From NCBI RefSeq assembly GCF_021379005.1, contig NZ_CP075171.1, forward strand, positions 4,092,001-4,156,000: 64,000 bases of DNA. Reading direction: 5' to 3'. Below, piece by piece: positions 1 to 64,000 of the stretch. How positions within the stretch are numbered: the stretch's first letter is position 1; each line of letters begins with the position of its first letter. The notes under the pieces are model-generated. The model did no database searches. It was not told the DNA's origin and worked only from the letters and a program-made list of their open reading frames with translations. A program made the translations under genes and the position numbers. This DNA comes from Leptodesmis sichuanensis A121. GTDB lineage: Bacteria; Cyanobacteriota; Cyanobacteriia; Leptolyngbyales; Leptolyngbyaceae.

Positions 1-171
1 AACGGTTTTCACGAAGTTGCCTATGACATCCCTGAACGCGGGAAAGTTGTTGAAGCGTCGGTGTGTAGAGTTCGCAATGGAATCAGTGCTAATTACGGAT
101 CAGCTAGCCATTGGCGGAGTTCGCGTAATGCGGTTCCGGTTCCCTGTTCTGCTGCCACTTGCAGTACCTGA
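1..171 (+). pseudogene. 3' fragment of an unidentified gene, cut by the window edge
   Basis: Frame 1 is open from the first base to a TGA at 169-171. The first 32 or so codons (NGFHEVAYDIPERG, then CRVRNGISANY) look like real protein. After about base 95 the translation becomes Ser/Arg/Ala-rich and lies over the 3' end of the Uma2-type gene on the other strand. This suggests that a longer gene entering from the left is truncated near base 92 and that the remaining codons are accidental. The residues faintly recall a C-terminal part of a phosphoenolpyruvate-carboxykinase-like protein, but that is recollection and I do not assign a function. No ribosome binding site or start is in the window. 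Confidence 0.35.
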
Positions 172-728
172 GCGATCAATGAGTGTAGCTCGGTGTTGGG
201 GAAGTAACGACTGCAAGACTGCAACTCATAGATCTCATTCTGTAATGCATAAATCTGTAAGCCGTTTTTCTGGAATAGCCAGACTTCAGGAACAGAGTAG
301 GGTAAGGAGTCCTCGGCAGCGGTGTAAGTGGTGACATCGATTTCAATCACCAGATCGGGAGGCGGATCGGTTTGCCAGTCGATGCGGTCTTTGCCCAAAG
401 CCGATCGCCAGTTGTCGATATAGCAGCAGTAATCTGGCTCAATCCCCCCTGATTCGGGAATTTCCATCGTAATTGGAGTAAAGGCTTCGTAATTGCGGTT
501 TTCCCTATCCAGCAACGCTTTCACTACATCGGCCAGAATATTGGCTTCTCGTCCGTATCTCGGTAAAGAACTCATCAGCAGAATTTCGCCATTGCGATAT
601 TTAATTCGGGGCACTGAACCATCCCCTCGGCTATCCCGCAAAGCACAGTAGTCCTGCCAGGTTCCAGGCATACGCAGCACGGCTCCGGCGGGAAGATGGA
701 TTTTGTCGCGGGAGATGAGGGCGTACAT
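93..728 (-). CDS. Uma2 family endonuclease-like protein (DUF820)
   Basis: This is a 211-residue protein of the Uma2/DUF820 family, a PD-(D/E)XK nuclease fold greatly expanded in cyanobacteria; its biological role is not established. Family marks are the N-terminal segment after the start (MYALISRDKIHLPAG), the central GGIEPDYCCYID and the core PPDLVIEIDV followed by LPYSVPEVWLF. The usual basic residue after the core is weak here, so catalytic activity is uncertain. An ATG at 818 in the same frame would add 30 Pro/Ser-rich residues encoded by a purine/pyrimidine-biased repeat and would overlap the upstream gene, so the ATG at 726-728 is preferred. It follows the restriction-subunit-like gene on the same strand, about 50 bases downstream. 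Confidence 0.8.
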   Translation of the reverse strand: MYALISRDKIHLPAGAVLRMPGTWQDYCALRDSRGDGSVPRIKYRNGEILLMSSLPRYGREANILADVVKALLDRENRNYEAFTPITMEIPESGGIEPDYCCYIDNWRSALGKDRIDWQTDPPPDLVIEIDVTTYTAAEDSLPYSVPEVWLFQKNGLQIYALQNEIYELQSCSRYFPNTELHSLIAQVLQVAAEQGTGTALRELRQWLADP

Positions 729-800
729 GGGGATTGGGGTGGAGAGGGAAGTGGAGAGGCGGGGAAGTGGAGGGAAGGATTTAAGGGGTGGTTTCTGGGG
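719..800. repeat. G-rich low-complexity tract
   Basis: The + strand is a run of GGGGA/GTGGAG/GGGAAG words between the two left-edge nuclease-like genes. It overlaps the last codons of the upstream gene. It resembles the STRR-like tracts at 2838-2890 and 7731-7800 (opposite strand) and explains the spurious Pro/Ser-rich N-terminal extension of the Uma2 frame. Confidence 0.6.
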
Positions 801-1431
801 AGTTGGGGGTTGTGCCAATCGCTTGGCTTATAGATTTGAGGATGCTGGCGACGGCATAGAGATCGTTGGCGCGGCGTTGGAGAGTTAGCAAGTCGGAGCA
901 AGCATATTGGGCGGATGGTTTGAGTAACTTGGCAAATAGAAACTCCGTGCCGTTGGTCACGAGGCTAAAAGCGGGTTTTTCTGGGTGGGAAGTGGTGGCC
1001 ATGTAAGCGAGTGCTTGAGCGATCGCCTCTTTCAAGGAAAATCCGGCTTCTTTTGACTCGACAACCAGTACCCAGAACTGGTCTTGCAGAACCAGGACAT
1101 CAATTCGTCCCCGTACCATTTCCCCTTCGTCTTCCAGGGCAATCTGCACAGACGCTTCTGTTTTCAAGCGAAAAGGAGCGCGGTAAAAGCCTGCCATGGC
1201 CAGTAAAGGGGATACAACGACCAACTTTACGGCTTCCTCACTTAGGGGATATTCGTTGAGATAAAGGAAGTCGGCCTTTAGTTGATCGAGCGATCGCTTT
1301 TCTACGTCTGTCAGTTCAGGCAAGTCTTTCCACCATTTCGTGAAAAAATCTATATCTTTGTTCTCTTGCAGCCCGAATTTCTGCTTGACTTCATGCAGGG
1401 ACAAATCACTTGCCTGAACTGTTTGCACCAT
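781..1431 (-). CDS. Restriction endonuclease subunit R-like protein
   Basis: This 216-residue protein is of the type cyanobacterial annotations call type I restriction subunit R N-terminal-like. A PD-(D/E)XK nuclease signature is visible: an Asp in GRIDVLVL and an E-x-K in VVESKEAGFSLKEA, about 20 residues apart. The rest (LSEEAVKLVVVSPLLAMAGF, SLVTNGTEFLFAKL) agrees with HsdR-N-type stand-alone proteins. No helicase domain, HsdM or HsdS is present, so it is not a complete restriction system. The start ATG at 1431 has no in-frame alternative close by. It reads divergently from the toxin-antitoxin pair and in the same direction as the Uma2-type gene. The substrate is unknown. Confidence 0.7.
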   Translation of the reverse strand: MVQTVQASDLSLHEVKQKFGLQENKDIDFFTKWWKDLPELTDVEKRSLDQLKADFLYLNEYPLSEEAVKLVVVSPLLAMAGFYRAPFRLKTEASVQIALEDEGEMVRGRIDVLVLQDQFWVLVVESKEAGFSLKEAIAQALAYMATTSHPEKPAFSLVTNGTEFLFAKLLKPSAQYACSDLLTLQRRANDLYAVASILKSISQAIGTTPNSPETTP

Positions 1432-1510
1432 AAAAAACCCTCTTTCCTTTTAGTTTACTGATCCTACTGCTGAAGTATTACAATCTAGACAGTCTAGCTG
1501 TCATTTGAAT

Positions 1511-1765
1511 ATGTCTGAAGTGTGGCAATTACAAACTGCAAAAAATAAATTTAGTGAAGTTGTGGAGCAAGCGATTCAGCATGGCCCGCAAGTGATTACT
1601 CGGCGGGGGAATGAAGTTGCTGTGGTGTTGTCCTATGCCGATTACCGCAAACTGACAACTCCTCAGACCAAGCTCTCGGTCTTTTTCAGAGAATCGCCAT
1701 TAGCCAAAGTTGAACTGGATCTTACCCGTGATGTCAGTGCTGCCAGGGATGACCTGATGCTATGA
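1511..1765 (+). CDS. Type II antitoxin, Phd/YefM family
   Basis: This 84-residue antitoxin has the Phd/YefM N-terminal DNA-binding layout: MSEVWQLQTAKNKFSEVVEQA, then GPQVITRRGNEVAVVLSYADYRKL. The C-terminal tail (FFRESPLAKVELDLTRD) is the usual toxin-binding segment. ATG 1511 is chosen; an in-frame TTG at 1505 is a weaker alternative. The stop overlaps the toxin start as ATGA, implying translational coupling. Phd/YefM proteins normally bind their own promoter with the toxin and repress it. The promoter should lie in the divergent spacer 1432-1510 shared with the restriction-like gene. Confidence 0.88.
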   Translation: MSEVWQLQTAKNKFSEVVEQAIQHGPQVITRRGNEVAVVLSYADYRKLTTPQTKLSVFFRESPLAKVELDLTRDVSAARDDLML

Positions 1766-2184
1766 AGTACCTGCTTGATACCTGTGTCATCTCTGAGCTA
1801 ATCGCGAAATCTCCCAATCAGAAGGTGATTGACTGGGTTGATCAACTTGAAGAAATGCAGATCTATCTGAGTGTGGTGACGATCGGTGAAATTTGCAAAG
1901 GAATTGCCAAACTAACAGATTCCCAACGTAAAAACGAATTAACTCACTGGCTGCATCAGGAATTATTGGTGCGCTTTGCCGATCGCATTCTCCCCATTGA
2001 TGTAGAAGTTATGCTGACCTGGGGAGAGCTAACTGGAAATTTGGAACGAACGGGCAAAAAGATACCTGCCGTAGATTCCTTAATTGCCGCGATCGCGCTG
2101 CAAAATCAGCTTCATCTGGTGACTCGAAATGAAGCTGACTTTAGAGAAGCGGGTATTATCGTCGTCAATCCCTGGAACCAGTAG
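1762..2184 (+). CDS. vapC: Type II toxin, VapC-like PIN-domain ribonuclease
   Basis: This 140-residue PIN-domain protein begins MKYLLDTCVISELI, where the first conserved acidic residue (Asp6) sits. Later acidic positions appear in VVTIGEICKG, in PAVDSLIAAIAL and near the C terminus in VTRNEADF. PIN toxins are Mg2+-dependent RNases that cleave tRNA or other structured RNA. The gene overlaps the antitoxin by four bases (ATGA) and ends at a TAG that is the first triplet of an inverted repeat (2181-2206) separating it from convergent gcvP. All acidic positions expected for an active PIN domain seem present. Confidence 0.88.
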   Translation: MKYLLDTCVISELIAKSPNQKVIDWVDQLEEMQIYLSVVTIGEICKGIAKLTDSQRKNELTHWLHQELLVRFADRILPIDVEVMLTWGELTGNLERTGKKIPAVDSLIAAIALQNQLHLVTRNEADFREAGIIVVNPWNQ

Positions 2185-2206
2185 GGGAACAACCGTTCGC
2201 CCCTAC
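2181..2206. terminator. Inverted repeat between convergent vapC and gcvP
   Basis: GTAGGGG at 2181-2187 pairs with CCCCTAC at 2200-2206 around an AACAACCGTTCG loop. It overlaps both stop codons. No U-tract follows on either strand, so it is more a REP-like element that may act as a bidirectional terminator. A related GGGGCGAACG...GCCC structure lies at 41585-41620. Confidence 0.5.
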
Positions 2207-5200
2207 TCCTGGTATGCTTCCATTGGTAAACAGGTGCAGACCAGATGGCGATCGCCATAAGCCTGATCAATCCGACCCACAGCGGCCCAGAATTTGTTTT
2301 CCTTTGTCCAGGTGGTCGGGTAGACGGCGCGTTGGCGGGAGTAGGGATGATTCCATTCCTCGGTGAGAGCCAGTGCTGTATGAGGCGCGTTTTTCAACAG
2401 ATTGTTGTGGCGATCGGCCTTACCCTCCTCGATTTCGCGAATCTCTTCCCGAATTGCAATCATGGCATCACAGAAGCGGTCTAATTCCTGCTTCGACTCA
2501 CTTTCGGTTGGCTCTACCATGATCGTGCCGGCCACAGGCCAGGATACGGTGGGCGGATGGAAGCCATAGTCAATCAACCGCTTAGCAATATCATCCACTT
2601 CAATCTCAGCGGATTTTTTAAACTGGCGCAAATCAATAATGCATTCATGGGCAACCAAGCCATTTTTGCCCTTGTACAACACGGGATAATGATTCTCTAA
2701 CCGCTTGGCAATATAGTTGGCATTCAATATTGCAACTTCTGTGGCTTTGGTTAAGCCCTCGGCTCCCATCAACGCAATATACATCCAGGAGATCGGCAGA
2801 ATGCTGGGACTACCCCAGGGAGCAGCAGAGACAGGACCGATGGGATGAAGGGTAGAGGGGTGGGGGAGTGGAGGGGTGGAGGAGTGATCGTCTCTAATTT
2901 GAATGACTGGATGGCCAGGTAGAAAAGGCACCAGATGTTTGGCCACGCCGATCGGTCCCATGCCGGGGCCACCGCCACCATGAGGAATGCAGAAGGTTTT
3001 GTGCAGGTTCAGGTGACAGACATCTGCGCCAAAGTCAGCAGGACGGCAGATTCCCACCTGAGCGTTCATATTGGCTCCATCCATGTACACCTGCCCCCCG
3101 TTGGCGTGAACGATGTCACAGATTTCGCGAATGCCTGCTTCAAAAACTCCGTGGGTGGACGGATAAGTGACCATTAAGGCGGACAACTGATCGCGGTACT
3201 TCTCGGCTTTGGCTTTCAGGTCGGCAATATCAATGTTGCCCTCCCGATCGCAGTCCACCGGAACCACCTTCATCCCAGCCATCACCGCACTGGCTGGATT
3301 GGTGCCGTGAGCAGAAGTGGGGATAAGACAAACGGTGCGATCGCTGTCTCCGCGAGATTCGTGATATTGGCGAATTACCAGCAGTCCGGCATATTCTCCC
3401 TGAGAGCCTGCATTTGGTTGTAGAGAAATGCCCGCAAATCCAGTAATCTCTGCCAGCCAGTGTTCCAGTTGCTCAAATAGAGTTTGATAACCTCTGGTCT
3501 GCTCTAAGGGGGCAAAGGGATGAATTTGACCAAACTCCGGCCAGGTAACGGGAATCATTTCGGTGGTCGCATTCAGCTTCATGGTGCAGGAGCCGAGCGG
3601 AATCATGGCCGTAGTCAGAGACAGATCCCTCGACTGCAACCGATACATATAGCGCAGCAATTCCGTTTCCGAGTGGTAGGAATTGAAGACGGGATGGGTC
3701 AGATAGGGGGTGGTGCGCTGGAGAGCAGGGGGGATGATGGGATGATGGGATGAGGAGAGCAGATCTTCCGGGGTAAAGTGGGCACCCTGTTCTCCGGCAA
3801 AGATCTGGAAAAGGGTGAGCAGGCTATCGGACGAAATGGTTTCATCCAGGGCAAGGCCGATCGTCGTGGCATCAATTTGCCGCAGGTTGACGTGGTGAGA
3901 ATGAGCGCGATTAATGATGTGCTTTGCCTGGTCAGGAGTTACGTTGACTTTTAAGGTGTCAAAGAACGGCTCAGTGCCTAACTCGTAGCCCAAACGCTGT
4001 AAGCCTTCCGCCAGCACGATCGTCATCTGGTGAACTCGCTGGGCAATCCGCTGCAACCCCTGTGGCCCGTGGTACACCGCATACATACTGGCAATGATCG
4101 CCAGCAGCACTTGCGCCGTACAGATATTGCTGGTGGCCTTGTCCCGGCGGATATGTTGTTCGCGAGTTTGCAGGGCCAGTCGTAGAGCAGGTTGACCGTG
4201 AATATCTTTGGAAACACCAACTAGCCGACCGGGAATTTGCCGCTTGTAGGCTTCACGGGTGGCAAAGAAAGCCGCATGGGGGCCACCGTAACCGAGGGGA
4301 ACACCAAAGCGCTGGCTGTTCCCCACGGCAATGTCGGCTCCAAATTCACCGGGAGGAGTCAGCAAAGTCAAACTGAGTAAATCGGCAGCAACAGTGACTA
4401 AAGCTCCAGCAGCATGGGCACGATCGCAAAATTCCCGGTAATCGTAAATCGCGCCATCAGTGGCCGGATACTGTACCAGGGCACCGAACACGGGCACATC
4501 AAACTGAAAGGTACGATGATCGCCGATGATCACCTCAATTCCCAATGCCTGGGCACGGGTTTGCACGACGGCGATCGTTTGCGGATGGCAGGCTTCTGAT
4601 ACCCAGAAGGTTTTTGCTTTCGTCTTGCACACCCCATAGCTCATGGACATGGCTTCAGCCGCAGCCGTACCTTCGTCCAGCAGCGAAGCATTGGCAATTT
4701 CCAGGCCCGTTAAATCCGTCACCATCGTCTGGAAATTCAGCAGGGCTTCCAACCGACCCTGAGCAATTTCCGGCTGGTAAGGGGTGTACTGGGTGTACCA
4801 GGCGGGATTTTCCAGGATATTACGTTGAATCACGGGTGGGGTAATGCAGTTGGAGTACCCCATGCCGATGAACGATTGAAAAATTTGGTTTTCCTGGGCA
4901 ATCTCCTTCAGTGCTTGCAGTAACTCATACTCTGATTTTCCGGCTTCCAGTTTGAGGGGAGTTTGCAGGCGAATGGACTGCGGCACTGTGGCATCAATCA
5001 GAGCATCTAGACTGTCAAAACCAAGTAGTTCCAGCATTTGAGCCAGATCTGCATTGCCGGGGCCAATATGCCGTTCTTCAAAGGAATCGGTGTACGTTAG
5101 AGGATTCGAGAGCGGGGAGGCAGGTTTTACCGGATAAAAGACTGGATTGGGTAAGCGTTGAGAAGCCTCAGAGTGGCCATCAGATGCGGCATTTGCGCCG

Positions 5201-5256
5201 CTGGGATGAGAAAGGTTGGTACGCCCGCCGGATTGGTCGATCGAATGCTCTAACAT
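2203..5256 (-). CDS. gcvP: Glycine dehydrogenase (decarboxylating), P-protein
   Basis: This 1017-residue P-protein of the glycine cleavage system decarboxylates glycine through PLP and passes the aminomethyl group to H-protein; in cyanobacteria it serves photorespiration and one-carbon metabolism. The two homologous halves of the long single-chain form are present. The PLP lysine lies in [18 protein letters not shown] (Lys753). The start of homology is near residue 55 ([11 protein letters not shown]); the first ~50 residues are low-complexity, as is common in cyanobacterial P-proteins. Two segments look like translated repeats: about residues 498-512 ([10 protein letters not shown]) and 789-806 ([15 protein letters not shown]). 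The second sits just before the conserved VSAAPWGS. No gcvT or gcvH is in the window, and no glycine-riboswitch core is visible upstream. Confidence 0.97.
2838..2890. repeat. STRR-like tract inside gcvP, read in frame
   Basis: The + strand carries GGGTAGAGGGGTGGGGGAGTGG-type words (period about 7) inside the gcvP reading frame. It encodes a Ser/Thr/Pro/His stretch between the PLP domain and the conserved VSAAPWGS block. A second tract of GATGGGAT words lies at about 3725-3760. Both are compatible with the frame. Confidence 0.7.
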
Positions 5257-5562
5257 GCTGCAAGGAGGGTGATGGTTACTTAAAATTTACGAAGGGATAG
5301 TTTTACAGACTTTAACATTTACCTTTCTAGTCTAAGCACTTTTTCCATCTTCTCCGTGCGGATCCTGATCCTGAGAGCGTTGATTAACAAAAAATACACC
5401 CTTTCTTCTTCCGAAGTTTAAACTGTGAAGGGAAAGCGCTGGGGAAAGGTCTTGGCATCGTCCTTGAATCCGTGCTTTCTCAGAAGTCTTCTGCCCAATC
5501 TGGGAACCAGATTTGCGATACTGGATTTGATTGATCACTGTTCGTTTCGAGTAACCCTCTCC
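5257..5562. other. Divergent intergenic region, gcvP / UPF0367
   Basis: This 306-base spacer separates two divergent genes and should contain both promoters. I see no convincing -10/-35 pair, operator or riboswitch. Short open frames across it have no protein-like character. Confidence 0.5.
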
Positions 5563-5832
5563 ATGTTTATCCTTGACGTTTCTCTGAAAAATACGCCTCT
5601 AGCTCTGTCAGTGCAAAAGAAAACGGCAGAAGATGCAGAGGCTGCCTACCAGACTGTTTTGGCTGCCCTGAATGCATCGGAGCCTAAGGTGATAGAGCTG
5701 ACCTGCGAACACCAACCTGGCAAGAAACTCAGTATTCTCAGTAGTGAAATCTCTGCAGTGCAAGTATACGAAAAATCGAGTACTGCCACCTCGTCTGGTC
5801 GGCCTCCCGGTTTCTTTGCACTGGCTGAATGA
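5563..5832 (+). CDS. UPF0367 family protein
   Basis: This 89-residue conserved cyanobacterial protein has unknown function. The start MFILDVSLKNTPLALSVQKK, the central EPKVIELTCE and the C terminus RPPGFFALAE match the short UPF0367 family throughout. The frame stays open upstream to 5425, but that sequence has no family resemblance, so the ATG at 5563 is chosen; it gives the usual family length of just under 90 residues. Its stop overlaps the ATG of the following ABC ATPase (ATGA), so the two are probably translated together. No membrane segment or signal peptide is seen. Confidence 0.85.
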   Translation: MFILDVSLKNTPLALSVQKKTAEDAEAAYQTVLAALNASEPKVIELTCEHQPGKKLSILSSEISAVQVYEKSSTATSSGRPPGFFALAE

Positions 5833-6512
5833 CTTCTCCGGCTGTCACTGACGATACGATCGCGATTCAGGTCAGAGATCTCTCCTTTCGCTGGTACAAG
5901 GGCGATACAGTGCTTGATGCTTGCAGTCTGGAAGTTCCTAAAGGAGAATTTTGGATGCTGCTGGGCACCAATGGCAGCGGTAAATCGACCCTGCTGCGTC
6001 TGTTAGCCGGATTGCTCCAACCTCAATCCGGTTACATCAAACCCCTGCCCAAATTTGGTTTTGTCTTCCAGAATCCCGATCATCAACTGGTAATGCCCAC
6101 GGTGGGAGCGGATGTGGCTTTCGGTTTAGCAGAGGAAAATTTAACCTCTGTGCAAATCCGGCAGCGAGTTCAAGAAGCGCTGGATGCCGTGAATCTACTG
6201 CCGCTCATTCGCCGCCCCATTTATGCCCTCAGCGGTGGGCAGAAACAACGGGTGGCGATCGCAGGCGCGATCGCTCGCCACTGTGAAGTGCTCCTATTTG
6301 ATGAACCCACAGCCCTTTTAGACCCTGATAGCCAACTGGAGTTGGTCTCCCAGGTACAGCGACTGGTCAAAGATCGGGGACTTACCGCCCTGTGGGTGAC
6401 TCATCGATTGGATGAACTGGAATACTGCGACGGTGCTTTTCTCTTGGCAGGCGGCAAGGTGGTCGATCGGGGTGATCCCCAGCGATTACGGCAACGGTTA
6501 ATGGGAGGGTAA
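5829..6512 (+). CDS. ABC transporter ATP-binding protein (CbiO/EcfA-like)
   Basis: This 227-residue ABC ATPase is complete: Walker A GTNGSGKST (residues 46-54), Q-loop in FVFQNPDHQL, signature LSGGQKQR, Walker B LLFDEPTALLD and H-loop VTH. The QNPDHQ motif is typical of energy-coupling-factor and cobalt/nickel type ATPases and of the plastid/cyanobacterial soluble ABC ATPase group. No permease is adjacent, so the partner and substrate are unknown. It overlaps the UPF0367 gene by four bases. A hairpin repeat at 6516-6544 begins three bases after the stop. Confidence 0.88.
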   Translation: MTSPAVTDDTIAIQVRDLSFRWYKGDTVLDACSLEVPKGEFWMLLGTNGSGKSTLLRLLAGLLQPQSGYIKPLPKFGFVFQNPDHQLVMPTVGADVAFGLAEENLTSVQIRQRVQEALDAVNLLPLIRRPIYALSGGQKQRVAIAGAIARHCEVLLFDEPTALLDPDSQLELVSQVQRLVKDRGLTALWVTHRLDELEYCDGAFLLAGGKVVDRGDPQRLRQRLMGG

Positions 6513-6515
6513 TTG

Positions 6516-6544
6516 GTAGAGACGTTTCGGCGAGACATCTCTAC
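6516..6544. repeat. Palindromic repeat, GTAGAGA...TCTCTAC type
   Basis: GTAGAGA at 6516-6522 pairs with TCTCTAC at 6538-6544 around CGTTTCGGCGAGACA. It directly follows the ABC ATPase stop and could terminate transcription. Related copies lie at 38571-38598 and 41535-41563, which makes it a dispersed element rather than a gene-specific signal. Confidence 0.6.
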
Positions 6545-6630
6545 TATTTGCAATTGTCAGTACGAAATTGGGAAGGATTGCGATAAGCTAGAGCCAAGAT
6601 GTGCAAGCTTAAGCAATTTTTCAGTTTTTT

Positions 6631-7182
6631 ATGTCCCGATCCTCCCCACAGGCATTAATGCTCGTGGACGGCTACAACGTCGTCGGGACGTGGCATGACT
6701 TAAAACAGGTGCGCGATCGGGATGGATTAGAAGAAGCCCGTCGTTTATTGATCGAAGCCCTCACCAACTACAGCGCTTACCACGATTTTGATACCCGCCT
6801 GGTATTTGACTCTCAGTATCAGGACACTGGCAGCAAGCGGGATGTGATTACCAGGAACCTCGCCGTTCACTACACCGACTTTGGGCAGACGGCAGATACG
6901 TTCATCGAAAAAACCTGTGCCGCCTTCCGTAACGACCTGCGGAAATTTCACCAACGACTGATTGTCGCCACCTCCGATCGCGCCCAACAATTGACAGTAG
7001 TTGGCTATGGCGCTGAATGGATGTCTTCGGAACAACTGGCGATCGAAGTCGATCACGCTTTAATCAAAGTCCGGAGCAAGAAAAAGCCTGCCACCAAAAA
7101 TTCCCGCCGCTTTTTGGCCAATTCTCTCGATCCAGTGGCTCAACAGCGGTTGTCAGAATTGCGATACGGGAAGGGCAAGTAA
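6631..7182 (+). CDS. NYN-domain (YacP/Rae1-like) RNase
   Basis: This 183-residue protein has the YacP-type NYN domain, a PIN-like nuclease fold. Diagnostic segments are MLVDGYNVVGTW near the N terminus, LVFDSQY, QTADTFIEK (acidic metal ligand) and IVATSDRAQQ with a second Asp. Bacillus Rae1 of this family cleaves mRNA in ribosomes; extending that role here is inference. The C terminus is basic (VRSKKKPATKNSRR), fitting RNA binding. The ATG at 6631 is preceded by an AT-rich spacer without a strong Shine-Dalgarno. It follows the ABC ATPase by about 120 bases and could have its own promoter. Confidence 0.82.
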   Translation: MSRSSPQALMLVDGYNVVGTWHDLKQVRDRDGLEEARRLLIEALTNYSAYHDFDTRLVFDSQYQDTGSKRDVITRNLAVHYTDFGQTADTFIEKTCAAFRNDLRKFHQRLIVATSDRAQQLTVVGYGAEWMSSEQLAIEVDHALIKVRSKKKPATKNSRRFLANSLDPVAQQRLSELRYGKGK

Positions 7183-7198
7183 AGATTAAAACTTAGAA

Positions 7199-7519
7199 CT
7201 AACTTCTTGCCTCTGGTTTTTGTCCGAAGCAGAAGAAAGTTGTGATGTCATTCCAGATGCCACGATCGCTGACCAAAGTCTTTAATTTTGCAACATAGTG
7301 ATCTCTGGCCTGTTCCAATTGCTGAGCCGCCGCGATCGCGGCCAATCCCGTCCCTGTGGCTACATCCAAGACCGTTTGATCGCCACTCAAGTTGGCGTAT
7401 TCCACCAGACGATGAGCAATGCGAGGATGAAATGTTCCTTCATCGTCATACTCAGTTCACTGGTTAAAGTACTCCGCCACCCGCTGCTTGAACTCGTTGG
7501 AATTGAGAGGTTGATACAT
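7199..7519 (-). pseudogene. Decayed SAM-dependent methyltransferase
   Basis: Read from 7519, the frame gives MYQPLNSNEFKQRVAEYFN, then an in-frame TGA, then TFHPRIAHRLVEYANL and the SAM-binding motif QTVLDVATGTGLAAIAAAQQ. The sequence then jumps to LEQARDHYVAKLKTLVSDRG and a short C terminus. A real class I methyltransferase needs roughly 150 more residues after motif I. The gene therefore carries at least one nonsense change near codon 21 and a large internal deletion. An ATG at 7405 could still start a 68-residue product, which would lack most of the fold. Confidence 0.75.
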
Positions 7520-7730
7520 AAAAATCCTTTAATCAAGAAGAAGATGGAGCGATCGTCCAGCCGCCTATTGTAAACTTATGCTAAGTGACACCACTGCGAT
7601 CGTGTAGCAACCTACTACAAAAGCCCAAACACTTTCTTAGGGGTGGGCATGGCAATAAAATCCCTGCGATGCGTTACGGCTCACGCCTAACCCATCCTAC
7701 AACTGGGACATGATTGGATTGCAAATCCCT

Positions 7731-7800
7731 CACTCTTCCTCCCCCACCCCTCCACGCCCCCACATCTCCTACCCTAATTCCCAATCCCCAATCCCCATGT
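7731..7800. repeat. STRR-like C-rich tract upstream of the peroxiredoxin
   Basis: The tract consists of CCTCCCCCACCCCTCCACGCC words, followed by CCCAATCCCCAATCCCC heptamers, and abuts the start codon at 7797. It leaves the frame open upstream and would create a false 29-residue N-terminal extension of the peroxiredoxin. Confidence 0.65.
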
Positions 7801-8348
7801 CCCTCCAATCCCTCACCCTCTCTTTCCTGGCCCTTTGCCTCTCCCTGCTCTCCTTCCTTACCCCTGCCCTACCCGCCCATGCTCTCGGTGGCCCCTTGCC
7901 TCCGCTCAATCAGCCTGCCCCTGAATTCACCCTGCCGACTAACACAGGGGACGGCACCATTGCCCTGAAAGACTATCGAGGCAAGTGGGTGGTGGCCTAT
8001 TTCTATCCCAAAGACTTCACTCCTGGTTGCACCCTGGAGGCCCGTCGTTTTCAAGCAGACCTGCCGAAATATCTCAGCCGCAATACCCAAATTCTGGGTA
8101 TCAGTGCAGATTCAGTGGATTCTCACGCCGAATTCTGCGATTCCGAAGGATTGAAGTTTCCGCTTCTGGCAGACGAAGATGGTTCAGTCAGTAAGGCTTA
8201 CGGTTCCTGGCTCAGTTTCATTTCTCTGCGGCATACCTTCATCATTGATCCAGATGGCCTTTTGAAAGCAACATTTACCGCCGTTAAACCAGCTATTCAC
8301 AGTACTGAAGTGCTGGCTAAATTGGATGAACTGCAAGGAAGTAATTAA
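7797..8348 (+). CDS. Peroxiredoxin, PrxQ/BCP type, with export signal
   Basis: This 183-residue thiol peroxidase reduces H2O2 and organic peroxides. The peroxidatic Cys78 is in KDFTPGCTLEA. PrxQ enzymes usually have a resolving Cys five residues later, but here that position is Arg83, so the enzyme may be a 1-Cys form or may resolve through another cysteine (one is in HAEFCDSEG). The N terminus is a hydrophobic signal ending PALPAHALGG with an AxA-type site near residue 29, suggesting lumenal or periplasmic location. The frame is open to 7710, but that part is repeat-derived, so ATG 7797 is chosen. Confidence 0.85.
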   Translation: MSLQSLTLSFLALCLSLLSFLTPALPAHALGGPLPPLNQPAPEFTLPTNTGDGTIALKDYRGKWVVAYFYPKDFTPGCTLEARRFQADLPKYLSRNTQILGISADSVDSHAEFCDSEGLKFPLLADEDGSVSKAYGSWLSFISLRHTFIIDPDGLLKATFTAVKPAIHSTEVLAKLDELQGSN

Positions 8349-8521
8349 TTGGGTTGGCAATGATCTGGCACTGCTAGCGATCGTTCATCAGCGGTGAGAG
8401 CGCAACCGATAGTAAGTCAGAATTGTGTCGTCATGGTGATGTAGGTAACAGTCGTGCAGGTAACATTAGAGTAAAGGAGCCTGTTTTTTCTGGTTCGCGT
8501 ACAGGCCACCGCTCCCCAACT

Positions 8522-9403
8522 ATGACTGCCTTGACGCTCTCTGGATGGCAACATCACTTTATTGAGACTAATCGCATCCGGCTCCACTGTGTCACGCAGG
8601 GGGAAGGAGACCTCGTACTGCTATTGCATGGCTTTCCCGAATTCTGGTATTCCTGGCGCTACCAAATTCCGGTTCTGGCCCGTTATTTCAAAGTGGTTGT
8701 CCCCGATTTGAGAGGCTACAACGACTCGGATAAGCCTGCCAGTGGCTATGATCTGGATACTTTAGCCGCCGACGTGCAGGGGTTAATTGAAAGCTTTGGC
8801 TATACCCGCGCTCACATCGTTGGGCATGATTGGGGCGGCGCGATCGCCTGGTATCTGGCGCAAAAATGTCCGCAATCCCTGAACCACCTGGCTATTCTCA
8901 GTGCTGTACCTGCACAGCGGTTACTGCGGGAAATGGTGATTAATATGGATCAATTGCGGCGCAGTTGGTATATGTTCGCCTTTCAGATTCCTGGTTTGCC
9001 AGAATGGGTCATTCAACAGAATCTGGGTGAGTTTGTCCGCAATTTGTTCCGAGAACAGGCAATCCGCAAAGGAGCCTTCTCTAAGGAAGATACGGAAATC
9101 TATCAATCTGCCTTAGCAAAACCAGGCGTTTTATCCGCTGCGCTCAATTATTACCGTCAGATGCTGATGCCGTGGAACTGGGTGCGGGAATGGAACCATG
9201 CCTTCCAACCGATCACGGTTCCTACCCTGGTTCTGTGGGGAGAAGAAGACTCCCTCCTCAGTCCCCATTTAACGGAGGGCATGGATCGACTGATTATGGC
9301 TCCCTTCAAACTTAGAATCATTCCTCACTGCGGTCACTGGATCCAGCAAGAAGCCCCCCAAACAGTGAACCGAGAACTGCTAGCCTTCTTGCGGAAACGC
9401 TAA
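8522..9403 (+). CDS. Alpha/beta hydrolase, epoxide hydrolase-like
   Basis: This 293-residue alpha/beta-hydrolase belongs to the epoxide hydrolase / haloalkane dehalogenase branch. HGFPEFWYSW (His36 onward) forms the oxyanion region. The nucleophile elbow is GHDWGG with Asp103 rather than Ser, as in epoxide hydrolases and dehalogenases. A later Asp (LVLWGEEDSL) and the C-terminal His (IPHCGHWIQQEAP) complete the triad. The ATG at 8522 puts the start just before TLSGWQHHFIETNRIRLH; an upstream frame to 8423 shows no conservation. The substrate cannot be read from sequence. It is not obviously in an operon. Confidence 0.87.
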   Translation: MTALTLSGWQHHFIETNRIRLHCVTQGEGDLVLLLHGFPEFWYSWRYQIPVLARYFKVVVPDLRGYNDSDKPASGYDLDTLAADVQGLIESFGYTRAHIVGHDWGGAIAWYLAQKCPQSLNHLAILSAVPAQRLLREMVINMDQLRRSWYMFAFQIPGLPEWVIQQNLGEFVRNLFREQAIRKGAFSKEDTEIYQSALAKPGVLSAALNYYRQMLMPWNWVREWNHAFQPITVPTLVLWGEEDSLLSPHLTEGMDRLIMAPFKLRIIPHCGHWIQQEAPQTVNRELLAFLRKR

Positions 9404-9506
9404 GGCAAAGTTGATCGAGCCACAAAATTTTAGCCGTAACATCCCTGGGATCAACCAACAGTTAGCACTCTTCTGAGCATTGGCAATGGCACAATAATCA
9501 AGAAGT

Positions 9507-10352
9507 ATGACAAACGGAGTTGATGTGGGCGCTCAGGCATCGATTGCATCCGACAAGAAAGTTTCAGACTCCCCGTTAAAAACGCTATGGAATGATACAT
9601 TAACCATTTTTTGGGGAGACTGGTTGGATCTGCGAGTCCGGTTGGTGCAGGTTGCTGCATCCGGATTAATTTCACCCCTGATTTATATTGTTGGCTTTGG
9701 TCTGGGATTGGGCAGTGCCCTGGATGCCACCATGAAGCCTGCCGCAGGAGATAACTACTTGCAGTTTATTTTGCCGGGGATGGTGGCTCTATCTTCGATG
9801 GTGATTAGTTTTGGGGGAACCACCTTTTCGATTTGTGGCGATCGCCTGTTCACCAAAACCTTTGAAGAATTAATGCTAATGCCTATTCATCCCCTATCTC
9901 TGCATCTTGGCAAAATGCTGGCAGGGGTAGTGCGAGGGATGCTAACAGCAGGATCGGTGATTCTGGTGGCAGTCCTGTTTACCGGAAAAATCTGGAGTTT
10001 TCTCAACCCCCTATTTTTGCTAGTGTTACTGCTCAACTGTGCCGTCTTTGCTGGATTAGGGGTGATTGTGGGATTAAATGTCAAATCCTTAGAAAGTGTA
10101 GGAATTTACAATAACTTTGTCATTGTACCCATGTCATTTCTGGGGGCAACGTTCTTTGAGCCAGCAACACTACCTGCAATTCTCAAGGTAATTGTTTATC
10201 TGTTACCTTTGACTTACGCCAGCATTGCATTGAGAGCCGCTGCCTATCTACCACTCTCCCAATTTCCCTGGTATTCAATTCCGATTCTGCTAGTAATTGC
10301 GATCGCCCTATCCTGGGTGGGTGCCTACCAGTTCTCCCACCAGCAAGATTAG
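9507..10352 (+). CDS. ABC-2 type transporter permease (Ycf38-like)
   Basis: This 281-residue integral membrane protein has about six hydrophobic segments, such as LISPLIYIVGFGLGLG, ILPGMVALSSMVISFGGT, VILVAVLFTG and FLLVLLLNCAVFAGLG. The conserved stretch GDRLFTKTFEELMLMPIHP and the NNFVIVPMSFLGATFFEP segment are typical of ABC-2 permeases in the NodJ/DrrB group; the plastid homologue is Ycf38. The substrate is unknown and no cognate ATPase lies beside it. The ATG at 9507 is preceded by an AT-rich stretch. An ISKra4-type element begins shortly downstream on the opposite strand. Confidence 0.85.
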   Translation: MTNGVDVGAQASIASDKKVSDSPLKTLWNDTLTIFWGDWLDLRVRLVQVAASGLISPLIYIVGFGLGLGSALDATMKPAAGDNYLQFILPGMVALSSMVISFGGTTFSICGDRLFTKTFEELMLMPIHPLSLHLGKMLAGVVRGMLTAGSVILVAVLFTGKIWSFLNPLFLLVLLLNCAVFAGLGVIVGLNVKSLESVGIYNNFVIVPMSFLGATFFEPATLPAILKVIVYLLPLTYASIALRAAAYLPLSQFPWYSIPILLVIAIALSWVGAYQFSHQQD

Positions 10353-10403
10353 ATCCTAAATGTCTGCCTGACTGATGGGTGCCAAGCGGAAAAAATGGGT
10401 AGG

Positions 10404-11926
10404 TTAGGCCACCGCTAAGTCACTCGCATTGGGCTCGACAATTTCTAGCCGCTTGGCATCGAGTTTGGCAGTCAAAATTTCAGCACAGAAGGTGTCCCAT
10501 CGTCCTGCCGCCCAATAACAGCGACCTTGAAGCAGAATTTCTGCATGTTCAGGCAACCAAAACTTGCCATTTCCCTTGAGCCGCAGGTTGACCACCTGGC
10601 GGATTAGACTCTCAATGGCTCCACTGCCAATCGGTAGATTCATTGCCTGTACCTGCCCATAGGCAAAGCGCTGGGGTTGGTCATTAAAGTAGTTGAATGG
10701 GGTTGTCATTGCCTTGCGTTGTTGGCGCGTGTGTTTCTGAGCCAGAATCTGCTGCATCTGTGTCAGGAGTTGCGCCAACTTACCCCGTTTGAGGCTAGAA
10801 CGAGCCGCCTCGAACCATTTCCGTGCCACTTGAGCTTTGCTAAAAGCCGCCTCAGCAAAATCCTTCAAATGCTGACTGGCATGGTAAAAGTCAATCAACT
10901 CAATCAGTCGGTCTTTGGGCAGGCCCAAGCGTTCCAGAAGGGCGGGAATCCGGTGCCAAATCCAAGGAGCGCCATCGGCTAGCAGCAACACTTGCTGGGC
11001 ATGCACAACCCCAATTTGACCAGATACATCTCCAGTAGGCTCATGAATCCTTCGATACCGGTAAAGGTGCCGTCATTAATGACCGGTAATTTGACTGTAT
11101 TGATGCGCTGGCCCTGCTCATCGATGGCATAGAGGGTGAATAGTTTGGGTTCTCGCCAATGCCCCCGATACCCCCGCCGCTTGGTCGCCCGTCGTCTACC
11201 CCGTTTGTTGTATCGCAACCGGGTGCGCCCGCCATCGACACTCAACCCCACTCTCTGTCCCTCAAAGGTCTGGCCAGTGGGCAGTTGGCCTTGCTGCAAC
11301 TGAGCCAGCCACTGGTCGGTTAACGCCAGGCCGATTTGACCAAAACCATAGGTCAGTCGCACCACCCGTTTCTCACTCAACTCAATGCCCCATTGCTGCA
11401 ACTGCTCAGTCGCTTGCGCAAAGGACCTCGACAGCATCCCTGCCGCTGCAACCACGCTCCAAACCAGGGGACTGACTTGCTCTTCCAGTCCCAACCAACG
11501 CAGCAGGGGATAGAATCCCTGTCCCTGGGATGGCCCCCGTTGACCGGCTTTCCGCTTGCCTTTCCGCTTCTGCTGGGAGACCCCATTGAGAATGTAGCCC
11601 ACCTTGAACTCAACGACGACATTGCCTACGGTTAATACCTTGACCCGGCGTTTGCCTTGACTGCGAGCCATGAAGCCTCGTGATGAGCGGGTCCGTTGGT
11701 TGGCTTCTCGTTGGCTATCTGGATGCTCACTGAGTTCGTGCAGCAGCAGGGCAATCACCTGGCCGGCTAGCACCAGAGCCGCGGCGCGGATTGCCTCCTC
11801 CCGTGCTTTCAACGCCACTCCATCCCAACTGGAAATTTCCCCCACGGCCAGCAGTGGGGCAATGGTTTGCTTAAATGTTTCAATGGCTTGGTTGAGATCC
11901 AGGGTTGCAGGTATATTCATATTCAC
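10404..11926 (-). pseudogene. ISKra4-type transposase split by a frameshift
   Basis: Two overlapping frames encode one transposase. The 5' part (11926 to 10979, 315 residues) starts MNMNIPATLDLNQAIETF and includes RVGLSVDGGRTRLRYNKRGRR with a DDE-type Asp. The 3' part (to 10404) continues with HAQQVLLLADGAPWIWHRIP, DFYHASQHLKDFAE and NLPIGSGAIESLIRQ. The frame changes by -1 at a GGGG run near 11008; one more G would restore KLGVVHAQQV. This fits a one-base deletion or sequencing error; programmed -1 frameshifting is possible but no classical slippery heptamer is present. Element ends could not be fixed; they are probably near 10360 and 11990. Confidence 0.85.
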
Positions 11927-11930
11927 TAGA

Positions 11931-11977
11931 GACAGGATGTTTTTTCACTCTGCACCGATCATTGTGCATATCCTGTC
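11931..11977. promoter_or_regulatory. Nested palindrome upstream of the IS transposase
   Basis: GACAGGAT (11931-11938) is inverted as ATCCTGTC (11970-11977). Inside it TGCAC (11951-11955) is inverted as GTGCA (11964-11968). It lies immediately before the transposase start and may be an operator, a transposase-binding subterminal site or part of the IS end. Confidence 0.45.
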
Positions 11978-12002
11978 TTTTCTCAGCTTTTGCTGCCTCT
12001 CC

Positions 12003-12380
12003 TCAAAGCCATCTTTTTCGCATCGCACCCTGACTGATTTCAATCACATTGCCATCAGGATCTTGTGTAAATAAAGCAGGACGGCCTGAAGCGCTCATTT
12101 GCACGGGACAATTATGGGCTAGAAGCTGCTCCTTAGCCGCATTCAAATCAGTGACTGAGAAGGCAATATGGCGATTGCGGCCCCATCTCTCAGCATTGTA
12201 TAACTCTGGTGTTTCTCCGATCATCAGGTGAAGCTGATAGCCTGCGATCTCATACCAGATTCCTGGAAATTTGAGATTGCGATCGACCCTTGGTAGTCCC
12301 AAAATCGAACCATAAAACTGTTCCGCTTTTTCCAGATCGGAAACCAGAATCGCAGTATGCAGACAGGCCAGAAGTTGCAT
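12003..12380 (-). CDS. VOC (glyoxalase/bleomycin resistance) family protein
   Basis: This 125-residue single-chain VOC protein has the paired beta-alpha-beta-beta-beta layout. The first half is LACLHTAILVSDLEKAEQFYGSILGL with a candidate metal His, followed by YQLHLMIGE. The second half is RHIAFSVTDLNAAKEQL, ending PDGNVIEISQGA with the usual final Glu. The family includes glyoxalase I, fosfomycin-resistance proteins and dioxygenases; the substrate cannot be inferred. The last residues (MRKRWL) extend slightly past the common end and lie next to the putative IS boundary, so insertion may have replaced the original terminus. Confidence 0.8.
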   Translation of the reverse strand: MQLLACLHTAILVSDLEKAEQFYGSILGLPRVDRNLKFPGIWYEIAGYQLHLMIGETPELYNAERWGRNRHIAFSVTDLNAAKEQLLAHNCPVQMSASGRPALFTQDPDGNVIEISQGAMRKRWL

Positions 12381-12488
12381 AGGACAGCCAGGAATATAAG
12401 GTTATGGAATGGAGCGATCGCCCCCACTAGCACAATAAGTACAGCGATGGGCACCCGCAAGCATACACGGCGTTCGTGCATTTCAAGA

Positions 12489-12680
12489 TTACAGTTCGGA
12501 GCGCAACTTGATATCCGCAGTTCGATCTGAAATCAGGCCATGCTTGGCTTCCCAGACTTTGATCTCTGCCATCGTAATCGTGTAATCCGGCTTCTGAACC
12601 ACTTTTTCATGCACGTCGATCACTACCAAAGGCATGATCATCTCCTGCAGGTCAGCCTGAAGATCTAGCGAACGTCGTGC
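12489..12680 (-). pseudogene. Remnant of a cyclase (kynurenine formamidase-like) gene
   Basis: The translation MPLVVIDVHEKVVQKPDYTITMAEIKVWEAKHGLI (in two parts: MPLVVIDVHEKVVQ, then PDYTITMAEIKVWEAKHG) closely resembles the middle of cyclase-family proteins (PF04199). Only about 60 codons of homology remain: the N-terminal HxGTHxD-type metal site and the C-terminal half are missing. The frame stays open upstream to 12890, but there it is the shadow of cobD. The fragment abuts the cobD stop at 12692. It is a truncated relic, possibly with a frameshifted end. Confidence 0.55.
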
Positions 12681-12691
12681 AGTTTTTACCT

Positions 12692-13732
12692 CTATAAAAA
12701 GGGGTGTGGAATAATCAGGGCTACTGCCAGCCAGAGGAGAAAGCAAATTCGGGTGAGGTTGAGAGCCTGGTGGATGTGGGTTGGAGCGATCGCCTGCCTC
12801 GCTTCTCCCAACAGGGGTTTCGGTTTTGCTACTCCCCGATAGTAGTTGAGTCCCCCAACCTGTACCCCCAGAACAGCCGCATAAACGCATTCACTCCATC
12901 CGGAGTTGGGACTGGGATCTTGGGGAGCATCCCGCTGACAAATTTGCCAAACAGCAACAGGTTTACCGGATAGCAGAGCCAGCGTTACCACCACCAGACG
13001 GCAGGGCAGCCAGGTAAGCACATCATCGGTTTTGGCACTGAACCAGCCCAGGTCGGTGTAAGGAGCTTCCCGGTAGCCCACCATGGAATCGAGGGTGCTG
13101 GCGGCTTTGTAAGCGATCGCCAGCGGCACACTGCCAACACCCGGAATGAAAGAGCCGACGATCGCATAAAACAGAGGAGCCATCACCCCATCCGTAGCAT
13201 TTTCTGCCACCGTTTCCAGTACCGCCCGGAGAATTTCGGGTTCTGTCAGGTTCTCTGTATCCCGTCCCACATAGCGACTTAATCGGGCGCGAGCTTCCGC
13301 TAGATCGCCAGACTGCAAGGGAGCTAAAACATCATTCGCCGCATCGCGTAAACTACGTCCGGCAAAACAACTGGCTAACAACATACTTTCAACAGCTAAT
13401 CCCAGAAACGGATGGATGCGTTTGGTCAGGGTGGCGATCGTCCAGGCGATTAAACCACTCCCAACAATCAAACCAACCGCCAAACCAATGCCTGCCAGCT
13501 TTAAAGCCAAAGGAGACTGCAATTGCTTGCAAACCAAACGAGTGTACTGAGCAATCCCCCATCCCATTCCCTGTACTGGATGCCACCAATTCCAGGGATC
13601 ACCAATTAGATAATCCAGCAATGCTGCCAGCAGCAAAACCAGTTGTGAGTAATGAGCGATCACATCCCGTACCTCTTGCCTTGCGCCATTTTGCTGATTG
13701 CTTCGATACCCCTTGCCTATTTTAGGGAACAC
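12692..13732 (-). CDS. cobD: Adenosylcobinamide-phosphate synthase
   Basis: This membrane enzyme (CobD/CbiB) attaches the aminopropanol arm to adenosylcobyric acid in B12 synthesis. Conserved segments are LLDYLIGDPWNWWHPVQGMG near the N terminus, GRSLRDAANDVL, ARLSRYVGRDTENL, ETVAENATDGVMAPLFY and YKAASTLDSMVGYRE. Several hydrophobic helices are present. The ATG at 13732 gives 346 residues; a GTG at 13663 (VIAHYSQLVLLLAALLDYL) would give 323 and matches the family start better. It is separate from the other B12 gene here, cbiX at 48.3 kb. A cyclase remnant follows its 3' end. Confidence 0.93.
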   Translation of the reverse strand: MFPKIGKGYRSNQQNGARQEVRDVIAHYSQLVLLLAALLDYLIGDPWNWWHPVQGMGWGIAQYTRLVCKQLQSPLALKLAGIGLAVGLIVGSGLIAWTIATLTKRIHPFLGLAVESMLLASCFAGRSLRDAANDVLAPLQSGDLAEARARLSRYVGRDTENLTEPEILRAVLETVAENATDGVMAPLFYAIVGSFIPGVGSVPLAIAYKAASTLDSMVGYREAPYTDLGWFSAKTDDVLTWLPCRLVVVTLALLSGKPVAVWQICQRDAPQDPSPNSGWSECVYAAVLGVQVGGLNYYRGVAKPKPLLGEARQAIAPTHIHQALNLTRICFLLWLAVALIIPHPFL

Positions 13733-13769
13733 TCAAAACGCATCTACTACTTAAAAACAGGCAATTACT

Positions 13770-14237
13770 ATGGGTCAAATTGTTCCAGTTCAACTTGAAG
13801 ACGGCATGGTGCTGTATGTGGAAGCCCAGGAAGAACCCATCCCGGCGGCTTCAGGAACCCAGTTCCCCGCCTCTGCTACCGGAGAACAGACCCGCACGGG
13901 CCAGAAGGGACTCGGCAACCTGGCAACTCCGCGAGTCAATCCGGCTCAATCCATGCAAATGGTGCAGGACACGATTCGTACCTATACCTGCTACTGCATG
14001 AAGGCGTTCAAGAATTTTGCGGCTGCCGATGTGGATGAAGTGACTCTGGAATTTGGCATTAACCTCAGTGCTGATGCGGGAATTCCTTACATCGCCAGTG
14101 GTAAAGCCCAGAGCAATTTGAAGATTACCGTGAAGTGTAAATATCCCAACTCTGCTTCAGAGGTTAGGACGGGTGCGATCGCCAATAGCGCGAACGGTTC
14201 CTCCAATAGAGCCACCGGTAATGGATCCAGCTACTAA
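13770..14237 (+). CDS. CU044_2847 / Trypco1-like protein
   Basis: This 155-residue protein resembles the CU044_2847 family (trypsin-co-occurring domain 1). The N-terminal strand MGQIVPVQLEDGMVLYVEAQ, the helix VQDTIRTYTCYCMKAFKNF and the strand pair VDEVTLEFGINLSADAGIPY followed by NLKITVKCKY give the family profile. Comparative genomics has linked the domain to trypsin-like proteases and predicted conflict systems. No protease or effector gene lies next to it here, so function is unassigned. Between the conserved parts is a Ser/Gly/Thr linker, and the C terminus is Asn/Ser/Gly-rich (NSANGSSNRATGNGSS). A hairpin repeat starts three bases after the stop. Confidence 0.65.
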   Translation: MGQIVPVQLEDGMVLYVEAQEEPIPAASGTQFPASATGEQTRTGQKGLGNLATPRVNPAQSMQMVQDTIRTYTCYCMKAFKNFAAADVDEVTLEFGINLSADAGIPYIASGKAQSNLKITVKCKYPNSASEVRTGAIANSANGSSNRATGNGSSY

Positions 14238-14239
14238 CT

Positions 14240-14310
14240 AAACCTTGCCCAAGTCCAGAACCGAAGTTTCTCTGAACGGAAAACGACCGTTCTCTATCTG
14301 GACTTGGTTT
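14240..14310. repeat. Dispersed ~70-bp hairpin repeat, copy A
   Basis: The element starts AAACCTTGCCCAAGTCCAGA and ends TCTGGACTTGGTTT, with outer arms CAAGTCCA/TGGACTTG and a shorter inner stem around GAACGGAAAACGACCGTTC. It lies between the convergent Trypco1-like and aminotransferase genes and may act as their terminator. Other copies: 17796-17866, 18301-18369, 29853-29878 plus 31200-31246 (split), and 50512-50582. Confidence 0.85.
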
Positions 14311-14339
14311 AGCATCTGTTTATTACAGTCGTCTGCCGC

Positions 14340-15557
14340 TTATGGCTTCAGGTTAGAGGCTAAGGCGGCACCCGCTTGAAAAGTGATTCCAGCCTGTTTG
14401 AAGCGGTTGAGGGCTTCACCGAGGCGATCGCAGTCTGCAATCAGACTGACTCGGACATAGCCCTCCCCACCAGAGCCAAAGGCATTCCCAGGAGTAACCA
14501 CAACTCCAGTTTGCTGCAAAACGGAGAGAGCAAAATCGGTGGAGGTAATCCCTGGAGGACAGGGCACCCAGAGGTACATGGTGGCTTTGGTTTTGGGAAT
14601 AGACCAGCCTAACTCTGCAAACCCCTGAATCAGAAAATCTCGACGGGTGCGATAGCGGGTTTGTACCTCATGCAAGTATTCGTCGGGTAAATTGAGGGCG
14701 GTTTCAGCAGCGGTTTGTAAGACCCGGAAGATGCCATAGTCCAAGTTGGTTTTGAGGGTGCGTAATCCCTGAACAATATGGCGATTGCCCACTACAAATC
14801 CCACTCGCCAGCCAGCCATGTTATAGGTTTTGGACATGGTGTGGAATTCAACCCCAATCTCCATCGCTCCCGGAATTTCCAGTAGGCTGGTGGGCTGGTA
14901 GCCATCAAAGGCCAGTTCCGCATAGCAGAGGTCATGTACGAGCAGAATGTTGAAGCGGCGGGCAAAGGCGACGATCTCCTCAAAAAACTCACGAGGAGCC
15001 GTCGCGGCTGTGGGATTACTGGGATAGTTGAAATACAGAAGCTTGGCCCGTTCTGCTACCTCGTCGGGAATAGCTTTCAGATCAATTACCCAGTCATTTT
15101 CCGGCTTCAGGATCATGCTATAGATATCAGCTCCAGCGATCGCGGGTCCGCGAAAGTGAGCCGGATAGGCTGGACTGGGCACCAACACCACATCACCAGG
15201 ATTTACATAAGCCAGGGCCAGATGGGTTAATCCTTCTTTTGATCCCAACAACGGCAGGGCTTCACTATCTGGATCGAGTTTGACCCCATAACGCCGTTGA
15301 TACCAGGCGGTGATCGTTTGCCGAAACCCGGCGGTTCCCTCAAAGGGTGGGTAGCCATGATTGGCTGGATCCTGCAGGGCCGCGATCGCGGCTTCTACAA
15401 CCGGTCGGGGAGTTGCCCCATCTGGATTTCCCATCCCCAGATCGATTAAATCCAGTCCCTGCTCTCTGGCCCGCACTTTCAGTTCATCCAGTCGAGCAAA
15501 CACATAAGGGGGTAAGGATTTTAAGCGATCCGCAGGAGTGATCCAGTCCAACGTCAT
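14340..15557 (-). CDS. Class I/II PLP aminotransferase (aspartate aminotransferase family)
   Basis: This 405-residue fold-type I aminotransferase has the PLP lysine in the SKTYNMAGWRVGF motif. Other marks are LIDLGMGNPDGATP near the N terminus, YFNYPSNPTAA with the cofactor Asn, and the carboxylate-binding Arg in EGYVRVSLIADCDRL. It belongs to the cyanobacterial group annotated as aspartate aminotransferase or LL-diaminopimelate aminotransferase-like; exact substrates are unresolved. Its ATG follows the stop of the iron-dependent dehydrogenase by 15 bases, so it is the last gene of a ycf51 - dehydrogenase - aminotransferase operon. Hairpin repeat copy A lies about 30 bases beyond its stop. 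Confidence 0.9.
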   Translation of the reverse strand: MTLDWITPADRLKSLPPYVFARLDELKVRAREQGLDLIDLGMGNPDGATPRPVVEAAIAALQDPANHGYPPFEGTAGFRQTITAWYQRRYGVKLDPDSEALPLLGSKEGLTHLALAYVNPGDVVLVPSPAYPAHFRGPAIAGADIYSMILKPENDWVIDLKAIPDEVAERAKLLYFNYPSNPTAATAPREFFEEIVAFARRFNILLVHDLCYAELAFDGYQPTSLLEIPGAMEIGVEFHTMSKTYNMAGWRVGFVVGNRHIVQGLRTLKTNLDYGIFRVLQTAAETALNLPDEYLHEVQTRYRTRRDFLIQGFAELGWSIPKTKATMYLWVPCPPGITSTDFALSVLQQTGVVVTPGNAFGSGGEGYVRVSLIADCDRLGEALNRFKQAGITFQAGAALASNLKP

Positions 15558-15572
15558 TGAGTCACCTCGTCA

Positions 15573-16754
15573 TTAGAGCGTATTGAGTTTGAAGGGTTGA
15601 GTGGACTCTCCTGACTCAGAACCAGCGGTTACAAACTCGGTACTTTTTTCCTTGAAAGGGGCGGTTGTAGAAACCATGGCGGCCATCAGTTGAGTCGGCT
15701 CCACCGGAAAGGGCAGGTGATGGATGTCCGACTTTTCAGAGCAGGCCACTTCAGCCGCATATTGCAGGTCGTTCACCGTGATCGTTGACAGCCCTAAGTC
15801 ATGTAAACTCTGGGGCAGCCCGATTTCGCTATAAAACTTCAGCAGTTGCTGGCGAGCAGTCGCGGCTAATTGATTGCCCTGAACTAACTCTTCCAGTCGC
15901 AATTGCACCAGAATGCCATAGGCGACCTTCTCCCCATGTAATTGACCATGACTGGCCGGCAAATGGGTCAGACCATTATGCACCGCATGGGCCGCTACAG
16001 TACGACACTGGGCACCCCCCAAACCACCAATTACCCCCGCCAATAGTACAGCAGCGTCCACAACCGATCGCCAGTCTTCCCCACCGGGATGCTCCAACGC
16101 CGTCACAGATTTTTGCAACAGAATATCGCGCAACACTCTGGCCTGCTGAACGGCAGCAACGATCAGGCTCTGATGGGAATGGCCGCTACTGACAGAGGCT
16201 TCGTACCATTTGGCGATCGCGTCCCCAATTCCGGCAACTAAGGTACGACGAGGAGCAGTGGCAATCAAGTCGTAATCCAGAACTAACAGATCGGGACATT
16301 TGGGCAGCGGCACATCATAGAGGAAGGCTCCCTGCTCAGAATAAATATTAGACAGCGCTGTCCAGGCGGCACAGGTCGCGGCAGAAGTGGGAATAGTGGC
16401 GATCGGTAAGTCACACTGGTAAGCCAGCAACTTGGCGGCATCCAGGGCTTTACCGCCACCGATCCCAATAATCAAATCCGCTTGATGAGCCTGTACGCTT
16501 TGCTGGAGGGCCGTGAGCGACGACTCACTACAATCCGCTCCATAGGATGCCTGTTTAACCTGCAGCTTGTGGGATTTTAAGACTGGAATCAAGTGGGGTT
16601 GAACCACGGCCAGTGTGCGATCGCCCCCGACAATCAGCGGTCGTCGGCCTAAACGAGCCATCTCTGCTCCAGTTTCTGATACAATGCCTTGTCCCCGGAT
16701 CACACGAGCAGGTGCAACAGACAGAGCAGGCAACGCAATGGACGTATTGGACAT
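15573..16754 (-). CDS. Iron-containing alcohol dehydrogenase / glycerol dehydrogenase-like
   Basis: This 393-residue NAD(P)-dependent group III dehydrogenase resembles GldA. The nucleotide-binding GIGGGKALDAAK motif follows PLIVGGDRTLAVV, and IATIPTSAATCAAWTALSNI is the typical second block. Metal ligands are expected at Asp in GIGDAIAKWYEA and at His residues in AHAVHNGLTHLPASHGQLHG, and all are present. The substrate is unknown; glycerol is only a family guess. It is eight bases downstream of ycf51 and 15 bases upstream of the aminotransferase, so co-transcription is likely. The C-terminal ~30 residues are Ser/Glu-rich and variable. Confidence 0.87.
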   Translation of the reverse strand: MSNTSIALPALSVAPARVIRGQGIVSETGAEMARLGRRPLIVGGDRTLAVVQPHLIPVLKSHKLQVKQASYGADCSESSLTALQQSVQAHQADLIIGIGGGKALDAAKLLAYQCDLPIATIPTSAATCAAWTALSNIYSEQGAFLYDVPLPKCPDLLVLDYDLIATAPRRTLVAGIGDAIAKWYEASVSSGHSHQSLIVAAVQQARVLRDILLQKSVTALEHPGGEDWRSVVDAAVLLAGVIGGLGGAQCRTVAAHAVHNGLTHLPASHGQLHGEKVAYGILVQLRLEELVQGNQLAATARQQLLKFYSEIGLPQSLHDLGLSTITVNDLQYAAEVACSEKSDIHHLPFPVEPTQLMAAMVSTTAPFKEKSTEFVTAGSESGESTQPFKLNTL

Positions 16755-16762
16755 AGAAACGG

Positions 16763-17278
16763 TTATGCAGTCGGTTTGGGTAATTGGGCAAATTGATCCC
16801 GATAAAGGGTGAATTGCATCTGGTCATCATTACGAGACATCAAGGAGCGTTTCACTTCTCCTAGATACAAAGGCTGGGACACACCGGGTCGGGGATGCAG
16901 TACCGTGCGGGCGCGAATCGTCATCTTTTCTGTTCCCTGTGCCAGCCGTCCCGGTGAATAGAGATCAGACGCAGCCTGCCGTAAGGTAGCTTCCAGTTCG
17001 GTTTCCGTAATTTCAGGAGAAACTGCAATCACGAGATTGGTCGAACCGTTGTCAAATACGCGGGTAAATTTAACCGCGCCCGGAATGACTGGACGAGTAT
17101 AAAGCCCCAAGCTCAGCGCAAACAGGCCCGCCGTCAGCACTACCATAAATCCAGTGACACCCACCAGGCGAAAGCGAATACCCCACTTGAAGACCAAACC
17201 CAGAACCGCAATCACTGCACAAAAAATCGTGAAATAGCCTGACCACTGGGCATAAGTGACAAGATCTGTCGATGACAT
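16763..17278 (-). CDS. ycf51: Ycf51 family protein (DUF2518)
   Basis: This 171-residue protein is conserved in cyanobacteria and some plastids (Ycf51); function is unknown. Two N-terminal hydrophobic segments (FTIFCAVIAVLGLVFKWG and LVGVTGFMVVLTAGLFALSL) anchor it in a membrane. The rest is soluble: RVFDNGSTNLVIAVSPEITE, ARTVLHPRPGVSQPLYLGEV and a C-terminal QMQFTLYRDQFAQLP. It is the first gene of a probable three-gene operon and starts at an ATG at 17278. Confidence 0.85.
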   Translation of the reverse strand: MSSTDLVTYAQWSGYFTIFCAVIAVLGLVFKWGIRFRLVGVTGFMVVLTAGLFALSLGLYTRPVIPGAVKFTRVFDNGSTNLVIAVSPEITETELEATLRQAASDLYSPGRLAQGTEKMTIRARTVLHPRPGVSQPLYLGEVKRSLMSRNDDQMQFTLYRDQFAQLPKPTA

Positions 17279-17355
17279 AGACTCCTTAGAAGCAGCAGTA
17301 AAAACTCAAAATTTTCAAGACAGACGATCGGCCTACCTTACCCCTTTAAATTAGC

Positions 17356-17775
17356 CTACTCAAATAACCAGGCTTGCACCCGCGCTAAACTTGCCCACTC
17401 CGGCTTGCGGTTTAAACCATCCTGAATGTTTTGTTGCACTTCTTCACGCAGTTCGGGGGCAACCAGAATAATTTGTTGGGTCACCTCAATATGCTGCCGC
17501 ACCCCTTTCTTACCAGCTTCCAGCATGGCCACAGATAAATTAACTCGCGCTTGCGGATCCTGGGGATTCAGCTTGACCGCTTTCTGGGCCGCTTCGTAAG
17601 CTTTGCTGGGTTTATCAGCCAGCAGATATAACCAGGCAAGGCACGTCCAGGCAGCGCTGCTTTTGGGAGCACGATCGCACAACTCTTTGAAGACGGGAAC
17701 GAGGGTATCCGGGCCTTCACCCGCTTTATACCGCTCAACGCCCTGGTCAAAGAGAGATTCTATAGTTTGGGTCAT
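17356..17775 (-). CDS. Tetratricopeptide repeat protein
   Basis: This small soluble protein of about 139 residues has at least two TPR-like units: KSSAAWTCLAWLYLLADKPS followed by KAYEAAQKAVKLNPQDPQA, and ARVNLSVAMLEAGKKG. TPR units mediate protein-protein contacts; partners are unknown. The start is taken at the second Met (MTQTIESLFDQ); an ATG six bases upstream (17781) is equally possible. Hairpin repeat copy B begins 15 bases before the frame start, between this gene and sufA, which reads the same way. Confidence 0.8.
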   Translation of the reverse strand: MTQTIESLFDQGVERYKAGEGPDTLVPVFKELCDRAPKSSAAWTCLAWLYLLADKPSKAYEAAQKAVKLNPQDPQARVNLSVAMLEAGKKGVRQHIEVTQQIILVAPELREEVQQNIQDGLNRKPEWASLARVQAWLFE

Positions 17776-17795
17776 GATCAATCAAAAAAGTTAAT

Positions 17796-17866
17796 AAACC
17801 TTGTCCAAGTCCAGAACCAGAGTTTCTCTGATCGGGAAGCAACCGGTCTCTCGCTGGACTTGGTTT
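17796..17866. repeat. Dispersed ~70-bp hairpin repeat, copy B
   Basis: It has the same architecture as copy A: AAACCTTGTCCAAGTCCAGA ... CTGGACTTGGTTT, with an inner stem around GATCGGGAAGCAACCGGTC. It lies between sufA (upstream in transcription) and the TPR gene. Confidence 0.85.
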
Positions 17867-17910
17867 AAATGGCAGCAGCGAGCACAAGCGCCATCCTTCT
17901 GGAATTCAGC

Positions 17911-18267
17911 CTACGCGGAAAAGGATTTGCCACAGCCACAGGTTTGCTCTGCATTGGGATTGGTGAACTGAAAGCCGCCTCCAATTAAGGCATCGCTGTA
18001 GTCCAACACTAACCCATACAAATAGAGCAGACTCTTGGGGTCGCAGACTACTTTAAACCCGTCGTAATCATACACTTCATCGCTGTCCTGAATGTTGTTG
18101 GGGTCTTCAAAATTCATCGTGTAGGACATTCCGGAGCATCCTCCGCCTCGGACACCAACCCGTAGACAGAGATCCTGTCCTTGTTTTTCCCGTAACATCA
18201 AGACGTGCTTCAATGCCGCATCCGTCATCTGGATGCCACGTTGTTCAGACTGGGCAACTTGAGTCAT
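17911..18267 (-). CDS. sufA: Iron-sulfur cluster assembly A-type carrier (SufA/IscA)
   Basis: This 118-residue A-type carrier receives or transfers Fe-S clusters to apoproteins. The three diagnostic cysteines are Cys44 in GGGCSGMSY and Cys110/Cys112 in the C-terminal TCGCGKSF. The body ([37 protein letters not shown]) matches the family over its full length. The ATG at 18267 is preceded by an AG-rich region (GTTCTAGAG on the coding strand). No other suf or isc genes are nearby. It is flanked on both sides by copies of the ~70-bp hairpin repeat. Confidence 0.93.
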
Positions 18268-18300
18268 TGTCTCTAGAACTCCTTAGCCAGATACCAAATA

Positions 18301-18369
18301 AAACCTGTTCAAATCCAGAAGTGTAGTTTTTCTTGTAGAAAACTATCGTTTTCTCGCTGAACCTGGTTT
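18301..18369. repeat. Dispersed ~70-bp hairpin repeat, copy C (diverged)
   Basis: A diverged copy: AAACCTGTTCAAATCCAGA ... CTGAACCTGGTTT, keeping the outer arms but with changes on both sides of the stem. It lies just upstream of sufA. Confidence 0.7.
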
Positions 18370-18667
18370 GCTTATCGCAAGTCTCCGCTTATCCATAGTA
18401 TCAAGGATAGATCAGGAATCGTAAGCTGGTAGAAGATGGTATATGGTATGCCTGCTTTTCTGCAGCCGTTTACTTCGGGGTTCAACCGAGTTCAGACGAT
18501 CGCTGTTTCTTGATCAAGAAAAATGCTCCTGCTGGACTTGGACATACTTGAGACCGTGCCGAAAAGTAGTCAGGCAGTAAGATGAAATATCTACCCGTTA
18601 ATTTTGGCGATCGCACCATTATCGGGCTAGACCCTGCTCAGCCTGCCCGTTTTAATTTTTCCTGTTA
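18370..18667. other. Intergenic region upstream of the DUF6930-like gene
   Basis: The spacer separates divergent sufA and the 547-residue protein gene. It holds an ATG-started 28-codon frame (18582-18668) that overlaps the next frame at a TAG/GTG junction; a leader peptide is possible but unsupported. No clear promoter hexamers are seen. Confidence 0.4.
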
Positions 18668-18676
18668 GTGTGCCTT

Positions 18677-20311
18677 ATGACTGCGCTCAATCGTTCTACC
18701 CGCCGCCGCCTCCAGCAACTCAAGCAGATTCCCAATGTGTGGGAGGGCGATCGTCGCCGTTTGATCACCTCTCAGGACTCCGATGTCCTGGATTTGGGAA
18801 GCGGTGAGCCTCCAGAAGGAGACTGTATTCTGTGGGTAGATGGTTCCCAGGGCATGGTGCGAGCGATGGATGTCGTCACCCCCGATAGCGGCCCAGAAGC
18901 GGTGGTGCGGACATTGATTCGGGCTATGGAAAATCCGCATAATCCGGGGATGCCAGCGCGACCCAAAAAAATTGTGGTACGCGATCGGGAACTGCAATTT
19001 TTCCTGAGAGGGGTTCTGCAAGATCTGGATATCACCCTCGACTATGTTCCCGAACTGCCGCTGATCGATGAGATTTTTCGGGGTTTACAGGATGCTATCA
19101 GTACTCGTCCGCCACAACTACCTCCCCAATATGCTGAGGCCCTGCGGGCTAAGGCTTTTGAAATCTGGCAGGATGCTCCCTGGGAAGTGCTGGCTGATCA
19201 TGAGATTATTGCCATTGAACTCAACCAGTGGGATGTGGGCACTCTCTACGCTTCCGTCATGGGTATGTTGGGGATGGAATACGGGGTGCTGCTCTATCGC
19301 TCTCTGGACTCCCTGAAGCAATTCCGGCAACGGGCGATCGCGCAGGAGTCGATCGAACAGATGCAGGAAGCCTTTTTGGGGCAGGATTGCCTGTTCGTCA
19401 CATTTGAAAGTGAAGAGAGTAATGAAGAGTCTCCGCTCATGGGGTTTCGTCCCATGCCTGCTGCCGAGGATGTTGAACCCGTATTTGGCAACCTGCATCC
19501 CCTGGAAGGATTACGCTCCTTCCTGTACGACGAAGAAGCGGCGGCTCTGCTGGTGGGTCTGGAAGCTCTACATCGCTTTATCCGTCAACATCGCCAGAAA
19601 TTTGAAAACGATGCCTTCCCGCCTGTGAGCAGTCGTTACCGGATTCCGTCCCCGGATGATGCTGAAGCTGGGGCTCTCTCAGTGAAGGTGGCAACGATGC
19701 CGGAACTGGCCGAGGAACTGGTGGCAATGGAGGGAGAGGACATTGATCTGAATGGCTTTAATTTCCCAGCGGTGCGAGATGATCTGGTTCCTGAAAACTC
19801 CTTCTTGAGTTTGGGAATGGTGCCATGGGATGTCCTGGAGCTATTACAGAGCGGCGCGGAGTACCATCAGTCTACTTCCGACTTGGTCAAACAGGGAGAT
19901 GGGTTGCCCGTGGTCATGATCCAGACCTCTCGCCCCAAAGCCAAAACCATGATTCAGGAAATTCAGGCGGCGGGCGGCTTAAAGGCTATCTGCTTTAATC
20001 CGGGGGAAGATCCGCTGATGGGCGATCGCTATGATATTGGCCTGTTTCAAACTGGAAACGGCGATCTGCATTTGTTTGGAGAATTTGGCGAAGATGACCC
20101 CACGCACATCGCAGCCCGCAAAAAATGGGATCAACGCTGCAAAAAAACCAAAGGCCATTGTGGGTTGATCATTGCCAAAGGATTAACAGGTGCGGCTCGT
20201 GGCAATCCTCAATTTAAAGACATGGTGGCTTTGTTTGAAACGCGATCGTTGTCCTCCAAAGATCTGGGCTTGGGCACCCTGCAAATGACCATGACGGTTG
20301 ATTGGACTTGA
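18677..20311 (+). CDS. Conserved hypothetical protein, DUF6930-like
   Basis: This soluble, acidic protein of about 544 residues is conserved in cyanobacteria; function is unknown. The N-terminal part (WEGDRRRLITSQDS, CILWVDGSQGMVRAMDVVTP, RPKKIVVRDRELQFFLRGVL) resembles the DUF6930 domain found in proteins of bacterial plasma-like annotations. The middle contains a long helical part (PPQYAEALRAKAFEIWQDAPW) and the C-terminal part ends QRCKKTKGHCGLIIAKGLTG. No catalytic motif or membrane segment is recognised. The start is taken at ATG 18677 (MTALNRSTRRR); GTG 18668 is possible. It is convergent with phoU. Confidence 0.7.
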   Translation: MTALNRSTRRRLQQLKQIPNVWEGDRRRLITSQDSDVLDLGSGEPPEGDCILWVDGSQGMVRAMDVVTPDSGPEAVVRTLIRAMENPHNPGMPARPKKIVVRDRELQFFLRGVLQDLDITLDYVPELPLIDEIFRGLQDAISTRPPQLPPQYAEALRAKAFEIWQDAPWEVLADHEIIAIELNQWDVGTLYASVMGMLGMEYGVLLYRSLDSLKQFRQRAIAQESIEQMQEAFLGQDCLFVTFESEESNEESPLMGFRPMPAAEDVEPVFGNLHPLEGLRSFLYDEEAAALLVGLEALHRFIRQHRQKFENDAFPPVSSRYRIPSPDDAEAGALSVKVATMPELAEELVAMEGEDIDLNGFNFPAVRDDLVPENSFLSLGMVPWDVLELLQSGAEYHQSTSDLVKQGDGLPVVMIQTSRPKAKTMIQEIQAAGGLKAICFNPGEDPLMGDRYDIGLFQTGNGDLHLFGEFGEDDPTHIAARKKWDQRCKKTKGHCGLIIAKGLTGAARGNPQFKDMVALFETRSLSSKDLGLGTLQMTMTVDWT

Positions 20312-20379
20312 TGGCTCTCTCAGCCAGAAAGATAGGGAAGTGACGAGGGCAGATTGCTGGGCGCTTGATCTCTTGCCAG

Positions 20380-21057
20380 TCATCGTTTGCCCGTGACAAT
20401 GTAGGCCACTCGCTTGCCGATATTGGTCGCGTGGTCAGCCATCCGCTCCAGGTAACGAATGATCAGAACCAGCAGCACGATCGGCTCTACTACGCCCTGA
20501 ATGTCTCGTTGTTGGGCCAGCAGTTGATACAGCGTTTTATAATCTAGATCCACGGCATCGTCTCTGACCTTAACGGCTAACCCAGAATCTGCATCCAGGT
20601 CAGAGAGGGCGGCGAGACTGAGAGCCAACATTGCCCGACAGCGATCGCACATCAACTTGATCTGGTTCATGTAGAAGGGGGTGGGATAGGAAAACAGTTG
20701 TAGGGCAATTTCTCCTAAATCCTCAGCATAATCTCCAATGCGTTCCAGATCGCGCACCAGTTGCATCAGCGCACTCAGCAGTCGGAGATCTTGGGCAACG
20801 GGTGACTGCAAAGCAATCAGTGTGACACAGTCCTGTTCAATCTTCCGATAAAGATGGTCAATCTGCTTTTCTTGAGCGGTAATTTGAGCCGGAGCTTCTA
20901 AATCTCGTTCAAACAGGGCTTGCCGTGCCAACCAAAAAGAGTTCTCTACCAGAGCACCCATTCGCAAAACATCCCGTTGGAGTCGCTTGATTTGGCGCTC
21001 AAATTGAGTACGGGTTGATCCTGAGATTTCCAATTTTCCACCAGCATTTTTGCTCAA
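20380..21057 (-). CDS. phoU: Phosphate signalling complex protein
   Basis: This 225-residue all-helical protein has the tandem PhoU repeats. The first repeat carries LRLLSALMQLVRDLERIGDYAEDLGE, read in two pieces (LRLLSALMQLVRDLERIG and DYAEDLGE). The second carries LVLIIRYLERMADHATNIG. The E/DxxxD metal-binding signatures (ERIGDYAED, ERMADHATN) are intact. PhoU links the Pst phosphate transporter to the PhoR-type histidine kinase and represses the Pho response when phosphate is sufficient. No pst or pho regulatory genes are adjacent. The ATG at 21057 begins MSKNAGGKLEIS; the family homology starts near residue 15. Confidence 0.92.
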   Translation of the reverse strand: MSKNAGGKLEISGSTRTQFERQIKRLQRDVLRMGALVENSFWLARQALFERDLEAPAQITAQEKQIDHLYRKIEQDCVTLIALQSPVAQDLRLLSALMQLVRDLERIGDYAEDLGEIALQLFSYPTPFYMNQIKLMCDRCRAMLALSLAALSDLDADSGLAVKVRDDAVDLDYKTLYQLLAQQRDIQGVVEPIVLLVLIIRYLERMADHATNIGKRVAYIVTGKR

Positions 21058-21221
21058 TGCTTCAGTCCTAACTCATAAAACAATCGTTAACAGGTTCGTC
21101 CTTACAAGTATATAAATCCTGAATCGAAAATACCTTGATCTTCCAGAACACATATTCGATTTCACCTCAGTAGAGTATTGTAACTAGCAGTCTTTTCACG
21201 GATGTCGTTCGGCCTCAGCTC

Positions 21222-22070
21222 ATGCACTATCCTGCCTCCATGCCTTCGTTGTTTACCCAATTACAGAATCGTTTTCCCAGCAGCACCTTGGTCACGGAAC
21301 TCATACAAGTCCAGGAAGGCCAGTATGTGGTTCGCGCTCTGGTACAGGCTGGAGGAACTATCTTAACTACGGCAATGGCGGCGGCTCCCACGATCGAGCA
21401 AGCCGAGGATCGAGCCAGAGTAAGAGTCTTAGCGGTATTAGGGATCGCGATCGAAGCGGGAGGAACCGCATTGCCAGATATACCATCGCTGCTGAATGGG
21501 CCGAATTCACGCCACCAGTCATTCGAGACAGAAAGCCGCTTCTCACTACCGATCCAGGCGGCTTCCCCAGCAGAGGTCAGGCAGGAAGAACAGCCACCTC
21601 TACCCACTTACAAACCACTGGAAACCATTACGCCTCTCGCCACAGGTGAGGATTTTGATTTCTCAGATCAGGTTACTGAGCCACCGGAAGGGGGTTCTGA
21701 AGAGTTCAGTGAGGTGTATGACAGCAGTGATGAGTATGCAGTCCAAGAGTTTCCCCTACCCATTCCTGAGCCTTCCCCACGCTCAGTCACCAATAAGACC
21801 AGTTCTAAACCTCCTGTCGATCGTCCTGCCCCAGCCAAACCAGCCAAACCAGAACCAGCGATCGCCCCGACTCCCGAAGAACCGGAAGACCTCTCGTCTC
21901 TCATTGCTCTGACCGACATTGAGATGGATCGAATTGGTTGGACAAAACAGGAAGGACGGGACTATCTGAAGCGTACCTACCGCAAATCAACTCGCCAAAA
22001 GCTGGAAGTTGACGAGTTGATGGACTTTTTGAACTACCTCAGGGCATTACCGTCGGCAAATGGACTGTAA
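21222..22070 (+). CDS. Conserved cyanobacterial protein with N-terminal Rad52/DdrA-like segment
   Basis: This 282-residue protein has two conserved ends joined by a long Pro/Glu/Ser-rich linker (about residues 95-215). The N terminus (LFTQLQNRFPSSTLVTELI, YVVRALVQAGG, TIEQAEDRARVRVLAVLGI) recalls single-strand-annealing proteins of the Rad52/DdrA type in its AEDRA-R-L-LGI signature; this is a weak inference. The C terminus (IALTDIEMDRIGWTKQEG, YLKRTYRKSTRQKL, DELMDFLNYLRALP) is a compact helical module I know from cyanobacterial hypotheticals. The start may be ATG 21222 or ATG 21240 (MPSLFTQ). It is convergent with clpP across a strong inverted repeat. Confidence 0.65.
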   Translation: MHYPASMPSLFTQLQNRFPSSTLVTELIQVQEGQYVVRALVQAGGTILTTAMAAAPTIEQAEDRARVRVLAVLGIAIEAGGTALPDIPSLLNGPNSRHQSFETESRFSLPIQAASPAEVRQEEQPPLPTYKPLETITPLATGEDFDFSDQVTEPPEGGSEEFSEVYDSSDEYAVQEFPLPIPEPSPRSVTNKTSSKPPVDRPAPAKPAKPEPAIAPTPEEPEDLSSLIALTDIEMDRIGWTKQEGRDYLKRTYRKSTRQKLEVDELMDFLNYLRALPSANGL

Positions 22071-22076
22071 AAGGTC

Positions 22077-22128
22077 AAGTTTTAAGTTTTGAGTTAAATT
22101 GACAACTTAAAACTCAAAACTTAAAACT
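22077..22128. terminator. Long AT-rich inverted repeat between convergent genes
   Basis: AAGTTTTAAGTTTTGAGTT (22077-22095) is inverted as AACTCAAAACTTAAAACT (22111-22128) around a 15-base loop, 18 of 18 paired positions matching. Placed between the stops of the 282-residue protein gene and clpP, it is a good candidate bidirectional terminator. The AAAACTTAAAACTC words also resemble STRR repeats. Confidence 0.7.
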
Positions 22129-22137
22129 CGTCACTTG

Positions 22138-22821
22138 CTACGCTGCGATCGGTCGGGTGGCAGAAGGACGGCGATCGATCACCTGATCAATTAACCCGTA
22201 GTCTCTAGCCTCCTCGGCGGACATGAAAAAGTCACGCTCGGTGTCTTCCTGGATGCGTTCCAGGGGTTGTCCAGTGTGATCGGCCAGTAATTCATTCAGC
22301 CGTTGTTTGTGGTACAGAATTTCCTTGGCCTGAATCTCAATATCCGTAGCCTGACCTTGAGCGCCCCCTAACGGCTGGTGAATCATAATCCGAGAATGGG
22401 GCAGGCTCATGCGCTTGCCTTTGGTACCTGCACTCAGCAGAAAGGCTCCCATACTGGCTGCTAACCCTAAACAGATGGTGCAAACATCAGGGCGAATTTG
22501 TTTCATGGTGTCAAAAATACCCATTCCCGCTGTTACAGAACCTCCAGGGGAATTGATGTACAGGTAAATGTCTTTCTCCGGATCTTCAGCATCCAGGAAC
22601 AGCAGTTGAGCAACCACCAGGTTTGCCAGGTCGGAATCAATTTGCTGCCCCAGGAAAACAATTCTTTCCCGCAGGAGGCGAGAGTAAATATCAAAGGCAC
22701 GTTCGCCTCGACCAGACTGTTCAATAACGGTGGGAATCATGGACTGACTGTGTTGAGTGAGTTTTCCCCATTCTACCCACTGGTTACGGTTCACTTCATC
22801 CAAATCATTTGACTCTGACAA
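22138..22821 (-). CDS. clpP: ATP-dependent Clp protease proteolytic subunit
   Basis: This serine peptidase subunit of the Clp complex degrades substrates unfolded by ClpC or ClpX. Catalytic Ser123 is in [11 protein letters not shown] and His148 in [10 protein letters not shown]; the catalytic Asp is expected in the following helix region. The frame is 227 residues. Homology begins at about residue 28 ([20 protein letters not shown]), so the ATG at 22740 may be the real start, giving 200 residues, a normal ClpP length. Active-site residues are intact, so this is not a ClpR paralogue. It is divergent from the tamB-like gene with only about 50 bases between the ATG codons if the long form is used. 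Confidence 0.95.
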
Positions 22822-22874
22822 GAAAATTAGTAGTGTAGACGGTATATTTTCTCCTGTAGCCTTCCTACACCTCC

Positions 22875-25800
22875 ATGACTCAAATCCCCCCTCCAGATCG
22901 GGAACCCAATTCAGAACCTGTTTCCCCTACTCGTCGCAGACAATGGCGACGGGTGGTGGTTCCTGTCGGGTTGGGGTTACTGGCTGGAACTGGGGCAGTT
23001 GCCTGGTGGGGTTGGAATTTTGTCAAGGAGCAACTTCCACCGATCGTGGCGAAAAATCTCAGTGAAACCCTGAATCGTCCGGTGAAAGTCGGCAAGGTGG
23101 AGGGGTTGGGGTTGAACGGTATTCGGTTAGGGCCTTCCTCGATTCCACCAACGGCCAATGATACCGATCGGGCAACGGTGGAAGCGGTGGAAGCATCTTT
23201 TAATCCGCTGCAAACTTTGCTCACCCGGAAGTTGGCACTGGATGTCACCCTGATCAAACCTGACATTTTTTTGGAGCAACAAAAGGACGGATGGATTACA
23301 ACCCGGCTGAAGCAACAAGAGGAAGAAGGTTTTATTGAACTGAAAACGATGCGGGCCAGAGAGGGCACCGTTGAGTTACTGGCTTTGGGAAAAACTGCAG
23401 GGAAGCGATCGCCAGTGATCTTGAATCAGGTCAATGGCAAAGTCGATTTCCTGGATAAGAACAAACGATTCGTGTATGAACTGGCGGCTCGATCGGCAAC
23501 GGGTGGGGATCTGGATCTGAAAGGAGAATCCCGGCTGCCCTCTCAAGACACAAAGCTGCAGGTGCGAGCTAATAATTTGTTGTTAGCTGAAGTTGGCCGC
23601 CTGCTCAATCTTCCCTTTGACTTCCCCAAGGGGCGTGGTGGCGGCAACCTCACAGTAGAACTGAGTCCTAATGTTAAGTTTCCACCCATCTACGGCACGG
23701 CTCAGTTTACCGATACCACGATGGTAATTCCCCAGGTGCCACAGCCATTTACTAAAGCAACAGGGAAATTGCAGTTTCGGGGAGAAACCCTTCAGCTAGA
23801 TAACGTGAATGCTTTTTATGGCAAAGCGCAAGGGGTAGCCAATGGCACGATCGAGCTAGGCAAATCCATTAATCTGGCTGTTAAAGTCAAACCCACCAGC
23901 CTCCCTGATCTGGCAAAAACCTTGAAACTGACGCTGCCTGTTCCGGTGAGCGGTGAAGTAACGGCTGACTTAAAGGTGACTGGCCCCCAGGAAAAACCTA
24001 TTCTCAGTGGAGTGGCCCGCAGTACGAAGCCGGGTCGCATCGATCGCATCGACGTGAGCCAATACAGTACCGCCTTCAAGCTGGATACAGGGGCGGAAGA
24101 AATTTTAATTCAGGAGGTGCAGGTAACTCCTACCGCCGGAGGGCGGGTTACTGGAGGAGGCCGTATTGACCTGGGGAACAAAAATGCTGCAGGCAAATTG
24201 GATCCTAAGCTGGCCTTTAACTTCCTGGTCGCCAGTGTGCCGGGAGATCCGATTGCGGCGGGCTACAATAACGGCAATCCGCCCCCCGTCAAGATTGGCC
24301 CTGTCAGTGCGATCGCTGAAGTTTCGGGAACGGCCAGTGCACCACAAACCTTTGTTCGCTGGCAGGCTCCTGACGCTACTTATGCAGGTGCCGGTGAGAT
24401 CTCGATCGCCAACGGGATAATCACTCTAAAGAATACGTCCTTTAACGTCGCAGGCGGCACGGCCAAAGTGGAAGGGGTAGCGGTCAATGGACTGTGGCGC
24501 GGTGTACTCACGGCCAGTGGCATCCCCTTAAGTCGCTTCTCCCCAGATTTAAAGGGATTATTCAGTGGTCAGTTCACAGCGTCTGGCTCCCTGTCTTCCT
24601 TCAGTCCTGCCAACATTCAGGCTCAGGGAACGGCCCGCTTCTCTGAAGGGATTTCCTTATTGCAAGGCCCTTTAGTTGCCCAGGCCCGCTGGAATGGTGA
24701 GAAGCTGTTATTGCAGCAAGCCACTGCACCCGGATTTAGTGCCGATGGAACGATCGCCCTCAATTTTGCAGGGACTCCATCCGTAACCGGGATAGATTTG
24801 AACGTTCGCCTCAGTGACTTCAACTTGCAAGCAGTGGCTGGTCGCTTGCCGGGAAATGTCCGAGCTTCCGGTAGGGCTGATTTTGCGGGACGGGTGACGG
24901 GAACTCCGGTGGCTCCTCGCGTGGATGGCAATCTGGCCCTGAAAAACTTTGTGTTGAACGATGTCGCCTTTGATCCCTACCTGCAGGGTCGAGTACAGTA
25001 CGGGCCGGGGGTAAGACTGGATTTACGAGGAGAGCGCGATCGGATTGCCGCCGTGTTAGATTCCCAATTTCGTCCTATTGCCTTCGATATTCGGCGAGCA
25101 GATGCTTTTGCCCAAGGGCGCACCCAGAACGGCCTCTTGCTGACTCAGATTGGCAATTTTCCGCTGGAATTACTCCAGGGATTTGGGTTCCCTCCCCAGT
25201 ATGCACCCAGTGGCCAGTTAAGCGGCAATCTGGCAATTAATTGGGATCGACGAACCGCAAATGGGGATATCACTGTTTTGCAACCAGGCTTGGGATACTA
25301 TCGTGCGAATCAATTTAGTGGTCAGATCAGCTTCGCGAATGGCGTGGTGACCCTAACCAATGGTCAACTGCATCGGGGCAATACCCTGCTTCAGATCGCG
25401 GCCACCGCTAACCTGACCGGAGGATTGGAGGCCAAGAGTCAGATCAATGTGGTCAGGGGAGAAGTGCAGGATGTGCTGGAAACCTTGCAATTTTTTGACT
25501 TACAGGACTTTCAGCACGGCCTCCACCCCCCCAACTACGGCACGATCGCCGATTTAAAAACCGTTCCGATTGACATGATCAGGGTGCCGATTCAGGATCA
25601 GTTGCGTCGGATCACCGAGATTGCAAAGCTCCTGGCTCAGATCCAAAAAGAGCGGGAAGATGCGCCACTTCCTCCCTTGCGAGAGCTGAACGGCCAATTT
25701 ACAGGCACGATTAACACCACCATTTCCTCCAAAACGGGAATCAAGGCGGACTTCAATCTGCAAGGTGAGGACTTTGAATGGGGGCGCTTTTCGGCCAAGC

Positions 25801-27635
25801 AAGTGGTGGCGATCGGCACGTTTGACAATACAAATGGCCTTACCTTCCTACCCCTGCGCTTACAGTCTGACGATGCCGTCATTGCCTTTTCGGGGCAGGT
25901 GTTAGGGAAGCAACAATCAGGACAGTTGCGAGTGGAAAACTTCCCCGTTGACCAGTTGAAAGCCGTAGTCGCTCTACCCTTTAAAGTTGAAGGACTGCTG
26001 AATGCGACGGCAACCCTTTCTGGCAGTTTTGACAATCCCCAGGTTGTTGGTTCTCTGAATCTGGTAAATGGGGTACTCAACGATACGCCTGTCCAATCAG
26101 CCCGAGGCAACTTTACCTATGCCAATGCTCGCCTGGATTTCACCAGTACGTTGGCCGTGGTAGAACCAGAGCCGCTATATCTTGTGGGCAGCATTCCCCT
26201 CAAGCTGCCATTTGCCAGTGTGTCTCCAGCCAGTGATGCCATCCGTCTAGACATCAACGTCAAGAATGAGGGACTGGCTCTGCTGAACGTCTTTACAGAT
26301 CAGGTTAGTTGGGTGGATGGCCAGGGTGAGGTGAGTGTTCAGGTACGGGGAACGTTAACCAACCCGATCGCCAACGGGATTGCCAGAGTAGACAATGCCA
26401 CGCTCAAAGCCAAAGCTCTTCCAGATCCGCTCACCAATGTCACTGGAAGCGCTCAGTTTGATGCCGATCGCATTCGGGTGGAGCGCTTGCAAGGGGCGTT
26501 TAGTGACGGCAAGATTGCCGCGGCTGGTGTCATTCCCCTGGCAAACCCCCTGGCCACTACCGATCCGGATGTACAAAACCCATTATCCGTAGCTTTAGAG
26601 CAGATTCGCCTGAATTTGAAAGGGGTTTACCAGGGCGGGGTTAATGGCAACGTTACAGTGACGGGGACGGCTCTCAATCCAGTTCTCGGTGGCAAAGTAG
26701 TCCTGAGCCAGGGACAAATCTTCCTCCCAGATCAGACCCAAACGGCTGCAGCACCAGGAACGGGGGGCCAACAAAACGCCGCGATCGAGTTTGCAGGCTT
26801 ACAGTTGGAACTGGGCCGAGGAGTTACGATTACCCAGCCTCCGCTGCTTAGGTTTGCTGCCACAGGTAATTTGGAAATTAATGGCAGCTTGAGTGATTTA
26901 CAACCGCAAGGCACGATTCGGCTCCTATCTGGGCAAATCAACTTGTTTACTACTCAATTCACGTTGGAACGGGGCTATCCACAAACAGCCACCTTTACTC
27001 CTGCCTACAAACTGGATCCAGAACTCAATGTCCGGATGATTGCCCTGGTTTCCGAGGTCATCAATCGTCGCCAACCTACAGCCCTCAGTTCCTCTGAAAT
27101 TCTCGATATCCCGACTCCAGCAACCAGTTTGGGATCTTTGCAAACAGTACGGGTGCGGGCGGAAGTACGGGGGTTAGCCAGCCGTTTGTCTGAAAACCTC
27201 AAATTATCGAGTAGTCCACCCCGGAGTGAAGAGGAAATTGTGGCCCTGATTGGGGGCAGCTTTATTGATACTCTCGGTAGAGATCCGTTATCCGGGGTCG
27301 CCAGTCTGGCAGGCTCAGCATTGCTGAATAATGTTCAAACATTCATTGGCCGAGCATTAGGGTTGAGCGAGTTTCGGCTTTTCCCCACCTACAGCAGTGA
27401 AAATAACAATAGTCGGGGAAGCACAGCAACAACAACTTCAACGCTGGGATTGGCTGCAGAAGCGGCGATCGATATTACCCCTGCCCTCTCTGTCACCTTA
27501 CTCAAAGTATTAACCAACAATCAGGCTGCGCAAATTGGTTTGCGTTATCGCATCAACGACAACTTACTATTGCGCGGTTCAACCGATTTTTCAGGAGACT
27601 CTAGAGCCACGCTGGAATACGAAGCAAGATTTTAG
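22875..27635 (+). CDS. tamB: TamB/TIC236-like translocation and assembly module protein (DUF490)
   Basis: This 1586-residue protein has a cytoplasmic N terminus rich in Arg ([14 protein letters not shown]), one membrane anchor ([15 protein letters not shown]) and a very long beta-rich periplasmic body. The C-terminal DUF490 domain is recognised by [38 protein letters not shown] and the final [20 protein letters not shown]. TamB works with Omp85 proteins in outer-membrane biogenesis or bulk lipid transport; the plastid homologue is TIC236. Internal repeats of 20-30 residues (for example [20 protein letters not shown]) agree with the beta-taco fold. The ATG at 22875 fits the anchor position. 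It is convergent with hflX. Confidence 0.92.
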
Positions 27636-27675
27636 CAAGTGTACAGGCAGGCTTAGTAATTCACGCTTGACCCTG

Positions 27676-29376
27676 TTAACAGGAAACCGCGTAATGGACT
27701 AACTGCCCTAACCGCTGACGTAGGGTTTCTAAACCCAGACGCTCACTGGCTGAGATGAAAACCGCCTGGGGATGTTCTTCTTGTGCCAGGGCCAGAGTGT
27801 CTCCATCCACCTGATCGATTTTGTTAAAGACAAGCAGGGCTGGGCCAGGGGCAATCGGCATTTCCGACAGAATGCTCATCACCGATCGAATATGACTCTG
27901 CCACGCGGGATGAGATAGGTCCACCACATGCAGCAGGGCGTTGGCTTCTGTGACTTCTTCCAACGTTGCCCGGAAGGCATCCATTAAGGACGGGGGCAGT
28001 TCATGAATGAATCCCACGGTGTCTGTGAGCAGAATCTGCAACGGTTCCTGGTTGAGGGGATTGGGAACAACCAGGCGGCGAGTAGTGGGATCCAGGGTGG
28101 CAAACAACTGGTCGGCTGTGTATACCTCAGCATTGGTCATCACATTCAATAAGGTAGACTTACCCGCATTGGTATAGCCAACCACCGCCACAGACGGCAC
28201 TTCTCGATGCTGGCGCTGTTGCCGCAGACGGGCACGGTGGGCTTGCAATTGGTCTACCTCCTGTTGCAAGCGGGAAATCCGCCGTTGAATCGCTCGTCGT
28301 TCTGTTTCCAGCTTGGTTTCCCCTGGCCCCCGTGTGCCGATTCCGCCTCCTAATCGAGACATCGCCTGTCCTCGGCCAGTCAGTCGGGGTAAGCGATATT
28401 CCAATTGGGCCAGTTCTACTTGTAATTTTCCAGCTCCTGACTGGGCGCGTTGGGCAAAGATGTCCAGAATCAATTCCGTGCGATCGACCACTCGCACCCC
28501 AATCTGAGTCTCTAAATTGCGCACCTGAGCGGGAGAGAGATCCCGATCGAAGACAATCAAATTCGCACCAATCGTTTGCACAGCACGGGCAATCTCTTCT
28601 ACTTTGCCCTCGCCCACCACGGTTTGGGGATGGGGATGGGAACGGCGTTGCTTCAGGATTTGTAAGACTTCTCCGCCTGCCGTTTCTACCAGCCGCGTGA
28701 CTTCCTCCAACCCATCCTGAAAGCGCTGGGCCGTGATGCCATCTGTTTGTAAACCGACCAGTAGGACACGATCGCCCTGCTGATCCACCGCCTGTCCGAC
28801 AAATTCGCGTCGGAATTCTTCCTCTAAGCCTTCTACCAGGCTAGAAAAATCTTGACCCGTCAGCACATCCAGGCTGAGTGGAGGTGAAACCGTCCAGTTC
28901 GTCTCTGGATGAGGCACGAGATGGGCCAGGTAAGTTTCCTTGATGTACCCGGTCGCGCCGCCCCCCCGCCGTTCAAAGCCACCCCCCGTTAATGTCAATA
29001 CCACCAGGGCATCCAATCGCTGAATCGCCATCATGGTCAGGGTCGATTCGCTGGGAGGCTCCAATTTAAGCTGAGTGGAAATACAGCGGATCCCGCTTAA
29101 TCGTTCTGCCCCGTAGCGCGGCAGTTCCAGTGGGGGAATCCGGGTTTGCCTCAAGGTTCCCACCCCGACCCGAATCACCTGCCCCCGGCGATTGATGTAG
29201 ACACAAACAGGTTGACCTAAGTCCGTACTGATTGCGGCAATTCGCTGGGCAAATTCGGGAGTTGTGAAACAATCCCCTGGCAGCCGTTGTTGATAAAGCC
29301 GCTGTAACTGCTTGAGTTGACTGGACTTGATGCCTTGCAGATTTCCGTAGACTGGTTCGATAGGTACTCTGGCCAA
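27676..29376 (-). CDS. hflX: GTPase HflX
   Basis: This 566-residue ribosome-binding GTPase splits stalled or stressed 70S ribosomes in E. coli. G1 is GYTNAGKSTLLN around residue 400, G3 is DTVGFIHELP and G4 NKID. The HflX-specific glycine-rich segment is GRGQAMSRLGGGIGTRGPG and upstream of it is TVVGEGKVEEIA. The protein is about 140 residues longer at the N terminus than E. coli HflX, a usual feature of cyanobacterial HflX. The start ATG at 29376 gives MARVPIEPVYGNLQGIKSS. It is convergent with the tamB-like gene and upstream of the AT-rich region that precedes the ISAzo13 element. Confidence 0.95.
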   Translation of the reverse strand: MARVPIEPVYGNLQGIKSSQLKQLQRLYQQRLPGDCFTTPEFAQRIAAISTDLGQPVCVYINRRGQVIRVGVGTLRQTRIPPLELPRYGAERLSGIRCISTQLKLEPPSESTLTMMAIQRLDALVVLTLTGGGFERRGGGATGYIKETYLAHLVPHPETNWTVSPPLSLDVLTGQDFSSLVEGLEEEFRREFVGQAVDQQGDRVLLVGLQTDGITAQRFQDGLEEVTRLVETAGGEVLQILKQRRSHPHPQTVVGEGKVEEIARAVQTIGANLIVFDRDLSPAQVRNLETQIGVRVVDRTELILDIFAQRAQSGAGKLQVELAQLEYRLPRLTGRGQAMSRLGGGIGTRGPGETKLETERRAIQRRISRLQQEVDQLQAHRARLRQQRQHREVPSVAVVGYTNAGKSTLLNVMTNAEVYTADQLFATLDPTTRRLVVPNPLNQEPLQILLTDTVGFIHELPPSLMDAFRATLEEVTEANALLHVVDLSHPAWQSHIRSVMSILSEMPIAPGPALLVFNKIDQVDGDTLALAQEEHPQAVFISASERLGLETLRQRLGQLVHYAVSC

Positions 29377-29852
29377 ACGCGACTCTTTCTCATTCTAGCG
29401 ATCGCGTCTGGTGTCATATCACCACACCTGATGACAGAGCATCTGCAAGGAAAGATTAGAAAAATAAATAACAGAATTTAAATATCTTTATATAAATTTC
29501 TTAACTCTATCAATAATTTACGCTTTTCCTCCCGATTGAGAAGCGATCCCACGAAAATCGGTCTAAATCCAATCAAATAATTATTTATAAATTTTTCAAA
29601 AAATTATTTATAAATTTTATTTTAATCAGGCACTCAATTGATCGGTTGTTTCCTGATTCAGACTTTGCTTCAGCATCTTAAATAGAAAGAATCCACTCCT
29701 TTCCTAACACTTCTTTAATGCCATCCTGACAGCTAAAACGCCTGATGTATCGTGATTTGAGGTGTAAACCGGAAATCAACAGAGATTAGACAATATCAGT
29801 TCAGCTAAACTGGTTGAAGTATAGATATTGCTTAGATTTAAAGCTGCTATTT
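29377..29852. other. AT-rich gene-free region
   Basis: About 480 bases without a credible gene, much more AT-rich than the surroundings. It contains a direct repeat AATTATTTATAAATTTT at about 29579-29595 and 29602-29618 (23-base period); each unit is nearly palindromic. The region lies between the hflX start and hairpin repeat copy D. It may hold the hflX promoter and a decayed locus; nothing more can be said. Confidence 0.5.
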
Positions 29853-29878
29853 AAACCTTGTCCAAGTCCAGAACCCTA
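29853..29878. repeat. Hairpin repeat copy D, left half (split by the IS)
   Basis: AAACCTTGTCCAAGTCCAGA followed by ACCCTA is the first third of the ~70-bp repeat. The other part resumes at 31200. The two parts together give a normal-length copy, showing that the IS entered a pre-existing repeat. Confidence 0.85.
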
Positions 29879-31199
29879 GGAGCTTGCAAATAAATAAAAT
29901 ACCAGTCATTTTAGCGGGAGCAGAGCGGAAATATCCCTCTCCTGGCTGAGAATCTCTAGAACAACACTCTCCTTACCATGCTCGACGACAAGATTAAAGC
30001 AAGCCTGAAAGATGCTGCTCGAAAGCTGACTGGACACCGTAAGCGAGATTTTATCGCAAAAGTTGCAGAGGACTATTTTGACGGTTCAGCCCGGAAAACG
30101 GAAACGGTTTTAGGGTGGAATCGCGCCAGTGTGCAACTGGGTCTGCATGAACGCCGCAGTGGAATCACCTGTGTTGATAACTATCGAGCTAGAGGGCGGC
30201 ATAAAAGCGAAGTGGTGTTGGTCAATTTGGAAGCCGATATTGCCAGTTTAGTGGACAGGCAAGCCCAAGCTGATCCGAAATTTCAATCGACCTTCTTATA
30301 TGCTCGTATCAGTGCCCAAGCCGTCCGAGATGCCTTAAGTGAGCAGAAGGGCTACGACGAGGAACAACTGCCTTCGCGTCAGACCATTGGGGCAATTCTC
30401 AATCGCATGGGATATCGCCTAAAAAACACAAAAAGTCAAACCGTTGAAGAAGATCGCTCAAACCGATGCCATCTTTGACAATGTTGCTCAAGAGAATCAA
30501 CGGGCTGATGCCAATCCGAAGTCCTTGAGGCTCTCGATTGACACCAAAGCCAAAGTTAAGATCGGCAATCTATCGCGTAATGGCAAGGATCGCACTCTAG
30601 AAGCCAGAAAAGCCGACGACCACGATAGTGAGTGGCAGTCGGTGTTAGTGCCTTTGGCATTCTCAATCTCGACAACGACGAGTTGTCGATTTACTTCGGT
30701 CAATCGGCTGAAACCAGCGATTTTATAGCCGATTGTTTGGAGTGGTGGTGGCAGGACAATCAAGACCATTACCCGGAGATTGAGGAATGGGTGATCAATT
30801 TAGATGGAGGACCCGCCACTCGCAGTGATCGCACTCAGTTCATCAAACGCATGGTTGAACTCGCCCAAACGATCATGCTCCCGATTCGATTGATTTACTA
30901 CCCGCCTTATCACAGTAAATACAATGCCATTGAACGATGCTGGGCAGCGCTTGAGCAGTATTGGAATGGAGCCATCTTGGATTCGGTAGAAGCGGCAGTT
31001 CAATGGGCCAGTCACATGACCTGGAAAGCAATGAATCCAGTCGTTTATCTGGTTGAAGGCATTTATGAAAAAGGGGTCAAGGTATTGGCTGAGGAGCTAG
31101 CAGATTATCTCCCTTTCTGGCAACGGTCTGAAGCTCTGCCCAAATGGGATATTACTATTCTCCCCGATTGATTGGGATATTATTTAATTGCAAACCCCC
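29879..31199 (+). mobile_element. ISAzo13-type insertion sequence, 1.32 kb
   Basis: Element ends are set by the interrupted hairpin repeat. The left end begins GGAGCTTGCAAATAAATAA; the right end, reversed, begins GGGGGTTTGCAATTAAATAA. These are imperfect terminal inverted repeats. TA (or CTA) lies on both sides: 29877-29878 and 31200-31201. The single transposase gene is frameshifted twice. Because the repeat halves are still alignable, insertion is fairly recent. Confidence 0.85.
29978..31171 (+). pseudogene. ISAzo13 family transposase with two frameshifts
   Basis: Three successive frames make one transposase of about 395 residues. Part 1 (29978-30478) includes KASLKDAARKLTGHRKRDF and ends at NRMGYRLK. 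Part 2 carries KPLKKIAQTDAIFDNV, SIDTKAKVKIGNLSRNGKDR with a DDE Asp. Part 3 (from about 30632) carries VGVSAFGILNLDNDEL, VINLDGGPATRSDR and YYPPYHSKYNAIERCWAALE. The first break is at an A6 run near 30420, where five A would restore the frame; the second, near 30630, is opposite in sign. Two compensating indels argue for decay. The A-AAA-AAC heptamer present in phase would give a -1 shift, not the +1 shift needed. Confidence 0.85.
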
Positions 31200-31246
31200 T
31201 AGTTTTTCTGATCGGAAAACGACCATTCTCTAGCTGGACTTGGTTT
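31200..31246. repeat. Hairpin repeat copy D, right half
   Basis: It resumes with TAGTTTTTCTGATCGG and ends AGCTGGACTTGGTTT, completing the copy begun at 29853. Confidence 0.85.
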
Positions 31247-31455
31247 AACAAGATGAGGGGCTTAGCTATGTCAACAATTGTCTTTATTGATACCTTAATC
31301 CTGCAAGACGTTCGTTATACTCGGAGTAGTATTCCAACTTACTATTCCTGGACTTCAGGTATTTTTTAATCAATACTGGCCAAGGGTTTCAAGCTATTTT
31401 CTTAAGAAATTCTTAAAAAAGGTTTAGAATTAGGTGTGGTGATTGGAGGTCAATC

Positions 31456-31806
31456 GTGTTCATCCGTCTAGCAGAACAACACCGCCAGTTCGTTCAGGAT
31501 CTGGTCATGAATCTTCAAGCGCTGGCCACTGTTTTGGAACGGCAAGGCTATCTGGCCTCCTGCTACACCTGTGGCGGTCAGATGAATAGCGCGTCTTTTA
31601 TGGTGAGTCTGGCAGATAACCACCTGATTCGCTTTCTAGTATCGGACTATGGCATCACCTGGACTGAAATGCGCGACGATCGCGAACTGATGAAGTTGGA
31701 AGGAGCGGAAGCAATTAGCCAACTACAGGAACTGGCCAATCTGGTGAAATATCAAATCAAGCCCTCTCAGTATCGACCCACGCTCGCGCTTGAAAGCGTG
31801 GGTTAA
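31456..31806 (+). CDS. DUF1815 family protein
   Basis: This 116-residue protein is conserved in cyanobacteria; function is unknown. The sequence is nearly invariant in memory of the family: FIRLAEQHRQFVQDLVMNLQ, ERQGYLASCYTCGGQMNSAS, NHLIRFLVSDYGITWTEMRD and KLEGAEAISQLQELANLVKY. The frame start used is GTG at 31456 (GTGTTCATCCG). An AG-rich GATTGGAGGT precedes it, giving a good ribosome binding site. A CxxC pair (CYTC) could bind metal. It lies upstream of psbA, same strand, with about 310 bases between. Confidence 0.85.
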   Translation: MFIRLAEQHRQFVQDLVMNLQALATVLERQGYLASCYTCGGQMNSASFMVSLADNHLIRFLVSDYGITWTEMRDDRELMKLEGAEAISQLQELANLVKYQIKPSQYRPTLALESVG

Positions 31807-32017
31807 CCCCAAATTTCGTCAGAGTCAAGTGGCTTTCAGAGCCTTCCAGTTGAGGTATTCAGCGATCGAGAGCGCTCAGAAAGGCTTGAGCAACCAGTTA
31901 CTTCCACACCATTGCAGCCCAGGTTTCTGTAAAGAGAGCCTGGGCTGATTCGGTTGAGGGATTCAGCCTGGAAAAATCCGCCACTTGCTACAAACCAGAA
32001 ATTTTTGCTCATACTTC
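31807..32017. other. Upstream region of psbA
   Basis: About 210 bases between the DUF1815 stop and the psbA promoter. An imperfect hairpin near its middle (CAGCCCAGGTTTC...CCTGGGCTG, about 31915-31955) could terminate the upstream transcript. Nothing else is recognised. Confidence 0.4.
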
Positions 32018-32057
32018 TTTACAAAACTGAGAGGCTTTGTTACATTTTGTTTACGGT
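32018..32057 (+). promoter_or_regulatory. psbA promoter with HLR1-like elements
   Basis: TTTACA (32018-32023) and TACATT (32041-32046) are spaced by exactly 17 bases, a good sigma-70 arrangement, placing the start near 32053 with a leader of about 65 bases. GTTACATT (32039-32046) followed by TTTACGGT (32050-32057) resembles the imperfect direct repeat of HLR1 sites bound by the response regulator RpaB at high-light genes. The HLR1 call is inference. Confidence 0.6.
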
Positions 32058-32117
32058 TGCTTCAGTCAACCGATTCATACATACCCGTCATTTACTTACA
32101 GCACTTATTACGGAACT

Positions 32118-33200
32118 ATGACCACGACCTTACAACGCCAAGAGCGTTCAAACGTGTGGCAGAACTTCTGCGAGTGGGTCACCAGCACCAACAACCGCCT
32201 CTACGTAGGCTGGTTCGGCGTCCTGATGATCCCCACCCTGCTGACAGCCACCATCTGCTACATCATCGCCTTCATCGCGGCTCCCCCCGTTGACATCGAC
32301 GGCATCCGGGAACCCGTAGCAGGCTCACTCCTGTATGGCAACAACATCATCTCCGGTGCGGTTGTGCCTTCCTCTAATGCCATCGGTCTGCACTTCTACC
32401 CCATCTGGGAAGCGGCATCCCTGGATGAGTGGCTGTACAACGGTGGCCCCTACCAGTTGATCGTGCTGCACTTCCTGATCGGCGTATTCTGCTACATGGG
32501 CCGGGAATGGGAATTGTCCTACCGACTCGGGATGCGCCCCTGGATCTGCGTGGCCTACTCTGCCCCTGTGGCAGCGGCGACAGCGGTGTTCTTGATCTAC
32601 CCGATTGGACAAGGCTCCTTCTCCGATGGGATGCCCCTGGGGATCTCTGGTACCTTCAACTTCATGTTCGTGTTCCAAGCAGAGCACAACATCCTGATGC
32701 ACCCCTTCCACATGCTGGGCGTTGCTGGGGTGTTTGGTGGTAGCTTGTTCAGTGCGATGCACGGTTCCTTGGTAACCTCCAGTCTGGTGCGTGAGACCAC
32801 CGAAACCGAGTCTCAGAACTACGGCTACAAGTTCGGTCAAGAAGAAGAGACCTACAACATCGTGGCGGCTCACGGCTACTTTGGTCGGTTGATCTTCCAA
32901 TATGCCAGCTTCAACAACTCCCGCAGCTTGCACTTCTTCCTGGGTGCATGGCCTGTGATTGGGATCTGGTTCACGGCATTGGGCATCAGCACGATGGCGT
33001 TCAACCTGAACGGGTTCAACTTCAACCAGAGCATCATCGACTCTCAAGGTCGTGTGGTGTCCACCTGGGCGGATGTGCTGAACCGGGCGAACCTGGGGAT
33101 GGAAGTGATGCACGAGCGCAACGCTCACAACTTCCCGCTCGATTTGGCGGCAGGTGAAGCGACTCCCGTAGCGCTGACCGCTCCTCAAATCAACGGTTAG
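32118..33200 (+). CDS. psbA: Photosystem II D1 protein
   Basis: This 360-residue reaction-centre protein D1 binds P680, pheophytin, QB and the Mn4CaO5 cluster in the thylakoid membrane. The frame is open upstream to 32037, but [17 protein letters not shown] at 32118 gives the exact D1 length. Conserved segments include [32 protein letters not shown] and HNFPLDLA, where processing after Ala344 removes a 16-residue tail. Residue 130 is Glu ([12 protein letters not shown]), the type produced under high light, rather than Gln. Codon use is strongly biased, as expected for heavy expression. A hairpin terminator follows. Cyanobacteria usually have several psbA copies; only one is here. Confidence 0.99.
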
Positions 33201-33222
33201 TCCTATCTAGATTACCTACCTG

Positions 33223-33258
33223 AAAGGGCGCTTTCTCTCAGAGGGAGCGCCCTTTTGT
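33223..33258 (+). terminator. Rho-independent terminator of psbA
   Basis: AAAGGGCGCT (33223-33232) pairs with AGCGCCCTTT (33246-33255) around a loop of about 13 bases and is followed by TTTTGTT. Strong GC stem plus T-tract, about 20 bases after the psbA stop. Confidence 0.9.
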
Positions 33259-33312
33259 TATGCGATCGGATACAGTAAAACGGAGGATGCTGGGATGTAG
33301 TGGTTGGAGCGT

Positions 33313-36285
33313 ATGACGTTAACGCAGGTCTGGGGAGCGCTGATCATTTTTGGGGTGTGTCCGCTGTTGGGTGGTCTGCCCCTGATTGATTGGATTACCC
33401 GACTCGTTACCGGGCGATCGCTCACCCGCTTAGGTACAGGTAACATCAGCGTTTCTGCTGCCTTTTATCATGGCGGTCGTCTGGTTGGGATCCTGGCTGT
33501 GCTTTCGGAAGCATTTAAGGGGATTGCAGCGGTTCTGCTGGCGCGAGTGTTCTTTCCAGCAGATCCCGTTTGGCAGATCGTGGCTCTCATCGCTCTGGTG
33601 ATGGGGCGCTACTGGATTGGCCGGGGAGCAGGAACCACCAACGTTGTGTGGGGGTACGTCGTCTTTGATCCCCGCGTCGCTGGTCTGGTATTCCTGATTG
33701 GGGGTATTAGTTTCACCATTTTAAGAGAACGCCGGCAGGCCAAATTTGGCATTCTCGTTCTGGTGTTCCTAGTTACTGCGCTACTTCATCCTCAGGATCT
33801 GGAGTTGATCCTGGCCACGATCGTCCTCACCTTTCTGTTGGGCTGGATTTACACCAAAATTCCGGATGATTTGAGTATGGCTTCGCACTCGGCTCAGTTA
33901 GGTTCTCGTTCTGTGTTTCGCTTTTTTAGGGGGGAACGAGGTATTCGCAGTCTGGACGATCGTCTGGATGTGAACAAGTTTGGCCCCAAAGCCGCCACTC
34001 TCGCTGATCTCAAACGGCTGGGCTATCCCGTGCCCCCTGGCTGGGTGCTGGCGGCAGGAGATGATCCCCAACCCTTAGTCAATGGGCTGGATCCTTCCCC
34101 CCAACAGCCGTTGATTGTGCGATCGTCTGCCGTTGGAGAGGATTCCGAAATTGCTTCAGCGGCAGGACAGTATGAAAGCATTTTGAACATTACCAGCCGA
34201 GCCGCCCTGGAACCCGCCATCACTCGCTGCTTTGCATCTTACAATCAAGCCGCCGCCACGCAGTACCGCCGCGATCGGGATCTGCCGGATACTTCAATGG
34301 CCGTTCTGGTACAAAAGCAGATTCAGGGGGTGTTTTCTGGGGTTGCCTTCAGCCGGGATCCGATCGCGCGCCAGGGCAATTCCGTCGTGATTGAGGCGCT
34401 CCCTGGAAATGCCAATCAGGTTGTTTCAGGACGAGTTACTCCAGAAACCTACCGGGTGCTCCTGGATGATGTCACCTTTGAAATGCCGAAAGACCAGCCT
34501 CCTGGAAATCGACAAGCACCGTGGGTACTTCCCGATCATCTCACCTTACCTATTGAAGGAACTGGCGATCTTCCACCCCGACTGATTCAGCAAGTCGCTT
34601 ACCTGGCTCGCCATCTGGAAACGTTGTTTGGCAGCATTCCCCAGGACATTGAGTGGACTTACGATGGGCAAACGCTGTGGCTGTTGCAGGCCCGTCCAGT
34701 CACGACCCTGCTGCCGATCTGGACACGCAAGATTGCAGCGGAAGTGATTCCCGGCCTCATTCGACCGCTCACCTGGTCAATCAATCGTCCGCTTACCTGT
34801 GGGGTTTGGGGCGATCTGTTCACCATCGTTCTGGGGCCACGATCGCGAGGACTGGATTTTAACGAAACGGCCACCTTGCACTATTCCCGCGCCTATTTCA
34901 ATGCCTCTTTGCTGGGCCAGATTTTTCAATTAATGGGGTTGCCTCCCGAAAGCCTGGAGTTTTTAACCAGGGGTGCTAAGTTCAGTAAGCCTCCCCTGCG
35001 CTCGACCTTACGGAATCTTCCAGGATTGCTCCGATTAGCTCGCCGGGAATGGCGGTTAGAAGCCGATTTTCAGCGGGACGATCGCCAAACCTTTACCCCA
35101 GCCTTAGCCAAACTATCCCATCAAACCGTGGATAGTCTTTCCCCTGGTGCTCTATTAAGCCGGATTGATGAAATTCTAGGCTGGTTGCAACAGGCCACCT
35201 ACTACAGCATCCTGGCACCTCTCAGTGCCGCCTTACGCAAAGCGATCGCTAAAGTGGATGCAGATGATCTCGATAACAGTGCCACCCCCGAAGTTGCTGC
35301 CCTGCGCTCGCTCCAGGAACTCGCCCTGACTGCCCGCCGCCTCCTGGAACAACACGCCGAATTTTCGCTTTTGAATGCCACGCAGGACAATTCAAAATTC
35401 AAAATTCAAAATTCAAAATTATTCTCTACCCTGGCTCAATGGCCGGAAGGACAAGCCATTCTCACCCGATTTGATCAGTTGATAAACTACTACGGGTATT
35501 TGAGTGAGGTGGGAACCGATATTGCTGTGCCCACCTGGAAAGAAGACCCACAACCCATTCGGGATCTGTTTGCTCAATTTTGTCTGAATCCATCCCCCCC
35601 ACCCTCCAAGCGCCCCCCAAAAAGCAGGAAGGTGAAGCGTTTGCAGCGCCGATTTGACCTGAAGGGCCGGGTAACAGAGGTCTACAGTCAGCTACTGGCA
35701 GAATTACGCTGGAGCTTTGTGGCTTTAGAGCAACACTGGTTGACATTGGGTTGGTTGCAGGTACCTGGGGACATTTTTTTCCTGGAGTTTAGCGAGATCC
35801 GATCGCTAGTTGAACAGGAGCCGTCAGCGTTGAACATGAACCTGGCCGACTTGATTGCGCAACGAAAATCCATTCTGGAGCGCGATCGCCAACTGGAAGC
35901 CCCTCCCTTTTTGGTCTATGGCAATGATCCCCCTCTACCTCTACTCCATCGCCAGTGGAAGGCTTCTCAGCAAATTCAGGGGATTGGAGCCAGCCCAGGA
36001 CAGGCTGAGGGGCGAGTCCGGATTGTCAACAGCCTGGATGGGTTGCCGGAAGTGGGACGAGATACGATCGTCGTCGTTCCTTATACCGATTCTGGTTGGG
36101 CACCCCTACTGGCCAGAGCCGGCGGCTTAATTGCCGAAGTGGGCGGACGGCTCTCTCATGGGGCAATCGTCGCCAGAGAATACCGCATTCCAGCCGTCAT
36201 GGATGTCCCTCATGCAACTCAGCGATTACACGATGGTCAACTCATCCGGATTGATGGTCAGCAAGGTACGGTGGAAATCCTCTAA
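33313..36285 (+). CDS. Fusion: PlsY-like membrane domain + PEP/pyruvate-binding (PPDK/PEP synthase-like) domains
   Basis: This ~990-residue protein joins two unrelated modules. Residues 1-200 form a multi-helix membrane domain resembling the glycerol-3-phosphate acyltransferase PlsY: LTRLGTGNISVSAAFYHGG matches the first PlsY motif, LSEAFKGIAAVLLARV the second, and GRYWIGRGAGTTNVVWG the third only loosely. From about residue 220 an ATP-grasp PEP/pyruvate-binding domain follows (NKFGPKAATLADLKRLGYPV, VRSSAVGEDSEIASAAGQY, DIEWTYDGQTLWLLQARPV). The C terminus is a PEP-utiliser phosphohistidine domain, GGRLSHGAIVAREYRIPAV with His952 (numbering from 33304). The PEP-carboxyl TIM barrel of PPDK is missing. 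Function is unknown; a phosphotransfer-linked lipid reaction is speculation. ATG 33313 is chosen over TTG 33304. Confidence 0.82.
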   Translation: MTLTQVWGALIIFGVCPLLGGLPLIDWITRLVTGRSLTRLGTGNISVSAAFYHGGRLVGILAVLSEAFKGIAAVLLARVFFPADPVWQIVALIALVMGRYWIGRGAGTTNVVWGYVVFDPRVAGLVFLIGGISFTILRERRQAKFGILVLVFLVTALLHPQDLELILATIVLTFLLGWIYTKIPDDLSMASHSAQLGSRSVFRFFRGERGIRSLDDRLDVNKFGPKAATLADLKRLGYPVPPGWVLAAGDDPQPLVNGLDPSPQQPLIVRSSAVGEDSEIASAAGQYESILNITSRAALEPAITRCFASYNQAAATQYRRDRDLPDTSMAVLVQKQIQGVFSGVAFSRDPIARQGNSVVIEALPGNANQVVSGRVTPETYRVLLDDVTFEMPKDQPPGNRQAPWVLPDHLTLPIEGTGDLPPRLIQQVAYLARHLETLFGSIPQDIEWTYDGQTLWLLQARPVTTLLPIWTRKIAAEVIPGLIRPLTWSINRPLTCGVWGDLFTIVLGPRSRGLDFNETATLHYSRAYFNASLLGQIFQLMGLPPESLEFLTRGAKFSKPPLRSTLRNLPGLLRLARREWRLEADFQRDDRQTFTPALAKLSHQTVDSLSPGALLSRIDEILGWLQQATYYSILAPLSAALRKAIAKVDADDLDNSATPEVAALRSLQELALTARRLLEQHAEFSLLNATQDNSKFKIQNSKLFSTLAQWPEGQAILTRFDQLINYYGYLSEVGTDIAVPTWKEDPQPIRDLFAQFCLNPSPPPSKRPPKSRKVKRLQRRFDLKGRVTEVYSQLLAELRWSFVALEQHWLTLGWLQVPGDIFFLEFSEIRSLVEQEPSALNMNLADLIAQRKSILERDRQLEAPPFLVYGNDPPLPLLHRQWKASQQIQGIGASPGQAEGRVRIVNSLDGLPEVGRDTIVVVPYTDSGWAPLLARAGGLIAEVGGRLSHGAIVAREYRIPAVMDVPHATQRLHDGQLIRIDGQQGTVEIL
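35389..35424. repeat. STRR tract inside the PlsY/PPDK-like gene
   Basis: Heptamer AATTCAA repeated about four times (CAATTCAAAATTCAAAATTC...). It is read in frame as NSKFKIQNSKL around residues 696-706 (numbering from 33304), between the ATP-grasp part and the C-terminal part. Confidence 0.85.
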
Positions 36286-36319
36286 GGAATTTGCAACCAA
36301 ATCGTGTCCCAGTGGCGTG

Positions 36320-36568
36320 TTAGGCGTTAGCCGTAACGCATGGCAGGAATCGTATTTTCGTGTGCTGCACAGTCACATCCGGTCTACCGATCAGTAGAGA
36401 GTTGGCTCCGATGATTTCGTAGATCCGTTTTTCAATATCGACCTGATATTTGGGTAGCAACTGAGGCGTGAGTATATCCGCGATCGCCGCAATCAATCGG
36501 TTATGCACCGTAGACCAGCGATCGGGATATTCTAAACAGGGATCTATGCCTGGGAATGGAGAAGGCAT
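36320..36568 (-). pseudogene. N-terminal remnant of a DUF4058 family gene
   Basis: MPSPFPGIDPCLEYPDRWST, VHNRLIAAIADILTPQLLPK and IEKRIYEI match the start of DUF4058 proteins, which are normally about 250 residues. Here homology ends near residue 70 (RPDVTVQH), and the last ~12 codons come from a GCCGTAACGCATGG-type dispersed repeat also seen near 7670. The gene is truncated. DUF4058 function is unknown. Confidence 0.7.
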
Positions 36569-36576
36569 TGCTCAAG

Positions 36577-38001
36577 TTATCGAACTGAGAAGGCTTCGCT
36601 AAAGCGACGAGTTACAGGTTCAATCAGGAAGGTCAGGATGGATTTTTGGCGAGTCACGATTTCCCCGGTGGCGGCCATACCGGGTGTTAGTTCCACGGGC
36701 TTACCATGAACCTCCACACTATGTTTTTTCAGCTTAATCCGAGTCGGAAAGACTGGCCCCATCGATTGGCCATTTTCATTCTTTTCCACGATCGCGTTGG
36801 GACTGACTTTAATCACCTCGCCATCCACAATGCCAAACTCTTGATAGGGAAAGGTGGCAAGTTTGACTTTGGCGCGTTGTCCTGGCTTGATAAAGCCAAT
36901 ATCCCGGTTGAGAACTTTCACTTCCAGAACCACATCCTCACCCTTGGGTAGGATGGACAATAGTTCTTCACCCGTTTGCACTGGCCCTTTAGTGGCTTTA
37001 ATCGAATACACCGTACCATCAAAGGGAGCCTCGATCCTGGCTCGTTCTCGCTGCTTGCGGGCTGCCTCTAATTGACCTTTGGTAGCGGTCAACTCTTCCT
37101 TCCGCTTCGTCAGTTGCGTCAAAATCTCACTCTGGCGTTGCGATCCTAGTCCCTGGGCTTTACTGCTAGCAGCCTGATAGGACTGTTCCGCCTGACGGAT
37201 GCGTTCTTGCTGAGCATCAATCTGTTTCTGCAGCGAAACGACCTTATCCTCGGCATTCGTCACATTGTCTTTGGCCCGAATATATTCCAGCCGCGGCACA
37301 GCACTGTCTTTCAACAGAGTTCTTAATCCAGCTTCTTGCTCTTTCGCATTGCGCAGGTTTTCTTGCGCATTGATCAGGTTTTCCTGCAGCTGCGCCAACC
37401 GTGCTCTCGCCTCACTGATGGTGGCAAATTGTTGTCTGGCTTCTGCTTCCGCTGCGGCCTTTTGTTCATCGAACGCTTTCAGTCGGGCTGCCAAAAATTC
37501 GTCCTGTAATGGAGTGCCTGCATTATTGGTTCCAGTGCGTTCCGCATCCAGGCGAGCGACATCTTCTTGAATCAACTGGGAGGATTTATCCAGACGGGTA
37601 ATTTCCGCTTCGATGACTTTGGTTTTCTCGGGTTCTACTTCTACCAGCACATCACCCTTTTTAACTGTCTGCCCTTCTTTCACTCGCACCGCCTGAATCG
37701 TACCTCCACTCAGCGATCGCACCGGGCGCACCTGAGTTGAAGGAATCAACTCCCCTTGAGCCACCGCCACCTCATCCACACGGCTCACAGCCGCCCAGGT
37801 AATAGCACCAAAGACCAGCAAACTGATTCCCCCAGCCAATAAGCGGGTGTACAGAGGCGGCAATTCCTGTACCGCTTTCCCTAACTCATAGGAGAGAGAA
37901 TCTTCTGGGCTGGCCAGTTGTTGTCTCGTCTGACGAGCCTGAGCAGGGGTGGCGGCTCCAGGTGGACGGGATCCGGGCGTGGAGGATATGGAAACTTTCA
38001 T
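36577..38001 (-). CDS. HlyD-family membrane fusion protein
   Basis: This 474-residue adaptor has one N-terminal transmembrane helix (LLAGGISLLVFGAITWAAV) after a ~50-residue cytoplasmic segment. A lipoyl-like half follows (GGTIQAVRVKEGQTVKKGD), then a long coiled coil (about residues 135-320, with many Glu/Gln/Ala heptads), the second lipoyl half (RIEAPFDGTVYSI) and the C-terminal barrel (PGQRAKVKLATFPYQEFGIV, TPGMAATGEIVTRQKSIL). HlyD-type adaptors link an inner-membrane ABC exporter with an outer-membrane tunnel for type I secretion. No ABC exporter or TolC gene lies beside it within the window. The ATG at 38001 begins MKVSISSTPGSRPPG. Confidence 0.92.
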   Translation of the reverse strand: MKVSISSTPGSRPPGAATPAQARQTRQQLASPEDSLSYELGKAVQELPPLYTRLLAGGISLLVFGAITWAAVSRVDEVAVAQGELIPSTQVRPVRSLSGGTIQAVRVKEGQTVKKGDVLVEVEPEKTKVIEAEITRLDKSSQLIQEDVARLDAERTGTNNAGTPLQDEFLAARLKAFDEQKAAAEAEARQQFATISEARARLAQLQENLINAQENLRNAKEQEAGLRTLLKDSAVPRLEYIRAKDNVTNAEDKVVSLQKQIDAQQERIRQAEQSYQAASSKAQGLGSQRQSEILTQLTKRKEELTATKGQLEAARKQRERARIEAPFDGTVYSIKATKGPVQTGEELLSILPKGEDVVLEVKVLNRDIGFIKPGQRAKVKLATFPYQEFGIVDGEVIKVSPNAIVEKNENGQSMGPVFPTRIKLKKHSVEVHGKPVELTPGMAATGEIVTRQKSILTFLIEPVTRRFSEAFSVR

Positions 38002-38256
38002 CAGAACTCACTCTCTAGGTCGGAAACAGGTACAAGCGGAAGAAGCGGGTATCAGCGCCATTTTACTGCTACTAGGTTAGCCAATCTCCGCTTAACTCTG
38101 CGTGTGGCAACCAGGAAACTTCCCTAGCCATGGGGCAAGCTTCAACATTTCTTGATAAATTCTCTCCTTCAAGCGCGATCGCTTGATCAAGGATTGAATA
38201 AGATAACACTAAGAGAATGCCCACCTGCCTACCTACACCCCACATTCATTGTTGCC

Positions 38257-38562
38257 GTGTTTCAACTGTTAAAGCCGCTTGTCGAGGCATTGCAACCCCT
38301 TCTGGTTCCACTTTGTTTCCTATCAGCATGGGCGCTGATTTTTATCACAGCCTGGAGCGTGTGGACAGCCATTCGGGATACAGCAGTCCGGACACGGGAA
38401 ATGCATCAAATTCCCTGTGCGAATTGCCAGTTTTTTACCAGTAACTACCATCTGAAATGTACAGTACATCCATCCCGTGCCCTGACAGAAGCCGCGATCG
38501 ATTGTCCCGACTACGAGCCAACTGGTTTGGTTTACAGGCCAAAAGACGAACAACCTTCTTGA
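38257..38562 (+). CDS. Small membrane protein with Cys-rich tail
   Basis: A conserved cyanobacterial hypothetical of about 101 residues. It has one hydrophobic helix (LVPLCFLSAWALIFITAWSV) and a soluble tail with four cysteines: PCANCQFF, LKCTVHPS, AAIDCPDYEP, which may bind a metal. The open frame extends to 38152, but the family-like sequence begins at GTG 38257 (VFQLLKPLVEALQPLL). ATG 38152 would add 35 residues without character. A GTAGAGA-type hairpin repeat follows the stop. Function is unknown. Confidence 0.6.
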   Translation: MFQLLKPLVEALQPLLVPLCFLSAWALIFITAWSVWTAIRDTAVRTREMHQIPCANCQFFTSNYHLKCTVHPSRALTEAAIDCPDYEPTGLVYRPKDEQPS

Positions 38563-38570
38563 AAACCGGA

Positions 38571-38598
38571 GGAGAGACGTTCCGGTGGAGCGCCTCTA
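38571..38598. repeat. Palindromic repeat, related to 6516-6544
   Basis: GGAGAGACGTTCCGGTGGAG followed by CGCCTCTAC. An imperfect stem between GGAGAG/GTAGAG-type and CTCTAC arms, located right after the stop of the small Cys-rich membrane protein. Confidence 0.45.
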
Positions 38599-38695
38599 CG
38601 AGATGCCATTCACAGGTCTCGAACACCACAAATAGCGGGATGATGCGATCGCACAGATCACCTCGTCATCCCGTTATCCCATGCCCCCATTTCCC

Positions 38696-39010
38696 CTAAT
38701 CAGGATTAGCATCAGGGTAGCGCTGGTTAGGAATTTGCTCAGCTTCTGGACACTCATCTGAGATCGCAGGCTCTACATTTCCCTTGGGCACCGAGGCTAA
38801 CTTTTGAGTAACGGCACCAATGCTCTCCAGGCGCACCATTTCTTCCCAGGAACAGGTTTCATCGTCCTCTTCAGTTTCGTAACGCAGCGTAACCAGATCA
38901 CCTTCGATGTCTAAAATCCGGGCACGCTCAATCCAGCGTTGCTGATCCCGCAAGAAAATCCAGACTTCGCGACCGTCACAACACAGTTGATAAATCTTGC
39001 GGTGTAGCAT
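38696..39010 (-). CDS. DUF6679 family protein
   Basis: This ~104-residue cyanobacterial protein has unknown function. The conserved core is MLHRKIYQLCCDGREVWIFL, RDQQRWIERARILDIEGDLV, TLRYETEEDDETCSWEEMV and RLESIGAVTQKLASV. The ATG at 39010 is chosen because conservation begins there; the frame is open to 39040. The C-terminal 25 residues are variable and acidic. The fold looks like a small beta barrel (Sm/SH3-like), which is only an impression. Confidence 0.75.
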   Translation of the reverse strand: MLHRKIYQLCCDGREVWIFLRDQQRWIERARILDIEGDLVTLRYETEEDDETCSWEEMVRLESIGAVTQKLASVPKGNVEPAISDECPEAEQIPNQRYPDANPD

Positions 39011-39609
39011 ATTTGCTTCTCCTAAGCACTCGATGGTCAACGACTTCTTAAACTTTTAAATGAGTGATAGCTCGGAACCAGGCTAGCGATCGCTAAAAGG
39101 AATCTCCTGGTTCGGTAGCCAGTTCCCCAAACTATCATCCGCTACAGGCGACCCTGCCTGGTTTGAAGTACAGGGTTAACAGGATTGGTATGGGAAATAC
39201 TCATGTAAAAAATTTCGGGAAAGCTTGAGCGTGGGAATGCAGCGTTAAGAAAAAGTTTAGAGAACGCTCTGTGATGCTTTCGGAAGAAAAGTTTATCTAA
39301 GGTCATTGCTTGGTTAAGCTAATGGTTTTGGAAAATTTGACGTTGACAAGCAGCGAAGGGCAGTACAGACAAACCGTAATACTGTCAGGTTAGAAGCTTT
39401 GCCAACCAGTTAGGGTTAGACTTCTAAACAGTGGGTCTTTCAGGTACCTTGATTCTACTGCTATGTTGCCCGCTCCAGTAAGAATGAACCCTTTGATTCC
39501 AGGCATTTAACCTGCAGGAGGATTTAATCCTCTTAAGGATCGGATTGTACCAACTATTCTAACGGTTGTTAAGTTCTAACGGTTGTTAACTGAACATGAG
39601 GAATGGAGG
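39011..39609. other. Intergenic region with a short palindrome and a direct repeat
   Basis: About 600 bases without a gene between divergent DUF6679 and the creatininase-family gene. GAGGATTTAATCCTC (39518-39532) is a perfect palindrome. TTCTAACGGTTGTTAA occurs twice in tandem at 39557-39572 and 39574-39589, ending about 20 bases before the ATG at 39610. These could be operator sites. A small RNA is possible but not supported. Confidence 0.5.
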
Positions 39610-40356
39610 ATGTTACTTCACTTAAGTACCTGGCCAGAGGTAGAAGCCTATTTGACTAGATCGCAGGGAATTATTTTGCCGATCGGTTCCACTGAACAGC
39701 ATGGCCCAACAGGACTGATTGGTACGGATGCAATTTGTGCCGAGGCGATCGCGCGTGGGGTGGGAGAAGCTACTCAGGCTTTGGTGGCTCCCTGCATTAA
39801 CGTCGGTATGGCCCTCCACCATACAGCCTTTCCTGGCAGTATCAGTTTGCGGCCCAGTACTTTAATTCTAGTCATCCGCGACTATTTAATTAGTCTCACC
39901 AAAGCAGGCTTTACCCGATTTTTCTTCATTAATGGGCATGGGGGTAATATCGCAACCTTGAAAGCCGCCTTCTCTGAAAGCTATGCGGTGCTGGCTGATT
40001 TAAACCTGCCCCAAGCGGATCAAGTGCGCTGCCAGGTAGCCAACTGGTATATGTGCGGTGCAGTATACAAACGAGCAAAAGAACTTTACAGTGACCAGGA
40101 AGGCTCTCATGCTACCCCCAGTGAAGTGGCTGTCACTCAATATATGTATCCAGAGGTGATTAAACACGCTCCCCTTAGCCCAGAAGTATCAAAAGATCAT
40201 CGTATTTACGGAGCTGCCGATTTTCGTCGCCGTTATCCCGATGGTCGCATGGGATCTAATCCAGCGTTAGCCACCCCCAACCATGGCAAACAGTTGTATG
40301 AGCTAGCCGTGAAGGAACTGAGCCACAGCTATCTGGAGTTTTTAGAGATGGAATAG
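39610..40356 (+). CDS. Creatininase family protein
   Basis: This 248-residue metal-dependent amidohydrolase belongs to the creatininase/FAPy-deformylase superfamily. The metal-site motifs are PIGSTEQHGPTGLIGTDAI (Glu, His, Asp) and FFINGHGGNIATL (His), with a later Glu in DQEGSHATPSEVA. Members hydrolyse cyclic amides such as creatinine, formamidopyrimidines or mycofactocin precursor; the substrate here is unknown. ATG 39610 is preceded by AATGGAGG, a good ribosome binding site, and gives MLLHLSTWPEVEAYL. A TTG-started frame from 39583 is less likely. It lies alone. Confidence 0.88.
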   Translation: MLLHLSTWPEVEAYLTRSQGIILPIGSTEQHGPTGLIGTDAICAEAIARGVGEATQALVAPCINVGMALHHTAFPGSISLRPSTLILVIRDYLISLTKAGFTRFFFINGHGGNIATLKAAFSESYAVLADLNLPQADQVRCQVANWYMCGAVYKRAKELYSDQEGSHATPSEVAVTQYMYPEVIKHAPLSPEVSKDHRIYGAADFRRRYPDGRMGSNPALATPNHGKQLYELAVKELSHSYLEFLEME

Positions 40357-40543
40357 CTGCATATAGCAATTCTCGACCGCATGAGCACAGCGCATTCTGC
40401 CAACCAGGGGCTTAAGTTCTTGTCCATTCCTCACTTGAATTAGAAACGCTATCAACAAAAACTTCATGAAATTATTCTAAAAGTGAGCCACTTGAAGAAC
40501 TTCATGCTTAAATCTTCATCAAGGATGCGGATGGGGGGTCAGC

Positions 40544-40951
40544 ATGGATTCTAGCTGGGAAAAGCAACCTGGGTTTTCTATCAGTTCCAAAAAACTTGGG
40601 GTGTTGGGATTGGGTGTTCTCATCTGTGTGGGGGGGGTAATGGCAGCCACCAACCCAGGTCAGGCCGCTTACGAAGCCTTTGCAACGCAGCAGCTTGTCA
40701 CTTATCTAGATCAGGAAGCCTGCGCAAAAGTACCTACAGCATTTAATCTTAAGCAGGAATGCCGATCGCTCCTACAATCCAATCGTCCCCAAATCCAAAA
40801 AATCATTGCTGACAGTACACAACAACGCAATTTTGTATTCTTTAGCGTGTACACCACCGAGTTGTCTGTCACGTCCTTCTTGCCCAAATACCGGGTACTC
40901 ACGTTGGGAGTATTTGATCAGTTTTTGATCTATGACACGATGCAAGAGTAG
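40544..40951 (+). CDS. DUF4359 family protein
   Basis: This 135-residue protein has one N-terminal membrane segment (LGVLGLGVLICVGGVMAATN), which could be an anchor or uncleaved signal, followed by NPGQAAYEAFATQQLVTYL. Conserved features include two Cys residues (QEACAKVP, LKQECRSL) able to form a disulfide outside the cytoplasm, and NFVFFSVYTTELSV near the C terminus. This profile matches DUF4359, of unknown function. The ATG at 40544 has a GGGGGGTCAGC stretch upstream as a possible ribosome binding site. Confidence 0.7.
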   Translation: MDSSWEKQPGFSISSKKLGVLGLGVLICVGGVMAATNPGQAAYEAFATQQLVTYLDQEACAKVPTAFNLKQECRSLLQSNRPQIQKIIADSTQQRNFVFFSVYTTELSVTSFLPKYRVLTLGVFDQFLIYDTMQE

Positions 40952-41048
40952 AACTGCATCCCATTGAACCTTTTGAGAACCAGAACTGTCTAATTGATCA
41001 CATCTGACCCTGATGTCAGAGGATTCTCACGTTTGACAGTTCTAAAGT

Positions 41049-41528
41049 ATGAAACTCAAATCCATTCTGCTCGTTCCCGGTTTACTAGCTCTCACTCTTT
41101 CGATCGCGCTGCCCATGCTTCCAGTATTGGCTCAGATTGAATCCACTCCTGCTGCACAGCCACAAAACCGGGCGAATAAATTGAATTTAACCGATGCCCA
41201 AAAGGCCCAACTGAAAGCCCTTAAGGATAGAACAACGCAGCGGATTGTCAATGAAGTGCTAACGGATGCCCAACGGCAGACCTACCAAGCTGCGATCGCC
41301 AGGGGAGAAAGACCTGGTAAAGTGATGCGCCAATTCACGTTTGATGCAGCACAAAAGCAAAAATTAGCCACCATCCGTCAAGACAGCAAAGCGGCCATGG
41401 AACAGTTTGTCCAGACCCTCTCTCCAGAGCAGCGTCAGGCATGGCAGGCTAGACGGAACAAAATGCAAAACCGCAGCCAACGCCCATTCAACCGTCAACA
41501 ACCCCCAGCACAAACCCAGCCTTTGTAG
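41049..41528 (+). CDS. Exported Spy/CpxP-like helical protein
   Basis: This 159-residue protein has a clear signal peptide (MKLKSILLVPGLLALTLSIA ... MLPVLAQ, cleavage after AQ near residue 29). The mature part is helical with LNLTDAQKAQLKALKDRT and QTLSPEQRQAWQARRN, which resemble the LTxxQ motifs of Spy/CpxP periplasmic chaperones. The C terminus is Arg/Gln/Pro-rich (NRSQRPFNRQQPPAQTQP). In that family such proteins respond to envelope or metal stress; extending that role is inference. The ATG at 41049 immediately precedes the signal. Two hairpins follow before the convergent giant gene. Confidence 0.75.
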   Translation: MKLKSILLVPGLLALTLSIALPMLPVLAQIESTPAAQPQNRANKLNLTDAQKAQLKALKDRTTQRIVNEVLTDAQRQTYQAAIARGERPGKVMRQFTFDAAQKQKLATIRQDSKAAMEQFVQTLSPEQRQAWQARRNKMQNRSQRPFNRQQPPAQTQPL

Positions 41529-41534
41529 GCAAAA

Positions 41535-41563
41535 GGAGAGACATTCCAGCGGAGTGTCTCTCC
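41535..41563. repeat. Palindromic repeat, perfect 9-bp stem
   Basis: GGAGAGACA (41535-41543) is inverted as TGTCTCTCC (41555-41563) around TTCCAGCGGAG. Same family as 6516-6544. It lies seven bases after the Spy-like stop and may terminate it. Confidence 0.65.
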
Positions 41564-41584
41564 AAACAACAGATCTGCGACCCT

Positions 41585-41620
41585 GTCTATAGGGGCGAAC
41601 GAACGTTTGCCCTTATAGAC
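41585..41620. terminator. Hairpin between convergent genes
   Basis: GTCTATA (41585-41591) is inverted as TATAGAC (41614-41620) with an inner GGGGCGAACG / CGTTTGCCC stem, separating the Spy-like gene from the giant repeat gene (stop at 41626). Probably a bidirectional terminator or a dispersed element related to 2181-2206. Confidence 0.6.
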
Positions 41621-41625
41621 AAAAG

Positions 41626-44600
41626 TTATGGGCTGGTGACATTAATGATTACGGTCACTGGCGCAGAAGACAGAACACCATTGGTAGCCCGGTACGCAAA
41701 ACTATCAGTTCCCACAAACCCAGGATTAGGAACATAGATGAAAGAGCCATTATTGGGGTAGTTTATCAATTGTCCATTCCTGGGGGTGGGTGGAACGGCG
41801 GGTATCAATGAAAGAGGCAATCCTGCTGGATCAATATCATTGGCTAATAATCCTGGTGCATCAATGGTCAGGGTTTGGCCTGCCGCCACACTATAGATAT
41901 CTGTGACAGCAGTGGGGGCAGCCGCTACTGTAATGGTGGCCGTCGTGGGATTAGATAGCGCAATGCCATCACTGGCTTGATAAGTAAAGCTGTCCAAGCC
42001 TGAAAAACCAGCATTCGGCGTGTAACGGAACGTACCATTTGAGTTAAAGCTCAGGGTTCCATTCTGCGTGGTGGTATTGAGTGTCGCTGTGAGGACTGTA
42101 CCGGGATCGGCATCGGTGTCATTTAAAAGAATTCCCTGGGTAGGAATTACCGTCAGAGTACTCCCAGTCGCAATGGTATAGCGATCGGGATTGACAACCG
42201 GGGGTGTATTAGGAGCCACAGAAATGGTGACCGTTGCGGCATTGGAAACAGTTAGACCATCACTAAACCGATACACAAAGGTATCAACTCCCTGGAAGTT
42301 AGGATTGGGTCTGTAAATAAAGGAGCCATCTGGATTTAAGGTGGCCAGACCACTGACTGGCCCGGTCACAATTGTCGCAGTTCGAGCATTGCCGGACACA
42401 TTCGGGTCGGTGTCGTTGGTCAGAACTCCGTTGAGCTGGCTCACTGTAAGCGTGCCGTTGGTTGCAGCTCGATAGGTGTCAGAAACAGCAACGGGTGTGC
42501 TGACTGAACGGACGGAAATCGAGACTGTAGCCGTGTTAGAGGTAGCCTGACCGTCACTAGCGGTGTAGGTAAAGGTATCCGTACCCTGGAAGTTGGCATT
42601 AGGAATATAGACAAAGGAGCCATTGGGACTCAAAGATAGGCTACCGTTAGCTGGCTGACTGACTAAATTGGCCGTCAGGGTAGGGTTATCTGCATCCGTA
42701 TCATTCCCCAATACGCCAAGGACACCACCAGAAACCGTGAGTGGAGTTCCTACGATCGCAGTGTACCCACTATCATTTCTGGCCACCGGAATGGCATTCA
42801 CTCGAATACTGACCGTCGCCGTGTTGGAGGTGCCAGTGCCATCGGTAGCAACGTAGGTAAAGCGATCGTTGCCAGAGTAGCCTGCATTCGGCGTATAAAC
42901 CAGGGCTCCAGTCGGAGCAAGAGATAGGGTACCGTTGGTCACTGTACTGACTACAGTGGCGGATAACGGTCTGCCCAACGGGTCTGTATCGTTGCTGAGG
43001 ATACCAGGAGCCGGAATATTCAAAGAACTTCCCGCATTCACCGAAAGCGTATCATTGTTAGCCGTCGGTGCGGCTCCTGGAGTCACACTAAAGGTGACAG
43101 TGGCAGGAGTTGAGGTGCCGCCTAAGCTATCACGAGCCACATAGGTAAAGGTGTCGTTACCAGTGAAATTGGCACGAGGAATGTAGGTAAAAGTACCATT
43201 CGGGTTGAGCGTGAAAGTAGCCGCATTCGCAGGAGCAACTAGCAGACTGGCAGTCAGGGGAATGTTGTTATCTGGGTCAGTGTCGTTGGTCAGGACGTTC
43301 CCCACCGTTAAAGTGCTGTTAGCTGGGGTGGTAAAGGTATCACCATTAGCCACTGGCGGTTGATTGGTAGGGGTGACTGAAGTCACACTAAAGGTGACCG
43401 TGGCAGGAGTTGAGGTGCCGCCTAAGCTATCACGAGCCACATAGGTAAAGGTGTCATTACCAGTGAAATTGGCACGAGGAATGTAAGTGAAAGTGCCATT
43501 CGGGTTGAGCGTGAAAGTAGCCGCATTCGCAGGACCAACCAGCAGACTGGCGGTCAGGGGAATGTTGTTATCTGGGTCGGTGTCGTTGGTCAGGACGTTC
43601 CCCACCGTTAAAGTGCTGTTAGCTGGGGTGGTAAAGGTGTCACCATTGGCCACTGGCGGCTGATTGCTAGGGGTAACTGAAGTCACACTAAAGGTGACAG
43701 TGGCAGGAGTTGAGGTGCTGCCTAAGCTATCACGAGCCACATAGGTAAAGGTGTCGTTACCAGTGAAATTGGCACGAGGAATGTAGGTAAAAGTACCATT
43801 CGGGTTGAGCGTGAAAGTAGCCGCATTCGCAGGAGCAACTAGCAGACTGGCAGTCAGGGGAATGTTGTTATCTGGGTCGGTGTCATTGGTCAGGACGTTC
43901 CCCACCGTTAAAGTGCTGTTAGCTGGGGTGGTAAAGGTGTCACCATTAGCCACTGGCGGTTGATTTGGAGTCAGAGTAACAATAATGTTAACGGTGGCGG
44001 TATTGAGGGAGTTTAAGCTGCCGTCATTGGCCCGGTAGGTAAAACTGTCTGTTCCCGTGAAGCCTGCTCGTGGCACATAGGTAAATGACCCATTGGAGTT
44101 GAGGTTCAACGTACCATTAGCTGGGGATGAAACCAAAACTGCCGATAAATTAGAACTATCAATGTCAGTGTCATTTGCGAGAATGCCAGGAGCTGTAATC
44201 AAGAGAGAACCACTTGAACCTGTTGTGTAGCTGTCATTTACGGCCACAGGTGGCTGATTCACAGGGGTAACGGTGATGGTAACGGTAGCGATGTTTGAGA
44301 TGGCTCCTAAAGCATCTGTGACCCGGTAGGTGAAACTGTCGCTGCCGTTGAAGTTAGTAATGGGTGTGTAGGTAAACGTACCGTTAGGATTCAGGGTGAA
44401 GGTAGCGGCTCTGGTGGGGCCAGCAGCCAGTTGAGCGGTTAAGGGCAGAGTGAAATCGGGATCCGTATCGTTCCCTAAGACGCTACTACCGTTCAGAGTA
44501 TTATTCTGCGACACACCATAGGTATCGTTGGTAGCTATGGGAGCAACATTCACAGCATCGCCTACGTTGACAAACAGGGTTTTAGTGTCAGATAGGGGTA

Positions 44601-47600
44601 ATCCGGTACCGGTGTTGCCATTATCGTTGACGCTGATAGTCACGCGATCGAACGCATTGGTAAAGCCAGGGTAGCTGCGATAGGTGAGCGTAGCCAGCGC
44701 ATCATTAATGGCAAATAGGGGGCCACTAAAGGTAAGGCGATTGCTGGGGTTGCCATTGCCCTGAGTGAACGTTAAGCCATTGGTGGATTTCAGGCTGACC
44801 AGACCATTGGCGGCTGTAATTGTAACTGCCATAGTGCCGCCTGCCGCATCCGGATCAGCGATACCCACGCCAGCGATAGATAAATCTGTATCGGAGTTAA
44901 CCGTGGGTGAAGTCGGTAAGGTAATGGTTGGCGGCTGATTGATACCCAACACATTGACCGCGATCGTCTTAGAGTCTCCCAGGGCAACCCCAAAGCCTGT
45001 ATTACCGTTATCACTGACACTAATTGAAATGGCATCTGAGCCTCGGAAATTGAGATTACCCCGATAAATCAGCGTATTCAGGGCCGCATTAATGGCTGAG
45101 AGTGAGCCTGTAAAGATCAGCGTGCTATCCTGAGTTCCTGTTCCCGTCTGGAATGTTAGCCCATTGATTGAACCCAAAGTCAGCTTGCCATTAGCAGCGG
45201 AAATCGCCACACTTAAATTTCCTGCTCCAGCATCCACATCTTGAACAGTAATGCCCGTAATCCTGAGATCGATATTTTCGTTAGCAGTCTGGGCGGGTGG
45301 AACGGTCAGAACCGGAGCATCGTTGACCGGAGTGACGGTAATACCTAGCGTCTTGGTATCGGAGAGGGGAATGCCGTTCCCAGTATTACCATTGTCATTA
45401 ACGCTGATGATTAATGAATCGGGGCCATTGAAGTTGGGATCACTTTGATAAATCAGGTTATTAAGCGCGTTATTCACGGCAGACAGCGTGCCTGTGAAGA
45501 CTAGATTCTTTTGCTTAATGGCATTGTTACCGCTCACACTCAGTCCAGCCGTGGAATTCAGAGAAACAACTCCGTTCACCGCCAAAATACTGGCTGTAAC
45601 GAGTCCTGAATTCGCATTGGGATCGGCGATCGTAATACCCACAATCGGGGAAGGAATATCTTCACTGATGCTCACCGATGCAGGAAGGCTGATCAGAGGA
45701 GGCTGATTGACAGCAGAAACGGTCAGAGTCGTAGATTTCGAGTCGCCGAGGGGGCCACCCAACCCGGTATTGCCATTGTCATTGACCCCGATCGTCAAGA
45801 CATCCGTTCCCTGAAACGTCGCATTACTCCGGTAAACCAGGGACTGCAGAACAAAGTTGATCAGATCTAACTGACCACTGAACGACAGCGTTGAAGTGCC
45901 ATTTCCCTGCAACCCAGTGAGGTTATTTGTCCGGCCTAAGGTGAGAGTTCCGTTTTGTACCGATAGAGTAACCGTTAAAGCACCTGCTCCAGAGTCTGGG
46001 TCAGCCACTTGAATGCCACTGATCAGGACGTTAGTGTTTTGATCCAGGGTGAGCGAACCGGGAACAGTTAATACAGGGGAGTCGTTAACAGGGGTAACGG
46101 AAATGTTGAAGGTCGTCGTGCCAATACTTCCTCCGGCTCCATCGGCAACCGTAAAGATGAAGCTATCGCTGGTCGTTTCGCTCCCGTTATGGATGTACTG
46201 AATTCGGTTGCCACTATCCAGATCGGCCTGAGTGAAGGTGGTTCCAGGTGTAGCGATCGCCCCATTCACTGACAGAGTGCCGTTCGTTGGTAAACTGCCC
46301 AGGGTATAGGTTATTTGAGCAGCAGTGTTATCGTTATCTGTGACTCTTAACTGACTGCTGGTAAGATTGGCAGTCCCCTGTTCATTCACAGGTAGAGGAG
46401 TATTCGTCGCTAATACGGGTAGATTATTGACACTGATTTGCAAGGAGTAGGGACTGCGATCGCCTGCGTTATTGGGAATAACTTGAATGTAGTAAGTTCC
46501 TGCAGTTAAAGTTCTGGCAATAAACTCAGGTGTTAAGTCAGGGGCCGCCACAGTTTGAAGAATGCCGCCATTTTCATCCAGCAATTGCAGATCTAAATTG
46601 GCCGTAAAGCCAGTGAGAGACAGATTAACCTGACTACTGCTCCCCAGAGTGAATTTGTAGAAGTCTGTGCTGACGCTGCTAATGGTGTTCTGATAGCTGC
46701 CAGTACCCGTTACATTGGTACCCAGATCAAACGCGGTTGCAAGAGTATCACCCGCAATATCGATCGGATTCGGTTCACCCAGTGCTTTATAGGGAACTGT
46801 GGAGATCCAATCAGATAGGGCAGGGGGTAAGGAATAGGCACTGACAAAGCTGACTCCATTGAGTAGCCAAACTCCATTAGCCGTCGTACTATAGTTTCGC
46901 CAAAGTAGATCAACAGAGCCATCATTGTTAAAGTCATCTGTCCCCGCGATGAACCAGTCCGATGGAACATCGCTGGATAGAAAAACACTTGAGGACAGGC
47001 TGATCCCATCCATTAGCCAAACTCCGGCTAAGCGATTCTGGCTGTTTTGCCAAACGATATCCGGCTTTCCATCTTTATTAAAATCGCCAACTCCGGCGAC
47101 TCGCCAAATATCAGGCACCCCCTCAGAGATAATCGAGGGCGCAACAAATTGGGTGCCATTCATGGCCCAAATACCAACTATCCCTGCAGCATCATTCCGC
47201 CATAACAGATCCGTTTGGCCATCCCCTGTAAAATCTCCGGTTCCTCCTACATACCAACCCAGAGGAGCCGCAGGTGTCGGCACAATGGATGCAACACTGA
47301 CTCCATTCATCAGCCAGATTTGAGTTGCCCCAGTATTAAAATTTCGCCAAAAAATATCCGATTGACCGTCTTTATTGAAATCTCCAGTTGCATCGGCCAC
47401 CCAGCCAGCACCTGGGTTAGAAGTGAGCAATTGCGTTGAGGTCAAGCTAGCACCAGTCACTTGCCAGATGCCGGTCTCATCTGAAAACGGATTCCGCCAT
47501 AGAATGGCACTGTTGACGGCATTGGTTCCCTTCGTGACATTCAGGGTATAGTTGGCGATCGCCACCGACGGGGCCGCAGTGACCCGAATGAAGTAAGTCC

Positions 47601-47925
47601 CTGGATCCAGTATTGTGTTGATGGACTCAGCCAAATTCCCTGAGTTGGCCGATCGCTGGGGAACGCTATTAACGGTCAGCAGATTACCCTCACTGTCCAG
47701 AAGGGCGACATCTGCATTGGCATCCAGATTAGTGAGTGACAAATCAACACTGCTGCGGGTGAGCAGGCTAAAGCGGTAGTAATCGCTTGTCGTAGAAGTG
47801 ACGAGGTCTGGGAAACTCTGAACACTTGTAGTCAGATTCAGTGTTGTAGCGGTAGCAAGAGAGTTTCCGGCGATATCTGGCATAGCTAATAACCCTGTAC
47901 TGGCATAGCTATTCTGCCCTACCAA
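41626..47925 (-). CDS. Giant repeat protein: PPC domains, FG-GAP/VCBS-like repeats, tandem-95 Ig-like repeats
   Basis: This 2099-residue protein is probably secreted or surface-exposed. Order: a PPC (pre-peptidase C-terminal) domain at about 16-130 (DIAGNSLATATTLNL ... PGTYFIRVTA); five or six FG-GAP/VCBS-like repeats at about 137-375 (GDFNKDGQSDIFWRN, GDFTGDGQTDLLWRN); a second PPC domain at about 385-495; one cadherin-like unit; four units of about 115 residues ending VNDNGNTG; then about ten ~100-residue tandem-95 units (GNVLTNDTDPDNN, TFTLNPNGTFTYIPRANF). No signal peptide, LPXTG or RTX nonapeptides are seen; the DxDxDG sites likely bind Ca2+. It may be exported by a type I or other system. 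Likely roles are adhesion or matrix building, by family analogy. Confidence 0.85.
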   Translation of the reverse strand: MVGQNSYASTGLLAMPDIAGNSLATATTLNLTTSVQSFPDLVTSTTSDYYRFSLLTRSSVDLSLTNLDANADVALLDSEGNLLTVNSVPQRSANSGNLAESINTILDPGTYFIRVTAAPSVAIANYTLNVTKGTNAVNSAILWRNPFSDETGIWQVTGASLTSTQLLTSNPGAGWVADATGDFNKDGQSDIFWRNFNTGATQIWLMNGVSVASIVPTPAAPLGWYVGGTGDFTGDGQTDLLWRNDAAGIVGIWAMNGTQFVAPSIISEGVPDIWRVAGVGDFNKDGKPDIVWQNSQNRLAGVWLMDGISLSSSVFLSSDVPSDWFIAGTDDFNNDGSVDLLWRNYSTTANGVWLLNGVSFVSAYSLPPALSDWISTVPYKALGEPNPIDIAGDTLATAFDLGTNVTGTGSYQNTISSVSTDFYKFTLGSSSQVNLSLTGFTANLDLQLLDENGGILQTVAAPDLTPEFIARTLTAGTYYIQVIPNNAGDRSPYSLQISVNNLPVLATNTPLPVNEQGTANLTSSQLRVTDNDNTAAQITYTLGSLPTNGTLSVNGAIATPGTTFTQADLDSGNRIQYIHNGSETTSDSFIFTVADGAGGSIGTTTFNISVTPVNDSPVLTVPGSLTLDQNTNVLISGIQVADPDSGAGALTVTLSVQNGTLTLGRTNNLTGLQGNGTSTLSFSGQLDLINFVLQSLVYRSNATFQGTDVLTIGVNDNGNTGLGGPLGDSKSTTLTVSAVNQPPLISLPASVSISEDIPSPIVGITIADPNANSGLVTASILAVNGVVSLNSTAGLSVSGNNAIKQKNLVFTGTLSAVNNALNNLIYQSDPNFNGPDSLIISVNDNGNTGNGIPLSDTKTLGITVTPVNDAPVLTVPPAQTANENIDLRITGITVQDVDAGAGNLSVAISAANGKLTLGSINGLTFQTGTGTQDSTLIFTGSLSAINAALNTLIYRGNLNFRGSDAISISVSDNGNTGFGVALGDSKTIAVNVLGINQPPTITLPTSPTVNSDTDLSIAGVGIADPDAAGGTMAVTITAANGLVSLKSTNGLTFTQGNGNPSNRLTFSGPLFAINDALATLTYRSYPGFTNAFDRVTISVNDNGNTGTGLPLSDTKTLFVNVGDAVNVAPIATNDTYGVSQNNTLNGSSVLGNDTDPDFTLPLTAQLAAGPTRAATFTLNPNGTFTYTPITNFNGSDSFTYRVTDALGAISNIATVTITVTPVNQPPVAVNDSYTTGSSGSLLITAPGILANDTDIDSSNLSAVLVSSPANGTLNLNSNGSFTYVPRAGFTGTDSFTYRANDGSLNSLNTATVNIIVTLTPNQPPVANGDTFTTPANSTLTVGNVLTNDTDPDNNIPLTASLLVAPANAATFTLNPNGTFTYIPRANFTGNDTFTYVARDSLGSTSTPATVTFSVTSVTPSNQPPVANGDTFTTPANSTLTVGNVLTNDTDPDNNIPLTASLLVGPANAATFTLNPNGTFTYIPRANFTGNDTFTYVARDSLGGTSTPATVTFSVTSVTPTNQPPVANGDTFTTPANSTLTVGNVLTNDTDPDNNIPLTASLLVAPANAATFTLNPNGTFTYIPRANFTGNDTFTYVARDSLGGTSTPATVTFSVTPGAAPTANNDTLSVNAGSSLNIPAPGILSNDTDPLGRPLSATVVSTVTNGTLSLAPTGALVYTPNAGYSGNDRFTYVATDGTGTSNTATVSIRVNAIPVARNDSGYTAIVGTPLTVSGGVLGVLGNDTDADNPTLTANLVSQPANGSLSLSPNGSFVYIPNANFQGTDTFTYTASDGQATSNTATVSISVRSVSTPVAVSDTYRAATNGTLTVSQLNGVLTNDTDPNVSGNARTATIVTGPVSGLATLNPDGSFIYRPNPNFQGVDTFVYRFSDGLTVSNAATVTISVAPNTPPVVNPDRYTIATGSTLTVIPTQGILLNDTDADPGTVLTATLNTTTQNGTLSFNSNGTFRYTPNAGFSGLDSFTYQASDGIALSNPTTATITVAAAPTAVTDIYSVAAGQTLTIDAPGLLANDIDPAGLPLSLIPAVPPTPRNGQLINYPNNGSFIYVPNPGFVGTDSFAYRATNGVLSSAPVTVIINVTSP
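43081..43980. repeat. Three tandem 300-bp units in the giant gene
   Basis: Units start at 43081, 43381 and 43681, each beginning AGTCACACTAAAGGTGAC. The period is exactly 300 bases (100 codons). By eye unit 1 and unit 2 differ at about 14 positions, unit 1 and unit 3 at only four or five until unit 3 diverges near 43965. They encode the tandem-95 repeats NQPPVANGDTFTTPANS... Confidence 0.9.
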
Positions 47926-48030
47926 CGATTTTTCGATAACAAAGTTACTTCAGATTTTCCAAAGTTTTTACCGAAAAACTTTACAGAACCTCAGCAATCC
48001 AGCTTTAAGCCAGGGTGAGCAAAGATTAGA

Positions 48031-48249
48031 CTAACGGATGCCCTCCAGATACTCCCCATCCAGCAGGAAGGCTCCGTTAGTAAATCGCACACTCCAATAG
48101 TTCCCCGGTTTGCGGCCCAGCACTACTCCCTCCTCTCCCACCGCAAGTACTGTCGGGGGTCGGAGCATAGGCATTGGATCCGCAGTTTTTACGTAGGACG
48201 GCAACCGGATTAGGCGGACGCGATCGCCAACAGCAAATTCCTGAGCCAT
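48031..48249 (-). CDS. sipA: SipA-like regulatory protein (DUF3148)
   Basis: This 72-residue protein matches SipA, a small SH3-like protein that binds the NblS (Hik33) sensor kinase and stimulates its activity in light/nutrient stress signalling. The sequence MAQEFAVGDRVRLIRLPSYV, KTADPMPMLRPP, VGEEGVVLGRKPGNYWSVRF and GAFLLDGEYLE covers the whole family. It starts nine bases after the cbiX stop and reads the same way, so it is probably co-transcribed with cbiX. Physiological coupling to cobalamin is not expected and may be coincidental. Confidence 0.85.
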   Translation of the reverse strand: MAQEFAVGDRVRLIRLPSYVKTADPMPMLRPPTVLAVGEEGVVLGRKPGNYWSVRFTNGAFLLDGEYLEGIR

Positions 48250-48258
48250 AGACCACCT

Positions 48259-49356
48259 CTACGGTACCTGCCAAATTTTGCGGTGATACTGGTCTGGTTC
48301 GGCGTAGGGATCGTCTACCGGATGATCATGGCTGTGACCGTGACTATGGGAATGGTGATGAGCATGATCGTGACTATGACCGTGGCTGTGAGCATGATCA
48401 TGATGGGAATGAGCGTGACTATGGCTGTGATTATGATCATGCGTGTGAGGACTGGTGCCATTGCCAGCAAGAGCAGCTAACCGGAATTTGCACATCTCAC
48501 AATTCATCTGTACCTGGCCCAGTTGCGTTTCAATTTCCCGCTCTCGTAGTACAGCAAACAGATCGGGATGCAGCCCCATTTCGGGTAAACACACCATGTC
48601 AATGTCAGGATAACTCTGTTGCTGCTGGGCTGTGATATCGAAGATTTTCTTGACCAGCACCCCAGTAAACAGAAAGTAAGGCAACACAATAATCCGTTTG
48701 GGTTGGTACAGGCGGGCACGACGAAAGCCTTCTTCTAAACGGGGGTGGGTAATGCCAATAAAGCAGGTTTCAACAGTACTGTAACCACTGCCTTCCCAGA
48801 GAATCCGGGCCATTTTATACACATCCCCGTTTGCATCCGGATCACTGGAACCCCGACCAACAAAGAGCAAGACAGTATCAGCACGAGAAATGGCATGGGG
48901 ATTGTGGCTGGGTTGATCCAGTTCATCCAATCGCGATCGCCACAGGTCTACAATTGCCGGAGTGATGCCAAAGTGTCGTCCGTAATGAAACTGCAATTGG
49001 GGGTGTCGCTGCCTGGCGCGATCCAGTTCATTGGTAACATCAAATTTGTTATGACGAGCGGCAAATAACAAAATCGGCAGAACAGATAGTTCGGTATAGC
49101 CCTGTTCAATACAGCGATCGACCCCGTCTTGAATTGTGGGTTCTGTCAATTCCAGGAAACAGGGAACCACTGGTCGAGAGGTATCCATAGCCTGGTAGGC
49201 GGATGCAAAATCCAGTAACCCCTGTCGTCCGTCCGCATCACGGCTACCGTGCCCAACCAGTAATAGGGGACGCTGAATGGGTAAGGGAGGAAGTTGAGGC
49301 TGAATAATTGACTGGTTTTCTGAAGAGGTCGATCGAATTGGATGAGAGATTACCAT
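48259..49356 (-). CDS. cbiX: Sirohydrochlorin cobaltochelatase with His-rich C-terminal tail
   Basis: This 365-residue CbiX-type class II chelatase inserts Co2+ into sirohydrochlorin for B12 synthesis (iron for siroheme by SirB relatives). Two homologous halves are visible: [20 protein letters not shown] with the first-half catalytic His, and [20 protein letters not shown] for the second; [16 protein letters not shown] and [17 protein letters not shown] align as well. After about residue 300 comes a Cys pair (NCEMCKFR) and a tail of ~45 residues in which His/Ser/Asp alternate ([18 protein letters not shown]), a likely metal-storage or delivery segment. It lies behind a cobalamin riboswitch and upstream of sipA. 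Confidence 0.92.
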
Positions 49357-49394
49357 GAAACGGAGAACTCCTTTCCCGTGCTACGCAGGAAATA

Positions 49395-49640
49395 GAGTGA
49401 AAAAGCAGGAGACAGGCGTTCTGGCTTGGTAAGGAAATTAGGAATTAGGAATTTTGAATTAGGAATTTTGCCGCAAAACTACTTAGCTCATGCTCGTAAG
49501 GTAAGTTCACAGCTTTCAATTCATAATTCATTACTCATAATTCATAATTCCTGCCTTTACAGTTGCGGCACAGCGCCGGACTCCTTACAGTCAAGTCACC
49601 GGACTTTCCCTGTCACCCTACTGTTCACATTTGCCCCGTT
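49395..49640 (-). promoter_or_regulatory. Cobalamin (B12) riboswitch upstream of cbiX
   Basis: On the minus strand, AGTCCGGCGCTGTGCCGCAA followed by CTGTAA (about 49560-49585) is the conserved core of B12 riboswitches, preceded by GGGAAAGTCCGGTGACTTGA. AGCCAGAACGCCTGTCTCCT (about 49403-49423) corresponds to the B12-box end. Between them is an extended peripheral arm with STRR-like AATTATGAATTATGAG and CCTAATTCAAAATTCC tracts. It should repress cbiX (and sipA) when adenosylcobalamin is abundant. It ends about 40 bases before the cbiX ATG; an AAGGAG motif follows. Confidence 0.9.
49436..49555. repeat. STRR-like tracts inside the riboswitch arm
   Basis: AATTAGGAATTTTGAATTAGG-like words on one side and AATTCATAATTCATTACTC-like words on the other can pair partly across the arm. 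The flanking core of the riboswitch stays intact. Confidence 0.7.
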
Positions 49641-49721
49641 ATCTTAGCGTATTGCGTGGTCTAGCAAAATCCGGTGGGAGGGGGTGAGAACCCCAATCCC
49701 CGATCTCTGATCCCCGATCCC

Positions 49722-50513
49722 ATGTCCCTACGAAAAACCGTTAACTTCTATCTGGAAGACATTGAAACTCCCATTGGCAAGGCGATTAACCTGACCATTA
49801 CAGGGTTGGTGTTGCTGTCCTCAGCCATTTTTGTAGCAGAAACGTATTCCCTGCTGGAGGGGGTACGATCGCGTCTGGAGCTACTGGATACGGTCATCCT
49901 GTGGGTGTTTGCGATCGAATATCTCATTCGCTGGTGGGGAGCCGACAATAAAATTAAACACGTCTTCAGCCTCTACTCCATCATTGATCTACTGGCCATT
50001 CTGCCGTTCTTAATTGGCACCTTTGATATTCAATTTATCCGAGTTTTTCGCTGGTTTCGGGTTTTGCGATTGCTCCGGTTCATCGAGGGCAAAACCATCT
50101 TTGGCTATGTCAGCAGTGAAGACAGTAGAATCTTTGCCCGAATTCTGCTTACCCTATTCATCATCATCTTTGTCTACTCTGGATTGATTTATCAGACGGA
50201 GCATCCCAGGAATCCGGAGAAGTTTGGGACGTTCCTGGATGCGGTTTATTTTGCGGTCGCTACGATGACAACGGTTGGCTATGGTGATGTGACTCCAGCC
50301 ACCGAAATGGGTCGTTTTCTCACCATCCTGATGATTCTCACGGGGATTGCTCTAATTCCCTGGCAGTTGGGAGATTTGATTAAACGACTGGTGAAGACGA
50401 CGAATAAAGTGGAAACCATCTGTCCTGGATGCAATTTGGCCTACCACGATGAGGATGCACAATTTTGCAAGAGCTGCGGTACGAAGTTAGAGAAGGGCTG
50501 CCCGCTGATTTAA
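49722..50513 (+). CDS. Voltage-gated-type K+ channel with C-terminal zinc ribbon
   Basis: This ~263-residue six-helix channel carries S4-like basic repeats in FRWFRVLRLLRFIEGK and the selectivity filter TTVGYGDVTP (Thr184-Asp189). Helices include ITGLVLLSSAIFVAETY, LLDTVILWVFAIEYLIRWW, IIDLLAILPFLIG, ILLTLFIIIFVYSGLIY and LTILMILTGIALIPWQL. After S6 a short linker leads to a treble-clef/zinc-ribbon (CPGCNLAYHDEDAQFCKSCG). Such proteins conduct K+ across the plasma or thylakoid membrane. The frame runs from 49674 through STRR-type CCCCAATCCCCGATC; ATG 49722 (MSLRKTVNFYLEDIE) is chosen. The stop TAA overlaps hairpin repeat copy E. Confidence 0.87.
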   Translation: MSLRKTVNFYLEDIETPIGKAINLTITGLVLLSSAIFVAETYSLLEGVRSRLELLDTVILWVFAIEYLIRWWGADNKIKHVFSLYSIIDLLAILPFLIGTFDIQFIRVFRWFRVLRLLRFIEGKTIFGYVSSEDSRIFARILLTLFIIIFVYSGLIYQTEHPRNPEKFGTFLDAVYFAVATMTTVGYGDVTPATEMGRFLTILMILTGIALIPWQLGDLIKRLVKTTNKVETICPGCNLAYHDEDAQFCKSCGTKLEKGCPLI

Positions 50514-50582
50514 ACCTTGCCCAAGTCCAGAACCGGAGTTTCTCTGATCGGAAAACGATCGTTCTCTAGTTGGACTTGGTTT
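50512..50582. repeat. Dispersed ~70-bp hairpin repeat, copy E
   Basis: AAACCTTGCCCAAGTCCAGA ... GTTGGACTTGGTTT, with inner stem GATCGGAAAACGATC. Its first bases supply the stop codon of the K+ channel gene. It ends just before the small gene at 50592 on the other strand. Confidence 0.85.
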
Positions 50583-50591
50583 AGGACTTTT

Positions 50592-50795
50592 TCAATCGAC
50601 CAGTTTCAACTTTCCGGTCTGCACATCATGCAAAAGTCGATTAATAGAGAGCCGTTCTTCCTGACTAATCTGGCGATCGCAGAGCAGCAGAGAGGTGAGT
50701 TGCAGGTGCTGCTGGCGTGTCATTTGGCCAGACGTAAAAATGTGTTCAAGGGTTTGTTTGACCTTCAACCTCCCTTGATCTGAGCCTGTTCGCAT
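50592..50795 (-). CDS. Small conserved cyanobacterial protein
   Basis: The predicted 67-residue protein reads MRTGSDQGRLKVKQTLEHIF, then MTRQQHLQLTSLLLCDRQIS, QEERLSINRLLHDVQTGKLK and LVD. This mostly helical pattern with MTRQ-HLQLTS and VQTG-LKLVD is familiar from short cyanobacterial hypotheticals of unknown function. ATG 50795 is chosen because conservation starts close to it; the frame is open to 50867. No membrane segment is visible. Confidence 0.65.
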   Translation of the reverse strand: MRTGSDQGRLKVKQTLEHIFTSGQMTRQQHLQLTSLLLCDRQISQEERLSINRLLHDVQTGKLKLVD

Positions 50796-51016
50796 ACGAT
50801 CCTCCTGAAACCCCTGTCGTTCTGCCTTACAGATCTTTGGCTTTAGTTTTCCCTGCCCTAACCTCAACTCATCGCTGATCCGATTCCCAACTTTCGTGAT
50901 GACTTGCTGGGTAGGGGCACAATCGGGTTAAAAATTCGGAGTTGTTGAGGTAGCAGATGGCAACGATCGCAGCCGATAGAATAAAGGATGATCAGCCTTG
51001 AAGAGGAGACACATCC

Positions 51017-51790
51017 ATGCAGGTTTATCGACTGCCGGCTCTATCAGATAATTACGTGTTTCTGTTACACGACCCAGTCAATAATGTGGCAGCAGTGGTT
51101 GATCCAGCAGAAGCGGCTCCGGTCTTGCAGCAGTTACGGAAATTAGGAGCCAGCCTGATCGCGATTTTTAACACCCATCATCACGGCGACCATGTGGGGG
51201 GAAACACCGAGTTGTTACAGCATTTTCCTGAAGCGATCGTGTATGGAGGAGCCGAAGACAAAGGCCGCATTCCAGGACAACAGGTGTTTTTGCAGGAGGG
51301 CGATCGTGTGTCTTTTGGCGATCGGACGGCTGAAATCTTTTTCGTTCCCGGTCATACCCGTGCCCATATTGCCTACTACTTTCCTCCAACAAACTCAGAC
51401 GAACCGGGCGATCTCTTTTGTGGCGATACTCTCTTTGCTGGTGGTTGTGGTCGCCTGTTTGAAGGCACTCCCAGCCAAATGGTTAACTCCCTTGGCAAAC
51501 TCCGTCATCTGCCAGATAATACCCGCGTCTGGTGCGCCCATGAATACACTCTGAAGAACCTGCAATTTGCCCTGATTGTGGATAGCCAAAATGCAGACTT
51601 GCAAACCCGACTAGCAGAAGTTCAGGCCGCCCGTCACCGCTCTGAAGCCACGGTACCTTCGCTGTTAGGGGTAGAGAAACGTACCAATCCCTTCTTGAGA
51701 TGGGATGATCCCGCTCTCAAAAAGGTCGTCAAAACCGAGGATGAGATCCAAGCTTTCTCCCGATTACGTGGGATGAAAGATCATTTTTAG
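51017..51790 (+). CDS. gloB: Hydroxyacylglutathione hydrolase (glyoxalase II)
   Basis: This 257-residue metallo-beta-lactamase-fold enzyme hydrolyses S-lactoylglutathione to lactate and glutathione, the second step of methylglyoxal detoxification. The dinuclear zinc motif is [10 protein letters not shown] (His54, His56, Asp58, His59). Further ligands are in [30 protein letters not shown] and [13 protein letters not shown]. The C-terminal substrate-binding block ([11 protein letters not shown]) is complete. The ATG at 51017 is preceded by GAAGAGGAGAC, an acceptable Shine-Dalgarno. A candidate glyoxalase I-like VOC protein is 39 kb away and not linked. Confidence 0.95.
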
Positions 51791-51865
51791 GAAAATGACG
51801 GAGGACAAATGACGAAGACAGCTTGATTGTACAAAGTATTCCCGCCAGATACTTAATTTTCAGTT

Positions 51866-52429
51866 CTAATCAAAATAGAACAGCGTCACAATTTTTCGCT
51901 GTTCTTCTGCATCCTGACAGGTTTTTAGCAACGTCACACTGTCATGAAAGGCAAAGCAGATCAGTTGCTGGCAGCGGGTAATAATTTCCTGGTTACAAAT
52001 GGCGCTGGCCTCAGCGAGAGACATCGTATCATTGTCTGGATTTTCGACCAGATGCATCACCTGCTCCAACTGCTCGCGGGATTCTCGGGGTTGACGCTCC
52101 AAACTTTGGGGCAGAATCACAGTCAGCAAGGACGGATCCGCCCGCATGGCTCCTCGAATTGCAGCCAGATTCGTGCCGGTGGCACCAGACGTGATCAGTC
52201 GATTGCCCTCCAACACCAGGGCATAGCTCATGATCTCAATCAGCTTTTGATGGGTAATCGGGACGTGACGCGATCCCAGCAAAGCAATCCGCTTAGAACC
52301 TGTTTGCTGAATGGTCGCTAATTCTTGCAGGAACTCATCGACTTTCGGGATGTTGATTGACTGACTCAAAAGATGCAATCCGGCTGAAGGACGCAGATAT
52401 TGTAACAGAGAGAGAAGTCTCCTGTTCAC
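51866..52429 (-). CDS. SLOG-domain protein, DNA recombination-mediator protein A-like
   Basis: This 187-residue protein has a Rossmann-like SLOG domain, the core of DprA. Marks are RIALLGSRHVPITHQKLIEI, RLITSGATGTNLAAIRGAM and LTVILPQSLERQPRESREQL. It lacks the C-terminal winged helix of DprA, as typical for cyanobacterial proteins annotated recombination-mediator protein A. Role in DNA uptake or nucleotide binding is inference. The ATG at 52429 begins MNRRLLSLLQYLRPSAGLHL. It reads divergently from pdhB across about 120 bases of STRR-type CCCCGATCCCTGATCC words. Confidence 0.75.
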   Translation of the reverse strand: MNRRLLSLLQYLRPSAGLHLLSQSINIPKVDEFLQELATIQQTGSKRIALLGSRHVPITHQKLIEIMSYALVLEGNRLITSGATGTNLAAIRGAMRADPSLLTVILPQSLERQPRESREQLEQVMHLVENPDNDTMSLAEASAICNQEIITRCQQLICFAFHDSVTLLKTCQDAEEQRKIVTLFYFD

Positions 52430-52436
52430 TCTTCCC

Positions 52437-52492
52437 TAATCTCCGCTCCCCAGTCCCCGATCCCTGATCCCCGATCCTTAATCCCTACTCTA
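52437..52492. repeat. STRR tract between the SLOG gene and pdhB
   Basis: Tandem heptamers of type CCCCGATCCCTGATCCCCGA. The same words occur at 49690-49720, 60589-60602 and, on the other strand, 60412-60440. Confidence 0.8.
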
Positions 52493-52550
52493 GCGATCGC
52501 GTCCCTCTCGCTCTAAAATTGGATTTAACATTTTGATACTTGAGGAACTG

Positions 52551-53534
52551 ATGGCAGAAACACTTCTCTTCAATGCCCTGCGTGAAGCGATCGACGAGGA
52601 AATGGCAAAGGATCCAACCGTGCTGGTGATGGGGGAAGATGTGGGCCACTATGGCGGCTCCTACAAAGTCACCAAGGATCTCTACAAAAAATACGGTGAG
52701 TGGCGGCTGCTGGATACTCCGATCGCCGAAAACAGTTTCACAGGTATGGCTGTGGGGGCCGCGATGACTGGCCTGCGTCCGATCATCGAAGGGATGAACA
52801 TGGGCTTCCTGCTGCTGGCCTTTAACCAAATTGCTAATAACGCCGGGATGTTGCGGTATACATCGGGTGGCAACTTTAAAATCCCCATGGTGATCCGGGG
52901 GCCAGGAGGGGTCGGGCGGCAATTGGGTGCGGAACACTCCCAGCGGTTGGAGGCTTACTTTCAGGCCGTTCCAGGACTTAAAATTGTGGCTTGTTCTACT
53001 CCGTACAACGCCAAGGGCTTGCTGAAATCAGCCATCCGCGATGACAATCCGGTGTTGTTCTTCGAGCATGTACTGCTCTACAACCTGAAAGAGAATTTGC
53101 CAGAGGGTGAATATTACCTGCCTCTGGATAAGGCGGAAGTGGTGCGATCGGGCAGCGATGTCACGATCTTGACTTACTCCCGGATGCGGCACCACGTTAT
53201 ACAAGCAACCAAAACGCTGGAAAAACAGGGGTACGATCCAGAGGTGATTGATCTCCTGTCCCTCAAACCGTTGGACTTTGAAACGATCGGAGCCTCAATT
53301 CGCAAAACCCACCGGGTGATTGTGGTGGAAGAATGTATGCGTACCGGTGGAATTGGAGCCGAGTTAATCGCTTCCATTAACGATCGCTTTTTTGATGAAC
53401 TGGATGGCCCTGTGATCCGGTTGTCATCCCAGGATATCCCCACGCCTTATAACGGCACCCTGGAAACTCTGACGATCGTGCAGCCTCACCAGATTGTTGA
53501 AGCGGTTGAAAAGATCGTTAACCTGAAGGTTTGA
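52551..53534 (+). CDS. pdhB: Pyruvate dehydrogenase E1 component, beta subunit
   Basis: This 327-residue subunit forms the alpha2beta2 E1 of the pyruvate dehydrogenase complex and completes the ThDP site. Marks: [40 protein letters not shown] (activating Glu), FFEHVLLYN, and the C-terminal [15 protein letters not shown] plus [12 protein letters not shown] 52551 ([14 protein letters not shown]) is chosen over the TTG-started frame at 52533. It is directly upstream of tRNA-His. No pdhA or pdhC is nearby, the normal scattered arrangement in cyanobacteria. Confidence 0.96.
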
Positions 53535-53575
53535 GTCACAAAAGTGGCAGGGGTGCTATTATAGAATACGCAAAT

Positions 53576-53649
53576 GGCGAGCGTAGCCAAGTGGTTAAGG
53601 CAGCGGATTGTGGTTCCGCCATTCGTGGGTTCGAGTCCCATCGTTCGCC
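53576..53649 (+). tRNA. trnH: tRNA-His (GTG anticodon)
   Basis: A complete cloverleaf. The extra G-1 at 53576 pairs with C73 at 53649, a tRNA-His hallmark. The acceptor stem GCGAGCG (53577-53583) pairs with CGTTCGC (53642-53648). The anticodon arm GCGGATTGTGGTTCCGC carries GTG and the T-arm is GTGGGTTCGAGTCCCAT. CCA is not encoded in full. About 40 bases downstream of pdhB. Confidence 0.97.
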
Positions 53650-53863
53650 CTGGTTCTCACATCATCCCTCGTCGTGGTGCAGTCCTGTAGTGGACAAGCT
53701 GGCTTAATGGTCGCAATCCCGGTTTGGATTTAGCTTTGCTGCCTTTGGTAGAAGCGTGTTACAAAGCTTTGCTGAACTAAGTAAAGTTCACCCCTTGCAG
53801 ATTCAGACCCTGCAAATCAACACCCTGAAGATTTTGTCCTTATAGGGATTTTGGGTTCCTCTC

Positions 53864-54774
53864 ATGCTGCCATTGGTCACCATTCCATCGGCGATCGCTG
53901 ATGGACTAGCAAACTACCGACGGTTGTTTTGTCGAGCCGCAGGCTTTGCTCATGTCAGCCGCTACGTGAGCGGTTTAATCTTGAGTCCGAATAAGACCTT
54001 ACAGGATATTTATAGCCAGCAGGTAAGGGGTGAGCGGGGGGTGAGCCGTAGAGCCATGCACGCCGCCATGTTTGAGGCAGGGTGGCAAAGTGAAGCGTTA
54101 ATGCCCCAGCACCGTCGAGTCGTTGCCCGGTCTCATCAAGGGGTAGGACAGGAAGTGATCAGTCTGGATTGGACACTTTCGCACCATGAACGAGGTCGTG
54201 AGATTTTTGCAGTCAAACGCGCTTACGATTATGTCAACCACTGCATGAGCCGCTATCAGACCGTCGTGACAGCCGTGATTGCGAACCGCCTCTGGCAAGC
54301 ACTGGGTGAGTGAAATTGAGTGTTCTCGTCTGATTCAGTGGAATGGGACTTGGCAACGAGTCGATGTCATCGCTGAGCCATTACGGCAACAGCATCGAGA
54401 AAGTTTTCGCCCACTCAGCGTCGAGTGCCGTAATGGAGCAACCAAGCCAGTAGTGGAGCTACCGCTGGTCAAGCGAAATCTTTCATGAGTTTTGTAAGCA
54501 GGCAACCGGGTTTGAGTCGGCTCAGCTACGCAAGCAGAAAGCGGTTAAACGTCACTTTCGCTTGAGTTGCGTTGCGCAGTCGCTGCTGCAACGGTTGCCT
54601 TGTGCAGGCCAATCATCGGAACGATTTGAGTTTGCCAAGGGAACGCAAACGCTGGGTCAGAAGCTCTACGCGCTTTCTCGTCAAGCCTTCGAGCAACTGC
54701 TCCAACTAGCTCAATCTCTGTTTGCAACGGGGCAATCTTGTGAGCAGGTTTTAGAACTGCTGATGCCAGCTTAA
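53864..54774 (+). pseudogene. Degraded transposase (IS701-like DDE)
   Basis: Three consecutive frames give fragments of one transposase. The first (53864-54313) contains YRRLFCRAAGFAHVSRYVSG, SRRAMHAAMFEAGWQ and VISLDWTLSHHERGREIF with a catalytic Asp candidate. The second (around 54300-54485) gives IQWNGTWQRVDVIAEPLRQQ. The third (around 54500-54774) gives HEFCKQATGFESAQLRKQKA and RHFRLSCVAQSLLQRLP. Frames 2, 0 and 1 mean at least two indels, and the total is shorter than full-length IS701-type enzymes (~400 residues), so an internal deletion is likely. It lies about 210 bases after tRNA-His. Confidence 0.75.
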
Positions 54775-54967
54775 TTTCCTCCCGTTGTAAGTTACTAATT
54801 CGTATAACCTTCCACTGCTCATGAATAATGCAGGTTAGACCGCTTACACAAAATTCTGATCCGTCTCGCGCGATCAAACTCAAGTTCAAACAGGCGACTT
54901 GACCTCTCCCTCCCAGCCTTCCTCTCCGACGCGGCAAGGGAGGAGCAATGCAAGAATTCGTCGATCG

Positions 54968-56656
54968 CTATTGCATCGGGCCAAGAGCGTCAGTAGCAGG
55001 ATTCTGGTCTGGAAATAGAGTTCTCATCAACTGTCGCAGGGATTGTCCCCGTTGCTCATGGACAAAGATCAGAGGCAACAAGGCCAGTAACCGGACGATC
55101 GCCGACAGGGCAAATAATCCCGGAATGCCGCCATAATTGGCAAACTCGACCAGAAATCCGCCTGCTGTGGTTCCCAGTGCTCCTGCTACGCCTGCGACTG
55201 CCGCCGCAATCCCAAAGTAAGTTGATTGATTCTTCACCGGAGCCACTCCCAACTGCAGATTGTTATTGCACAAATCAATTCCGGCCCAGGTACCTCCGGC
55301 CAGAATATGTAGCAGGGGAAATCCAGCCCAGAGCGAGAACGAATTCGCTCCTGTGGCTAACCAGAGCAGAGGTGTAAGCGCCACCAGCACCCCAACAGAG
55401 AGAAGAATAGCGCGGTTACCAATGCGATCGGCCAATCTTCCCCACAGTACCAGCAGGATCAAATTGGCTCCAGCCTGCAAGCTATTGTAAATTGTCACCC
55501 AGCGCAGATCGATCGCCAGATTATCCAACATATACAGGTTGAAAAATGGCGCACTTAAATTGACCGCAAACATCCAGATGCCGAAGTAGAGCAGGAAGAG
55601 AAGGAAGTTGGTGTCCTGGAGGAAGGCTGGAATTTTGGATTTTGGATTTTGGATTTTGGATTTTGATTGTCCTTCGTCATCGGTCATTTGTCCTGCGGTT
55701 GCTTGGCTCGTAGGGATTGGGGATTGGGATTTTCCTTTGTCCTTTGTCCTTTGTCCCGTGTTCTCTAAAAATGACGAATGACCAACGACCGTTGACAATT
55801 CTTCTTCCTCGCTCGTGTCTCGCGCCTCCTGCCCTGTACCATCTGTTGACGAATGACCAATAACCAATGACAATTCCTCTTCCTCGTGCGCCTCTGCCAG
55901 ATTCTCTCGCTGCACTTGCGGATTCACATCCACCATCCAAAACTGGAATCCCAGGCTGATCAGGCCGCAGAGTGCGCCGAGAATCAGCACCAACCCATAA
56001 CCTTGGATAGAACCGCCTTTCCAGGAGGAAATAAACCAGCCTAATAGCGGTACTGAGACAAGATTGGTCAGGCTGGCGGCACTGTTGCGCATACCAAAAT
56101 AGCGGCCCCTTAATCGGCGAGGGACTAAGGTGGCTAACCAACTCAACCAGACGGCACTGCCCAGAGCACCCGCAAAGTGGCTGACAAGGACGATCGCTAA
56201 TGTCCACAAGATCAAGAGGGATGAGTCAACCTTGCCCCACCCAGAAATCAGAATTCCAGCAGCTAAGAGCAACCACAACAAGCGAGACGGTCCATACACC
56301 CAGAAGCAATACCAGTGACGGCTGGTGGTGCGATCGCCGAGCAAGGCTCCGATCGGTTGCAGGAGATTGGCGAGCATGGGGATGGAGGCCAGCATCCCAA
56401 TTTGAGTCGGGCTGGCGTGCAGTTCGACCAGAAAGTTGCTGAGGAGTACACCACCTGCAATGTTGGAGAAAATTGTGGCAAACACCCCATCCCAGGTAGA
56501 GGCCCGCAGGCTGGTGCGAATTGCATGCTTCTCCGCCTGAATTAACTCTGATGGTGAAACTGTGAGTTCCACCGTTTCCATCTCAAATTTCACAAGAGGC
56601 AGAGCCTCTGGAGCGATCGCCGCATCTACTTCAGCTTTTACAGCCTGTTCTGTCAT
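54968..56656 (-). CDS. MFS transporter with repeat-expanded central loop
   Basis: This 562-residue major facilitator has about twelve helices. The first half contains SNIAGGVLLSNFLVELHASP, IGMLASIPMLANLLQPIGAL and the loop RLRGRYFGMRNSAASL. The second half contains WMFAVNLSAPFFNLYMLDNL, WGRLADRIGNRAILLS and FGIAAAVAGVAGALGTTAGG. Between helices 6 and 7 the loop is expanded to ~90 residues (257-343) rich in Glu, Ser, Thr, Lys, encoded by STRR-like words; typical relatives lack it. The substrate is unknown. The ATG at 56656 begins MTEQAVKAEVDAAIAP; the first ~45 residues are acidic and probably cytoplasmic. Confidence 0.88.
   Translation of the reverse strand: MTEQAVKAEVDAAIAPEALPLVKFEMETVELTVSPSELIQAEKHAIRTSLRASTWDGVFATIFSNIAGGVLLSNFLVELHASPTQIGMLASIPMLANLLQPIGALLGDRTTSRHWYCFWVYGPSRLLWLLLAAGILISGWGKVDSSLLILWTLAIVLVSHFAGALGSAVWLSWLATLVPRRLRGRYFGMRNSAASLTNLVSVPLLGWFISSWKGGSIQGYGLVLILGALCGLISLGFQFWMVDVNPQVQRENLAEAHEEEELSLVIGHSSTDGTGQEARDTSEEEELSTVVGHSSFLENTGQRTKDKGKSQSPIPTSQATAGQMTDDEGQSKSKIQNPKSKIPAFLQDTNFLLFLLYFGIWMFAVNLSAPFFNLYMLDNLAIDLRWVTIYNSLQAGANLILLVLWGRLADRIGNRAILLSVGVLVALTPLLWLATGANSFSLWAGFPLLHILAGGTWAGIDLCNNNLQLGVAPVKNQSTYFGIAAAVAGVAGALGTTAGGFLVEFANYGGIPGLFALSAIVRLLALLPLIFVHEQRGQSLRQLMRTLFPDQNPATDALGPMQ
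55628..55888. repeat. STRR-like block inside the MFS gene
   Basis: The block contains TTTTGGATTTTGGATTTTGG heptamers (55632-55668), GGGATTGGGGATTGGGATT (about 55709-55727), CCTTTGTCCTTTGTCC (about 55734-55755) and words of the AATGACCAATAACCAATGAC type (about 55760-55880). All are read through in frame as the central loop. Confidence 0.85.
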
Positions 56657-56746
56657 GTTGATCTGTTCACACCCAACTTGGATCCATCTTATGCACTCAT
56701 AAAAATTATTTAACTAATCCTTAAGTGAGAAATGGAGCTGATAAAT

Positions 56747-57151
56747 TTAAGCGGACAATTGTTCATCTAAAAACTGTTCCAGATCGGAGCCGAACAAGTC
56801 TTGCCAAGAGCCGAAATGCATATCCCGCTGACGATCCCATTCAGCCTCCATGGCAATCCGAATGGAGTGATTCATGGCGACGAAAGAAATGGTCTTACCC
56901 AGTTTAGCCGCCCGTTCGATGCCAGCAACCAGGGTTTGGATGCCATATTCATCTACTGTCTCAACCCATAAGCAATCTACAATTACACCACCGACGGCTT
57001 GCTCTAGAGCCATCCCTAAAAGAATTTGAAATTCTCGGTAATTTGTACTGTCTAAATGGCCGATCGGCTGTAAAACGAGTGTATGCGGATCGAACTGGCA
57101 GGATAGTAATTCTTCAACTGCACAATCAGCAACATTCATCGCACGATACAT
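56747..57151 (-). CDS. STAS-domain protein
   Basis: This ~134-residue protein has a single STAS domain, as in anti-sigma-factor antagonists. LVLQPIGHLDSTNYREFQIL is the first strand-loop-helix, GGVIVDCLWVETVDEYGIQT the phosphorylation-site region, and GKTISFVAMNHSIRIAMEAE the second half. In SpoIIAA-like antagonists the site reads DSSG; here it is DEYG, with no phosphorylatable Ser. This suggests a constitutive or different regulator. A Met at residue 5 (MNVADCAVEEL) may be the true start. No kinase or sigma factor gene is adjacent. Confidence 0.8.
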   Translation of the reverse strand: MYRAMNVADCAVEELLSCQFDPHTLVLQPIGHLDSTNYREFQILLGMALEQAVGGVIVDCLWVETVDEYGIQTLVAGIERAAKLGKTISFVAMNHSIRIAMEAEWDRQRDMHFGSWQDLFGSDLEQFLDEQLSA

Positions 57152-57431
57152 ACAAACCTCGTAAAACAGACAGACAAAGCATCAAGAACGGTGATTGCTA
57201 TTCAGACCTGGCGTTGCTTAGGGGCAAAAATTCCAACGTTCTGGATGGTCTTGATTCAGATGTCAAGCGAAGGCCAGCCAATTATGTGACACTGCGCTCT
57301 CAACTGAAAAATTCAGGGGAAATTGCAGCAATTTTCTGAAGGGAGGGCACCTGAAAGTTTGCCGCAGGTTTTGCGATCTTCCTACTGATCTCCAGAGTGA
57401 AATACCTTTTGACAGAGTATGCAGTTGGCAT

Positions 57432-57446
57432 CACAGAAGTTCTGTG
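57432..57446. promoter_or_regulatory. Perfect 15-bp palindrome
   Basis: CACAGAA-G-TTCTGTG. Lies 18 bases before the CRP-type palindrome. A candidate operator of unknown regulator. Confidence 0.5.
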
Positions 57447-57464
57447 TTTCCCGTCATCTCTTTG

Positions 57465-57480
57465 TGTGACTTAAATCACA
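57465..57480. promoter_or_regulatory. CRP-type site TGTGA-N6-TCACA
   Basis: TGTGACTTAAATCACA is a perfect match to the CRP consensus halves with the standard six-base spacer. In cyanobacteria cAMP-responsive SyCRP1-type regulators use this sequence. It lies 237 bases before the DUF2235 start and 314 before the STAS start; which gene it controls is open. Confidence 0.6.
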
Positions 57481-57716
57481 TCTTAAATGCTTCAACTATG
57501 GGGCAAAATCATGCGGCTAGAATTAGCCTTCCCCTGTTTCAGCCATTTACAACCGGGATAGGGGGAAGTTTTCAGGAAACCAGGCTGCTTGAAAAGCGTC
57601 TTGGGATCTGAAATCAGTTGGATTTAGGAAATTGAGAACAGTCGTGTTCTAGGGAACACTAAAGCTGTTCACCAGGTTGGTCTGGATATTTCAAATCAGA
57701 TGGAGAAAATGCCCCT

Positions 57717-58781
57717 ATGAAACGCCTGATTGTATGTTGTGATGGAACCTGGCAAACACTTTCCAGCCCCTACCCGACAAATGTAGTGAAAATGGCTGAG
57801 GCTGTAAAATCAACAGCGGCAGATGGTACTCCTCAAATCGTGTGCTACCAAGAGGGTTTGGGCACTGGCGATTCTGTGAACAAGCTGACGGGAGGGGCCT
57901 TTGGTTGGGGAATTGATCAGAATATTCAAGATGCCTACCGTTTTCTGTGCTTGAATTATGAGCCTGAAGATGAAATCTATCTGTTTGGCTTCAGTCGGGG
58001 AGCATATACGGTTCGTAGTCTGGCTGGCCTGATTCGATGCTCTGGTTTGTTATCCCGTCAAAATATTCGGAAAGCGCCGGAAGCCTACGAAATTTATCGC
58101 GATCGCGATCGCAAGCTAACTGAAAAAGTCAACGCTACAAAAGATATTAACGATGGTGTCCGACGAGAGGCAGAGATTACGCTGCTCGGTTGTTGGGATA
58201 CGGTGGGCCAACTGGGGGTTCCCAACCAGATTCCTCTGCTGCCTGTAGATGAATGGCTGAACCAGCGATATCAATTTCATGATTGTGAACTCAGCAACAT
58301 TATCAAAAATGCTTTGCACGCCGTCGCCATTGATGAACAGCGAAAAGTCTTCAATGTCACACCGATGCATAAGAACAAAGGCAACGTGAAACAGGTGCTG
58401 CGTCAGGTCTGGTTTCCCGGAAATCATGGCTGTGTCGGTGGCGGTACTGAAGCAACACGGGGCTTATCCGATGGGGCACTGCTGTGGATGATGGAGCAAA
58501 TTAAAGCTTTGGGGCTGGGCCTCGATCTGGATCCAAGCGCTGTTGAGCGGGGTATTCAACCCGACTATTCAGTCCCGTTTGATAACTCGATCAAAGGCAT
58601 CTTTACATTGACTGGCAAACTCCTGCGGCACATTGAAGGTGATGATGATTCAGATATGCCGCTGTTCCATGGCAGTGTGATGGAACGGTGGCAGAATTGC
58701 CTCCCTCCTTACCGCCCCGAAAACCTGATGGCGTTTGAGTCCCTGTTATCCCGTCGTAATCCAGTCCTGGCCAGCAAGTAG
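57717..58781 (+). CDS. DUF2235 (Tle1-like) alpha/beta hydrolase
   Basis: This 354-residue protein has the DUF2235 domain shared with T6SS phospholipase effectors of the Tle1 family. MKRLIVCCDGTWQTLSSPYP at the start, YLFGFSRGAYTVRSLAGLI with nucleophile Ser93, and a distal block VWFPGNHGCVGGG with candidate catalytic Asn/His elements are visible. No signal peptide or membrane segment is seen, and no T6SS genes are nearby, so it is likely a cytoplasmic hydrolase rather than an effector. The substrate is unknown. ATG 57717 is preceded by a weak AGATGGAGAAAAT stretch. A perfect CRP-type site lies upstream. Confidence 0.85.
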   Translation: MKRLIVCCDGTWQTLSSPYPTNVVKMAEAVKSTAADGTPQIVCYQEGLGTGDSVNKLTGGAFGWGIDQNIQDAYRFLCLNYEPEDEIYLFGFSRGAYTVRSLAGLIRCSGLLSRQNIRKAPEAYEIYRDRDRKLTEKVNATKDINDGVRREAEITLLGCWDTVGQLGVPNQIPLLPVDEWLNQRYQFHDCELSNIIKNALHAVAIDEQRKVFNVTPMHKNKGNVKQVLRQVWFPGNHGCVGGGTEATRGLSDGALLWMMEQIKALGLGLDLDPSAVERGIQPDYSVPFDNSIKGIFTLTGKLLRHIEGDDDSDMPLFHGSVMERWQNCLPPYRPENLMAFESLLSRRNPVLASK

Positions 58782-58858
58782 ATTAATCGGGCAGTCGTTC
58801 AGGCGGCGATCGCCCGCTATACCCATCCATCCTCCGCCTGACCCTTATTTCTCTGTGT

Positions 58859-60409
58859 CTATTCCTCTGTATCCGTTTTTTCGGGTTTGAGCAGGGGGAA
58901 GGCGATCACGTCACGGATGCTGGGGCTGTCGGTGAGCAGCATCACCAGGCGATCGATGCCAATGCCCAATCCGCCAGTGGGAGGCATTCCCTGTTCCAGC
59001 GCGGTGAGAAAGTCTTCATCAACGCTGTGGGCTTCCAGATCGCCTGCTTCTTTGCGGGATGCCTGTTCTTCCAGGCGGCGGCGCTGGTCGATCGGGTCGG
59101 TTAACTCAGAGAAGCTATTCGCCGTTTCTCGGCCAACGATAAATAACTCGAAGCGTTCCACCAGTCCGGGTTTGGAGCGATGGGGTTTAGCCAGGGGAGA
59201 AAGTTCCACCGGGTAATCCAGGACAAAGGTGGGTTGAATCAGGGTTGCTTCGACTTTTTGTTCAAAGGCTTCATTCAACAGCTTGCCAATCGACTCGCAT
59301 TTCTCGATATCCTGCAATCCGGCCTGCTTGGCAGCTAGTTTTGCCTCGTCCAGAGATTCAAACTGGGTAAAATCTAAGCCCGTTTTTTCCTGCACCAACT
59401 CATGCATGGTAACTCTGCGCCAGGGAGGTGTCAGGTCGATCGCCTCACCTTGATAGGTAATCTGCAGCGTTCCTAAGACATCCTGAGCCGCCGTAGTGAT
59501 AATGGCTTCGGTCAACTCCATCATGTCGTTGTAGTCGGCGTAAGCCTGGTAAACTTCGATCGTCGTGAACTCCGGATTATGGCGGGTCGAAATCCCCTCA
59601 TTGCGGAAAATCCGTCCCAGTTCAAATACCTTTTCAAAACCACCCACAATCAACCGCTTCAGGTGTAACTCCGTGGCAATCCGCAGGTAAAAGTTCATTT
59701 CCAGCGTGTTGTGGTAGGTGATAAAGGGGCGGGCTTCTGCTCCTCCAGCCTCTGACATCAACACGGGGGTTTCAATTTCGATAAAGCCCTGCTGATCCAG
59801 ATAGCGACGAATCGAGGCGGTGATCAGGGCACGCCGACGGAAGGTTTCTCGCACCTCTGGATTGACGATCAGGTCTACATAGCGCTGACGATAGCGTTTA
59901 GCAATATCGGTCAAGCCATGCCACTTATCGGGTAGGGGGAGCAGGGATTTGGTCAGCATGGCATAGCGGTTGACATAGACCGACAATTCCCCTTTTTCTG
60001 TGCGTTTGATGGTGCCGATCGCCCCAATGATGTCACCCACATCGGTCAATTGCTTCAAATGGTTAAAGGCATCCGGATCCTCGGCTTCCATATACTCCTG
60101 AATCCGGTTTTTTTCCAGGTAAAGCTGAATCGTGCCCGTTTCATCCTGCAGCGTGAAAAAAGCCAGTTTGCCAAAGACGCGGCGGGCGGTGATGCGTCCG
60201 GCGATCGCCACCTTCACGTCTACCTCTTCCCCATTGGCCAGATCGGCGTAGGTGCTTTGCAAGTCAGCCGCATGATGCGTCACTTCCCAGCGGTAGGCAT
60301 AGGGCGTATACCCGGCCTGTTGCAGTTGTTTCACCTTTTCCAGGCGCGTAGCCCGAATTTCTTCCAGGGTGCTTTGAGGTTCTGCTGTTTGGCGTTGTTC
60401 GCGAGACAT
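58859..60409 (-). CDS. lysS: Lysyl-tRNA synthetase, class II
   Basis: This 516-residue enzyme charges tRNA-Lys. The N-terminal OB-fold anticodon-binding domain covers about residues 55-160 ([20 protein letters not shown]). Class II motif 2 is [20 protein letters not shown] and motif 3 is [16 protein letters not shown]; the core also shows [20 protein letters not shown]. It ends [17 protein letters not shown]. The ATG at 60409 is preceded by STRR-like GGGGATTAGGAATTAGG words on the + strand. It is downstream of, and convergent with, the DUF2235 gene. Confidence 0.98.
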
Positions 60410-60411
60410 AG

Positions 60412-60605
60412 GGGAGAGGGATTAGGAATTAGGGGTTGGGGATTAGGGGAGTTAGTTGCAAATCTTCATTATAGGGAGGAATGGGTTGCTTGCTTGGGTA
60501 GGTCTCTGGACGTTGGCAATAGGCTGGTTATGATGGTGCGAGGGGGCACCTCTGTGGCAGCAGGAATAACCTGAGATAAATACACCCCAATCCCCGATCC
60601 CTCAT
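60412..60605. repeat. STRR tracts between lysS and the glycoside hydrolase-like gene
   Basis: GGGATTAGGAATTAGGGG and GGGGATTAGGGG words at 60418-60446, and CCCCAATCCCCGATCCC at 60588-60604, in the divergent spacer. The rest of the spacer shows no signal I can identify. Confidence 0.7.
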
Positions 60606-60645
60606 TCCTACCCTGCGGGTGCTAGGCTGAATTGAGTAGAGCATT

Positions 60646-62367
60646 ATGACACATCTCAACAGACGGACTGGCCGTTTTATCGTGATTGCAGTGCTTTTTC
60701 TAGTTGGGATTGCGATCGCCTACGGATCAGGCTTACTGAGTCACAGTACTGCCCTATTTGGCAAACCAGATCCCTCAGTGAGCCAGGTGAGCCAGAGTAG
60801 TCCTGTCAGCGCTACGGCTGATCGAGAAACCACCCAAGATTCAGGAATGCGGCTGGCTAAATCTCAAACTAAGCGGGCGACGATCGGCGTGAATTTAACC
60901 GGAATCGCAGATTGGTCTACACAATGGCCATTTGTCGATGTGTTCAAAACCTCGCGGCCCTGGATTCCACAGCGGGAGGGGGCAGAATTTGGTCAGGGGG
61001 GTACGTTAAAGCTGACTCCTGAAGGATGGATCGCTGCTCTGGAACCGGGCCAATGGGCGGAAACGGTGATGATGATTGATAGTCCCCACTATCCGGCGGG
61101 GCTGTACACCTTGCTGTATGAGGGAGACGGCAAGATTACGTTTGCTTTTGATAATGCCAAAATCGTTCAGCAATCTCCGGGTAGAATGCAGGTGCAGGTC
61201 AAGCCGGATGGGGCGGGAGTTTTCCTGCAAATCAAGGAAACCAATCCGCAAAATCCGATTCGCAACATTCGGTTCATCATGCCCGGTTTTGAGCAGACCT
61301 ACCAATCCCAGCCCTTTCATCCCCTGTTTCTGGAGCGACTGGCAAAATTTAAGGCACTCCGGTTTATGGATTGGGGAGCCACCAACAATTCGGAGGTGCG
61401 GGAGTGGGCCGATCGCAGTACTCCCAAGGCTCCCACTCAAGCTAGTGAGAAAGGGGTGGCCCTGGAGTACCTGATTCAGTTAGCCAACACGCTCAAAATC
61501 GACCCCTGGTTTACGATTCCCGCCAAAGCCTCGGACGATTTCGTGCGGCAGTTTGCCCAGATGGTGCGAGATCGCCTGCATCCTTCTCTGAAAGCTTACA
61601 TTGAGTATTCCAATGAAACCTGGAATACGATGTTTTCCCAGTTTAATTACGTCTCCGAACAGGGGATGGCTCGCAAATTGGATGAAAACGATTACACAGC
61701 CGCTTTACGGTATTCCTCGGAACGCTCCGTTGAGATCTTCAAAATCTTTGCACAGGTTTTTGGCTCCCAGAGCAAAACCCGGTTAGTGAGAGTGCTGGCT
61801 GGACAAGCCGCCAACCCCTGGACGGCAGAGCAGATTTTGGGCTGGAAAGATGCCTACAAACAGGCCGATGCCTATGCGATCGCCCCTTACTTTGACGGCG
61901 ATGATCAGGACAAAAACGGCGACAGTGACCTCAATGATCCCAAGAATGTCGATAAAACCCTGCAATTAACCCCCGAACAGGTGGTGGACAGTCTGATGGT
62001 CGGGATCGCCAGTGGCACAAAACCCATGATCGAGAAAAACTACAAGGTGGCGACCGAGCAGTTTGGCTTACCCCTGTTTGCTTATGAAGGTGGCCCCCAC
62101 CTGACCAGCCACCAGTTTCCCGATGACAAAGAGCCGCGAGTCACCCAACTGTTTGCCGCCGCCAACCGTCATCCCAAAATGCGAGAAGTCTACCGGGTTT
62201 ACCTGAACACCTGGCAAAGTAGCGGCGGTAAGCTTTTTAACCAGTTTGTTGATGTGGCTCGCACCAGTAAATGGGGCAATTGGGGTGCCCTGGAATATCA
62301 GAATCAGGATCCGCAAGCCGCTCCCAAATATCAGGGACTCATGGATTTCATCCAGGCCAACTCCTAA
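60646..62367 (+). CDS. Putative exported glycoside hydrolase-like protein
   Basis: This 573-residue protein starts with an N-terminal hydrophobic anchor or signal (FIVIAVLFLVGIAIAYGSG) and a ~45-residue Ser/Thr linker. The body resembles TIM-barrel glycosidases often annotated as cellulose-binding: the first part (about 75-225) is a beta-sandwich-like region (GVNLTGIADWSTQWPFVDVF), and the catalytic-type part contains LRFMDWGATNNS, YIEYSNETWNTMFSQF with a candidate acid/base Glu, and LPLFAYEGGPHL with a candidate nucleophile Glu. The substrate is unknown; a role in exopolysaccharide processing is inference. The ATG at 60646 (MTHLNRRTGRFIV) fits. Confidence 0.7.
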   Translation: MTHLNRRTGRFIVIAVLFLVGIAIAYGSGLLSHSTALFGKPDPSVSQVSQSSPVSATADRETTQDSGMRLAKSQTKRATIGVNLTGIADWSTQWPFVDVFKTSRPWIPQREGAEFGQGGTLKLTPEGWIAALEPGQWAETVMMIDSPHYPAGLYTLLYEGDGKITFAFDNAKIVQQSPGRMQVQVKPDGAGVFLQIKETNPQNPIRNIRFIMPGFEQTYQSQPFHPLFLERLAKFKALRFMDWGATNNSEVREWADRSTPKAPTQASEKGVALEYLIQLANTLKIDPWFTIPAKASDDFVRQFAQMVRDRLHPSLKAYIEYSNETWNTMFSQFNYVSEQGMARKLDENDYTAALRYSSERSVEIFKIFAQVFGSQSKTRLVRVLAGQAANPWTAEQILGWKDAYKQADAYAIAPYFDGDDQDKNGDSDLNDPKNVDKTLQLTPEQVVDSLMVGIASGTKPMIEKNYKVATEQFGLPLFAYEGGPHLTSHQFPDDKEPRVTQLFAAANRHPKMREVYRVYLNTWQSSGGKLFNQFVDVARTSKWGNWGALEYQNQDPQAAPKYQGLMDFIQANS

Positions 62368-62655
62368 TCTAGAAACCAGGCTTCTCTCGCGGCTTCAAAA
62401 ATTACGACTCATCCTGAATAAAAACCCGCTGCTCAAACTCAACAGTTAAAGTATGGACTTTTTTCCCTGTAAAGGATTGATTAACCCTCTGGATTCACCT
62501 TCCACTGATCGATAGACTGGATAGAACACTTTTAATTGTTCTTAATATCTACTGAATCAGGCGATCGCTCCCGCTTGCCTCACAGCGACCCTGACCAATC
62601 GAAAATCCAAAATCTAAAACCCAAAATCACTTTCCCCCATTTCTCCAGAACACCG
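62368..62655. other. Intergenic spacer upstream of metH
   Basis: About 290 bases. It ends with STRR-like AAAATCCAAAATCTAAAACC words (62598-62630). No cobalamin or SAH riboswitch core is visible before metH. Confidence 0.5.
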
Positions 62656-64000
62656 ATGCGTAGCTCCTTTCTCGACCGTCTCTATCATCCCGATCGCCCC
62701 GTCATTGTTTTTGATGGTGCCATGGGAACCAACTTGCAGGTGCAGAACCTGACAGCAGAGGATTTTGGCGGCCCGGAATACGAAGGCTGTAATGAGTATT
62801 TGGTGCATACCAAACCGGAAGCCGTCGCCAAAGTGCATCGAGATTTTCTGGCGGCAGGAGCGGATGTGATTGAAACCGACACCTTTGGAGCCACCTCCAT
62901 TGTGCTGGCCGAGTACGACCTGGCCGATCGCGCCTACGAACTGAACAAAGCCGCCGCAGAACTGGCTAAACAGGTAACGGCTGAATTTTCCACCCCGGAC
63001 AAACCCCGCTTCGTGGCAGGTTCTATGGGACCGACGACCAAACTGCCGACGTTGGGTCATATCGATTACGACACCATGAAAGCCGCCTTTGCAGAACAGG
63101 CAGAAGGCTTGTGGGATGGGGGCGTGGATCTGTTCATCGTGGAAACCTGCCAGGATGTGTTGCAAATTAAAGCGGCCCTGAATGGCATTGAAGAAGTTTT
63201 CCAGAAAAAGGGCGATCGCCGTCCGCTGATGGTCTCCGTCACGATGGAAGTTCAGGGCACGATGCTGGTTGGTTCCGATGTCACCGCTATGCTGGCAATT
63301 CTGGAACCCTACCCGATCGACATTCTGGGGTTGAACTGTGCCACTGGCCCCGATCGCATGGCCGACCACATTAAATATCTGTCGGAATACTCTCCCTTCA
63401 CCATCTCCTGTATTCCCAACGCTGGCATTCCGGAGAACGTCGGTGGTCACGCCCACTACAAACTCACCCCGATGGAACTGCGACTGGCCCTCACCCGCTT
63501 TGTCGAAGACCTGGGCGTGCAGGTCATTGGCGGCTGTTGTGGCACCCGCCCCGAACACATTCAGCAACTGGCAGAAATGGCGGCCATGTTGAAGCCGAAA
63601 GCTCGTCCAGTACGACATGGGGATCAGGGACTAGGGACTAGGGATCAGAGATCAGGAGATGTTCTGCTTACCGATTCCCAACCCCCAATTCCGGATCCCC
63701 GTCCTGTTTTCAATTACGTCCCAGCTGCTGCTTCCATTTACTCCGCCCAACCCTATGAGCAGGACAATTCCTTCCTGATTGTGGGGGAACGGTTAAACGC
63801 CAGTGGCTCCAAGAAGGTGCGGGAATTGCTGAATGCGGAAGATTGGGATGGCCTGGTGTCGGTGGCTCGATCGCAAGTTCGGGAAGGGGCACATGTTCTG
63901 GATGTGAATGTGGACTATGTGGGACGCGATGGCGAAAAGGATATGCATGAACTGGTATCCCGCCTCGTCACGAACGTTACCCTACCGTTAATGCTGGATT
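62656..64000 (+). CDS. metH: Methionine synthase, 5' part (runs off the right edge)
   Basis: The open frame from ATG 62656 has no stop before the window end (about 448 codons). It starts [20 protein letters not shown] followed by GAMGTNLQ, the homocysteine-binding domain. The zinc cysteines lie in LNCATGP and [10 protein letters not shown]. From about residue 355 ([20 protein letters not shown]) the pterin-binding domain begins. Between them, residues ~321-349 ([20 protein letters not shown] and the following Pro-rich segment) are encoded by STRR-type repeat and lie in the inter-domain linker. The cobalamin and activation domains would follow outside the window. B12-dependent methyl transfer from methyl-THF to homocysteine is the expected reaction. 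Confidence 0.95.
63616..63702. repeat. STRR-like block inside metH
   Basis: GGGATCAGGGACTAGGGACT followed by AGGGATCAGAGATCAGG and CCCAACCCCCAATTCCGGATCCCC, read in frame in the linker between the homocysteine and pterin domains. Confidence 0.8.

Follow-up and report, generated by a model that had tools for sequence, protein, structure and literature searches.

What an enzyme might do that joins a membrane domain resembling PlsY, the glycerol-3-phosphate (G3P) acyltransferase, to ATP-grasp and phosphohistidine domains is the question raised by a gene at 33313..36285 (+) of the window, the 64,000 nucleotide stretch of Leptodesmis sichuanensis A121 DNA analysed here. The open reading frame, placed exactly so by the original prediction, is supported by Pfam, orthologues and an AlphaFold2 model, and codes for 990 amino acids from an ATG or 993 from a TTG 9 bases upstream; both peptides quoted in the prediction, GTGNISVSAAFYHGG and GGRLSHGAIVARE, are found in its product. 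The protein is made up of a PlsY-like 7-TM domain, an ATP-grasp domain, a substrate domain and a phosphohistidine swivel domain, and the fusion as such is borne out by Pfam matches above cut-off together with AlphaFold and structure comparison.

The PlsY-fold membrane domain comprises residues 1-186 (33313..33870, +), as judged from PF02660, the domain model, structural superposition and conservation, with PF02660 (G3P_acyltransf) scoring 59.7 bits against a cut-off of 24.1 across residues 16-178. It is followed by an ATP-grasp domain of the PPDK/RPH type at residues 213-465 (33949..34707, +; PF01326 and the alignment to RPH-Lm), a long helical substrate-binding domain at residues 466-885 (34708..35967, +; Foldseek to RPH-Lm and conservation), which takes the place of the RIF-binding domain of RPH, and the phosphohistidine swivel domain at residues 886-990 (35968..36282, +; PF00391 and the RPH-Lm alignment). 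Here PF01326 (PPDK_N) reaches 152.3 bits over residues 264-465 and PF00391 (PEP-utilizers) 76.6 bits over residues 917-985, both above their curated cut-offs. The full-length AlphaFold2 model, built with 49 orthologues, has a mean pLDDT of 79 and a pTM of 0.57, and so the relative placement of its domains is uncertain. Its best Foldseek matches are RPH-Lm structures (5hv1, E 3.5e-28 over 926 columns), and Foldseek and HMMER also find the ATP-grasp protein HpeI (9goj). Foldseek matches the N-terminal domain to PlsY (5xj5-5xj8); modelled alone, this domain has a pLDDT of 93 and compares by VIA with PlsY 5xj7 at Z 18.7 over 179 residues and 2.7 Å, the next unrelated chain standing at Z 5.0. The resemblance to PlsY that had been suspected is thus one of homology, in sequence (PF02660) and in fold.

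An assembly chimera, of which the prediction had warned, is ruled out because full-length single-ORF orthologues of about 55-67% identity occur in more than 100 cyanobacterial genomes. Across the phylum 123 of 386 genomes match the fusion at E <= 1e-20, most of the same-class matches among them spanning the full length and some lying in pieces, and at 109 extracted loci one ORF accounts for the match over essentially its whole length. A scan of GTDB gives 126 relatives, the best 80 of which come from Leptolyngbya-, Oscillatoria-, Nostoc-, Scytonema- and Pleurocapsa-like cyanobacteria and others. All 194 genomes of the class sample carry a PF02660 gene and by a hand count well over half carry two or more, so that well over half of the sampled Cyanobacteriia have, as a further PlsY-fold gene, a non-canonical one that is in nearly all cases of the fusion type; the small-genome groups (family f19) are without the fusion. 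The gene tree largely tracks the families, which suggests that inheritance has been mostly vertical. An apparent case of the two halves as adjacent genes (G215) was rejected as split-gene evidence, the second frame having no credible start and the break sitting inside WIYxKIPDD, as would fit a frameshift or an error in sequencing. Besides G170, other genomes of genus g52 (G412, G427 and G504) have three PF02660 places.

The prediction likened the rest of the protein to PPDK or PEP synthase without the TIM barrel but with the mobile His kept, and much of this stands. PEP-utilizers_C (PF02896), the barrel, has no match in the fusion protein (Pfam, E 1), and His949 (codon at 36157..36159, +, within GGRLSHGAI), the predicted phosphate carrier, aligns with His825 of RPH-Lm. 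What does not stand is a trimmed PEP synthase: the protein is an ATP-grasp/phosphohistidine enzyme specifically of the RPH type, with the His domain last. PEP synthase and PPDK have homologous ATP-grasp and swivel domains, but in another order and with a PEP/pyruvate barrel that the fusion lacks, and identity with PEP synthase was rejected on the absence of that barrel and the presence of separate PEPS-type genes in the genome, where PPDK_N genes of 817 and 851 aa stand apart from the fusion.

In RPH the order is ATP-grasp, substrate domain and C-terminal swivel (PMC4844700), and the fusion has this order, no PEP barrel, the ATP-site Lys and Arg and the swivel His. The alignment to RPH-Lm, which begins at residue 264, pairs Arg270 with Arg117, and Lys226, which precedes it, is presumed from its motif to correspond to Lys22; the roles of Lys22 and Arg117 in RPH are described in PMC4844700. 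Lys226, Arg270 and His949 are invariant in the A1 alignment. The top-ranking NCBIfam model is that of the RPH/PEPS-like PRK06241 group, with the RPH and PigC/RedH models close by, and all equivalog matches (RPH, PigC/RedH, PlsY) are far under their cut-offs. For RPH (NF041857) the score is 218 bits against a cut-off of 999, and so by this measure the fusion is not rifampin phosphotransferase proper. It differs from RPH (5HV1, 5FBS) further in its identity of about 20%, in the N-terminal membrane domain that it alone possesses and in a diverged middle domain with an invariant block of its own, residues 466-582, which at 79.9% mean pairwise identity is the best-conserved stretch of the protein. 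HMMER aligns to RPH-Lm the ATP-grasp domain and all beyond profile position 672 but not the block between, and the Arg666-Glu667 pair of RPH, which contacts the phosphate of RIF-P, falls in a gapped region of this alignment. Because the most conserved block lies where HMMER finds no alignment to RPH-Lm, the substrate of the fusion probably differs from rifampin.

Two other groups are among the nearest known systems. The two-component phenol dikinases HpeHI, phenylphosphate synthase PpsAB and CreHI have the same three functional domains, but in two soluble proteins of phenolic catabolism and with no membrane domain. The prodigiosin ligases PigC and RedH are an example of RPH-like chemistry harnessed to drive ligation; the fusion matches their RPH-like profiles at 220-232 bits, far under the equivalog cut-offs of 1300-1350, and the matched model is without a PlsY domain.

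The N-terminal domain keeps the frame of PlsY and has a reworked site. With A. aeolicus PlsY (5XJ5-5XJ8) it shares the 7-TM fold over 179 residues, the motif 1 frame GTGN/GSGN, the E(D)AxKG motif and a glycine-rich loop 3, and it differs in a changed clamp, a shorter loop 3, the want of motif 3 and the added kinase module of 800 aa. PlsY is an acyl-phosphate enzyme that clamps G3P by Ser35, Arg45, Lys104 and Asn180 and meets the 2-OH by Ser142 and His177, and the A. aeolicus enzyme keeps 1.1% of its activity in R45A, 7.4% in K104A, 4.6% in N180A, 6.5% in H177A, 2% in H92K and 17% in S35T (PMC5700162). When 41 orthologous N-domains are aligned with the solved PlsY and canonical cyanobacterial PlsYs, Ser35 is found as Thr42, Arg45 as Tyr52, His92 as Arg99 and Lys104 as Ala106, loop 3 is shorter by about five residues, and motif 3 (HreNI..R, with His177 and Asn180) is absent by sequence and profile alignment. 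The weak third motif of the prediction was an understatement, the motif being absent and Arg45 and Lys104 replaced as well.

These changes to the G3P clamp are fixed over nearly the whole family, several at once. The fusion has its own motifs, GTxNxSVSAAFYHGG (41-55), EAxKG (66-70), GRYxxGxGAGTTNVVWG (98-114) and IYxxIPDD (179-186), and its own invariant residues, Asn44, Val47, Ser48, Phe51, Tyr52, His53, Glu66, Lys69, Arg99, Gly107, Thr109, Asn110, Asp185 and Asp186. The PlsY equivalog TIGR00023 gives 25 bits against a cut-off of 137.2, and a true plsY (177 bits), for which the prediction had advised a search, is found elsewhere in the source genome together with plsX. Since the clamp residues are lost, invariant residues of its own are present and a true plsY and plsX exist elsewhere, we conclude that some other role keeps the domain under strong selection and that it is very unlikely to acylate G3P. 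Its mean pairwise identity is 62.2%, against 60.4% for the ATP-grasp domain, and 36 of its 186 columns are invariant, which is more conservation than a mere anchor would need.

Lineages in which both halves degenerate bear on whether these work together. In three f14 genomes motif 1 is deleted, ATP-site residues 226, 276 and 277 are lost and His949 has become Gln; in the sister pair G091 and G174 Thr42 is Ile or Ala, Ser48 is Ala and His949 is Gln, with Gly950 changed to Ser in G091 and to Ala in G174; the second copy in G170 is without the substrate domain, its motif 1 being broken and its ATP-site residues altered; and G056 has Asn for Thr42 and Lys for Glu276. Every lineage that has lost Thr42 or motif 1 is one of these and so also shows changes in the kinase or swivel, no sequence among the orthologues compared combines such a loss with an unaltered kinase core, and the change of His949 to Gln is seen only alongside motif 1 changes. 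The pattern rests on about four independent events on the tree, the degenerate lineages being few and tree-correlated, and the Fisher test of co-decay ignores phylogeny, its value being overstated through shared ancestry. Given this joint decay of the PlsY-like motif and the kinase/His site, and the matching levels of conservation, both halves probably serve one reaction. The change of Asp349 to Asn in family f11 is probably neutral, because a PEPS-like relative has Asn there too.

Two of the degenerate forms are worth describing in themselves. The clade of loci L114, L115 and L116 (G211, G083 and G058) keeps the fusion at full length in open ORFs of 916-932 aa and is apparently a pseudoenzyme, having lost motif 1 of PlsY, residues of the ATP site and the swivel His. 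The second copy in G170 (L119:2332-4134, 601 aa) retains a PlsY-like domain, a partly degenerate ATP-grasp domain and the swivel domain.

The account to which we give slightly better than even credence is that the fusion is a membrane-integral RPH-type dikinase acting on a membrane lipid that is held or processed by the PlsY-derived domain. RPH (PMC4844700) and HpeHI (PMC12167813) are known to pass phosphate from ATP through His~P to a hydroxyl and to release AMP, and the invariant Lys226, Arg270 and His949 would be expected to support the same chemistry here. By analogy with RPH, ATP bound by the ATP-grasp domain would phosphorylate His949 on the swivel domain to give AMP and Pi, and by homology to RPH and HpeHI the swivel domain would then carry the phosphate to the substrate domain, which would be held at the membrane surface through fusion to the 7-TM domain. 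The PlsY-derived domain would most likely bind or position a membrane lipid, or else use the phosphorylated product, and from the coupling of the two sites, which we infer, would come either a phosphorylated lipid or an ester made via a phosphorylated intermediate in the PlsY cavity. A lipid substrate is the simplest reading, because the domain that ties the kinase to the membrane has relatives which bind acyl phosphate inside the bilayer; phytol, polyprenol and quinol or tocopherol phenols are conceivable candidates. Alternatively, what the substrate domain works on might be soluble, the PlsY part then serving only as anchor or lipid sensor.

A tentative alternative, of perhaps one chance in several, is an ATP-driven lipid acylase, in which the kinase module turns a free fatty or other lipophilic acid into an acyl phosphate and the PlsY-derived domain hands its acyl group on to some acceptor that is not G3P, for a net conversion on one polypeptide of free acid, ATP and acceptor to ester, AMP and 2 Pi. 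PlsY uses acyl phosphate (PMC5700162) and the kinase could make this donor on site; the acyl-phosphate-hole loop is kept, glycine-rich and invariant (GxGAGTTN), the residues lost being mainly the G3P ones, and the two sites co-decay. However Arg99 replaces His92 in the phosphate hole and Ala106 replaces Lys104, at positions where A. aeolicus PlsY falls to 2% activity with H92K and to 7% with K104A, and the RPH-type enzymes of the cited literature phosphorylate hydroxyls and not carboxylates. Stated more broadly, and held just as tentatively, a one-polypeptide lipid enzyme might use ATP via the phosphohistidine arm to activate a lipid or fatty acid, with the repurposed PlsY domain completing transfer to a non-G3P acceptor; this would be an ATP-driven acyl-phosphate or phospholipid route outside PlsX/PlsY and Fak, and one common in cyanobacteria.

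It is rather improbable that the membrane domain serves only to anchor the protein or to sense lipid while the kinase, like RPH with rifampin, inactivates at the membrane a toxin or antibiotic that is soluble or amphipathic. The nearest solved structure is indeed a resistance kinase, but the fusion gene is widespread and apparently mostly vertical in descent, the PlsY-like domain equals the catalytic domain in conservation and carries invariant motifs of its own, and both the unaligned substrate-domain block and the low RPH equivalog score stand against it. That the PlsY-like domain is still a G3P acyltransferase, boosted or fed by the kinase module, is hardly credible despite the PF02660 match above the Pfam cut-off and two genomes (G051 and G064) with the fusion and no canonical plsY, given the change of Arg45 to Tyr and Lys104 to Ala and the absence of His177 and Asn180 (each Ala mutant keeping at most about 7% activity), the TIGR00023 score, the canonical plsY in the source genome and nearly all fusion carriers, and the several unlinked loci missing from G051, where the plsY gap may be an assembly fault.

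Those two genomes (L165, L166 and L176; near-complete assemblies) keep the fusion, plsX and plsC-like genes. G051 is also without DUF3086 and both MlaE-type permeases present in its congener, G064 is without the plsY-operon copies of the MlaE-type and DUF3086 genes found in relatives, and the absence of plsY affects only 1 of 2 congeners for G051 and 1 of 16 for G064. Replacement of plsY by the fusion is not relied on, other unlinked genes being missing and few congeners affected; the absence may be an assembly gap or a true loss. Canonical cyanobacterial plsY, as we take it to be, adjoins a DUF3086-type gene in loci L138:1429-3356 and L131, the order in L131 being a putative MlaE-like permease, a putative DUF3119-like gene, a putative DUF3086-like gene and then plsY.

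Conserved neighbours of the fusion are found in Nostocales loci only (L011-L104), where a divergent membrane-anchored GDSL/SGNH hydrolase lies about 0.5-2 kb upstream in 46 loci and a cupin protein just downstream in 28, both possible functional partners. Among the loci compared there is no operon partner common to several families, and no lipid pathway was found in the gene neighbourhood outside Nostocales.

We class the fusion among the RPH-type dikinases, as one made membrane-integral through a non-canonical PlsY-derived domain. No paper on a PlsY–RPH-type fusion was found among open-licence PMC papers, and so while each half belongs to a known fold family, their combination, the reworked PlsY site and the wide conservation are apparently undescribed in that literature. 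PlsY and PEP synthase are names that annotation may readily give to such proteins, and the evidence argues against either. If the dikinase does act on a lipid, this would put RPH-type chemistry at the membrane and give a PlsY-fold domain a function other than G3P acylation, and would point to an unmapped step in cyanobacterial lipid metabolism.

In the window the fusion gene has psbA upstream, and a hairpin with a T-run, aaagggcgctttctctcagagggagcgcccttttgtt, read from the sequence at 33219..33257 (+), lies between the two. It is absent from the listing of a terminator-consensus scan, and is likely the psbA terminator; co-transcription with psbA was rejected on account of this strong hairpin and T-run, and because the hairpin likely terminates psbA the fusion gene is probably transcribed on its own. 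Further upstream, between a gene for a GTP-binding protein (27676-29376) and psbA, two ORFs at 29978-31171 resemble a frameshifted DDE-type transposase split in two. At 41626-47925 (-) the window also codes for a 2099-aa protein with many similar cadherin-like or Ig-like repeats (TNDTDP...FTYTP), the N-terminal repeats of which are FG-GAP-like.
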